DNA of 33,881 nucleotides from IMG/VR virus record IMGVR_UViG_3300022074_000185, positions 1 to 33,881 of that record; one strand, written 5' to 3'. The notes below the pieces were generated by a model. The model ran no database searches. It saw only the letters and a list, made by a program, of their open reading frames with translations, and had not been told where the DNA came from. Positions 1 through 33,881 of the stretch are shown here, piece by piece. Made by a program: the position numbers and the translations under genes. Positions within the stretch are counted from its first letter, which is position 1, and every line of letters begins with the position of its first letter. The stretch is from a virus.

Positions 1-814
1 TCTTAAGATGATAATGAGAGATAAATCCCTTATAAGTGCCTCTGACTGCTGTACTATAAGTAGTTGTTGAATCAGGTGTTTTCAAAGGAATATCTGCTGC
101 TTTGTGCACAGCGTTCATCAAAGCCTTCAGGGCTTCAAGTTGAACGGGGTAGAAACCCAAGAAAGGTTTAAGAGTTGAACCATGGACTTTTGCCTTGTCC
201 CAGATAGGTCTCTCACCAAATCCGTTCTTGACATACCAAGCTTGATGCTTTGGGTAGTAAGCGTTGGCTATCTCTACGCCAACGGACGCTGCGTTCCACT
301 TTGAAGAGCCTGCGTGGTATCCGATGTGGTTCATGTCCAGCGGTTGGTAGATGGTTCCGTCGTTGTCTATGAGGAAGTGGACGGACAGTCCACGGTTCTG
401 CAAGACTCGGAAGGTGGACTTGGAGTTGAGACAAACGTCCCAATGGCACACAAAGTTCTTTATCTCTCTCTTCTCGACCACTTTCCTGTATCCTTTGGTC
501 AACTTCATTCCTCCTTGCATAAATGGAAGAACGACCTTTGGCCAATCGATATCGAAGTAATCGTTGTTATAAATAATGCTGGTGTTCTTGTGCTCTGGTA
601 CGTTCTCTTGAAGATATTCAAGCGATGCCTCTCGGTCAGTCCAGATGAGACGGTAAGTGCCCGGCCCACAAAGGCCATCGGCTTTTACGCCTGATCTTTT
701 TTGATATGCTTTGATAGCCTTCGTCAGTTCCTCGTCAAAGTCAGAACACCCGAACCAGTCGGGTGTCCATCCAAGACGTGCTGCGGAGGCTTCGTTATAA
801 AACTCTGCGTCCAT
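1..814 (-). CDS. Endolysin: N-acetylmuramoyl-L-alanine amidase with peptidoglycan-binding domain (3' end outside window)
   Basis: The reading frame opens at ATG 814 and is still open at the window edge, giving about 271 residues. Residues about 25-65 (KAYQKRSGVKADGLCGPGTY and flanks) look like a peptidoglycan-binding domain of the PG_binding_1 type. The following part looks like an amidase_2/PGRP domain of the T7-lysozyme kind: VCHWDVC supplies the first zinc-ligand His, then comes SVHFLIDNDGTIYQ, then HIGYHAGSSKWNAASVGVEI. The last residues seen (GFISHYHLK) probably hold the next conserved His; the final Lys/Cys part lies beyond position 1. Such enzymes cleave the amide bond between MurNAc and L-Ala to lyse the host. 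Its ATG overlaps the clpP stop by one base (TAATG), so translation is probably coupled. No signal peptide is visible, so a holin elsewhere would be needed. Confidence 0.88.
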   Translation of the reverse strand, partial: MDAEFYNEASAARLGWTPDWFGCSDFDEELTKAIKAYQKRSGVKADGLCGPGTYRLIWTDREASLEYLQENVPEHKNTSIIYNNDYFDIDWPKVVLPFMQGGMKLTKGYRKVVEKREIKNFVCHWDVCLNSKSTFRVLQNRGLSVHFLIDNDGTIYQPLDMNHIGYHAGSSKWNAASVGVEIANAYYPKHQAWYVKNGFGERPIWDKAKVHGSTLKPFLGFYPVQLEALKALMNAVHKAADIPLKTPDSTTTYSTAVRGTYKGFISHYHLK

Positions 815-1482
815 TATATTACCTCGTCTGCTAGACCGTATTCAACAGCTTCCTCCGCTGTTAGGTATACGTTAACCTTCTGATCGAGCAGTTTCTTTAG
901 TTGTCTCTTAGTTAGATCTGTTTCATCGACGAGACAACGGACATAAGCCTCTTGTATTGCTTGTATCTCTTCAAGTTCGTTCTCAAGGTTGTGGATAGCC
1001 CCAACCGAACCAGCCGAGACAGCGTGAATCATCACACGACAGTTCTTTGCAATCTTGCGTTTGCCTTTGGTGCCTGCTGCAAGTATAAGAGTTCCGGCTG
1101 ACATTACCTTTCCGATACCTATAGTCTCGATATCACACTTCTGTTTTGCGAGTCGCATGATATCATAGACAGCCATCATATCATCAGCTGAGCCGCCATA
1201 AGTTGAAATGTAGATCTTCATATCGTCAAGCCGCTCTTGGCCCTCTTTAAGTTTCTGTTCTGATAGGCTTATCAAGCCAACAATCATTTCGGATGAACGC
1301 TCTTCGGTAACGTCACCATATAGTAACATGGAACGTAGTCCGTCTTCTTCACCCCCAACCAGCGCAGCCATTAAAGCAGCAGCGGCTTCCTGTTCTTCTT
1401 CAGTTGGCTGTTGTTGTTCTGCTTCTTCGATTGGTACTGGTGTTGCTCTCTTCTTATCTTTCTTTTTTGTGCTAAATCTCAT
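814..1482 (-). CDS. clpP: ClpP-like serine protease (S14 family)
   Basis: A 222-residue protein with the ClpP fold. The STYGG oxyanion segment is at residues 93-97, the nucleophile Ser128 is in KVMSAG, and His153 is in RVMIHA. The Ser-His spacing of 25 equals that of E. coli ClpP (97 to 122). The third triad position, judged by aligning VYLTAEEAVEYGLAD with the E. coli end, is Asn204 rather than Asp. The first 45 residues form a polar, Gln/Glu-rich extension not usual in cellular ClpP. The gene overlaps its upstream neighbour by ATGA, has an AAGGAGG site, and precedes the endolysin. It could be a degradative ClpP working with a host ClpA/X, or a prohead protease, since phages also use S14 enzymes for head maturation. 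The ClpS gene at 10002-10328 favours a proteostasis role, but I cannot decide. Confidence 0.9.
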   Translation of the reverse strand: MRFSTKKKDKKRATPVPIEEAEQQQPTEEEQEAAAALMAALVGGEEDGLRSMLLYGDVTEERSSEMIVGLISLSEQKLKEGQERLDDMKIYISTYGGSADDMMAVYDIMRLAKQKCDIETIGIGKVMSAGTLILAAGTKGKRKIAKNCRVMIHAVSAGSVGAIHNLENELEEIQAIQEAYVRCLVDETDLTKRQLKKLLDQKVNVYLTAEEAVEYGLADEVI

Positions 1483-1868
1483 TGGGCCTCCTTGTGGTTC
1501 TTTAGTTCAGCATCCAGCCAAGCCATCATCGTTTCCCAGTTTGTGAACTTGAGAAGGTGACGATGATTGACCGGAAAGTTTCTGACGATTGCATTAACAA
1601 CGTCATTTTTCATATTGTTCATTTGTATTTCGTTTATTTTGTTGTAGTTTTCTCTTTCTCTGTCGGTTGGGCTTGACTTCTCCAACTCTAGTGTTCTCAT
1701 GGCATTAACTAGGTAAGCTACCTCGACAATCTTACTAACCATATAAACACAGTCTCTCAAGACACCCTTGAGAAATATCACAGAGTATCCGAGAGACATT
1801 ATGTATGACGCTAGAGAACAACAAAACCACCCACAAAAAAAGATGCAGATGTATAGGGCTATTTGCAT
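1479..1868 (-). CDS. Hypothetical membrane-anchored protein
   Basis: A 129-residue protein with hydrophobic N-terminal segments (residues about 1-20 and 22-36, with several Cys and aromatic residues). A polar C-terminal part follows, holding a Lys/Glu/Asn-rich helix and a NWETMMAWLD stretch. I do not recognise a family. The ribosome site TTGGAGG is well placed before ATG 1868. It is the first gene after the promoter at 1908-1936, is coupled by ATGA to clpP and shares that transcript with the endolysin. A lysis role (holin-like or spanin-like) is conceivable from context only; the topology does not clearly match a holin class. Confidence 0.7.
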   Translation of the reverse strand: MQIALYICIFFCGWFCCSLASYIMSLGYSVIFLKGVLRDCVYMVSKIVEVAYLVNAMRTLELEKSSPTDRERENYNKINEIQMNNMKNDVVNAIVRNFPVNHRHLLKFTNWETMMAWLDAELKNHKEAQ

Positions 1869-1887
1869 TGGGCCTCCAAAATGTTAA

Positions 1888-1905
1888 AGGGTAGTCGCCT
1901 ACCCT
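1888..1905 (-). promoter_or_regulatory. Inverted repeat at the start of the clpP-lysis transcript
   Basis: A perfect 7-bp inverted repeat (AGGGTAG, 4-base loop, CTACCCT) directly follows the -10 box of the promoter at 1908-1936 and would cover the transcription start. On the minus strand the loop is GCGA, a GNRA tetraloop. It could be an operator-like dyad, or a 5' mRNA hairpin if transcription starts at its outer edge. Confidence 0.4.
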
Positions 1906-1907
1906 AT

Positions 1908-1936
1908 ATTATAACACGCTTTGTTGTAGTTGTCAA
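1908..1936 (-). promoter_or_regulatory. Sigma70 promoter (membrane protein, clpP, endolysin unit)
   Basis: On the minus strand: TTGACA (1936-1931), 17-nt spacer, then TATAAT (1913-1908), preceded by TGT, an extended -10. The -35 box lies just past the stop of the acidic-protein gene (1938). Confidence 0.88.
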
Positions 1937-1937
1937 A

Positions 1938-2540
1938 TTACTTGTTGCCAAGTGCTTTGTTGAGTTTAGCTTGAGCTTCTTTAGCTTCCGCCAGTCGCTT
2001 AGCTACTCGCTTTGCAACTTCCTGAACGATCTCTTTCTTGGACGCTTGGTAGTCAATTCCTTCGAGAGCAAGTTCAAGCATTGCTGCTGCGTCTTCTTCC
2101 TCTTCTGGCTCTTCAGCGGCAGGCAATGGTTGCTTATCTTCTTCATCATCATCCATGTCCATTCCACCAGCGGCTCCGCCAAGTGCATCAACGAGTGCTT
2201 GAAGATCGGCCAAAGCAGCAGATGCTTTTTCTACCATTTCTTCTTCAACTTCAACTTGGTCTTCGTCATCGTCCATGTCGTCGGCATCCATTTCCATCTC
2301 TTCTTCCATTTTCTCTTCTTCATGGTGGCCTTCTTCCATTTCATCTTCTTTTTTGTAGACGCCTTCTTCCATATCATCTTTCTTTGCGTGATATGCTTCT
2401 TCCATATCATCCTTCTTAGCATGGTAAACTTCCTCTACTTCGTCTTTCTTAGCAGGGTGTCCCATTTCTTGAAGGGGGGTAATATTTGCAAGGCCCTGAA
2501 AACGACGAACTTGAGCCTCTGATAAAAGTTTTTTAGACAT
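1938..2540 (-). CDS. Highly acidic repeat protein, possible prohead core or virion-associated protein
   Basis: A 200-residue protein in three parts. The N-terminus is MSKKLLSEAQVRRFQGLANI. A very acidic middle carries an imperfect 11-residue repeat (AYHAKKDDMEE, VYHAKKDDMEE and relatives) at residues about 27-62, followed by long Glu/Asp/Met runs. The C-terminus is a basic helix with KEIVQEVAKRVAKRLAEAK. Acidic proteins of this shape serve as prohead core or scaffold proteins in T4-like phages, and the N-terminal motif resembles my recollection of marine myovirus structural proteins; that is inference. The ribosome site AAGGAG lies 8 nt before ATG 2540. No strong promoter is seen just upstream; it is probably read from the promoter at 5200-5228. 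Confidence 0.75.
   Translation of the reverse strand: MSKKLLSEAQVRRFQGLANITPLQEMGHPAKKDEVEEVYHAKKDDMEEAYHAKKDDMEEGVYKKEDEMEEGHHEEEKMEEEMEMDADDMDDDEDQVEVEEEMVEKASAALADLQALVDALGGAAGGMDMDDDEEDKQPLPAAEEPEEEEDAAAMLELALEGIDYQASKKEIVQEVAKRVAKRLAEAKEAQAKLNKALGNK
2363..2461 (-). repeat. Three tandem 33-nt repeats inside the acidic-protein gene
   Basis: Three imperfect 33-nt units (about 2363-2395, 2396-2428, 2429-2461) encode the 11-residue KKDDMEE-type repeat. The third unit is the most diverged. The period keeps the frame, so unit number could change without breaking the gene. Confidence 0.75.
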
Positions 2541-2598
2541 TATATAATCTCCTTAAAATGCTATAACACAATAAATAGAAAGCAAAACTGGAAAAGTA

Positions 2599-2919
2599 TT
2601 ACAGATCTGGGTGTTCTTCAGCAATTAGGTCAAAAATGTTTTCAAGTTCGTCGTTCTTTATACCGAACTTCTTCATCAAGTCATCGCTGACTTTGTCTTC
2701 TTTGTCCAGAACTTTTGCAGAACGCTTTTGACCTATACCTTTCGAATCTTTGTACTTTCTTATGTATTTCATAAACGCTGGGTCATTCTCAATCATTCCG
2801 GTCAAACAAGCACGAAAGAATTCAGCCTGAGTCAAGTCTTCTCTTTCAAGCTGAATTCTTAATTGTGCATGACGAATGTCAGTATCTACGAACTGTACTT
2901 TCTTCTTGACTTGTGACAT
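2599..2919 (-). CDS. Small protein with ribbon-helix-helix-like N-terminus
   Basis: A 106-residue protein. Residues about 6-45 (VQFVDTDIRHAQLRIQLERE followed by LTQAEFFRACLTGMIEND) have the strand-helix-helix pattern of ribbon-helix-helix DNA-binding proteins, including a TQAEFFR segment like the second-helix start of that fold. The rest is charged, ending in an acidic helix. It may be a phage transcription regulator or a DNA-binding accessory, but this rests on pattern alone. Its ATG follows the dut stop by 3 nt with only a weak ribosome site, so it probably depends on translation of dut. Confidence 0.6.
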   Translation of the reverse strand: MSQVKKKVQFVDTDIRHAQLRIQLEREDLTQAEFFRACLTGMIENDPAFMKYIRKYKDSKGIGQKRSAKVLDKEDKVSDDLMKKFGIKNDELENIFDLIAEEHPDL

Positions 2920-2922
2920 ATT

Positions 2923-3348
2923 CTAACTAGTCCCGGTTGAGCCAAACCCACCAGAGCCCCGCTCAGAATCAGAAAGTTCGTTTACCTCAACATACTCTAT
3001 CTCAGGATAAGGCAAGATCATTATTTGTCCCACTCTATCTCCGGCTAGATAAACACCAGCACCTAGTGGTGAAGCAAACTTAAGCATTATTGACCCTCGA
3101 TATCCTGAGTCTATGACGCCTACTGCGTTCCTTAGAGACATTCCGGTTGTCTTTGAGATAGAAGATCTAGGGAAAATGAGGCCAACGTGACCTTCCGGTA
3201 TCTCCATTGCAATCTGTGTGTCATACACTTGGTTGCCGAACCTATCAACAGTGTGGCTCACAGCATAGAGATCCATACAGGCATCTCCGGGCTTTGCGTA
3301 TCTTGGTACTTTAGCATCTGGGCTTAGTTTTTTTATTTTTACTTTCAT
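2923..3348 (-). CDS. dut: dUTP pyrophosphatase
   Basis: A 141-residue protein with all five motifs of trimeric dUTPases in order: GDACMDLYA (1), PRSSISKT (2), GVIDSGYRGSIMLKF (3), GDRVGQIMILP (4) and RGSGGFGSTG (5). The enzyme turns dUTP into dUMP and pyrophosphate, which keeps uracil out of phage DNA and supplies dUMP to thymidylate synthase; a ThyX gene is at 18383-19117. Length is normal. ATG 3348 overlaps the upstream stop by ATGA and has an AAGGAGAG site. Confidence 0.96.
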   Translation of the reverse strand: MKVKIKKLSPDAKVPRYAKPGDACMDLYAVSHTVDRFGNQVYDTQIAMEIPEGHVGLIFPRSSISKTTGMSLRNAVGVIDSGYRGSIMLKFASPLGAGVYLAGDRVGQIMILPYPEIEYVEVNELSDSERGSGGFGSTGTS

Positions 3349-3623
3349 AATATCTCTCCTTCTCTGATATAAGTTGGTGGGTAGTTCGTATGCAAATCCA
3401 TTAGATATTTTGACTTGAACCTTCCTATGAGGAATTCATAGCCATCATCTGTCTTCTTTCTCTCCCACACTGTTGTTCCAAACTCAAAGTATGGAAACTT
3501 CTCACACTCTTTGGCATACGCCCGTTCACAATCTTGCAATGTGCCCTCGACGTTTTTAAATGCATAGTGTTTAATGCTAAAGTAATCAAACTTTAACGAT
3601 TCTTTAAAGAAAATATCATTCAT
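3345..3623 (-). CDS. Hypothetical protein (92 aa)
   Basis: A small protein rich in aromatic residues, with FKNVEGTLQDCERAYAKECE followed by a strand-rich half (FGTTVWERKKTDDGYEFLIG). It has no motif I recognise and neither a signal sequence nor a membrane segment. It overlaps dut by four bases and the methylase by eight, so it is translated within the nuclease-methylase-dut operon. The strong GGAGG site before ATG 3623 supports it as a real gene. Confidence 0.7.
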   Translation of the reverse strand: MNDIFFKESLKFDYFSIKHYAFKNVEGTLQDCERAYAKECEKFPYFEFGTTVWERKKTDDGYEFLIGRFKSKYLMDLHTNYPPTYIREGEIL

Positions 3624-4698
3624 GATTGCCTCCTTTGTCTATTACAATAACGTATTCTATGTTTTTCTTTTTCTTTGCGTTCTCTGCCTGGTCGCCACCA
3701 GCACCAATACGAGACATAACGTGTCTGTCATGTTCTTGTTGGTGAAACTCGTAGTCTGCGTACTCTTTACAGAGGGACTCCATCTCGTCATACGAAATAA
3801 GACCTTCATCTGAATAAGAGAATACACAATATCTAACAGGCAATCTGTCGATGAGTTCTCTTGTGGCATTGAGTGCGGTTCTCTTTGAGTACCAAGGGCT
3901 TTTCATTGACTTGTCATGGTGGTCTGAGGATTTAACTCTGTCCAATCTCCTGTTTGTTTTTAGACTTACATCTGGTTTGTCCCAGCGAGCGATACTATCC
4001 CAGATATGATAATACGTTGAGTAGTCCGCTGCTGTATATGGTGGGTCAAGGTAAGCGACCGAAGCTTCTGGGTATTCCACCTTCAATGCGTCCCCTGTAA
4101 TGTGTTCTCCTTCGAGACCTTCAATGCCCGGAAGAGGTGTTAGAACCAAGTCCTTGTGAACCCTGTCGGACTTCCAGCCTTTCAAGTAAGCCTGTTGTAG
4201 ACCTACTGTGTTGTCCAGTTTATCAAGAGCGAAGATGAGACAAGCGATAAGATAGGACTTTTCCCATGGATGAATGTTCATCGTCTCTATCTCTTCTCTA
4301 ATAGCATCAGCCTTGGCTCCGTTCTTTGGAGTCCACACCTTAATATTAACACTTGAGTCAGCTTTTGCAGCGACGTCGCAGTAGTGATTGGTCAGCCAGT
4401 CAGCACATGGTGTCAACAGGTTGAGTTGGTCAATGTACTGTTCAAGGTGAGATACATCTCCATTATTGCATATAAACGCCTCAGAGTACGCTTCAGAGGC
4501 CCAAGACAAGTCGCTAGTGATAACCTCGTAACCTTCTTGTTTAAGAGCCTGAGCAACCCTTGTCGTGCCTGTAAACACATCTATGACTTTGTTGTCATCT
4601 CTTTCCAGACCGTTAATTACTTTTGTAATTAATGGTAGTATCTTGTTTTTACTTCCTAGGTAACGGATACCATAGGTTATTATTTTATCATCACTCAT
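3616..4698 (-). CDS. D12-class DNA N6-adenine methyltransferase
   Basis: A 360-residue protein with the order of Dam/D12-class enzymes: an N-terminal RYLGSKNKILPLI segment, the AdoMet site VFTGTTRVAQALKQ at residues about 40-53, and the catalytic DPPY motif in AYLDPPYTAADYSTYY near residue 218. A target-recognition region lies between. It should methylate adenine N6 in a specific DNA sequence using AdoMet. It starts one base after the stop of a PD-(D/E)XK nuclease gene (4699-5175), with an AAGGAGG site. The pairing suggests a phage-borne restriction-modification pair, or a methylase that shields phage DNA from the neighbouring nuclease. A solitary protective methylase is the alternative. Confidence 0.92.
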   Translation of the reverse strand: MSDDKIITYGIRYLGSKNKILPLITKVINGLERDDNKVIDVFTGTTRVAQALKQEGYEVITSDLSWASEAYSEAFICNNGDVSHLEQYIDQLNLLTPCADWLTNHYCDVAAKADSSVNIKVWTPKNGAKADAIREEIETMNIHPWEKSYLIACLIFALDKLDNTVGLQQAYLKGWKSDRVHKDLVLTPLPGIEGLEGEHITGDALKVEYPEASVAYLDPPYTAADYSTYYHIWDSIARWDKPDVSLKTNRRLDRVKSSDHHDKSMKSPWYSKRTALNATRELIDRLPVRYCVFSYSDEGLISYDEMESLCKEYADYEFHQQEHDRHVMSRIGAGGDQAENAKKKKNIEYVIVIDKGGNHE

Positions 4699-5175
4699 TT
4701 ACACCTCCTTAATGTATTTTTCGAGTTCTTTTTTATATTGTTCAAAACCCCAGATAACTTTGACTGGTAGTTTTAGTCTTTTTGCTTCAGTTGCAAACTC
4801 TTTATAAACCTCAATATCTTGTGAAGCATCGCCGGTAAACACATACCACAGTTCATGCTCTTTACCATAAACACCAAACTCAATCTTCTTGAGGTCATAG
4901 AATACTTTTTCTTCTGTGGTTCCGTGTTTATCAGAATGCTTTTGTTCTACAATGATGTCCTTTTTACCTGGTACCTCAATGTAACCATCAGCGATAAACT
5001 TTCTTTGTTTCCCTGTTGGTGTTTTTTGTGACCAATGTTTGGGTGGCTTAAACAGTGTTTTACCCCAAAGTCTTTGTTTAATAAATGGCAACCCTAGTGA
5101 CTCGGTTAGTGCCTTTAATTTTCTCTCTGACTTTGTCCCGGACACAGCAGCGCCATGGTTATGTTGTAAACTCAT
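4699..5175 (-). CDS. PD-(D/E)XK nuclease, possible restriction endonuclease partner of the methylase
   Basis: The protein has 158 residues from ATG 5175. I prefer this start because TTGGAGG precedes it; the longer frame to 5211 would put the start within the -10 region. The core FIADGYIEV (Asp63), then KKDIIVEQKH (Glu77-X-Lys79), then a helix with FYDLKKIEF matches the D...(D/E)XK nuclease pattern. The N-terminal third is basic with HWSQKTPTGKQRKF. It is the first gene after a consensus promoter and is followed directly by the adenine methylase, so together they look like a compact type II-like pair. A DNA-end-processing nuclease is possible instead. I recognise the fold but not a specific family. 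Confidence 0.7.
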   Translation of the reverse strand: MSLQHNHGAAVSGTKSERKLKALTESLGLPFIKQRLWGKTLFKPPKHWSQKTPTGKQRKFIADGYIEVPGKKDIIVEQKHSDKHGTTEEKVFYDLKKIEFGVYGKEHELWYVFTGDASQDIEVYKEFATEAKRLKLPVKVIWGFEQYKKELEKYIKEV

Positions 5176-5199
5176 ATTATCCTCCAAGTTTATGTATAC

Positions 5200-5228
5200 A
5201 TTATAACACACTATTCTTTATTTGTCAA
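5200..5228 (-). promoter_or_regulatory. Sigma70 promoter (nuclease-methylase-dut unit)
   Basis: TTGACA (5228-5223), 17-nt spacer, TATAAT (5205-5200) with TGT directly upstream of the -10: both hexamers match consensus fully. The -35 box is made from the NLT codons of the preceding small gene. Confidence 0.9.
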
Positions 5229-5384
5229 GTTAGTTATGTAATTAAATTGCACCCACATTGGTGTATCATGAAACATCCAAAGAACTAAACAAGCGCCCAG
5301 TTCCTCACAGACTTCCATGACAACACCCAACACTTCTGGTGCCAACTGGTATTCAACCAGATCTCCTATCCTAAAAGAACCCAT
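5211..5384 (-). CDS. Small SH3-like protein (57 aa)
   Basis: A short gene overlapping the dnaE end by 19 nt and running into the next promoter. The protein starts MGSFRIGDLVEYQLAPEVLG and continues with alternating hydrophobic strands (VVMEVCEELGACLVLWMF). The RIGDLV motif followed by short strands is the same pattern as in 12649-12951, 13363-13797 and 18115-18396, and suggests a small beta-barrel (SH3/KOW-like). An AGGG sequence lies 10 nt before the ATG. Function unknown. Confidence 0.65.
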   Translation of the reverse strand: MGSFRIGDLVEYQLAPEVLGVVMEVCEELGACLVLWMFHDTPMWVQFNYITNLTNKE

Positions 5385-8300
5385 GTTCCATTAACCCTGC
5401 CATAAGTACTAAAGCCCCAGTCAACTGAATACTTCGGCTTTAACATATAAGGTCTGTTGATGTAGATTGTATCTTTGTTAGGATCAACCGACCAACATCT
5501 TACCTTTGTTTCAATAGAATTTGAATCAACAACTGTGACGACAAAGAAGTTCTTGCCATTACGTGACTTTTTCTTCTCAACCTTTCGAGGAATACCCCAA
5601 CACAACATCAGATCTGTATCGTAGTCTGATATCGGAGGTACACACTTCTCCTCTAGTCTGTTCTGAATGTAATCAGTCATAACCATAGAGATGGGAAAGA
5701 TGCCTGTGAGGTCGGCGATGTGTTCTATCTTCTCCTCTTGAGTGAATGAACCTTCAGGTCGATACTTCTCGATATTGTCATCAAGCTTCTTTTTGGTTCT
5801 TGGTTTGTCTACACAGACCGCAGACCAGAAGTGTTTGTCGCCTGTGAACCTATCATCCATAAGATCATCTAGAGCACCAGCGCGACAGAGAACATCAAAG
5901 GCTTTCTTGTTTAGTTTGGCATACTTGACATCCGGGTGAAACAACATCTCTTCGACAGTATTGAAGGGTCGGTGTTGCAGTATCTGCTCGAAGGCAGAGT
6001 CGCCGAGACCTTTGATACCAGTCAACGGAGCAATGAGCGTTTGGTCATTCTCTATGCGCCAAGTGTCTTCTGAGTAGTTCACGTTTAGAGGTTTGATCTT
6101 ATAGCCGTGTTGCTTGGCTAAGTTGATAGCCTTCTCCTTGCGAGACTCTGGTTCTTTATCTAAGAACGAAGCAACCCACTCTGTCTGATAGTATGTGCAG
6201 AGATAAGCACACTGGTAAGATATGACAGAGTAAGATACAGCGTGAGACTTATTGAAACCATAACCAGAGAAGTACTCAAAGGTCTGCCATAGTCTTTTCG
6301 CTGCTGACTCTGCTATGCCATGGTTCTTACAACCACGAATAAACTTAGAGTGTATCTTGTCTTTGACCTCAAAGCCTTTGCCTGTTCCTTTCTTGGTTAA
6401 GATCTTACGAAGCAGATTGGCTTCATCCATAGTGATATTGTCACCAAGACGATAAGCTAGCATAGCTATTTGTTCTTGGAAGATAAGGAACCCGTGAGTC
6501 TCTTTGGTAACCTCTTCGACGATTGGGTGAAGGTACTTCACGCTGAGCGGGTCCTCGACTGCCTCGACATATGACTTATCAACACCAGCAGACAAAGGGC
6601 CGGGACGATAGATAGAAGTAATAGCAGAGAGGTCAATGATAGACTTCGGTTGAACCTGCTTGGCAAAACGTTGGGCACCATTCTCTGTGAACTGAAAGAT
6701 ACCTATCCACTTGCCTTCGCCAAAGATAGTCTCATATACCTGCTGGTCGTTTAGATCTATCTGGTCTGGGTGTAAGTGCTCATCGTAGAACTTCTTGATG
6801 TCCTCGAATGTTGGGTTGTCAATACCATGATGGCGTCGAAGTATCTTTGAGACACAATCCTCAATCATACGCAGGGTCGACAGCCCAAGGATATCAAACT
6901 TGATAAAACCCATTGGCTCTAACTGTCTAACGTTCTGACCTTCGGACCAAGGAGTTTGTCTAACACCTTTGGACGAGATAAGGGGCATATAACGGTCCAA
7001 ACCTTCACCGACCACAACACCACCAGCGTGACGAGAGCACGACCTATATGAGCCTTGCAGGGCCTCACAGTGGCTTTGGACATCTGGGTACTTGGCAAAG
7101 AACCTTTGCAATGAGTCTGAGAACTCGATAACCTCTTCGAAGGTTGGAGTATAGACACCAGCCTTGATACCGTGCTTCTTCTTGGCAAGCGGTGTGGCTT
7201 CGGCCAACATCTTACCAGTGACTTGATTGACCTCCATGAATGGAATCTCATAGAACTTTGATATGTCTTTGATGAGCGAACGTAACTGGAGTGTGTTCCA
7301 GTTTGAGATAGGAACCACAGTTGAGTTGCCCCAATCTTCTATCAAAAGATCTTTAAGTACCATAGGATCGGATACATCATAATCAATATCCGGATAGTCA
7401 GTCGCATCTGATCTGAGGAAACGTGAGAACAAAAGGCCATACTTAATTGGATCAATTTGAGTAATGCCCAAAGCATAAGCGACAAGAGAACCAGCCGCAG
7501 AACCACGACCAGGTCCAGAGAGTTGTACTTCATTTGTTTTATCCGATATTGCTTTCATAGTTAGAAAGTATTTTGAGAAACCACGGTCAGCAATGACCGT
7601 TAGTTCGTGTTCAAGTCTTTGCTCATATTCATAGACGAGTGACTTAGACTTGGTTTGTTTTTGAGTCAGACCTCTTTCCTTCATAATATTGAACAAGCCC
7701 TTTGATGCAAGACGCTTTAAATATCCATCCTCATCATAGCCGGCAGGAACCACAAAGTCCGGAAGGCGAACCGTGGTGTCTGGTAAGAAATCTTCACACC
7801 TTTCAAATGCGATGTGATAAGTCTCTTCTATGGATTGTTCTACAAGGTCATCATCATATTCCTGATCACACAGATCTGAATACTCACGGTATGCCTCCCA
7901 CATCTGAAAGCCATTCTTTGGGTACAACTCGTACTCCATCTCTTGAACATCAGTTGGTATGTTCATGTCCAACCACTCAGGCTTACCTCGGCCGAGCCAT
8001 CCCAAGCGTTTGTATAGTTCTCGGTCTTTCCAAGCATCTGGTGTTGGATAGTGAGAGTCAGCAGTTGAAATAAGCTTGATGTCGAACTCTTTAGCAATCT
8101 GGATGATGTATTGGTTTAGTTCGTGTTGTTCAGGCACAGCATTCCATTGGAGTTCGCCATACCAACGATCACCGAAGATCGCTTGCATCTTTCTAGTTTG
8201 TTCTCGCATGCAGTCAAGAACAGCCTCGGAGCCGTTCTCTCGCTCTTGCCAATAGCAACCAGCGTATACACCACCAAGACAAGCAGAGGACGCAATAACA

Positions 8301-8812
8301 CCCTCGTTATACTTCTCTAATAGGTCGTAGTCAACACGTGGCTTACGATAGAAGTAGTCTCCGTTGTATGACTCTGATACCATCTTGAAGATGTTGTTTA
8401 GACCTGTCTGGTTCATAGCGATGAGAACCAAGTGACGAGTCCGGTTGATGTCCGACTTGGACTTACCCTTGGACTCACCATCAGCTTCGATGTTTGTACC
8501 AGAACGACCAGCATCAATCTGCTTGGCCTTCTTCTTATCTTTCTTAAACTCTTCGAGTTGTTCTTTCCATTCGGGAACCGATGGGATGAAGTAAGCCTCA
8601 ACTCCGAATATGGGCTTGAACTTCTTGCCTGCTGCTTTCATCTTTCTAGCATGCAGGACTTGATAAGCAAAGCCGTTCATGTTACCATGATCGGTCAATG
8701 CAAGTGCTTCGCAACCATTTTCGTATGCGAAGTCCATGTGTTCTTGCGGATAGCCAAACCCATCAAAGGGTGAGCCTACACCGCTATGTGCGTGTAAGTT
8801 TACAAATTTCAT
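5366..8812 (-). CDS. dnaE: DNA polymerase III alpha subunit (family C, DnaE type)
   Basis: The protein has 1148 residues, close to E. coli DnaE (1160). The N-terminal PHP domain appears to keep a full metal site: HAH (7, 9), TDH (41-42), Glu72, His127, Cys188 and DSH (252-254). A Lys-rich insertion lies at about 80-125. The palm has GPGRGSAAGSLV (about 433-444), YPDIDYD with catalytic Asp475 and Asp477, and FIKFDILGL with the third Asp. Later blocks include SIYRPGPLSAG, IFQEQIAMLAY and GYGFNKSHAVSYS. This is a complete replicative polymerase alpha subunit. No separate DnaQ or clamp is seen here, so the PHP site may proofread. It sits alone behind a consensus promoter with a CGGAGG site. A second, family A polymerase is at 32359-33546. 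Confidence 0.96.
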   Translation of the reverse strand: MKFVNLHAHSGVGSPFDGFGYPQEHMDFAYENGCEALALTDHGNMNGFAYQVLHARKMKAAGKKFKPIFGVEAYFIPSVPEWKEQLEEFKKDKKKAKQIDAGRSGTNIEADGESKGKSKSDINRTRHLVLIAMNQTGLNNIFKMVSESYNGDYFYRKPRVDYDLLEKYNEGVIASSACLGGVYAGCYWQERENGSEAVLDCMREQTRKMQAIFGDRWYGELQWNAVPEQHELNQYIIQIAKEFDIKLISTADSHYPTPDAWKDRELYKRLGWLGRGKPEWLDMNIPTDVQEMEYELYPKNGFQMWEAYREYSDLCDQEYDDDLVEQSIEETYHIAFERCEDFLPDTTVRLPDFVVPAGYDEDGYLKRLASKGLFNIMKERGLTQKQTKSKSLVYEYEQRLEHELTVIADRGFSKYFLTMKAISDKTNEVQLSGPGRGSAAGSLVAYALGITQIDPIKYGLLFSRFLRSDATDYPDIDYDVSDPMVLKDLLIEDWGNSTVVPISNWNTLQLRSLIKDISKFYEIPFMEVNQVTGKMLAEATPLAKKKHGIKAGVYTPTFEEVIEFSDSLQRFFAKYPDVQSHCEALQGSYRSCSRHAGGVVVGEGLDRYMPLISSKGVRQTPWSEGQNVRQLEPMGFIKFDILGLSTLRMIEDCVSKILRRHHGIDNPTFEDIKKFYDEHLHPDQIDLNDQQVYETIFGEGKWIGIFQFTENGAQRFAKQVQPKSIIDLSAITSIYRPGPLSAGVDKSYVEAVEDPLSVKYLHPIVEEVTKETHGFLIFQEQIAMLAYRLGDNITMDEANLLRKILTKKGTGKGFEVKDKIHSKFIRGCKNHGIAESAAKRLWQTFEYFSGYGFNKSHAVSYSVISYQCAYLCTYYQTEWVASFLDKEPESRKEKAINLAKQHGYKIKPLNVNYSEDTWRIENDQTLIAPLTGIKGLGDSAFEQILQHRPFNTVEEMLFHPDVKYAKLNKKAFDVLCRAGALDDLMDDRFTGDKHFWSAVCVDKPRTKKKLDDNIEKYRPEGSFTQEEKIEHIADLTGIFPISMVMTDYIQNRLEEKCVPPISDYDTDLMLCWGIPRKVEKKKSRNGKNFFVVTVVDSNSIETKVRCWSVDPNKDTIYINRPYMLKPKYSVDWGFSTYGRVNGTWVLLG

Positions 8813-8835
8813 TATTATCCTCCGAGATTGTTTAT

Positions 8836-8864
8836 ATTATAACACACTCTCTATAAGTTGTCAA
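8836..8864 (-). promoter_or_regulatory. Sigma70 promoter (dnaE)
   Basis: TTGACA (8864-8859), 17-nt spacer, TGT-TATAAT (-10 at 8841-8836). The -35 lies in the last codons of the upstream methylase gene. It drives dnaE about 15 nt downstream of the likely start point. Confidence 0.9.
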
Positions 8865-9549
8865 GTCTTTCTTTTGCTTTATCGTAGTATTCATCATCAG
8901 GCTCGCACCCGGCGTAAAGCCTGTCGGTGTTGTGTGCTGCCACAAGAGTGGTTGCAGCACCTGCAAATGTGTCTATCACGAGATCACCTTCATTGCTGTG
9001 CTTGAGGATCAACTCCTCAAACATCGCTGTTGGTTTTTGCGTTGGGTGAAAGCGACCCTTTTCGTGACAGATGGGATAGTGGTAAAAGCCCTTGTCATAC
9101 TCTGAGTTGAACGTAGGCTTTGATACCTTTACACCTGTCAGTGCCACTTCCCTAGCGTTAGTTAGGTAATTGCGTTTGCTGTTGAGCGGAACAGGGTTTC
9201 TCTTGACCCACTCAATCATTCTTATTTGTTTGAACTTTGCTTTCTCAAACATCTCTTTGACATAGGAAACCTTCCATATGTCGCAGAACACGATGGCTGT
9301 CCCTCCCTTGACCAAGACACGATAGTATTCGTTGATACTATCTTCAAGGTCTGCAAGTGAGAAGTTGTGCTCTTTGTCCCAGTCTCCGAACTCTGTGGAG
9401 TGGGCAAACCTTCTTACACCGGTGACGACAGACTCAAAGCCGGTCTTCTTGCTTATGATGTAAGGTGGGTCGGTCAACACAAGGTTGACGCTTTCCTTCT
9501 CCAATCCTTTTAAAAAGGTCAGAGAATCTGTTTTGTTAAACTTGTTCAT
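8851..9549 (-). CDS. DNA methyltransferase, beta-type N6-adenine/N4-cytosine (DPPY)
   Basis: A 232-residue protein with the catalytic motif early (LTDPPYIISKKTGF, residues about 25-38) and the AdoMet motif late (VIDTFAGAATTLVAAHNTDR, about 196-215). This order is typical of beta-class methylases such as MboIIM-type and phage Dam-like enzymes. HPTQKPTAMFEELIL is the conserved block before the AdoMet site. DPPY favours adenine N6. It is the last gene of the unit starting at 11995 and overlaps the VOC gene by TAATG. No nuclease lies next to it, so it is probably a solitary, protective or regulatory methylase. It is unlike the D12-class enzyme at 3616-4698, so the phage carries two unrelated methylases. 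Confidence 0.92.
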   Translation of the reverse strand: MNKFNKTDSLTFLKGLEKESVNLVLTDPPYIISKKTGFESVVTGVRRFAHSTEFGDWDKEHNFSLADLEDSINEYYRVLVKGGTAIVFCDIWKVSYVKEMFEKAKFKQIRMIEWVKRNPVPLNSKRNYLTNAREVALTGVKVSKPTFNSEYDKGFYHYPICHEKGRFHPTQKPTAMFEELILKHSNEGDLVIDTFAGAATTLVAAHNTDRLYAGCEPDDEYYDKAKERLDNL

Positions 9550-9845
9550 TATTCCTCCGGATATTTGATTAGTTCATAAATGTTTCCAAACGGGTCTCGT
9601 TTGTATACCGAGATAGTTCCATCTCTGTGTGTCTTCGTGCGGTCTCCTTGCTCAAAGCCATCAACCTCAAAGGCGATGTGCTCAGGGTGTTGAGACTTTA
9701 CGACGAATGCTAGTTTGATGTTCTCCATCTGAACGAAGCCCCAGGTCTCGTCAGCATAGAGTATCTCGCCTTCAAAGTTATCACGATACCACTCTGCCGC
9801 TTCTTTTGGGTTTTCAACTTGTAATGCTATGTGATCAATCTTCAT
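9549..9845 (-). CDS. VOC/glyoxalase-superfamily small protein
   Basis: A 98-residue protein with the vicinal-oxygen-chelate pattern: MKIDHIALQVENPKEAAEWY at the start and a C-terminal half ending RDPFGNIYELIKY. It corresponds to one VOC unit, so two chains would make an active site. His5 and Glu91 are the likely end ligands of the metal site. Members include glyoxalase I, dioxygenases and antibiotic-binding proteins; nothing here shows which. The gene overlaps the small gene upstream by 11 nt and the methylase downstream by one base. Its benefit to a phage is unclear. Confidence 0.78.
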   Translation of the reverse strand: MKIDHIALQVENPKEAAEWYRDNFEGEILYADETWGFVQMENIKLAFVVKSQHPEHIAFEVDGFEQGDRTKTHRDGTISVYKRDPFGNIYELIKYPEE

Positions 9846-10005
9846 GTTTCCCCTCTATCTTTCTTAGTGCCTGTTCCAACAAGAACAAGGCGGTCTTTAC
9901 TTCTTTATCGTATTCATCTGCTGATGTACACCAATGTTGCGCTCTTTTAAGCTTCTTGACAACTCCGTCAATTAGAAGCCATAGTTTTTGTTCATGCTGA
10001 TTCAT
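9835..10005 (-). CDS. Small helical protein (56 aa)
   Basis: A short gene between clpS and the VOC gene with a GGAGG site 5 nt before ATG 10005; the ATG overlaps the clpS stop (ATGA). The protein, starting MNQHEQKLWLLIDGVVKKLK, is mostly charged amphipathic helix and ends in EQALRKIEGKHED. No family recognised. The tight overlaps on both sides and the strong ribosome site support it as real. Confidence 0.65.
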   Translation of the reverse strand: MNQHEQKLWLLIDGVVKKLKRAQHWCTSADEYDKEVKTALFLLEQALRKIEGKHED

Positions 10006-10328
10006 TCTTCCTCCATTGTTAACAACAGAGGATGTTCAAACACCTTTGCAATATCCATTGCTTGTATCAGTTTCATCTCAGCAACCTCCTTTGAATACAC
10101 ACCTGCTATGCCTTTGCCTGTTGTATGCACTGCTGCTGCAAGGGCCCTAGCTTGTTGTGCGCTCTTGTAAAACACCTGCATCAAGATAAATTCAACATCT
10201 TGAAACGGAGTGTAGTCATCGTTATGAATAACAATCTTGTATTTACTGGGTGGTACAACCTTTTGTCGGTCCATTGTTCCAACGCCGGCTCCCACACCGT
10301 GTTTCTTATCTTTTTTTCTTTGAGTCAT
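10002..10328 (-). CDS. clpS: ClpS-like adaptor
   Basis: A 108-residue protein. After a basic, low-complexity N-terminus of about 28 residues it has the ClpS core: KYKIVIHNDDYTPFQDVEFI, then helices with QQARALAAAVHTTGKGIAGV, then a YSKEVAEMK block and a final PLLLTMEEE. The NDDYTP loop and the VH.TG motif are the hallmarks of ClpS, which binds N-degron residues and delivers substrates to ClpA/ClpC. A phage ClpS could redirect host N-degron proteolysis or feed the phage-encoded ClpP (814-1482), but no Clp ATPase gene is present here. It is coupled by ATGA to the GIY-YIG gene upstream. Confidence 0.9.
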   Translation of the reverse strand: MTQRKKDKKHGVGAGVGTMDRQKVVPPSKYKIVIHNDDYTPFQDVEFILMQVFYKSAQQARALAAAVHTTGKGIAGVYSKEVAEMKLIQAMDIAKVFEHPLLLTMEEE

Positions 10329-11056
10329 CCTCTCTCCTTTGGTATTATTTTATTGTAAAGCTGCTCTCCATGGTCAAGTCTTCGCTGTACCTCTTTTGCC
10401 TCCTCTAGCATCAGTACTTCTTTGTCCTTTGGCAATTCTTTTATTATTGACCACTTAAACACTTCTTCTCCGTGTTCGTTAAAGTCTTGTTGGAATGTAG
10501 AGTTTGGGTGTTTATTTAGCCTTAAGTATTGGAGGTGCCTTTTCCAACGAAGTTTTCCCCTTGTTGTTTCCCCAATATACACTTTGCCATTTATAGTGTT
10601 TAATATTTGATATACACATGCTGGTTCTTTTTCGCATCTTTTGGAATAACATTCTTTGCTTTTGGCCAATATTTCTTCTCTATTTTCTTCTTGGTATTTT
10701 TTGTAATACTCCTTGTTTTCTTTATAAAACTTTCTGCTGTATTCAATCTTCTTTTGTCTTATGGTCGGATCTGCGTTTCTTTCTTTGTCGTATTGTCTTT
10801 TTTTCTCTTTCGCTTCAGGGGTGCTATAGTATTTTTTTCTCTTCTCTTTGAACTCTGGCTTGTCTTTGTTTTTAAGGTACCACTTTCTACTACTTTCGCG
10901 ATGCTTTTGTTTTATAGTAGGGTCTTTTCCATATCTAATCTCATCGTATTCACTTACACAGGATTTACACCAATGGCGAAGTCCGTCTTTGTTGGCACTT
11001 TTTTTATGAAATTCAGTTAAAAGCTTTTCAGTTCCGCATTTTGTACACTTCTTCAT
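10325..11056 (-). CDS. GIY-YIG nuclease with N-terminal zinc-ribbon (homing-endonuclease-like)
   Basis: A 243-residue protein. It starts with a four-Cys zinc motif (CTKCG at 4-8, CKSC at 30-33). A very basic helical linker follows, with two copies of a repeat beginning DPTIKQKHRESSRKWY and DPTIRQKKIEYSRKFY. The C-terminal nuclease domain has VYQILNTINGKVYIGETTRG, the catalytic Arg in LRWKRHLQYL, a Glu-rich helix (LEEAKEVQ) and the closing LYNKI. This is the layout of freestanding phage homing enzymes such as the T4 Seg proteins. It sits between an adenosine-deaminase-like gene and clpS, without a visible intron. Its Lys/Asn-rich make-up differs somewhat from its neighbours, as expected for a mobile gene. 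Confidence 0.85.
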   Translation of the reverse strand: MKKCTKCGTEKLLTEFHKKSANKDGLRHWCKSCVSEYDEIRYGKDPTIKQKHRESSRKWYLKNKDKPEFKEKRKKYYSTPEAKEKKRQYDKERNADPTIRQKKIEYSRKFYKENKEYYKKYQEENREEILAKSKECYSKRCEKEPACVYQILNTINGKVYIGETTRGKLRWKRHLQYLRLNKHPNSTFQQDFNEHGEEVFKWSIIKELPKDKEVLMLEEAKEVQRRLDHGEQLYNKIIPKERG

Positions 11057-11057
11057 G

Positions 11058-11945
11058 TTACCTCCTAAATAAAGCCTCTATTGCATATTGTTTACATTTC
11101 TTTGTATCTTGATACGACAGTCCACAGTGTGCGACAGCCCTTCGATACTCCATCGGCAAGATTGTGTCAGACAATAGTGTATTGTCAGCACAGATGGCGA
11201 CACGTACATCTTCGTCTATCCACTTTTTGATAGGGTGTTTTGACAGGGCGTCTATAGCGCCAGTGTGCCAGTTTGATGTTATGCATGCCTCTATGGTCAC
11301 TTCTCTTTCTCTGACGAGGTCGAGCACCTTTCGGCTTTCCATTAGCGTTGTGCCGTGGCCTATTCTTTGTGCGTGAAGAAAATTTATAGCGACCTCAATC
11401 TCGTTTGGAGATCGACCTTCTCCGGCATGCACAGTTCGACCTATTCCATATTTCTTAGCTTTCTCAAATGGTTCGATGTAATCCATCAAGGACCAACGAT
11501 GAGTCGGCAATGGTGCACCTGCTAAATCTATACCGACAACTCTCGGCTTGCCTCTTGCCATCTCAACGAGAGTATTTAGAACGTCAGGTGGCTCTCCATA
11601 TAGTCCACATAAGATAATCGATGAGTGTTCGGATAAACCGCTGATGGCGGCATCGATTATCTTCTCGATTGGAGCGCCCTGATGAAGTTGTGGGGCGAAA
11701 CGTATCTCGGTGTATGAATGTCCGAAAGCTATTGCATCCAAGCAAATTTCCTCAGTAACTCTCTCAATGGACTCTGGATCTTGTAGTATCGACAGTGTTG
11801 TCTTAAACCGAGACAGTGCCTCATCAATCCCCATACCGGGGTAAAACTTGATTTTATTTGGTATTTCTAAGTTCTTTTGCCTAAGAAGGTCCGTGAGTGT
11901 CGATAACCGCATAGAACCGTCCAGATGGCAGTGTAGTTCAACCAT
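11058..11945 (-). CDS. Adenosine deaminase-like amidohydrolase with altered metal-site motif
   Basis: A 295-residue protein. It starts directly with MVELHCHLDGSMR (the HxH zinc ligands), followed by TVHAGE (zinc His and catalytic Glu), RIGHGT (conserved His), CITSNWHTG and ICADNTLLSDT. In known adenosine deaminases the last block reads TDDP, with one Asp on zinc and the next binding the purine. Here the pair is Asp-Asn, so zinc can be held but purine contact may differ. Such enzymes turn (deoxy)adenosine into (deoxy)inosine; related enzymes act on AMP or N6-methyladenosine. With two DNA adenine methylases in the same phage, a modified adenine nucleoside is a possible substrate, but that is inference. 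It is first in its unit, with TTGGAGG before ATG 11945. Confidence 0.85.
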   Translation of the reverse strand: MVELHCHLDGSMRLSTLTDLLRQKNLEIPNKIKFYPGMGIDEALSRFKTTLSILQDPESIERVTEEICLDAIAFGHSYTEIRFAPQLHQGAPIEKIIDAAISGLSEHSSIILCGLYGEPPDVLNTLVEMARGKPRVVGIDLAGAPLPTHRWSLMDYIEPFEKAKKYGIGRTVHAGEGRSPNEIEVAINFLHAQRIGHGTTLMESRKVLDLVREREVTIEACITSNWHTGAIDALSKHPIKKWIDEDVRVAICADNTLLSDTILPMEYRRAVAHCGLSYQDTKKCKQYAIEALFRR

Positions 11946-11966
11946 GTTTCCTCCAATGATACTAAC

Positions 11967-11995
11967 ATTATAACATGCAATCGTTTAACTGTCAA
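11967..11995 (-). promoter_or_regulatory. Sigma70 promoter (adenosine deaminase to methylase unit)
   Basis: TTGACA (11995-11990), 17-nt spacer, TGT-TATAAT (-10 at 11972-11967). The -35 is inside the final codons (LLDS-stop) of the upstream coiled-coil gene. Confidence 0.9.
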
Positions 11996-12248
11996 GTAAA
12001 ATCATCTCAATTTCTTCAATTTTAGCCAAGGAGCTTTTTATGAATTCTTTGTGTACAGACACCCTGCGTGCATATCGGTCCCTGTGTTCTTCGTCGGCTT
12101 GCATTAGCAACTCAAATTTTTCAATTTGTTTCCTACGAGCATAGACGTCTTCTTTGAGCGCCAGTATGTCTTTTTTTAATTTTTTAGCCTGATCTTTTGA
12201 TACTGTTTTTCGGCTTTTGTAGTATTTTGTGTAAAGTTTTTTAAACAT
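11985..12248 (-). CDS. Basic coiled-coil protein (87 aa)
   Basis: The protein starts MFKKLYTKYYKSRKTVSKDQ and continues as one long charged helix with heptad-like Leu/Ile spacing (LKKDILALKEDVYARRKQIE, then IKSSLAKIEEIEMILLD). No known motif. The ATG overlaps the preceding stop by one base (TAATG) with an AAGGAG site. Function unknown; DNA or RNA association is possible from the basic N-terminus. Confidence 0.7.
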   Translation of the reverse strand: MFKKLYTKYYKSRKTVSKDQAKKLKKDILALKEDVYARRKQIEKFELLMQADEEHRDRYARRVSVHKEFIKSSLAKIEEIEMILLDS

Positions 12249-12433
12249 TATCTCTCCTTTAGAATGTAAGCCTGTGTCTTTGATATTTTAATTTCTTGAG
12301 TGTCGCCCAAGACAGGTACGTTAAACCATAGCCTTACAAAGTCTTTATCTTCGTCAAAGCAGTAGCAAAGCATACCAGGCTTAAGTATGCCAAGCTCTCT
12401 TATAATTACAAAATTTTTACCCTTGTAAGTCAC
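12248..12433 (-). CDS. Hypothetical small protein (61 aa), GTG start
   Basis: The protein starts (from GTG) MTYKGKNFVIIRELGILKPG. Its second half alternates hydrophobic and polar residues like a small beta protein (MLCYCFDEDKDFVRLWFNVP). The LKPGMLCYCF piece may be another variant of the small SH3-like pattern seen around it. It overlaps the 29-residue gene upstream by 17 nt and the coiled-coil gene downstream by one base. The ribosome site is weak. Confidence 0.55.
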   Translation of the reverse strand: MTYKGKNFVIIRELGILKPGMLCYCFDEDKDFVRLWFNVPVLGDTQEIKISKTQAYILKER

Positions 12434-12506
12434 TTAAATAACTGGTAATTAAAATGCATAGGCTTATAAAAGCTATGCCAAATAAAGCTGTATGTGCTGT
12501 TATCAT
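12417..12506 (-). CDS. Membrane microprotein (29 aa)
   Basis: A 29-residue frame with a strong AAGGAG site 5 nt before ATG 12506 and an ATGA overlap with the gene upstream. The peptide is almost wholly one membrane helix: MITAHTALFGIAFISLCILI followed by TSYLSDLQG. Too short for family assignment. The ribosome site and coupling are the evidence for translation. Confidence 0.55.
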   Translation of the reverse strand: MITAHTALFGIAFISLCILITSYLSDLQG

Positions 12507-12652
12507 TCTATCTCCTTTTGTATTCTTTTTGCTTCAAGCAAGAACGCTTTGTGTTCTGCTTTGTTTTCTTTTATTTTGTTTTTAAGTTTGTTGTGTCGAA
12601 TCGTTAGATCAACAAAACAACACAACACAAAAACACTAAATATAATATTCAT
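12503..12652 (-). CDS. Small membrane-anchored coiled-coil protein (49 aa)
   Basis: The protein starts with a hydrophobic segment (MNIIFSVFVLCCFVDLTI) and continues as a Lys/Glu-rich helix (KLKNKIKENKAEHKAFLLEA). A GGAG site lies 6 nt before ATG 12652, and there are ATGA overlaps on both sides. The layout (short anchor plus cytoplasmic or periplasmic helix) resembles many phage inner-membrane accessory proteins; function unknown. Confidence 0.6.
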   Translation of the reverse strand: MNIIFSVFVLCCFVDLTIRHNKLKNKIKENKAEHKAFLLEAKRIQKEIE

Positions 12653-12951
12653 TCTATCTCCACTGTTTCTATTGAATGTTCTAAGACGAAGCCAAACTCG
12701 TCATTTTCTATCCATTTTATCTTATATTCAATCATATAAAAGACTTGAGGACTATAGGCTTTAAATCCGTGTGTTTTGTAATAAGATATGCCAACTATGA
12801 CTCCCATACCAGCCGATAAGTAAAAACCATATACACTTTCAGGGTTTCCTTGATTGACCTTCACTAGTTCTCCGACCTTATATTTTGGATATACATCCTC
12901 CGGAAGATCTTCTTTTTTTATTTTGTGAAAGCTTTTGGGCATCATGCTCAT
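12649..12951 (-). CDS. SH3-like small protein (100 aa)
   Basis: After a Met-rich start (MSMMPKSFHKIKKEDLPEDV) the protein has PKYKVGELVKVNQGNPESVY and further strands (GMGVIVGISYY, FYMIEYKIKW, FGFVLEHSIETVEI). PKYKVGELV is nearly the same as PKYKIGDLV in the protein at 18115-18396, so the two are probably paralogues with a small beta-barrel. The exact start among the first Met codons is uncertain (12951 or a few codons on). Function unknown. Confidence 0.65.
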   Translation of the reverse strand: MSMMPKSFHKIKKEDLPEDVYPKYKVGELVKVNQGNPESVYGFYLSAGMGVIVGISYYKTHGFKAYSPQVFYMIEYKIKWIENDEFGFVLEHSIETVEIE

Positions 12952-12957
12952 TTCATA

Positions 12958-13362
12958 TTATATCCTATTTTTGCATTTCTCGCATTTTTTGTTCCATCTT
13001 TGGGTTGAAACACCCATTCGTACTTTTGGCTTCTCTTTTTGAACCAGGTGTGAACCACAGTGTGCACATATTTTTGCGCATTGCCTTTCGGCCATCTGGA
13101 TGGCACCGTACATGTATTCATCGTCATCTCCGTTGATGTAGAATCTCAGGAAGCCAAACTTTTGCTTAACTTGCACTATGTTAACCGTTTTCTCTTTGTG
13201 GTTTGAGCGCCAATAAGCCAACATCACGACGTCAGCTATTACTTGATCCCAATACTCCGGGATTGAATAGTCAAAACATTCACCAAACACCTGATAGACG
13301 TAGCTTTCCATGTCATCGGGCATATGGGCTTTCAGTCTTCGCCAAATGTTTTCGCTTTTCAT
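12958..13362 (-). CDS. Zinc-ribbon protein of a common phage family (134 aa)
   Basis: The middle part (VNIVQVKQKFGFLRFYINGD) and the following Cys pairs (CAKICAHCG at about 95-103, then CEKC near 128) match a widespread phage hypothetical family in which KEKFG.LRFY precedes a CxxC zinc knuckle. Two CxxC pairs could bind one zinc. The N-terminal half has an aromatic-rich helix with PEYWDQVIADVVMLAYWRSN. Function unknown. The AGGAG site before ATG 13362 is strong. Confidence 0.7.
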   Translation of the reverse strand: MKSENIWRRLKAHMPDDMESYVYQVFGECFDYSIPEYWDQVIADVVMLAYWRSNHKEKTVNIVQVKQKFGFLRFYINGDDDEYMYGAIQMAERQCAKICAHCGSHLVQKEKPKVRMGVSTQRWNKKCEKCKNRI

Positions 13363-13797
13363 TCACTCTCCTATAGCTATTAGCTCTTCTTGCCTACACA
13401 AGACGCTTTTAATACCATTTGTGATCTCATAGTCATACCAAGAGCACTCAACAGGACTTTGATTCACAATCTCTTTAACGAGCCAGACACCGAGGTCGTT
13501 TGCGAGGTTGCAGTTGGGGAAGTACTTTACAATCTCACCAACTTTGAATTCTAAAACCATCTGACCATAATAAGTTCTCGCAAATCCACCGACTCCTTGC
13601 AGGCTTTGGGGATATTCCATACTATCATAGTCGATGCCCCAATTAGTTGAGACGGTGGATTCAGAATCACTCCCATCGTAATCCCACCAATATTTTTCAG
13701 TGAGGTGTATTCGATTAGGCTTCCCGTTTTCAAGTTCATAAGTACCCCAACCGCAATCGCAAGGATCGCATTCACAAACAGAACAAATAGATTTCAC
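13363..13797 (-). CDS. Cys-rich N-terminus plus SH3-like protein (144 aa), GTG start
   Basis: It starts at GTG 13797, which overlaps the stop of the Cys-rich microgene as GTGA. Five Cys lie within the first 15 residues (MKSICSVCECDPCDCGWGTY), suggesting a metal site. A Tyr/Asp/Ser-rich stretch follows, then FKVGEIVKYFPNCN and strands up to the end, the same KVGEIV pattern as in the other small SH3-like proteins of this phage. Function unknown. It is odd that a second Cys cluster is encoded immediately downstream of the microgene's. Confidence 0.65.
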   Translation of the reverse strand: MKSICSVCECDPCDCGWGTYELENGKPNRIHLTEKYWWDYDGSDSESTVSTNWGIDYDSMEYPQSLQGVGGFARTYYGQMVLEFKVGEIVKYFPNCNLANDLGVWLVKEIVNQSPVECSWYDYEITNGIKSVLCRQEELIAIGE

Positions 13798-13922
13798 TTA
13801 GCACCCCAAATGATCATAAGTTCATCAGCCACATTAAACTCTTGGCTGGCTCCGCAGCAACATTCACAGCTACATTCAGCAGAACTGCAGCCGCAGCATT
13901 CGCATTTTTCTTGATTTGACAT
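13794..13922 (-). CDS. Cys-rich metallothionein-like microprotein (42 aa)
   Basis: The protein has 9 Cys in 42 residues, all between positions 7 and 23 (CECCGCSSAECSCECCCG). A non-Cys tail EFNVADELMIIWGAK follows. GGAGG lies 8 nt before ATG 13922, and the stop overlaps the next start (GTGA). CxC and CC spacing is typical of metallothioneins and other metal-thiolate peptides, but there is no sequence match I can name. It could hold zinc, copper or an iron-sulfur cluster, or act as a redox peptide. The neighbours downstream also have Cys clusters. Confidence 0.7.
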   Translation of the reverse strand: MSNQEKCECCGCSSAECSCECCCGASQEFNVADELMIIWGAK

Positions 13923-13936
13923 ATCGTTTCCTCCTT

Positions 13937-14824
13937 TTAGTAAATAGTGCCAGTACCTACGACTTCCCAACTCATGTGTGTTTCTACAAACGAATTATTA
14001 ATATCGGTCTCGACCAGTTCGACTTTGTGTCTTTCTAGATGAATAGCCGCTAAGGACCCGGCTTGATAAGATTGTAGGTATTGAGCAGGAATAGTCATGA
14101 TCCCATTGTCCGGACCAGAGCAGGTAACATAACCTAAGAACTGGCTACCATCCCAAGAATATACCGCCACTGTAATCATAAAGGTTGAGTCGGTGCTAGT
14201 TGGTGCCCAACTGAAGGTTGCCCCGGATCGATATATCGGAGCCTCAAAGGCATATGAAGGATCAACCCACAACATATTGTAAGGCTCAATAAAGTCAAAG
14301 CCATGAGTGGATACAAAACTATAACCGCCTTCTGTTGTTGCAACGTTATAGGTGGCGTCCCTCAAAAGCTGAGACTCCCAAATGCTTGTTGTCTCATAAA
14401 GTCCAGCGACAATCTGCTCTGCTCCAAAGTTGTGCGCGCCAGCATCGACTATGATGCTTGGCCCAACACTTATAGGGTTGGTCGATGGGCTGACGCTAAT
14501 AAGATTTGTGGTGCATTGATCACCGGCGGGAATCCAGCTTGTGTGGTTATCTGATATCGGCTGATGGAACTCGGCCGAGAACGTTATGGTGATCTCTTGA
14601 GATTCACCAACGCAAGCAGGGCAAGCCACTTGTCTGAGGTGTAAGTTTGTATACCCGGTGATACCGCTTCTTTGAGGCCCATCATGAGGCCCATCATCAG
14701 GCCCATCTACTGGTTCGGGTGACGTGACTTGTGTGTCTTTGACAGCAGAATCCGTTGTCTCTTCATAGACTTTTACGATTCCTATATCTCCTTGGCGACA
14801 TGCCAACAATATTGATAATAACAT
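13937..14824 (-). CDS. Predicted lipoprotein (295 aa)
   Basis: The N-terminus MLLSILLACRQGD is a short hydrophobic segment ending in a lipobox (LLAC, Cys9). A Pro/Asp-rich linker with a short repeat (DGPDDGPHDGP, about residues 41-51) follows. The rest is beta-rich, with Thr, Ser, Gly and aromatic residues and a CPAC motif near 69-72. This looks like a surface or periplasmic lipoprotein with one or two beta-sandwich domains. Phage lipoproteins are known to block receptors or exclude superinfecting phage; a virion role is also possible. The signal lacks the usual N-terminal Lys/Arg. The ATG overlaps the J-domain gene stop (TAATG). Confidence 0.7.
   Translation of the reverse strand: MLLSILLACRQGDIGIVKVYEETTDSAVKDTQVTSPEPVDGPDDGPHDGPQRSGITGYTNLHLRQVACPACVGESQEITITFSAEFHQPISDNHTSWIPAGDQCTTNLISVSPSTNPISVGPSIIVDAGAHNFGAEQIVAGLYETTSIWESQLLRDATYNVATTEGGYSFVSTHGFDFIEPYNMLWVDPSYAFEAPIYRSGATFSWAPTSTDSTFMITVAVYSWDGSQFLGYVTCSGPDNGIMTIPAQYLQSYQAGSLAAIHLERHKVELVETDINNSFVETHMSWEVVGTGTIY
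14674..14708 (-). repeat. Short direct repeats encoding DGP units
   Basis: Three tandem copies of a 12-nt unit (AGGCCCATCATG-like on the plus strand) within the lipoprotein gene encode the repeated Asp-Gly-Pro linker. A related sequence occurs near 22476-22498 at the end of the helicase gene. Confidence 0.55.
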
Positions 14825-15411
14825 TATAACTCCAAATTAAATAATTGTTTTAAAAAGCACTTGACGAGTTTTTGTTTGCATTCATCATCCTCGTCGCATA
14901 AATGATATTTCCAAGAATACATCTCTTCGTTGTGCTTTATCTTTCCTTTAAGTGTCTTTGCTTCCTCTTTTAAGAGCGGTATAAGCTCCGCCAGGTTCTC
15001 TGGTTCTATCTCCAACTCTACGGCCTCCTCTAGCAAGAGTGACCAATCTCCATTCTTATAAGCTTCCGCTACTTTTTTAAATTTCTTCACATCCCCTGTT
15101 TCTTTGTCTGGGTGAAGTTCTCTGGCTAATTTTTTGTATAGCTTGCTGATCTTCTTTTCGTCGCGTTTCACCACTGGTGCTTCCAAGGGGACCAACTTCT
15201 CTTCTCTAGTCTTGAAAACTTGCTCTACTTGTTTTGCATTGTCCTGATTTAACTGAACGAGATCAAAATCGTTATTTGCACACCATTCTCTATAATAGAA
15301 TTCAAATTCCAAATGTGCTTCTGAAAGAACTGCTTCTTGATAATCCAATTCTGATCGAAGATACTTCACCTCCTGCAATATTTTTTTATACTTTTTCTTT
15401 GTTAATAACAT
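14824..15411 (-). CDS. J-domain (DnaJ-like) protein
   Basis: About 195 residues. The N-terminal third is a charged helical region. Residues about 85-122 (KKISKLYKKLARELHPDKET, then FKKVAEAYKNGDW) are a clear J-domain core with HPD at 100-102. An acidic C-terminal part follows, with two Cys (CDEDDECKQK). J proteins stimulate Hsp70 (DnaK) through HPD, so this phage probably recruits host DnaK for folding, replication or assembly. Start choice is awkward: ATG 15411 lies within the -10 box of the promoter at 15410-15438 and lacks a ribosome site. Either read-through mRNA is used for this start, or a downstream non-ATG start near the AGGAGG at about 15375 is used. Confidence 0.75.
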   Translation of the reverse strand: MLLTKKKYKKILQEVKYLRSELDYQEAVLSEAHLEFEFYYREWCANNDFDLVQLNQDNAKQVEQVFKTREEKLVPLEAPVVKRDEKKISKLYKKLARELHPDKETGDVKKFKKVAEAYKNGDWSLLLEEAVELEIEPENLAELIPLLKEEAKTLKGKIKHNEEMYSWKYHLCDEDDECKQKLVKCFLKQLFNLEL

Positions 15412-15438
15412 TATAACATATCTAGTCTGTTCTGTCAA
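15410..15438 (-). promoter_or_regulatory. Sigma70 promoter (J-domain to coiled-coil unit)
   Basis: TTGACA (15438-15433), 17-nt spacer, TGT-TATAAT (-10 at 15415-15410). The -35 is in the end of the upstream gene, and the -10 contains the first two bases of the apparent ATG of the J-domain gene. Confidence 0.88.
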
Positions 15439-16333
15439 GTGCAATTCTTTGAAATTCTGAATATTTCATTATTCTTTCGTGTGGGCGCTTGACGGAACGT
15501 GAATACTCCGAAGATAAATAGTTTCGATAATCATCCCAAGAGCCAAGATTGTAGAATTCTTTTGGCTCATACGAGTTGTCCGATTGGATGTCTAACTCGG
15601 TAAAAACGCACTTAAGGTCAAACCATCTTGCGGAATATTGCTCTATCGTTGGAAGCACTCTTGAGGGCGCCCCCGAAGCGTTGTACTCACCATCGGCATA
15701 CATCCCGGTTCCCGTTCGGATATTCCGTCGATATCGGATGAACTCGTCTTTCCCAAATGAAAACGAGGTGAAATGGTTGTGATCCATAGCCTCCCCGTTG
15801 TGAGTTATGTAAAAATTTTTAGGCGAGGAAATTTTCGCGCGGTGCTCTCTTATTTCCACTGGGTTAAAGATACCATACGGAAACGAAACCCAATACTTAT
15901 CTGGTATCAACCATTTAGATAACTTGGACGATACCTTGAGGCACGTCAAGGCTCCTTGTATCACTGACCAACTGAGGCAATCTCTTCGGTCTCTGTCCTT
16001 CGGATGTATCGGCACATAGAATATCGGTATCCTTCTTCTCGACTCATCTGGGTAAGGGTCGTGCTTTCGAAATGCCCACACCGGGTCTTGAATAAAGTCT
16101 CCAATCCGATGACGAACAAACGGTGCGGTGTCTGCATGGAGAACAACCCATATCGTTTCACACCCGGCATAAGCACATTCATAGATTGCCGCTTCGAGCA
16201 TCGTGTAGTCAGCAGCGACAGGCATCATAAAGTCAGGCCATTCCATTCCAAAGTCTAGTGGTTGCCCGGCACATGGCACGATGCCTGCTAAGTGAAAAGC
16301 GTTCGTACTATGAGGTTTTGAGTCAATTTCCAT
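15422..16333 (-). CDS. Putative GT-A-fold nucleotidyltransferase-like protein (303 aa)
   Basis: The N-terminus has HLAGIVPCAGQPLDFGMEWP, then MMPVAADYTMLEAAIYECAY and GCETIWVVLHAD. This is like the nucleotide-binding start of sugar-nucleotide pyrophosphorylases (a glycine-bearing loop, a PV segment, then a helix and a VVxxxD strand). The canonical KP signature is replaced by WPDFMMPV. Later parts (KYWVSFPYGIFNP, FTSFSFGKDEF, ARWFDLKCVFTEL) are aromatic and unfamiliar. Transfer of a nucleotide to a sugar or small molecule is a guess. It overlaps the preceding gene by 46 nt. The ribosome site before ATG 16333 is weak, so a later start is possible. Confidence 0.45.
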   Translation of the reverse strand: MEIDSKPHSTNAFHLAGIVPCAGQPLDFGMEWPDFMMPVAADYTMLEAAIYECAYAGCETIWVVLHADTAPFVRHRIGDFIQDPVWAFRKHDPYPDESRRRIPIFYVPIHPKDRDRRDCLSWSVIQGALTCLKVSSKLSKWLIPDKYWVSFPYGIFNPVEIREHRAKISSPKNFYITHNGEAMDHNHFTSFSFGKDEFIRYRRNIRTGTGMYADGEYNASGAPSRVLPTIEQYSARWFDLKCVFTELDIQSDNSYEPKEFYNLGSWDDYRNYLSSEYSRSVKRPHERIMKYSEFQRIALDRTD

Positions 16334-17094
16334 AAGTCACTTTTTATATCCAGTTGTTGTTGAAGTAAGTCTTCGATAGAGTATCCATTATTGTACTTGT
16401 AGTATACCTCTCGGTACATATGTTCTATCTTGACAGCGTAGTGTAATTGCAGGCCTTTCTTGTTGTATCCGTTTGATTGGCCTCGTATACCGGCTTCTTT
16501 CATCATTTTAAGCGTCTTTATTCTGGCATAGCCCTCTGAGTAGTCTAAGTCATTTAAGAGCTTTTCTGATATGGTGGAGACTGAGCAAACGTCTTTTACG
16601 TCTTTTCTTGTGGTCTTTCTGGTTGAGGGGTGAAACAAGAGGGTGTGGCAAAAATCAGACGTTGGGTCTGCTAAAACCTCAAACTCGTGTCTTGTGCCTG
16701 AGCGCACTGCGAACCAATCATATACTGTCATTTGGTCTGTTCGTTCTCTATCGAACTCCACTATCTCGTCATAGCCTATTTTTATCTTGGTGTTTGATAA
16801 TGTTATTATAGTTATCTCGTTGTCTTCGTTTCGGAAACTTCTGATGTTGTTGGGAAATATCACAAGTCCGGACATTGCCATTACAAACAATAGTCTATCC
16901 CACACTTGGCTTTTCTTATGGACAAGCTTGTTGGAGAAACCTATGAACGACAAGTCCCAATGTTCTGGGCATTCGTCGAGTTGAAATGGTATGTGCGGTA
17001 TATCGACTATTAGTGGTAGGTTGTTTTTGTACGCGTATAACACTGCTGTTAAGGAGCCACCAACGACTACCTTGTTAAAATACAAATTATTCAC
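16288..17094 (-). CDS. Hypothetical protein with Rossmann-like N-terminus (268 aa), GTG start
   Basis: It starts at GTG 17094, which overlaps the preceding stop. The protein begins MNNLYFNKVVVGGSLTAVLY, resembling the beta-loop-helix of an FAD- or NAD-binding protein, but only GGS of a possible GxGxxG motif is visible. The remainder has no motif I know. It lies directly upstream of, and overlaps, the nucleotidyltransferase-like gene, so the two probably act together. Function unknown. Confidence 0.6.
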   Translation of the reverse strand: MNNLYFNKVVVGGSLTAVLYAYKNNLPLIVDIPHIPFQLDECPEHWDLSFIGFSNKLVHKKSQVWDRLLFVMAMSGLVIFPNNIRSFRNEDNEITIITLSNTKIKIGYDEIVEFDRERTDQMTVYDWFAVRSGTRHEFEVLADPTSDFCHTLLFHPSTRKTTRKDVKDVCSVSTISEKLLNDLDYSEGYARIKTLKMMKEAGIRGQSNGYNKKGLQLHYAVKIEHMYREVYYKYNNGYSIEDLLQQQLDIKSDLWKLTQNLIVRTLFT

Positions 17095-18146
17095 TATCCC
17101 CCCACGCCGTATTTGTCCTCAATAACATCTAATATCTTTTCTATTCTGTCCTCGTATAAATCCACCAACTGTTCTGGTATGTTGTCTGAGGTGTTTATAA
17201 AGTCATAAAACTCGTTCGGCCTTTGATCATTTTCAATTTGCTGCTCTGCTCTGGCTAACAGACTTTCCATAAATGGTGCTATAAGTTCAAGCTGCTTTTG
17301 CAGGGGCATTTCCTTATAGTTGTCCGGATTGCTGTAAAACTTTGTGATAAACGTCCGATACATCTTCTCGTCTCTTTCAACGTCCGCCTCCATGCCAGTT
17401 TCTGGTTTAGTTGTGGTTCCCAGTGTGTAGTTAGAGTCATAACCATCTGGTGTCAATGTGGGTACCTTAACTGTTTCGCTTTGCTCTCCTCTTTTGATAG
17501 CGACTGTTCCGTCTCCTTTCGGGAGTCTGTTTCTCAGCCGACCAATCATGTTTTCCATTGAGAAAAGAAAGTGGTGCTCACTTGGTATGTTTTTTAGTTC
17601 CGGTGTGCTCTTAAGCATGAAGTCCTTACCAGCTCGTGTATCTTTATATACACTTCTGGATCTGGTTGCAAAGTTGAATGAATCAAAGTCTCCGGGGGCT
17701 TTTTTAAGCATGTATGTCGACTGGTGTGTTTCTTTTTGATCCATTTCTCGTTGTTGTGCCATATAGTGCAATATTGCATCAATGTCTGCTGCTAGTACCT
17801 TTTTCTCTAAGTTGGACAGTTCATCAACAAAATGGCCCACTCTTGTGTTTATTTCCTTGTTGACCTCCTTTACGTTTTCTTGGTCCCCTATTTGTCCGTC
17901 TGGTGTTATGCCCTTGTAAACATAATACAGCATCGATGTTTGTTTTGCATCAGTAATCTTTTTGGTTTCCATCTTGCCTGTATTTTTATTGTAGACGAGT
18001 TGTTCCTGCCCTACGTTTAAGAACGGCCTCTGGAGTATTCCATCTATCTTCATCGCGATGGATATTCTTGCTTGTTGTATTTCCATTGGGGCTGTATTTG
18101 ATTTTTCGACTTGTTCATTCAACGTCTTCACTATCCGGACTTTCAT
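17094..18146 (-). CDS. Hypothetical protein (350 aa)
   Basis: A hydrophilic, mainly helical protein starting MKVRIVKTLNEQVEKSNTAP. There is no signal or membrane segment, and no catalytic motif that I can point to. It is rich in Lys, Glu and Asp, with several RS and KD stretches in the middle (FATRSRSVYKDTRAGKDF). Short N-terminal motifs like MKVRIV are common in virion-associated proteins of marine myoviruses; that is weak evidence for a structural role. It overlaps the genes on both sides. Confidence 0.65.
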   Translation of the reverse strand: MKVRIVKTLNEQVEKSNTAPMEIQQARISIAMKIDGILQRPFLNVGQEQLVYNKNTGKMETKKITDAKQTSMLYYVYKGITPDGQIGDQENVKEVNKEINTRVGHFVDELSNLEKKVLAADIDAILHYMAQQREMDQKETHQSTYMLKKAPGDFDSFNFATRSRSVYKDTRAGKDFMLKSTPELKNIPSEHHFLFSMENMIGRLRNRLPKGDGTVAIKRGEQSETVKVPTLTPDGYDSNYTLGTTTKPETGMEADVERDEKMYRTFITKFYSNPDNYKEMPLQKQLELIAPFMESLLARAEQQIENDQRPNEFYDFINTSDNIPEQLVDLYEDRIEKILDVIEDKYGVGG

Positions 18147-18396
18147 TTACTTTTACCTCTTTTAAGAATGTTTCTGGCATCATCTTAACTAGTTCGCCTG
18201 CTACTAAAACATCATAAGTCCACCAACCAAACAGTATCAGGTCTTTACTAGATGTATGAGTACAATGATAAGCTTCGCAGTGTATAAGTCCGTACTCAAT
18301 ACTTGTTTCTTTTTGAACAAATATCAAGCCCAAGTTGTTGATTATAACTAAATCACCAATCTTGTACTTAGGCGGCGCTTTTTTAAAATCCCTCAT
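18115..18396 (-). CDS. SH3-like small protein (93 aa)
   Basis: I place the start at ATG 18396, inside the thyX end, rather than at the longer frame to 18498, which would overlap thyX by over 100 nt. The protein begins MRDFKKAPPKYKIGDLVIIN and continues as short strands to VKMMPETFLKEVKV. PKYKIGDLV matches PKYKVGELV of the 100-residue protein at 12649-12951. The ribosome site is weak (AAGG next to the ATG), so coupling to thyX translation is likely. Function unknown. Confidence 0.6.
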   Translation of the reverse strand: MRDFKKAPPKYKIGDLVIINNLGLIFVQKETSIEYGLIHCEAYHCTHTSSKDLILFGWWTYDVLVAGELVKMMPETFLKEVKVNESPDSEDVE

Positions 18397-19117
18397 CCTT
18401 GGTTTTACGATACGACTCAACAGCCACAGGCCATAGGTCGCTAGCGATGTCCAAGCATGCTTCAGCAACCTTTTGAATCTCCCATTGTGCTCCTTCATGT
18501 GTTCTCAGGTCTATAAATTTAAGTAGGTTAGAAAGATTGCAAGTTCCATAATATTCTGTGTAGAGATTTTGTGGTAGAATCATTCTTGCTTGTTCTCGGC
18601 ACACACCCTTTTCTAACATGGTCTTGTAGGTTTCTAAACATTCTTTAGTTTTTACCTCAAGTAACTCAGACATCGTCATATTGTATTTTGAGATGCGTCC
18701 CCACCCTTCTTCCCAAATACCGGGGTTGATTAATTCTTCCGGGTTGGAGGCTTGTCTATTGGATTTATGCTGTGTTCTGAACTCGCTCGGTAAGTAAAAA
18801 GCCATATCCTTTTCTGTATAGCGTCGAGATATTTCGTTATAACTCCACGTTCTGTGACGATGATGCTGAGAACGAACAAAGAGAGGGACGACAAATTTAA
18901 AAGTAGCGACATTATGCTCAAACGTAGAAGTGTGTTTGTGCTTAACGAGAAACTTAATAAGTCTTCTATCTTTATCATCAAGTTCAGTTTTTGTATTACC
19001 AAAGCTGACACGAGCACTATTAACGATGGTAAGGTCAGTACCCATATGAGTAATAAGACTAACCGAGCCGATCTTATCGTCGTATAAATAAATTGTTCGA
19101 GGGTTTTCTTCATTCAT
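18383..19117 (-). CDS. thyX: Flavin-dependent thymidylate synthase
   Basis: The protein has 244 residues from ATG 19117, chosen because GAGG lies 6 nt before it. The ThyX signature RHRTWSYNEISRRY is complete at residues 87-100. Other conserved parts are the N-terminal VNSARVSFG, HTSTFEHNVATFKFVVPLFV and the C-terminal CNLSNLLKFIDLRTHEGAQW. The enzyme makes dTMP from dUMP using FAD, NADPH and methylene-tetrahydrofolate. With dUTPase and the class II RNR it gives the phage its own route to dTTP precursors. It lies in the unit that starts at 20342. Confidence 0.97.
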   Translation of the reverse strand: MNEENPRTIYLYDDKIGSVSLITHMGTDLTIVNSARVSFGNTKTELDDKDRRLIKFLVKHKHTSTFEHNVATFKFVVPLFVRSQHHRHRTWSYNEISRRYTEKDMAFYLPSEFRTQHKSNRQASNPEELINPGIWEEGWGRISKYNMTMSELLEVKTKECLETYKTMLEKGVCREQARMILPQNLYTEYYGTCNLSNLLKFIDLRTHEGAQWEIQKVAEACLDIASDLWPVAVESYRKTKDEGF

Positions 19118-19125
19118 ATCACACC

Positions 19126-19950
19126 TCATAAAGACCTAAAAACAACATCAGGTCTGCCATACCTATATTGATTAAACTTTAACGAAGGTACAATCACAAC
19201 CTTAAAGTTTGATTCTGCTTTGATCTCTATTGGTTCATTCATTGTCAATAAACTTTGAACTGAGTGGTCATTAAGAGAAGAGGCGTATATGCTAGTTTTC
19301 GGATTCAAGATATCAACTACGTCATAGCTCCAATTGCTTGGCTTGTATTGCTCTTCCCACTGATATACTTCGTAAACATTCACAAAGCCATTTTTCCTAT
19401 ATAGTCCGCTGAGAAATCCATCAAAGTGATCCAGCTTGGTTCCGCCCTTTTCTTTGGCCGCTTTCATGAAGAACTTGCCAAGACCCTTTAGACTGGAATT
19501 GTTGTGTACTGAGACAATGTCATTTCCGCCCTTGAGGGCAAATCCGGCATTGTGGCCTTTTATCAAATATAAGTGCATTTGTGCTAAATCCTCTATACTA
19601 TAATACGATAAGAAGCCTGACCTCTTACCGGCATACAGGGAATCAAAAAACCTAGCCACGACCTCCTTATTTGGATTAGTTGGTATGCTTTCCTCAAGCA
19701 CATATTGAGTCTGCTGGGCCTCTTCTTCAATTTCTTCCTCTAGCATCTCGCTTTCAAACACGCTATAGGACATCATTGTGTTGAAAGAAGCTTTTTGTAG
19801 ATTTTCATTTGGATTTTTTGAGTTAGCTTGCTGCTCAAACACTCTTTTAGCCATTTCGTATTCTTCTGCTGGTTTTTGTAATGTAAGGCGTGGATCTTTT
19901 TTTATTGCTTTTGAAACCATTTCTTTTAATATTTCTTTATTCAACTTCAT
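19126..19950 (-). CDS. Putative GNAT-like protein, possibly virion-associated (274 aa)
   Basis: ATG 19950 is chosen because GGGAG lies 8 nt before it. The N-terminus MKLNKEILKEMVSKAIKK and an acidic helical region (about residues 60-90, with EEEIEEEAQQ) precede a globular part. That part has GFALKGGNDIVSVHNNSSLK, then GLGKFFMKAAKEKG, then KLDHFDGFLSGLYRKNGFVN. The order strand, GLGKFF helix, LYRKNGF and aromatic strands resembles an acetyltransferase core in which an acetyl-CoA loop is followed by the YxxxGF motif. No known GNAT family is certain. An ADP-ribosylating or structural role cannot be excluded. Confidence 0.5.
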   Translation of the reverse strand: MKLNKEILKEMVSKAIKKDPRLTLQKPAEEYEMAKRVFEQQANSKNPNENLQKASFNTMMSYSVFESEMLEEEIEEEAQQTQYVLEESIPTNPNKEVVARFFDSLYAGKRSGFLSYYSIEDLAQMHLYLIKGHNAGFALKGGNDIVSVHNNSSLKGLGKFFMKAAKEKGGTKLDHFDGFLSGLYRKNGFVNVYEVYQWEEQYKPSNWSYDVVDILNPKTSIYASSLNDHSVQSLLTMNEPIEIKAESNFKVVIVPSLKFNQYRYGRPDVVFRSL

Positions 19951-20227
19951 TTTCAATACTCCCATAAACGTAGTTTTCTAACACTAAATAGTAAGTTTTA
20001 TCTAGAATCTCTATGGTCTCTATCATACTTCTTTGCACAACTATTGTGCATTGTGTTGTTATGTCTAGTTTACATTCACAGCAGAAATCTAAAACTTTGC
20101 AAAGTGCATACGGTGACTTTGGTTTTTTGTAGTCATCGGGTAGTAAGAATGGTTTGTCACTGGTTTCTTCTTGTTCTTCAAGCACCTCAATGAGTATATG
20201 CCTGTTGTGTGGTATAAATTTGTTCAT
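19937..20227 (-). CDS. GroES-like co-chaperonin
   Basis: The protein has 96 residues from ATG 20227 (TTGGAGG 6 nt before it). The order fits Cpn10: an N-terminal FIPHNRHILIEVLEEQEE, a mobile-loop region SDKPFLLPDDYKKP, a middle with ALCKVLDF, and the C-terminal IVVQRSMIETIEILDKTYYL ending in ENYVYGSIE. T4 gp31 and related phage co-chaperonins replace GroES so that the capsid protein can fold in host GroEL; this protein probably does the same. Identity to GroES is low, so a diverged phage type is likely. The gene follows a promoter and a structured leader of about 80 nt. Confidence 0.65.
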   Translation of the reverse strand: MNKFIPHNRHILIEVLEEQEETSDKPFLLPDDYKKPKSPYALCKVLDFCCECKLDITTQCTIVVQRSMIETIEILDKTYYLVLENYVYGSIENEVE

Positions 20228-20307
20228 TTTGCCTCCAATAATAAAACGCCTGTCACGCAAATAGGAGTTGCCACAGGCTCTATCCCATACACAAGATAGG
20301 ATAGCAT
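20228..20307 (-). promoter_or_regulatory. Structured 5' leader of the GroES-like gene
   Basis: Between the promoter and the ribosome site lie two hairpins. The first pairs 20304-20299 with 20285-20280 (GGATAG family, 13-nt loop). The second pairs 20278-20273 with 20253-20248 (GCCTGT/ACAGGC) with an inner GCAA/TTGC stem, and is followed at once by TTTTATTATT. The second looks like a weak terminator or attenuator just before the ribosome site. I do not match it to a known riboswitch class. Confidence 0.5.
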
Positions 20308-20313
20308 ATATAT

Positions 20314-20342
20314 ATTATAACATTTTATACTGGTTTTGTCAA
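20314..20342 (-). promoter_or_regulatory. Sigma70 promoter (GroES-like to nucleotidyltransferase-like unit)
   Basis: TTGACA (20342-20337), 17-nt spacer, TGT-TATAAT (-10 at 20319-20314). The -35 lies 3 nt past the stop of the Hc1-like gene. Confidence 0.9.
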
Positions 20343-20344
20343 AT

Positions 20345-20530
20345 TTAATCTAGAACTTTTTTCTCTTGGACTTCTTTTCTAAGTTCTTGCATTGCATTTC
20401 TAAGTTCTAGAAGCTTTTTTCTAGCCCTAACAGCAGCTGACTTGTAGCCGTATGAGTGTTCTTCTACTTTTTCAACATCCGGGACGATGCTTTGAAGTTG
20501 TTCAATTAAATGTTCTATTTTATCTTTCAT
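20345..20530 (-). CDS. Histone H1-like (Hc1-type) DNA-binding protein (61 aa)
   Basis: The protein begins MKDKIEHLIEQLQSIVPDVE, and its second half has KSAAVRARKKLLELRNAMQE then LRKEVQEKK. The gap, then AAxRARK..L.ELrk...LRKEVQEKK, follows the N-terminal domain of the Hc1/histone-H1-like family of bacteria and phages, without the long Lys/Ala tail. It may bind DNA or modulate nucleoid structure. It closes the unit of helicase and RNR. The ribosome site (AGGA) is moderate. Confidence 0.6.
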   Translation of the reverse strand: MKDKIEHLIEQLQSIVPDVEKVEEHSYGYKSAAVRARKKLLELRNAMQELRKEVQEKKVLD

Positions 20531-20539
20531 TTTAAATTC

Positions 20540-22396
20540 CTATGTTATTTCACAAGCTCCACCGGCACAAGCCGATTCGCCTTTTAAATTAGTGTTGTCT
20601 TCGACTTCAACAATCTTGTCTAGATTTATATCGACTAACGTAGTAAGTAGTTTTTCATATGTTTCTTGGTCACAGTCCTCAAAAGGTGCTTGTATATAAG
20701 TGTGATCAGAGTATGGTAGTACCGAAAGGCCGTTATAGTTGTTCTTATTCTCCCACATCCATTCACCAACCTCTTCCCATTCGTCAGGCTTGATAGTGAT
20801 AGTCGCAGATACATTGTTTGTATTTTGACCAGAACGATGTCCTTTTTTAACCCATTCAAGATGAACCGTTTTTACCCTATCTAATAGTTCTAAGGCAGTT
20901 TCATGACGCGTTATGGAGCCTTCTGGGGCTTTCTGAGGGACGGAGATAACCGCAGTATCGTGTGGTCTGAAATATTCATCTTCGACGAGTTCTGGGTGGT
21001 TTACAGCGAGATACTGGTATATGGCTTCGTTCTTTCCAACACGTAGTCTTCTAATGTAGTGGTCGTTGTGCCAAGCATGAATGCCACTCGATGTTCCTAG
21101 GGTCAGTGATGTTGTTCCTGCTGGCTTGACGGTAGTACATCGAGCCGCTGGTTTGATTCCTATTTTCTCCGCAATATATGCGTTGGCTTCCTTTACAATC
21201 TCCGCAGCTTTTGGCATATCAAGTTCGAGGACGTTTCCAGAGGCAATACCAGTCATTGACACCCCGATCAGATAATCCTTCTCTGTATTTCTTTGCCAAA
21301 CTGGTCTGAGATAGTGAAAGTCCGTATAGCTTGCCTGAAGAGTACCAATGATTGAAGCCGCTCTGGCTCTGTTTTCATACTCATGTTGAGAATCAACATC
21401 AGAAACATTTATCTCAGTAAGATTGCAGAACTGGTAGGGTCGAAGAGATATTTCGCAACAAGGGTTACAACCATAGTCTTTATCATTTGTAAAATAAAAG
21501 CCAGGTTCTCCAGCTCCAGAAGCCTTTACACGCTCCCAAAGGTCTATAAACCTATCTTTATCTATACGGTGTCGCATGATTACCACTGAGTTATTCGCTC
21601 GTCCTCTTTGGGGGTTTGTCTCCCACCAACTACCTGCCTTCGCAGATAACATCGCTTGATCATCTGCTGAAAATAGCGAAATAAGAGCAGCACGACGAAT
21701 ACCACCAGCAAGTACGGCATCTGCGATATGGCAGACAATATCGTGTACCTCGATAGACGAAAGTTGATCTCCTTCATCTTTTGAATCCAATATTCCTTCA
21801 ACCTTAACAAGACATTCCCTCAGTGGTTGCGGACCAGGCGCCTTTCCACCGGATGTAACTAGTCTTGCTCCTTTCGGGCGGATATCTGAATAGTCAAATT
21901 TTACCTTGCTGGTTCCTTTATAGTACGATTTGATCAATATGCTCACTGCGTCTGCCCAGCCTTCAATCGAATCACCAACCAAGTACCGTCTAGTTCTTTT
22001 CGGATTGGGTTTGTTGATGGCTGGTAGTTTCTCGATGTGATTTGTCTGTACGGAATAACCAACGCCTGTTCCACCTAAAAGGAGAAACATGATCTCACCA
22101 AATACTCTGATGTCGTCAATTGGGGCGTAAGCACAATTGAAAACACGATTTGGGGAGACTTCAATAGGTTTTCCACCAAATTGCATTGACCTCATAGAAG
22201 GTAGCACTTTTTTGTCATAAACATACTCGTATGCCTGTTCAATTTCAACACGAAGATCGGGAAACTTTTTTAAATGCATTTGTTTGTTTCTTGTGACAAG
22301 TTCATTCCAGTTTTCTCTTCTTTCGTGTTCAGGTAAATACCTGGCGTACTTCATATGTACGGTTATCTCTGATAATATTTTATTCGCAGTTCCCAT
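20540..22396 (-). CDS. nrdJ: Adenosylcobalamin-dependent ribonucleotide reductase (class II)
   Basis: A 618-residue single-chain enzyme. Cys88 in RVFNCAYAP is the expected N-terminal substrate-site Cys; LLLGGTGVGYSVQ is the conserved glycine loop. The radical site is in FCNLTEINVSD (Cys, Asn and Glu in CNLTE), preceded by CNPCCEISL. KPAGTTSLTLGTSSGIH is the phosphate-binding part, and the C-terminal Cys610 and Cys615 (ACAGGACEIT) are the redox pair that reduces the active site. Length and single-gene form fit a monomeric B12-dependent triphosphate reductase. It makes dNTPs (or dNDPs) without oxygen-dependent subunits, so cobalamin must come from the host. I could not place the usual second substrate-site Cys 11 residues after the radical Cys. 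Confidence 0.93.
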   Translation of the reverse strand: MGTANKILSEITVHMKYARYLPEHERRENWNELVTRNKQMHLKKFPDLRVEIEQAYEYVYDKKVLPSMRSMQFGGKPIEVSPNRVFNCAYAPIDDIRVFGEIMFLLLGGTGVGYSVQTNHIEKLPAINKPNPKRTRRYLVGDSIEGWADAVSILIKSYYKGTSKVKFDYSDIRPKGARLVTSGGKAPGPQPLRECLVKVEGILDSKDEGDQLSSIEVHDIVCHIADAVLAGGIRRAALISLFSADDQAMLSAKAGSWWETNPQRGRANNSVVIMRHRIDKDRFIDLWERVKASGAGEPGFYFTNDKDYGCNPCCEISLRPYQFCNLTEINVSDVDSQHEYENRARAASIIGTLQASYTDFHYLRPVWQRNTEKDYLIGVSMTGIASGNVLELDMPKAAEIVKEANAYIAEKIGIKPAARCTTVKPAGTTSLTLGTSSGIHAWHNDHYIRRLRVGKNEAIYQYLAVNHPELVEDEYFRPHDTAVISVPQKAPEGSITRHETALELLDRVKTVHLEWVKKGHRSGQNTNNVSATITIKPDEWEEVGEWMWENKNNYNGLSVLPYSDHTYIQAPFEDCDQETYEKLLTTLVDINLDKIVEVEDNTNLKGESACAGGACEIT

Positions 22397-22406
22397 GTTG
22401 TTCTCC

Positions 22407-23768
22407 TTATTTTGATCCTGATAAATTTGAATATTTGTTTTTTAGATATGAAAGCGCATCTTGGGCCCCCATATCAGGCCCATCACCATCATGGGCCTCT
22501 TGAAGTATTTTTATGCTAACATTTGACCAATCGACAAACGCATTATAAACAAGCCCATCTGGACCGTTTCTATTTTTAGCGATGAAGATTCTTCCTTTGT
22601 TAGATTGTTTGTCTTGAGGTGTTCTAGACAACGAATAGATGAAATCAGCAACGAAACACTTGTTGAAAGCTTCTGATATTGCTTCCATCGTTATGACTTC
22701 TGCATTGAGACCGCTTCTGTTAGTTTGTGAGGCTGTTAGGACAACACACTCGTATTTCTGTGCTATAGCTCTAAGTTCTTCGTATATGTTTTCCAATTCA
22801 TGCCTCTTCTCTGCTGATGATGATCGGGGCCTTAACAAGTCTGCATAATCAACAATGACCATATCAGGCTTGATACCTCGCTTCATTAACTTTTCTATGT
22901 GATTCTCCAGCGTTTTTGTCGAAGCCGACTTAGTTGGATATTCCTTGATAATTAGTTTACCTGGGACGTCTTTGATTTTTTCCATCACAATTTCTTTAGA
23001 ATGTATTAAATCAACTAGACCGACTCCACTTATTTTTGAGTCATACCTACCACCTACGACAGTGTCTGCAAGCTCTAGAGTGTAGTGTACAACGGTCTTT
23101 CCAAGCTCCAATGCTGTTGCCCCTTGGTGAACTAAAACCATCGACTTACCAGCCCCTGTTGGAGCTATAACGACACCTAGTTCTCTAACTCCAATACCGC
23201 CTCTTGTAATCTCGTCAAGCTCAGGCCAACCTGTTGTAATTGGGTTTCTAGTTTTCTTCACAAACCTATCTTCGGCATCGATAAGATAATCGTGTCCAAA
23301 GTTATTGTCAGTTCCCAAAGTGAGGGCTGTTTTGATTTCTTTTTCTATCTCATCAAATGAAGAGTTTTGTATTAGCTTTACTGACTTCATCATAGCTTTC
23401 TTTAGGGCTTGTTTTCGACAAAAGTCTATAGATGTATTAACAACGTGTTCTTTGTTTTCTATGTGTCTGTCTTTGAATGAAATGAAAAGCTTTTTGAGTT
23501 TGTCTCCTGTGCTTTTGTCAAAGCTTTTAAGATTGCTTTTAATTAACGACGCCATCATATCATAGCTTGGATGTGGTGTCGGTGAATACTTTTGCTTATA
23601 TTCCGTTATTATTTGCACAAAGGCTCTGATGTCAACGCTTTCAAAAAAGTCTATCTCCAACACCTCCATTAGTTGATCGCAAAAGGGTCGATCCTCTAGC
23701 ATTATTTGGCACAAACTCTCTTGAAAGTGTCTTCCGCCAATGTTTCCAAATGTTTCTCTCTTATCCAT
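22407..23768 (-). CDS. DnaB-family replicative helicase
   Basis: A 453-residue protein. The N-terminal helical domain (about 1-150) is followed by a RecA-type ATPase core: TGWPELDEITRGGIGVRELG, Walker A in APTGAGKS, the ELADTV segment, Walker B VIVDYADLL, ASQTNR and the C-terminal IAKNRNGPDG arm with the arginine-finger region. This is the order of DnaB and T4 gp41-type helicases that unwind the replication fork. It has a CGGAGG site and follows a sigma70-type promoter (23791-23818). The RNR gene starts 10 nt after its stop. Confidence 0.93.
   Translation of the reverse strand: MDKRETFGNIGGRHFQESLCQIMLEDRPFCDQLMEVLEIDFFESVDIRAFVQIITEYKQKYSPTPHPSYDMMASLIKSNLKSFDKSTGDKLKKLFISFKDRHIENKEHVVNTSIDFCRKQALKKAMMKSVKLIQNSSFDEIEKEIKTALTLGTDNNFGHDYLIDAEDRFVKKTRNPITTGWPELDEITRGGIGVRELGVVIAPTGAGKSMVLVHQGATALELGKTVVHYTLELADTVVGGRYDSKISGVGLVDLIHSKEIVMEKIKDVPGKLIIKEYPTKSASTKTLENHIEKLMKRGIKPDMVIVDYADLLRPRSSSAEKRHELENIYEELRAIAQKYECVVLTASQTNRSGLNAEVITMEAISEAFNKCFVADFIYSLSRTPQDKQSNKGRIFIAKNRNGPDGLVYNAFVDWSNVSIKILQEAHDGDGPDMGAQDALSYLKNKYSNLSGSK
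22476..22498 (-). repeat. 8-bp inverted repeat near the helicase 3' end
   Basis: A perfect inverted repeat (AGGCCCAT, 7-nt loop, ATGGGCCT) lies inside the final helicase codons (DGDGPDMGAQ region). It would form a strong hairpin in the mRNA about 70 nt before the stop. No T-tract follows, so it is not a standard terminator; it could slow decay or RNA polymerase between helicase and nrdJ. Confidence 0.45.
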
Positions 23769-23790
23769 TATTACCTCCGATGTTCTAATA

Positions 23791-23818
23791 AGTATAACAT
23801 GTTTTTTCGTTCTGTCAA
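23791..23818 (-). promoter_or_regulatory. Sigma70-type promoter (helicase-RNR unit)
   Basis: TTGACA (23818-23813), 16-nt spacer, TGT-TATACT (-10 at 23796-23791, one mismatch). The stop codon of the FEN gene (TGA) is part of the -35 box. Confidence 0.8.
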
Positions 23819-24765
23819 GAATTTATCTGTTTAAGAACTCTGTATAAATTGTCAAGTTTCAGTGTGATCTGTCCGTCTTCCATCAGGAGCTTCTGAAACC
23901 CAATCTTGTTGTATTCTGCTTCAAAATTCTGGACAGCATATTCTATTTGTTTTTTTGCATAGTTGCTAATCACTGGTTCATATAACTGCATGATTTCGTA
24001 GTTGTTTTCTATCAGGTCAGCAAACTCGATAATTTTTGTGTGAACGCTAACCGGTTTGTCCACTTGTCTGCAATATTCTGTAAGTGACTCAACGGTTTGA
24101 ACTTGTGGGTCAGCCATAAAAGGAAAACGACTTTTAACTGTTTTAAGCCCAACACGAGGCACCCCGTCGAGGTTATCTGACTTATCTCCTGCAATAGCCC
24201 TAGCAAGGGCAAAATTATTGGGATGAATACCATGTTCAGACAAGAGACTATCTTTTGTAACAAGTTTTTTCTGTATTGGCCTATAGAGACTTGTTCGGTC
24301 TCCGATGAGTTGGAAAAAATCTCTATCGCTTGAGATAATATACTTGTGGTGGTCTCGATACTTATCGTGTCCATTAAGATAAGCGATAATATCATCGGCT
24401 TCCACATAGTCAAGAATGATTTGAATAATTGGTAACTCATTTAAGTACTCCATTAGTCTAACGTGTTGATAGGCTTTATTGTGTTCCTGTTCCGTCTCAG
24501 AGAGATCGAACATCCTTCGGTTGAACCGTACAGGTGCTCGACCCTCCTTATATCCCTTGTTCATTTCTTTGCGCTTTTGAGAGCCGCCTTTACCATCCCA
24601 AGCGATAATCACTTCGTTCGGATTGAAATCGTTGCAAGTTTTCTGGAGCGACTTGATGAACCCTATCGCTCCTCCTATGATATTACCCTTTGGGTCCATC
24701 GTTGGGTTTATGATATACGATCTCAAAAACATGTTAAGACCATCAATTATTACTACTTTTTTCAT
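23815..24765 (-). CDS. 5'-3' exonuclease (FEN / T4 RNase H-like)
   Basis: A 316-residue protein with the FEN acidic sites in order: VVIIDGLNMFLRSY (first Asp), EVIIAWDGKGGSQKRKEM (second Asp), YVEADDIIAYLNG (Glu-Asp-Asp), YIISSDRDFFQL (two Asp) and AGDKSDNLDGVPRVG, the helix-hairpin-helix part with the last Asp pair. It removes RNA primers or flaps 5' to 3' during lagging-strand synthesis. The short PolA at 32359-33546 lacks this domain, so the function is supplied separately. It overlaps uvsE by ATGA. Confidence 0.92.
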   Translation of the reverse strand: MKKVVIIDGLNMFLRSYIINPTMDPKGNIIGGAIGFIKSLQKTCNDFNPNEVIIAWDGKGGSQKRKEMNKGYKEGRAPVRFNRRMFDLSETEQEHNKAYQHVRLMEYLNELPIIQIILDYVEADDIIAYLNGHDKYRDHHKYIISSDRDFFQLIGDRTSLYRPIQKKLVTKDSLLSEHGIHPNNFALARAIAGDKSDNLDGVPRVGLKTVKSRFPFMADPQVQTVESLTEYCRQVDKPVSVHTKIIEFADLIENNYEIMQLYEPVISNYAKKQIEYAVQNFEAEYNKIGFQKLLMEDGQITLKLDNLYRVLKQINS

Positions 24766-25694
24766 ACTGCCTCCATGAGTTCTCGCATCTTGAAGAGAGC
24801 CAATTCCTTGTGCTTTGCCTCAAGCATAATGTCCATTTCATGTCCGTAAGTATTTACTGGTCGGACGTAGGAGTCTGAGTGGGCTTGTGGTTTGATCTTG
24901 GGATCATTATGTTCATCTGATCTAGATTCTGAGTAGTGGACAACAGGACGAATATCCACAGGCCAAGTAGAAAGAGCCATGTCAAGAGCTTCTTTCTCGG
25001 TTTGACCTCCATCATGAAGATCGTGGTGATGATAGTCAAATACCACAGGAATGCCAATGTTTTTATGGATATTATCATATAGTTCCCTCGTTGTATATAG
25101 TGACGGTTTGTCATCATTCTCGACAGTTAGTCTTGTTTTGACGGCTTCCGATAACCTTTGAAAATTCTTGCAAAAGTTACCAATGGCCATAGATTTGTCA
25201 TCATATGCTGCTCCTACGTGTATATTGATTTTAGCAAATGGTGATCGTTCAAGAAACATAAGATCAAAGATCTCGCCATGAATCTCTAGATCACGGATAG
25301 TATTTAGTATCACAGACTCTTTTGGACTAGTCAATTTGTTAAAAGGCCCAGGATGACTGGTAATACGAATGTTACGTTCTGATGCGAACAAACCAGCCTC
25401 ATACAATGCTTCTGAAATAGCATCAAAGTCTGGTAGGTCCGATAGTTCATATTCAGATGCCCAAGGGAATAGGTTAGATGACAATCGAAAGAAACGAATG
25501 TCATTTTGGTCGTTCCACTTAAGGATCTCAAGTAAGTCCTTGCAGTTCAGTAGTGCAAGTTCTGAAGCGTATGCAGAGCCCTTCTCTTTGAAAGTTCTCT
25601 TAATCATACTTCTGTTTGTTGTAATGCGCTTGTTTTTTGGTCTTTCTGAAAAGCCATGGTTAATACAAGCATAACCCAAATTGTAATTGGTCAT
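24762..25694 (-). CDS. uvsE: UV-damage endonuclease UvsE/UVDE
   Basis: A 310-residue TIM-barrel repair enzyme with the family motifs: NLGYACIN at the start, RITTNRSM, FFRLSSNLFPWAS, RITSHPGPF, INIHVGAA, TVENDD, VFDYHHHDLHDG, VVHYSESR and DIMLEAKHKELALF. The His, Glu and Asp residues in these blocks bind the metal cluster. It nicks DNA 5' of cyclobutane dimers and 6-4 products. It is the first gene after its own promoter and is paired with the FEN gene, which could process the resulting nick, so the two may form a small repair unit. Full length for the family. Confidence 0.95.
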   Translation of the reverse strand: MTNYNLGYACINHGFSERPKNKRITTNRSMIKRTFKEKGSAYASELALLNCKDLLEILKWNDQNDIRFFRLSSNLFPWASEYELSDLPDFDAISEALYEAGLFASERNIRITSHPGPFNKLTSPKESVILNTIRDLEIHGEIFDLMFLERSPFAKINIHVGAAYDDKSMAIGNFCKNFQRLSEAVKTRLTVENDDKPSLYTTRELYDNIHKNIGIPVVFDYHHHDLHDGGQTEKEALDMALSTWPVDIRPVVHYSESRSDEHNDPKIKPQAHSDSYVRPVNTYGHEMDIMLEAKHKELALFKMRELMEAV

Positions 25695-25713
25695 ATTGTC
25701 CTCCGATGTTTAT

Positions 25714-25741
25714 ATTATAACACGATACCGTATTTTGTCAA
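25714..25741 (-). promoter_or_regulatory. Sigma70 promoter (uvsE-FEN unit)
   Basis: TTGACA (25741-25736), 16-nt spacer, TGT-TATAAT (-10 at 25719-25714). It directly follows the terminator of the uvsX unit. Confidence 0.88.
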
Positions 25742-25777
25742 GAAAAAAAGAAAAAAAAACCCCGACAAAGGTCGGGG
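25742..25777 (-). terminator. Rho-independent terminator after uvsX
   Basis: On the minus strand: CCCCGAC, 4-nt loop, GTCGGGG (25777-25760), then a run of nine T and a second T-rich run to 25742. It ends the ssb-uvsX transcript 22 nt after the uvsX stop. It is the only clear intrinsic terminator in the window. Confidence 0.95.
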
Positions 25778-25799
25778 AAAAAGGAGTTTTTTATGAACA

Positions 25800-26891
25800 C
25801 TAATCTTCTAACTTGATTCCCTTGACCACAGCTTCATCCATGATTGCGAGAACCGCTTCTCTAAATTCTTTTTTCTTCAACATCTCAAGCCACTTAGTTG
25901 CTTGAAACTTATATTCTTTACCGTCTGTTCCAGTTATAGTGTACCACGCGCCTGCCTGTTTTAACTTGTCAGTCCCAGAAAGCTTGATGGCAGTAAGCCA
26001 AGATTCCTCATCTTGAATACCAACGCCCTCACCCCACATAATCTTAAACGTACAGTTTGCCTTTAAAGAACCGAAGCGAGACTTCTGAATAGTTGCCTTC
26101 ACCTCAGAACCAATAACTCGACCAACGTCATCATAGATGTATGATGCTTTGGACTTGCGCCCTGTTAACCAGACACGAAGAGAACTAAAGTACTCAATCG
26201 CTTTACCGCCCGGTGCTATGTAAGGTGTTGTCATTGCTTCCGCAATGTTAGTAGTGATGTTGGTTTTAAGCTGGTTTATCAAAAGCAAAGCGCACTGATT
26301 ATTCGCCATTGGAATAGTTAGTTTTGGAAATGCCTTTGAAAAGATCCTCGGCTTAACAGCCATCGTACTTTGAGGGTTGAAGTCAGACTCTAGTTCCTTC
26401 TCGGAAGAAGTTGCAGCGATAGAGTCCCAAATGAACAGAAACCTTTGTGATGGGTAACTATCCATAAGCATCTCGATAGATTCGAGAACTTTTTCAACAG
26501 AGATAGCTTGGTAGTACAAGAAGTTCTCATCTACGTTGCAACCTGACTGTTGGAGGAACTCTGGGTCAACAGCAGACTCTGCGTCGAAGTAGACGACAAA
26601 GATGCCTTTCTTCTGTGCATTTGCTGCAATCTGTGCTGCCATATAGGACTTTCCTGTACCGGAAAGACCAGCGAGTTCCGTTATTTTTCCGATTGGTATT
26701 CCTGCCATTCCTTTAATAGATATGATAGAATCTAACCAGCGTGAACCGGTTGGTATCCAATCGACGACAGACGAAGGGTCGTTGCCGTTGCCAAGAGAGT
26801 GGGCGACTTCAAGTCCCGCTTTCTTGTTTAATTTCTTTTTCATTTCATCAATATTAATTTTACCTGCTTTCATTTGAATTACTTGTCCCAT
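25800..26891 (-). CDS. uvsX: UvsX/RecA-like recombinase
   Basis: A 363-residue protein. After an N-terminal helix it has WIPTGSRWLDSII, Walker A in ELAGLSGTGKSY, the VVYFDAESAVD segment, Walker B FLFIWDSIAA, loop L1/L2 parts around LINQLKTNI and PGGKAIEYFSSLRVWL. This is the core of RecA/UvsX, which forms filaments on ssDNA and carries out strand exchange. The C-terminal part (GKEYKFQATKWLEMLKKKEF) is typical of phage UvsX. It lies in one unit with the gp32-like SSB, its usual partner, and ends that unit before the terminator. Confidence 0.93.
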   Translation of the reverse strand: MGQVIQMKAGKINIDEMKKKLNKKAGLEVAHSLGNGNDPSSVVDWIPTGSRWLDSIISIKGMAGIPIGKITELAGLSGTGKSYMAAQIAANAQKKGIFVVYFDAESAVDPEFLQQSGCNVDENFLYYQAISVEKVLESIEMLMDSYPSQRFLFIWDSIAATSSEKELESDFNPQSTMAVKPRIFSKAFPKLTIPMANNQCALLLINQLKTNITTNIAEAMTTPYIAPGGKAIEYFSSLRVWLTGRKSKASYIYDDVGRVIGSEVKATIQKSRFGSLKANCTFKIMWGEGVGIQDEESWLTAIKLSGTDKLKQAGAWYTITGTDGKEYKFQATKWLEMLKKKEFREAVLAIMDEAVVKGIKLED

Positions 26892-26906
26892 TTGTTCTCC
26901 TTTTAT

Positions 26907-28469
26907 TTAGTATTGGAATAGTGTTCTGAACATTTTACTTTCACTTAATTTCTCTATCTTAAAACTAAGTCTTGGGTCGTTTAAACGTTCCAAATAACGA
27001 TCCTTCAGCATAACCATTTTTTCATCAATGTCATCACATATTAGAGTTAGATAAACGTTTCCCTCTCTTTCTCTTAATAATTCTATGGCATAACCCATAC
27101 ATTGATTGATATGTTCTCTCTTTGCTGGACCGTTTTTTATTTCATGAACATAGAGATTGTTGTTCCTATCAAAATAACTGATATCTAGTCTACCGCCAGT
27201 TTCAGTATGTCTCTCGCGACTGATGTTGTGAAACCCTGTGTATTCTGACATGTCTGCTAGTTGACTGTAAATTTTATCTTGCTTGGCTTTTTCTTTAACA
27301 TAAGAGCGCTTTGTAAAATATCTACTCATATAGTTTATGGCCTTGCCAGTTTGTGGATTTGGCTTCTTTCCTATCAGGATTTCTCTGACTTTGTCAAACC
27401 ATTTTCTAGTTTCAGTATCTGTGTTTATTCCGTCCTTAGTGTTGGTTGTGCTAAAGTCTGTGGGTTCCAAGTGGACCTCGATGTACAGACGATTGTGTAG
27501 ACCTTGATTGCCACCTCTTGTGAAACCAGTAGACATTCCTAGCAGCTCCATACCATCGAAGCCACCGCAAATTTTAATATCGTCTAAATAGATGTCTGCT
27601 CCGAAATCAGTATTTGATACTTTATGCGGATGAACAGAGCCATATATATTTTCCTTATAAGACGAATCTTCTGGTTCTTTTTTGTAGCCTACTTTGACTA
27701 GTCCTTTCTTGTTGTTAGTCTCTACCGGAAAGACAAGCATGAAGCTGCTTTCCTGATTATCTGGATTAATTATTGGACACGTAATTGGCCTGACTCTCTT
27801 GGAAACTGTGCCGCCGGGAGGATAGGTATATTCAACGTATATGTTGATGGTTATACCTCTCTTTTCATACTGGTTTATGAGTAAGCCATAATCTGATCCC
27901 AATTTGTTCAAAAAGCCAAAGAACTTGCTGTTGTGCCTTAGATTTGGTGAAAACAGATCAAATTTCGGATTCTCAAACCAAAGCTCCAAGCCAGACGCCA
28001 CATCGGTTTGTTCTATTTCAATTTCGTGTAGCCCTAGACCCAGTTCCGTAACAACCATTTTTTGGTGCTTATGTATGTTGACAATTTTCCAGTCGTTTTC
28101 CAATCCAGATGATGTCTTCACGATAGCCAAATTTAGACCATTATTGTGTTCATTTTTAAATGAACCAGTTGAACCCTTTGGGTGCCTGAAGGCTATACAT
28201 TCTCCTAACTCATTTGGATCAATACCTATAACGTCATCAGCATACGACAAGGTCTTTGCATTCTTATCTTTATCAAAGGCAACTGCCATTTTAAAGTTGT
28301 AAACATCACGCTTGGCGCCTGTTTTTATATCTGAGTCTACGGCTGCAAAGAAATTGTTTATTATCTCTTTAACAACCGACATCTCTTTTACATTTGTTGC
28401 ATCTAGCGATCTTAGTATGTTGCTGTAATCAAGTGGGACGTTTATACTCAATATGTTGTTCTTGTTCAT
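26907..28469 (-). CDS. GHKL-type ATPase fused to C-terminal PD-(D/E)XK nuclease (520 aa)
   Basis: The N-terminal part has a possible GHKL N-box (KEIINNFFAAVD, Glu35 and Asn38/39), an ADDVIGIDPNEL stretch at 77-88 like the D.G.G lid box, and GSFKNEHNNGLNLAIVK (102-118) like the G2 box of gyrase/Hsp90/MutL/MORC ATPases. The C-terminal about 95 residues (GGRLDISYFD with Asp429, YVHEIKNG with Glu443-X-Lys445, and QCMGY with Gln456 and Tyr460) form a PD-(D/E)XK nuclease with the QxxxY motif of RecB-type members. The middle (about 200-420) is not recognised. Such architecture suggests ATP-driven clamping of DNA followed by cutting. It lies 15 nt upstream of uvsX, so a recombination, repair or anti-host-DNA role is likely. 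ATPase assignment is less certain than the nuclease. Confidence 0.6.
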   Translation of the reverse strand: MNKNNILSINVPLDYSNILRSLDATNVKEMSVVKEIINNFFAAVDSDIKTGAKRDVYNFKMAVAFDKDKNAKTLSYADDVIGIDPNELGECIAFRHPKGSTGSFKNEHNNGLNLAIVKTSSGLENDWKIVNIHKHQKMVVTELGLGLHEIEIEQTDVASGLELWFENPKFDLFSPNLRHNSKFFGFLNKLGSDYGLLINQYEKRGITINIYVEYTYPPGGTVSKRVRPITCPIINPDNQESSFMLVFPVETNNKKGLVKVGYKKEPEDSSYKENIYGSVHPHKVSNTDFGADIYLDDIKICGGFDGMELLGMSTGFTRGGNQGLHNRLYIEVHLEPTDFSTTNTKDGINTDTETRKWFDKVREILIGKKPNPQTGKAINYMSRYFTKRSYVKEKAKQDKIYSQLADMSEYTGFHNISRERHTETGGRLDISYFDRNNNLYVHEIKNGPAKREHINQCMGYAIELLREREGNVYLTLICDDIDEKMVMLKDRYLERLNDPRLSFKIEKLSESKMFRTLFQY

Positions 28470-28980
28470 TGTTTCTCCTTTTGTTGAACCTTTTGATTCT
28501 TCTTTGTGTGTCTTTTATTTCCTTTTCAGTTCCGACATACACAAGTCGGGTTCCAAACAACCTATCAAACTTATCTGTTGTAACTCCCCAGTTCATTTCC
28601 TGTGTTGTTGCCATATGGTGGGCATAATGCCAAGGATAGTGTTCTTTGCACCATTCTGGTTCTAAGTGGGCCCTCCGGTGAACATAATAGTACCGGAGAG
28701 CACCGACGACGATTCCGCCGTATAAACCAAAGGAGATAATTATGGTAGGTAAATGTATAATAACTAAAAAGATAATTGAAAGGGTTTCTTTTAGAGAAGG
28801 CTCATCTTGAAACAGATTGTTTCTAGAGTTCCTGTGATGTTCATAAAAGTGATAAGCAAAAAATTTATTCTTTTTATCCTTTCCTAGTTTGTGTAAAAGA
28901 TGTTTATGTATTACCCATTCGAGTAGTTGAGCATAAACAAAACCCAAGTAAAGAAAACCACAAACTATTAAAACATCCAT
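28429..28980 (-). CDS. Fatty acid hydroxylase/sterol desaturase-superfamily membrane protein
   Basis: A 183-residue protein with membrane segments at about 1-25 and 62-90 and the eight-His layout of this di-iron superfamily: EWVIHKHLLH, YHFYEHHRNSRNN, YYYVHRRAHL and YPWHYAHHMATTQEMNWGVT. The end DRLFGTRLVYVG is also typical. Members add hydroxyl groups to acyl chains, carotenoids or sterols using O2. In a phage this would be an auxiliary metabolic gene acting on membrane lipid or carotenoid of the host. It overlaps the GHKL-nuclease gene by 41 nt and has an AAGAGG site. The substrate cannot be read from the sequence. Confidence 0.83.
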   Translation of the reverse strand: MDVLIVCGFLYLGFVYAQLLEWVIHKHLLHKLGKDKKNKFFAYHFYEHHRNSRNNLFQDEPSLKETLSIIFLVIIHLPTIIISFGLYGGIVVGALRYYYVHRRAHLEPEWCKEHYPWHYAHHMATTQEMNWGVTTDKFDRLFGTRLVYVGTEKEIKDTQRRIKRFNKRRNNEQEQHIEYKRPT

Positions 28981-29019
28981 ATAAACACCTCTTTTAGATA
29001 ACTATGAGGCATTTACACG

Positions 29020-29160
29020 TTATTCCGCTGGTGCGCCGGAATCAGTGGAAGTATCTTGCGCTTCCTCGGCAGGGGTGCTATCCGCTGCCTCTTCTGCCGG
29101 TTCTACAACAGCTTCTTCTTCGTCGCTACAAGCAAAAAGAAGGTTTAAAAATAATATCAT
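29020..29160 (-). CDS. Small acidic lipoprotein (46 aa)
   Basis: The protein starts MILFLNLLFACSDEEEAVVE: a short hydrophobic stretch ending in a lipobox (LFAC, Cys11), then an entirely acidic, Ala/Pro/Thr-rich tail (PAEEAADSTPAEEAQDTSTD). AGGAG lies 5 nt before ATG 29160. Like the larger lipoprotein at 13937-14824 its signal lacks positive residues. Small phage lipoproteins can block receptors or act in lysis (o-spanins), but the acidic low-complexity tail does not prove either. It lies between SSB and the hydroxylase. Confidence 0.65.
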   Translation of the reverse strand: MILFLNLLFACSDEEEAVVEPAEEAADSTPAEEAQDTSTDSGAPAE

Positions 29161-29181
29161 TGCGTCTCCTAGTTTTGATAT

Positions 29182-29204
29182 GCCCTCCTATAAAGCCGGA
29201 GGGC
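29182..29204 (-). promoter_or_regulatory. Hairpin between ssb and the small lipoprotein gene
   Basis: A perfect 7-bp stem (GCCCTCC/GGAGGGC) with a 9-nt loop lies 14 nt after the ssb stop. No T-tract follows, so it is probably a processing or stability element that keeps ssb expression above the downstream genes, rather than a full terminator. Confidence 0.5.
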
Positions 29205-29217
29205 GTGGCTTGGGGTT

Positions 29218-29973
29218 CTATGCCATCAGCTTATCGAAAGCATCTTCAACTGCGTCTGTACCGTATTTTCTTGTCTCAGAGGACCTACCTTCGGAGTTGG
29301 AGTCAGAGGAAAGAAAATCATCTAACAAAGCCTGAACTTCATCGGAGGTTTTACGTTCAAACAGCGCCGATATATCTGGTACGGACTGGATAAGAGTCTC
29401 GCAGTCTGCAACGTCATCGTCACACAGGACAGATGGTCGACGTCGGGGCTTAAGAATAGTCTTAGGGAAAGAACCGGGTGTTCCGGGGATGTTATAGTTT
29501 AGCACTATATCGGTTCCGGACTCTGGGTCTGTAATATCGCCATAGTCAGGGTCAATAACATATCCCAGAAGAGTTTCATATGCCATCTTGCCATAAGACC
29601 AGACTCGCACTCCTTCATCTTCTTCACCACGAACTAAGATTGGAGAGAAAAACCGCTTACGAACAAACAATTTCTTTGCTTCTCGTTTCGCTGTATCGTC
29701 ATTGTTTTGAACTCCATCTCTCCAAAGTTGAGATGCAAAGTTGCAAATAGGACATTCTTCTCCAAAGTTAGCTTTGGGGCAAAGGATACCAGGATTCTTT
29801 CCTACATTGTAGTGAAAGTGAAACTGTTTGAAGGGGTCTCCATCAGATGCGGGAAGAATACGAATAGTCTGATCGCCTTCCTTTGGTCGCCACTTCGTGT
29901 TATTTCTAGATGCTTTCGCACCGTTTTTGCTAGCATTAAGTTTTGCTCGCATTGCTTCTAAATTAATAGCCAT
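29218..29973 (-). CDS. Single-stranded DNA-binding protein (T4 gp32-like)
   Basis: A 251-residue protein. The basic N-terminus (MAINLEAMRAKLNASKNGAK) fits the cooperative-binding part of gp32. The core has FHFHYNVGKNPGILCPKANF then GEECPICNFASQLW, a His-Cys-Cys-Cys zinc site like that of T4 gp32. The C-terminal part is acidic and Ser-rich (ALLDDFLSSDSNSEGRSSE), as needed for contacts with helicase, UvsX or polymerase. It protects ssDNA in replication and recombination. It has a leader of about 200 nt with a possible late promoter and hairpin. Confidence 0.9.
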   Translation of the reverse strand: MAINLEAMRAKLNASKNGAKASRNNTKWRPKEGDQTIRILPASDGDPFKQFHFHYNVGKNPGILCPKANFGEECPICNFASQLWRDGVQNNDDTAKREAKKLFVRKRFFSPILVRGEEDEGVRVWSYGKMAYETLLGYVIDPDYGDITDPESGTDIVLNYNIPGTPGSFPKTILKPRRRPSVLCDDDVADCETLIQSVPDISALFERKTSDEVQALLDDFLSSDSNSEGRSSETRKYGTDAVEDAFDKLMA

Positions 29974-30176
29974 AGTTTTATCTCCTTACGTTTTAATAAC
30001 TTAACTGTTTAAGGCCAGTGATCAAATGTCACCACCAACCGGGGGTTCGCCTCTATTTGATTTCCTTCAATAAGAGGGTAAAAGGGCGCCAAGTTTTTTA
30101 CTAATGTTGGTTATCTCGGCAAACAACAGGTTCGCATTGTTATTGAATTATATTATTTATAAAGTATTATGTAGTT
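29974..30176 (-). promoter_or_regulatory. Long structured leader of the ssb gene
   Basis: This 203-nt non-coding stretch is the longest in the window. It holds a 7-bp perfect stem (30061-30055 with 30027-30021, ATCAAAT/ATTTGAT). The stem encloses a GC-rich inner hairpin around ACCCCCGGTTGGTGGT, with the loop close to the ssb ribosome site. T4 gp32 represses its own mRNA through a leader pseudoknot, so a similar autoregulatory structure is plausible; that is inference. Confidence 0.5.
30154..30161 (-). promoter_or_regulatory. Possible T4-late-type promoter (TATAAATA)
   Basis: The minus strand reads TATAAATA just after the stop of the small SH3-like gene and about 180 nt before the ssb start. 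It equals the T4 late promoter box. A TATAAT follows (30152-30147) without a good -35. One match in AT-rich DNA is weak evidence. Confidence 0.3.
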
Positions 30177-30428
30177 CTATCGTGAGAAAGTAACTGATTC
30201 TGTATTTCTTGTTACTTCGCCAATAACAGTTGCATTATTGAAAGTTCGAAAGCCTTTTGAATCAATATCGTATACGGTTTCGAAGCCAGAAGACATTGCA
30301 CGAATGCTATTGCCTTTGATTGAAGATGGTACATCTTCGTACTTTACGAAACGCATAGTGCGCTTTTGACCGTTAAGCTTGGTGAAAGTTCCTGTGTGAA
30401 CTGTTACGTTAGTTTGGATGTTAGACAT
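30177..30428 (-). CDS. Small SH3-barrel-like protein (83 aa; DUF2693-like)
   Basis: The protein has VTVHTGTFTKLNGQKRTMRF, then VKYEDVPSS, then YDIDSKGFRTFNNATVIGEV. The pattern of T.TK.NG..R.MRF followed by a YD.....FR.F....VIG end resembles the DUF2693/SH3-fold small proteins common in phages; that naming is from memory. Strong AAGGAGG site; it follows the promoter at 30460-30488. Function unknown, possibly nucleic-acid-binding. Confidence 0.6.
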   Translation of the reverse strand: MSNIQTNVTVHTGTFTKLNGQKRTMRFVKYEDVPSSIKGNSIRAMSSGFETVYDIDSKGFRTFNNATVIGEVTRNTESVTFSR

Positions 30429-30459
30429 ATTTCCTCCTTGTTGTTGTAATGTCTTTTAT

Positions 30460-30488
30460 ATTATAACATACTTTTGAAAGTTTGTCAA
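30460..30488 (-). promoter_or_regulatory. Sigma70 promoter (SH3-like, ssb to uvsX unit)
   Basis: TTGACA (30488-30483), 17-nt spacer, TGT-TATAAT (-10 at 30465-30460). A-tracts upstream on the minus strand (about 30489-30510) look like an UP element. Confidence 0.92.
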
Positions 30489-30539
30489 ATATTTTTTTAA
30501 GTTTTTTTTCGGTTGAACTTTAACAACCAAGATGTTTAT

Positions 30540-30567
30540 ATTATAACACGTTGTTTAAACTTGTCAA
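30540..30567 (-). promoter_or_regulatory. Second sigma70 promoter upstream of the ssb unit
   Basis: TTGACA (30567-30562), 16-nt spacer, TGT-TATAAT (-10 at 30545-30540), tandem with the promoter at 30460-30488. It lies inside the last codons of the 51-residue gene. A short inverted repeat (GGTTG/CAACC, 30511-30528) lies between the two promoters. Confidence 0.88.
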
Positions 30568-30696
30568 ATTATTTTTTTCATTTTCTTGTTCTTTTGTTTC
30601 AGAAACAATGGTATAGACCATATGTCTGACCCAGGTAATAAATCCACTGACAAAGAACACGAGGGATACAGTGAATAAAAACTCAAATAGATTCAT
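30541..30696 (-). CDS. Small membrane protein (51 aa)
   Basis: The protein begins MNLFEFLFTVSLVFFVSGFI, one clear membrane helix, and continues TWVRHMVYTIVSETKEQENE with a charged tail. AAGGAG lies 6 nt before ATG 30696, and the upstream stop is in that same ribosome site. Its last codons double as the promoter at 30540-30567. Function unknown. Confidence 0.65.
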   Translation of the reverse strand: MNLFEFLFTVSLVFFVSGFITWVRHMVYTIVSETKEQENEKNNLTSLNNVL

Positions 30697-30699
30697 TTC

Positions 30700-30882
30700 T
30701 TACTCCTTATAGTAGTTTGCAAGTCCCATTAGAGTTGGGGCCCATAGTCCTATAAAGATGCCGAATCTTTCTGCGTGTTGTGGATCACCGTCGCCGACTG
30801 TAACCCAGGTTGCTATTGAAACAGCCACTGATACTAGTGAAGCTGCAAAGCAAAAGTTTGATAATTTATTTTCGCTATTCAT
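30700..30882 (-). CDS. Small two-helix membrane protein (60 aa)
   Basis: The sequence MNSENKLSNFCFAASLVSVA with VSIATWVTVGDG, then FGIFIGLWAPTLMGLANYYK, suggests two membrane helices joined by a short polar loop (GDGDPQHAERF). GGAGG lies 5 nt before ATG 30882. Two helices and small size are compatible with a pinholin or class II holin, but the gene is far from the endolysin, so this is only a possibility. Confidence 0.65.
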   Translation of the reverse strand: MNSENKLSNFCFAASLVSVAVSIATWVTVGDGDPQHAERFGIFIGLWAPTLMGLANYYKE

Positions 30883-30908
30883 TTTTCCTCCGTCATTTGA
30901 ATATCTAT

Positions 30909-30937
30909 ATTATAACATATTCTGTTATGTTTGTCAA
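30909..30937 (-). promoter_or_regulatory. Sigma70 promoter (membrane microgene pair)
   Basis: TTGACA (30937-30932), 17-nt spacer, TGT-TATAAT (-10 at 30914-30909), with A-rich DNA upstream. The TGA stop of the 27-residue gene lies in the -35 box. Confidence 0.9.
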
Positions 30938-31017
30938 GTATTTTTTTGAGTTTCTTTCTCTTTCTTTTCGACCTTCTTCCAATAGTAATTGGAGTAGCCT
31001 AAACTTGGTTTTGACAT
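30934..31017 (-). CDS. Basic microprotein (27 aa)
   Basis: A 27-codon frame with a near-perfect AAGGAGG site 6 nt before ATG 31017 and its own promoter at 31037-31064. The peptide is MSKPSLGYSNYYWKKVEKKE with a KETQKNT tail: aromatic first half, very basic second half. It may be a regulatory or host-inhibiting peptide; the evidence for expression is the promoter and ribosome site only. Confidence 0.5.
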   Translation of the reverse strand: MSKPSLGYSNYYWKKVEKKEKETQKNT

Positions 31018-31036
31018 ATTCCCTCCTTGTCTTTAT

Positions 31037-31064
31037 AATATAACACGTTGAAAAAGTTTGTCAA
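31037..31064 (-). promoter_or_regulatory. Sigma70-type promoter (27-aa microgene)
   Basis: TTGACA (31064-31059), 16-nt spacer, TGT-TATATT (-10 at 31042-31037, one mismatch). It starts directly after the stop of the gene at 31066. Confidence 0.78.
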
Positions 31065-31065
31065 A

Positions 31066-31560
31066 TTATTTTTGAAGTTTTTTTATCGAGGCTTTTAGGG
31101 ATGTCGAATTCCCTTCAACAATAATTGAAGGCTTAACTTTGTGTGTAAGTTTATTATGATTTGGAAGTGATGATGTGTTTATAAAACGATAGTCGTTCTC
31201 AATACCTGTGACGTCATACATATCAACGCATATCACGTCGCAAAAATCATATTCATATAACCGAACTTCCTGTTTTTCTCTAATGGCTCTTTGGAAATCA
31301 ACCTTTCCAGTTCCTGTTCTTTTTGCCTCTATTTTAATAACTTGGTCCGTGCGAATATTTGTTACAGTAAAGTCAGCTCCACCGTCTTTGTTATGAACAA
31401 GAGACCAATCTTCTCCAAGATGTGATTTAATATATATATAAGCTTCAAGTTCTGATATTGCTCCTGCCATAGCTATTCTTGCCATTCGGCTGTCTTTCAA
31501 CCAGTCGCTTAACTCCGGAGAGAGATGTTTTTTATAACGTGAATCATTAATGTTACTCAT
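31066..31560 (-). CDS. PD-(D/E)XK nuclease-like protein (164 aa)
   Basis: I use ATG 31560, which has AAGGAGG upstream, not the longer frame. The motif part is KDGGADFTVTNI (Asp63) followed by QVIKIEAKRTG (Glu78-X-Lys80), the core of PD-(D/E)XK enzymes. An N-terminal helix with AGAISELEAYIYIKSHLG and a C-terminal mixed region (YEYDFCDVICVDMYDV) surround it. The small size and the single recognisable domain fit a restriction-like or repair nuclease; no family name can be given. It overlaps the tubulin-like gene by eight bases. Confidence 0.65.
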   Translation of the reverse strand: MSNINDSRYKKHLSPELSDWLKDSRMARIAMAGAISELEAYIYIKSHLGEDWSLVHNKDGGADFTVTNIRTDQVIKIEAKRTGTGKVDFQRAIREKQEVRLYEYDFCDVICVDMYDVTGIENDYRFINTSSLPNHNKLTHKVKPSIIVEGNSTSLKASIKKLQK

Positions 31561-32365
31561 ATTGTCCTCCTTGAATGTAATGTGTGTATTTAATAGAGTA
31601 AAAGTAAGAAAGACCAGAGGTATTCTTCCAAATACCAAATGAAGCTTCAATTCCACTGTCGTCATCATTTGCTATCTTGGCTCTAATACTCTTTAGAAAC
31701 CCAGGGTTATCCTCTTGGTCTTCCTCACTTACACTATAATAATAACACGTTTCAGTTATGTTGTCAAGTAAAAAGTATAAGTTTTCTTCATCTTTATTTG
31801 GATCTCCGAGAGAGACCGTCTTTATCCTTGAGATCTTATTTGGTTCAAACAGGGAACCCATAAATGGCGGATTGTTATCAAACCAAGCTATATTGGATAT
31901 GAAATTTGCTATAGCATCGTTGATCTTGTCATAGTACGAACCAATCGAGTCTTCTCCAACCCAACTTTGTATCTGTTGGTTTGATAAAAGCCACAAACCA
32001 TCAATCAGTCCAGATCTTGCAAATTCTTGTAAAACATTGAATACGACCTTTTCCTGTTTTTTCTGTGTCTTTGTCAGCAGCACCGGATCAGAAGTGATAT
32101 GAACAACATTAACATTCCGACCATTTAGTTGCTCCAACAGAGCAAGTGTAGCACCAGAAACCTTACCAGCGCCAGCAACAATGAGCCAAATGTCTTGTTC
32201 TTTACCAAGTTTAAGCTTGTTTGCCATTTTAGGGACGCTAGCTTCGTATTCCTCGTGTGTTTTACACTTGGGAAGGTTCTTACCCCCGTCAACCACTATC
32301 GTCCTTATATGGCCTATTTTAGAGCATATCTCGGCTCCTCCTTGTCCTAGTCCTATAACTACCAT
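31553..32365 (-). CDS. Tubulin/FtsZ-superfamily-like protein (270 aa)
   Basis: The protein starts directly with a strand and glycine loop, MVVIGLGQGGAEICSKIG, like the first GTP-binding loop of FtsZ and tubulin. A second loop IVVDGGKN follows, then DIWLIVAGAGKVSGATLALL, where AGAGKVSGA (64-72) stands at the place of the tubulin signature GGGTGSG. Next come NVNVVHITSDP, EKVVFNVLQEFARSGLIDGL and WLLSNQQI (Asn129), then YYDKINDAIANFISNI, the pattern of FtsZ strand 5 to helix 7. The C-terminal half is short and diverged. Residues for GTP hydrolysis are not certain, so it may bind nucleotide without forming filaments. It lies directly after the polymerase gene (7-nt overlap). Confidence 0.62.
   Translation of the reverse strand: MVVIGLGQGGAEICSKIGHIRTIVVDGGKNLPKCKTHEEYEASVPKMANKLKLGKEQDIWLIVAGAGKVSGATLALLEQLNGRNVNVVHITSDPVLLTKTQKKQEKVVFNVLQEFARSGLIDGLWLLSNQQIQSWVGEDSIGSYYDKINDAIANFISNIAWFDNNPPFMGSLFEPNKISRIKTVSLGDPNKDEENLYFLLDNITETCYYYSVSEEDQEDNPGFLKSIRAKIANDDDSGIEASFGIWKNTSGLSYFYSIKYTHYIQGGQYE
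31739..31767 (-). promoter_or_regulatory. Internal sigma70-type promoter within the tubulin-like gene
   Basis: TTGACA (31767-31762), 17-nt spacer, TGT-TATTAT (-10 at 31744-31739, one mismatch). It lies in codons for the LLDNITETCYYY region and would transcribe the nuclease gene at 31066-31560 on its own. Confidence 0.65.
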
Positions 32366-33546
32366 TCTACCTTCTCCATTGCTCCAAGAGTCTTGCCCAT
32401 GGAAACGTTTGTTTTGAACTCTCCAAGTTTAGTGTCGGAGAACAACTTTATCATTTTTTTCAACTCATCTATCTCGGTCTTGTGTACGTCTAATATAATT
32501 GAGTCGTGTATAAGAAAAGCTACGTTTGTTTTGAGTCCCCGACAGTATCGGTGGATAGCGTTCGCTCTGTCAAGGAAGTTGTCAGAGGAGGTAGATTGGA
32601 TAAGGTAATTGAGTGCATGATGGTCATCTGTCTCGATTCTTCTTCCAAACGGAGTCTTAACAACTCCACCCTCATAGAATCTATCAAGTACTCGTGTCTT
32701 GTCGTAATAGTCCGATTCAATGACTCGTGAAGTTGGGTTGTATAACCATGCAAATATCTTTGTCTTTGCATCATCGCGGCTAATATCGCCAGTAAACAAA
32801 TTCCTTTGATTCCAATCATGTATATCTCCTGTGGGTTGTGGGTGCCCGGAGAGGTGTAGTAGGGTTCTCAGCTCAGCACCGTTGAAATCTAACTCAACAA
32901 AACCGTCCCACTTCGGAACGATAACGTCTCGTATCTCTTTTTTGAAGTTTAGTATTGGAAACGAGCCCTCTTCAAGCCCTAAACGGCCTGTAACTGTTCC
33001 AAAAGGGTTATATTTCACACTAACCTGTTGTTTCCAATACTTTTTTGCAATGTAAAAGGCCTTTTGGTCTGTCTCTGCATGTTTTTTGAGCAGTTCCCAG
33101 TCGACCCTTACGTCTTGTAAGGCTAGTTCTTTACACATTATTATTGTATCGTGCAATAACCGGTAATGACCGGGTCTTTCGTGGTTATCAAGAACCCATT
33201 GGGTTATTTCGTTTAACGTCTCATAATAATGAGCCACATGGCGCTCTGGGACGAGGTCATAGAAGCATACATCCTCAAATTTGACCCCGGAATGAACGAA
33301 AGACCGAATATGAGATTTGATTCTCCTTTCGTGTGTCTCCCATCTCGTTTTGAGATGTTCGGGACAAGCATCTGCTATCGACTTGCCTCCAGCATATATT
33401 CTGGCTAGTTGGATATCTAGGTTGTGAACGTGTTCTGACCAATCCCAAGTTGCCGTTAGTGTGTCATCGGGCTTTCGAAACCTCAATTTTCCGTTAGCGT
33501 AGTACCCGACACACTCTTTTTTATCATCAATGACTTGAAATATCAT
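32359..33546 (-). CDS. Short family A DNA polymerase (polymerase domain only)
   Basis: A 395-residue protein with family A motifs: KYNPFGTVTGRLG (179-190), motif A VELDFNGAELR with Asp220 and Glu225, motif B region SRDDAKTKIFAWLYNP with Lys261, GRRIETDDHHALNYLIQSTS, and motif C FLIHDSIILDV with Asp348. In most PolA enzymes motif C reads HDE; here it is HDS. There is no room for a 3'-5' exonuclease domain, and no 5' nuclease domain (a FEN gene is at 23815-24765). It is about half the usual size, so it may be a gap-filling or accessory polymerase beside DnaE (5366-8812). CGGAGG precedes ATG 33546. Confidence 0.88.
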   Translation of the reverse strand: MIFQVIDDKKECVGYYANGKLRFRKPDDTLTATWDWSEHVHNLDIQLARIYAGGKSIADACPEHLKTRWETHERRIKSHIRSFVHSGVKFEDVCFYDLVPERHVAHYYETLNEITQWVLDNHERPGHYRLLHDTIIMCKELALQDVRVDWELLKKHAETDQKAFYIAKKYWKQQVSVKYNPFGTVTGRLGLEEGSFPILNFKKEIRDVIVPKWDGFVELDFNGAELRTLLHLSGHPQPTGDIHDWNQRNLFTGDISRDDAKTKIFAWLYNPTSRVIESDYYDKTRVLDRFYEGGVVKTPFGRRIETDDHHALNYLIQSTSSDNFLDRANAIHRYCRGLKTNVAFLIHDSIILDVHKTEIDELKKMIKLFSDTKLGEFKTNVSMGKTLGAMEKVEW

Positions 33547-33881
33547 TATTCCTCCGAATTTTGTTGCGCTTCGGTTTTCCTCCTCAAGTAATCATTAAGA
33601 CCTCCTGGCTTGAGAATATATGAATTGCGAAACGTATCATTAATATAACTCAAGGCCTGTTGGATGTCAAATTTATTTAGCAAAAAAACTGAATTTTGTT
33701 GCAATCTATCAAAGTCAGCTGGTGTTAAAACGTTGTTCTCCTCAATGTTTCTTATCTTAGCATATAAGATCATCTGTTGTTGTTCTGAATATACTTCATT
33801 CAATTCTGATGATGAAAGTTCTGTTCTGAAGAATCTAGATTGACGAGTTTTTCTACCATTAAATATTATACTATTAATAAC
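33546..33881 (-). CDS. Hypothetical protein, 3' part (5' end outside window)
   Basis: The frame is open from the window end to the stop at 33546, which overlaps the polymerase ATG by one base (TAATG). The visible 111 residues contain NGRKTRQSRFFRTELSSSEL, then a helical stretch with EQQQMILYAKIRNIEE and the polar tail LRRKTEAQQNSEE. There is an in-frame TTG at 33803, but it has no ribosome site and the frame continues upstream, so the gene most likely starts outside. No family recognised; coupling to the polymerase suggests a replication role. Confidence 0.6.
   Translation of the reverse strand, partial: VINSIIFNGRKTRQSRFFRTELSSSELNEVYSEQQQMILYAKIRNIEENNVLTPADFDRLQQNSVFLLNKFDIQQALSYINDTFRNSYILKPGGLNDYLRRKTEAQQNSEE

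Follow-up and report, generated by a model that had tools for sequence, protein, structure and literature searches.

A probable Type II restriction-modification gene pair with exchangeable nuclease genes in a group of uncultivated tailed phages

Results

Gene arrangement and promoter

The window, i.e., the whole stretch of DNA analysed, is the virus record IMGVR_UViG_3300022074_000185 with a length of 33,881 bases, whose main genes lie on the minus strand. The features of the locus, together with the promoters of the same type in the window, are as follows:

3345-3623, minus strand: small ORF, 92 aa, overlapping the end of the methyltransferase gene (ORF list, Pfam search, gene order of relatives)
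3616-4698, minus strand: D12-class N6-adenine DNA methyltransferase (MTase), 360 aa (Pfam PF02086, PADLOC MTase_II PDLC03298, motifs in alignment)
4699-5175, minus strand: putative Type II restriction endonuclease (REase; family A), 158 aa, PD-(D/E)XK (translation, family A alignment, fold prediction and PDB comparison)
5176-5199, minus strand: short leader with Shine-Dalgarno sequence GGAGG (read from sequence)
5200-5228, minus strand: promoter TTGACA-N17-TATAAT with TG before the -10 box (sequence match; similar promoter in the close relative L009)
1908-1936, 5200-5228, 8836-8864, 11967-11995, 15410-15438, 20314-20342, 30460-30488 and 30909-30937, minus strand: perfect promoters of the type TTGACA-N15-TG-TTATAAT

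Both ORFs of the pair are intact and encoded on the minus strand. The nuclease start was taken as the ATG at 5175, whereas an upstream GTG (5211) is given as start in the mechanical ORF list. Since the nuclease stop codon TAA (4701-4699) directly precedes the MTase start codon ATG at 4698, the gap between the genes is 0 bp. An earlier note on this DNA had described a nuclease and a D12 methylase gene adjacent to each other without a gap, nuclease first, behind one promoter. The arrangement was confirmed (4699-5175 and 3616-4698, stop abutting start), and the single promoter ahead of both genes holds as a sequence match: a sigma-70 site at 5228-5200, approximately 25 bases upstream of the nuclease start, scores 12/12. 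Strong Shine-Dalgarno sequences were found at both starts (GGAGG for the nuclease, AAGGAGG for the MTase). The 92 aa ORF at 3345-3623 is probably part of the same transcript; it belongs to no family in Pfam and was not found behind the pair in relatives.

Perfect copies of the promoter occur eight times on the minus (gene) strand of the whole record, and a ninth is located on the plus strand. When up to two mismatches were allowed, 15 matches were observed compared to 5.3 expected, and no shuffle gave 15. The eight perfect gene-strand promoters represent one common extended -10 class. A similar promoter is present 54 bp before the nuclease of L009, while a simple scan for the pattern revealed none ahead of the pair in the other relatives.

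Gene content of the record

The record encodes several proteins of DNA metabolism, namely a DnaE-type polymerase, a small Pol I-like polymerase, a DnaB-like helicase, a UvsX recombinase, an SSB and a ribonucleotide reductase; ThyX- and dUTPase-like proteins were recognized by eye. Genes for an adenosine deaminase, a GIY-YIG endonuclease and a UvdE UV endonuclease are present on the minus strand (11058-11945, 10325-11056 and 24762-25694, respectively). A second DNA MTase at 8851-9549 (minus strand; N6_N4_Mtase, CcrM-like, Pfam 2.9e-33) has no nuclease neighbour. Two further observations concern possible nucleases: a 520 aa protein (26907-28469, minus strand) carries at its end a weak match to the NucS C-terminal nuclease (0.00046, below the cut-off), and a small ORF (31066-31668, minus strand) shows the pattern GADF...IEAK, which is PD-(D/E)XK-like by eye but has no significant Pfam match. 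Besides a fatty acid hydroxylase domain (28429-28980, minus strand, 3.1e-10), we found a ClpS adaptor (Pfam 9.5e-22) and a ClpP protease (9.4e-35) at 10002-10328 and 814-1482 on the minus strand, which could possibly redirect host protein degradation.

Methyltransferase and nuclease

The MTase matches Pfam MethyltransfD12 (PF02086; 8.2e-26), and its best PADLOC family is the Type II MTase family PDLC03298 (1e-68, 230 bits). The motifs DVFTGTT and DPPYT are intact; in an alignment with 14 relatives, DVFTGTT and DPPY are invariant or nearly so. In the MTases of L010, L018 and L025, the YCD motif is followed by a charged insertion with a length of approximately 23-31 residues, which is absent from the others.

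For the 158 aa nuclease, searches in Pfam, PADLOC and beyond revealed no database family of its own, and no restriction enzyme of the PDB was found to match it in sequence. PDB sequence matches obtained with the nuclease and MTase profiles (a designed protein, alpha-synuclein) were dismissed as chance. Two relatives matched Pfam PDDEXK_11 (PF20472) with 17.5 and 15.3 bits, i.e., below the gathering threshold of 23.7; the record's own nuclease had no PDDEXK_11 match in the Pfam search. In the family A alignment, the residues D63, E77 and K79 are invariant in all nine rows, and the motif HGTT-x-EK (84-90) is likewise invariant across nine related proteins.

An AlphaFold model of the nuclease (pLDDT 78, pTM 0.76) adopts a PD-(D/E)XK fold. 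Among its best structural matches are several Type II enzymes, i.e., BstEII (Z 9.2), BsaWI (8.3) and PspGI (8.1) over 131-137 residues, although Z values near 8-9 are not far over background. MunI (Z 7.0), the third match in Foldseek (E 0.015), ranks below these three in Z. Archaeal Hjc Holliday junction resolvases reach Z 6.5-7.0 over approximately 95-100 residues, below the best restriction enzymes, and CRISPR-ancillary nucleases are also among the matches. Thus, the fold indicates a nuclease but not by itself a restriction enzyme, as resolvases and CRISPR-ancillary nucleases match too. The earlier assignments nevertheless stand: a D12 adenine methylase is indicated by Pfam and PADLOC, and a PD-(D/E)XK nuclease by the invariant D63...E77-x-K79, the sub-threshold PDDEXK_11 matches of two relatives and the predicted fold. 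The nucleases are under purifying selection, as the two pairs with the least saturation gave dN/dS values of 0.07 and 0.15.

Nuclease A was not found among named phages and plasmids. GTDB genomes contain one match, in a WOR-3 MAG (L060, CP070664.1). This match is flanked by runs of N, the same MTase follows behind it in truncated form and a terminase gene lies past the gap; consequently, L060 is probably phage sequence which was mis-scaffolded into the "chromosome" of the MAG.

Linkage in related contigs

Searches of IMG/VR yielded 20 contigs with an MTase of 59-91% identity and, additionally, two distant ones (L026 and L027, 41-42%). L011 was left out of the linkage count due to a contig edge directly before its MTase, and the contigs include near-copies of a single phage. 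In 19/19 uncut relatives the MTase is preceded by a putative nuclease gene belonging either to family A (11 contigs) or to a second family, B (8 contigs, including L021, whose B gene is itself cut by the contig edge). Nuclease and MTase are at most 20 bp apart in 18 of these 19 relatives. The exception is L009 with 163 bp between the genes, so the pair need not abut. The distant MTase homologs L026 and L027 have no family A or B nuclease as neighbour.

The pair follows the DnaE polymerase gene in this record, L009 and L010 as well as in L012-L014, which are of type B. In L003-L005 and L019, by contrast, it lies between an SSB gene and a RecA/UvsX-like gene, in this order. It occurs as a unit in at least two genomic neighbourhoods. 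Far from being a one-off, the pair represents a module conserved within a group of uncultivated tailed phages.

A second, probable nuclease family beside the same methyltransferase

Family B proteins have a length of 285-320 aa and share E-x-K and KGxGxxE-like motifs. No homology between families A and B was detected by sequence comparison, and neither of them scores above threshold in Pfam or PADLOC. The best structural matches of family B are weak (HhaI, Z 4.2; HinP1I, Z 3.6; both Type II REases), and Foldseek gave nothing significant. Based on the conserved E-x-K motif and the weak structural match, the family B gene probably encodes another cutter. Of the nine records in which both families were looked for, those with A lacked B and vice versa. 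According to a maximum-likelihood tree of the MTases, the nuclease type must have changed three times, and strongly supported branches force at least two of these changes; for instance, L016 (type B) is nested in a mostly type A group with 99/99 support. In another phage group (L069-L072), family B is encoded directly before a different D12 MTase, which presumably resembles T4 Dam (GATC).

Discussion

Several elements of a Type II restriction-modification (R-M) system were found together: an MTase whose catalytic and SAM motifs are intact, a linked but separate nuclease gene with an intact active site, and conservation of this linkage. The earlier note had suggested a phage-borne R-M pair, and this reading gained support from three independent patterns, i.e., from the linkage to a putative nuclease gene in 19/19 relatives, from the replacement of the nuclease by a sequence-unrelated gene beside an orthologous MTase and from the joint presence of the pair at a second genomic site. 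We therefore assign a probability of roughly 0.8 to the view that a tailed, probably virulent phage carries here a complete Type II R-M system which serves the virus and not its host. No tyrosine integrase was found in ten records, including one of 158 kb with a terminase gene, which fits a virulent life style but does not prove it.

MTases encoded by phages are mostly orphan (PMC10477858), and the pair sits amid replication and nucleotide genes. The nuclease might thus be a structure-specific enzyme of repair or recombination resembling Holliday junction resolvases, with archaeal Hjc structures (Z 6.5-7.0) among its fold matches, while the MTase would be an orphan methylase acting against restriction, both being neighbours only by way of a shared DNA-metabolism region. 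However, a resolvase would be expected to keep with the replication genes and not with one MTase, whereas this nuclease stays with its MTase at two genomic sites and can be replaced by a sequence-unrelated family. Linkage, mutual exclusion of A and B, their exchanges and the two neighbourhoods are better explained by a Type II system with interchangeable endonucleases, and we regard the repair enzyme as very unlikely. An orphan methylase lying beside an unrelated gene was rejected as an explanation, since the linkage persists at both sites and through nuclease exchange. A different question is what an R-M pair would do for the phage. It could primarily be a mobile element of selfish nature or serve superinfection exclusion, spreading between phages and having no part in the degradation of host DNA. 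Its at least two genomic positions and the exchanged nucleases would suit such an element, and the R-M system of a marseillevirus spares host DNA and was proposed to target competing viruses (PMC7253447). On the other hand, the pair has a promoter of the type common to other genes of this phage, likely read by the host polymerase, and the restriction enzymes of chloroviruses, to which degradation of host DNA is ascribed, were found not to cause mutual exclusion (PMC7019647). An exclusive role of this kind appears rather unlikely, although host degradation and exclusion of competitors are not incompatible with each other.

Concerning the target, a specific proposal compatible with an R-M pair is recognition of AATT, which would make the nuclease a reduced relative of the EcoRI/MunI/MluCI group. 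The MTase of Thermus phage phiLo, annotated as "putative M.Tsp509I", has the same best PADLOC family PDLC03298 (586 bits compared to 230 for the MTase studied here), and Tsp509I recognises AATT. MunI (CAATTG), as the third Foldseek match, points in the same direction, as does G85-T-T-x-E-K, which follows ExK at a spacing similar to that of GNAIER in EcoRI (EcoRI letters checked). However, MunI falls behind BstEII, BsaWI and PspGI in Z, and a profile comparison of family A with an EcoRI fragment by hhalign gave no significant match (probability 0.7%, E 0.085). Furthermore, family B also accompanies the other D12 MTase in L069-L072, and the count of AATT is not unusual among the 16 palindromic tetramers, which contain nothing diagnostic of a target. 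We consider AATT unlikely as the recognition sequence. EcoRI, MunI and MluCI have been named as possible mosaics in a review (PMC4081073).

If the pair acts as a Type II system, the D12 MTase would methylate adenine in a short sequence on the phage genome, so that virion DNA enters the cell protected. Soon after infection, host RNA polymerase would transcribe from the strong sigma-70-type promoter first the nuclease and then the MTase gene, presumably as early genes. The endonuclease, probably a homodimer, would cut DNA without the methyl mark, while new phage DNA would be methylated; cutting is thus expected to be sequence-specific, with a target common to both enzymes. The nuclease-first order, dangerous for a bacterium acquiring an R-M system, should be harmless to the phage because its incoming DNA would already be methylated. 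Possible substrates are the host chromosome, which might supply nucleotides for the ribonucleotide reductase, ThyX and dUTPase of the phage, and/or the DNA of competing phages or plasmids. Due to the surrounding genes of nucleotide metabolism, we would rank degradation of host DNA first and exclusion of competitors second. Tentatively, R-M may even be a standard weapon in a group of tailed phages, in which the MTase is kept while selection drives the exchange of at least two unrelated endonucleases that share one specificity (e.g., for escape from inhibitors of host or phage origin), with the nuclease destroying the unmethylated host chromosome as infection begins.

R-M is commonly presented as a means by which bacteria defend themselves against phages, with phage methylases in the role of shields. 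If a phage group carries both halves, the weapon is reversed and pre-methylated phage DNA is set against unmethylated DNA of host or competitor. An exact-phrase search of an open-access collection of papers returned none on phage-encoded R-M, which does not exclude that such papers exist. Families A and B appear to be uncharacterised enzymes and might offer useful specificities. Two sequence-unrelated nucleases swapped beside one MTase further provide a ready test set for non-homologous isoschizomers.

Comparison with known systems

Approximately 157 aa suffice for a homodimeric, sequence-specific PD-(D/E)XK REase, as is known from PvuII and other small Type II enzymes; the phage nuclease differs from these in having no sequence match to restriction enzymes of the PDB. 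The D12 MTase of phiLo (MH673673), from whose annotation the name M.Tsp509I for an MTase of the PDLC03298 type derives, shares this family with the MTase described here and is 33% identical over 95% of the length. However, it lacks a nuclease neighbour, and the adjacent 141 aa ORF starts like a helix-turn-helix/excisionase protein by eye. The GATC R-M system of a marseillevirus (mel_015/mel_016) resembles the phage pair in its adjacent viral genes for a REase and a 6mA MTase, with the REase transcribed first, but belongs to a giant virus of amoebae, targets GATC and does not degrade host DNA (PMC7253447). Adjacent virus-encoded REase and 6mA MTase genes are also found in the Type II systems of chloroviruses (e.g., CviAI and CviAII of PBCV-1), where the REases are credited with breaking down unmethylated host DNA early in infection (PMC7019647). 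Chloroviruses are eukaryotic viruses which package their REases in the virion (PMC7019647), whereas the present pair belongs to a tailed phage, and its nuclease families score below threshold in both Pfam and PADLOC. Thus, the system is of a known kind, but its carrier is unusual and it comprises two apparently uncharacterised nuclease families.
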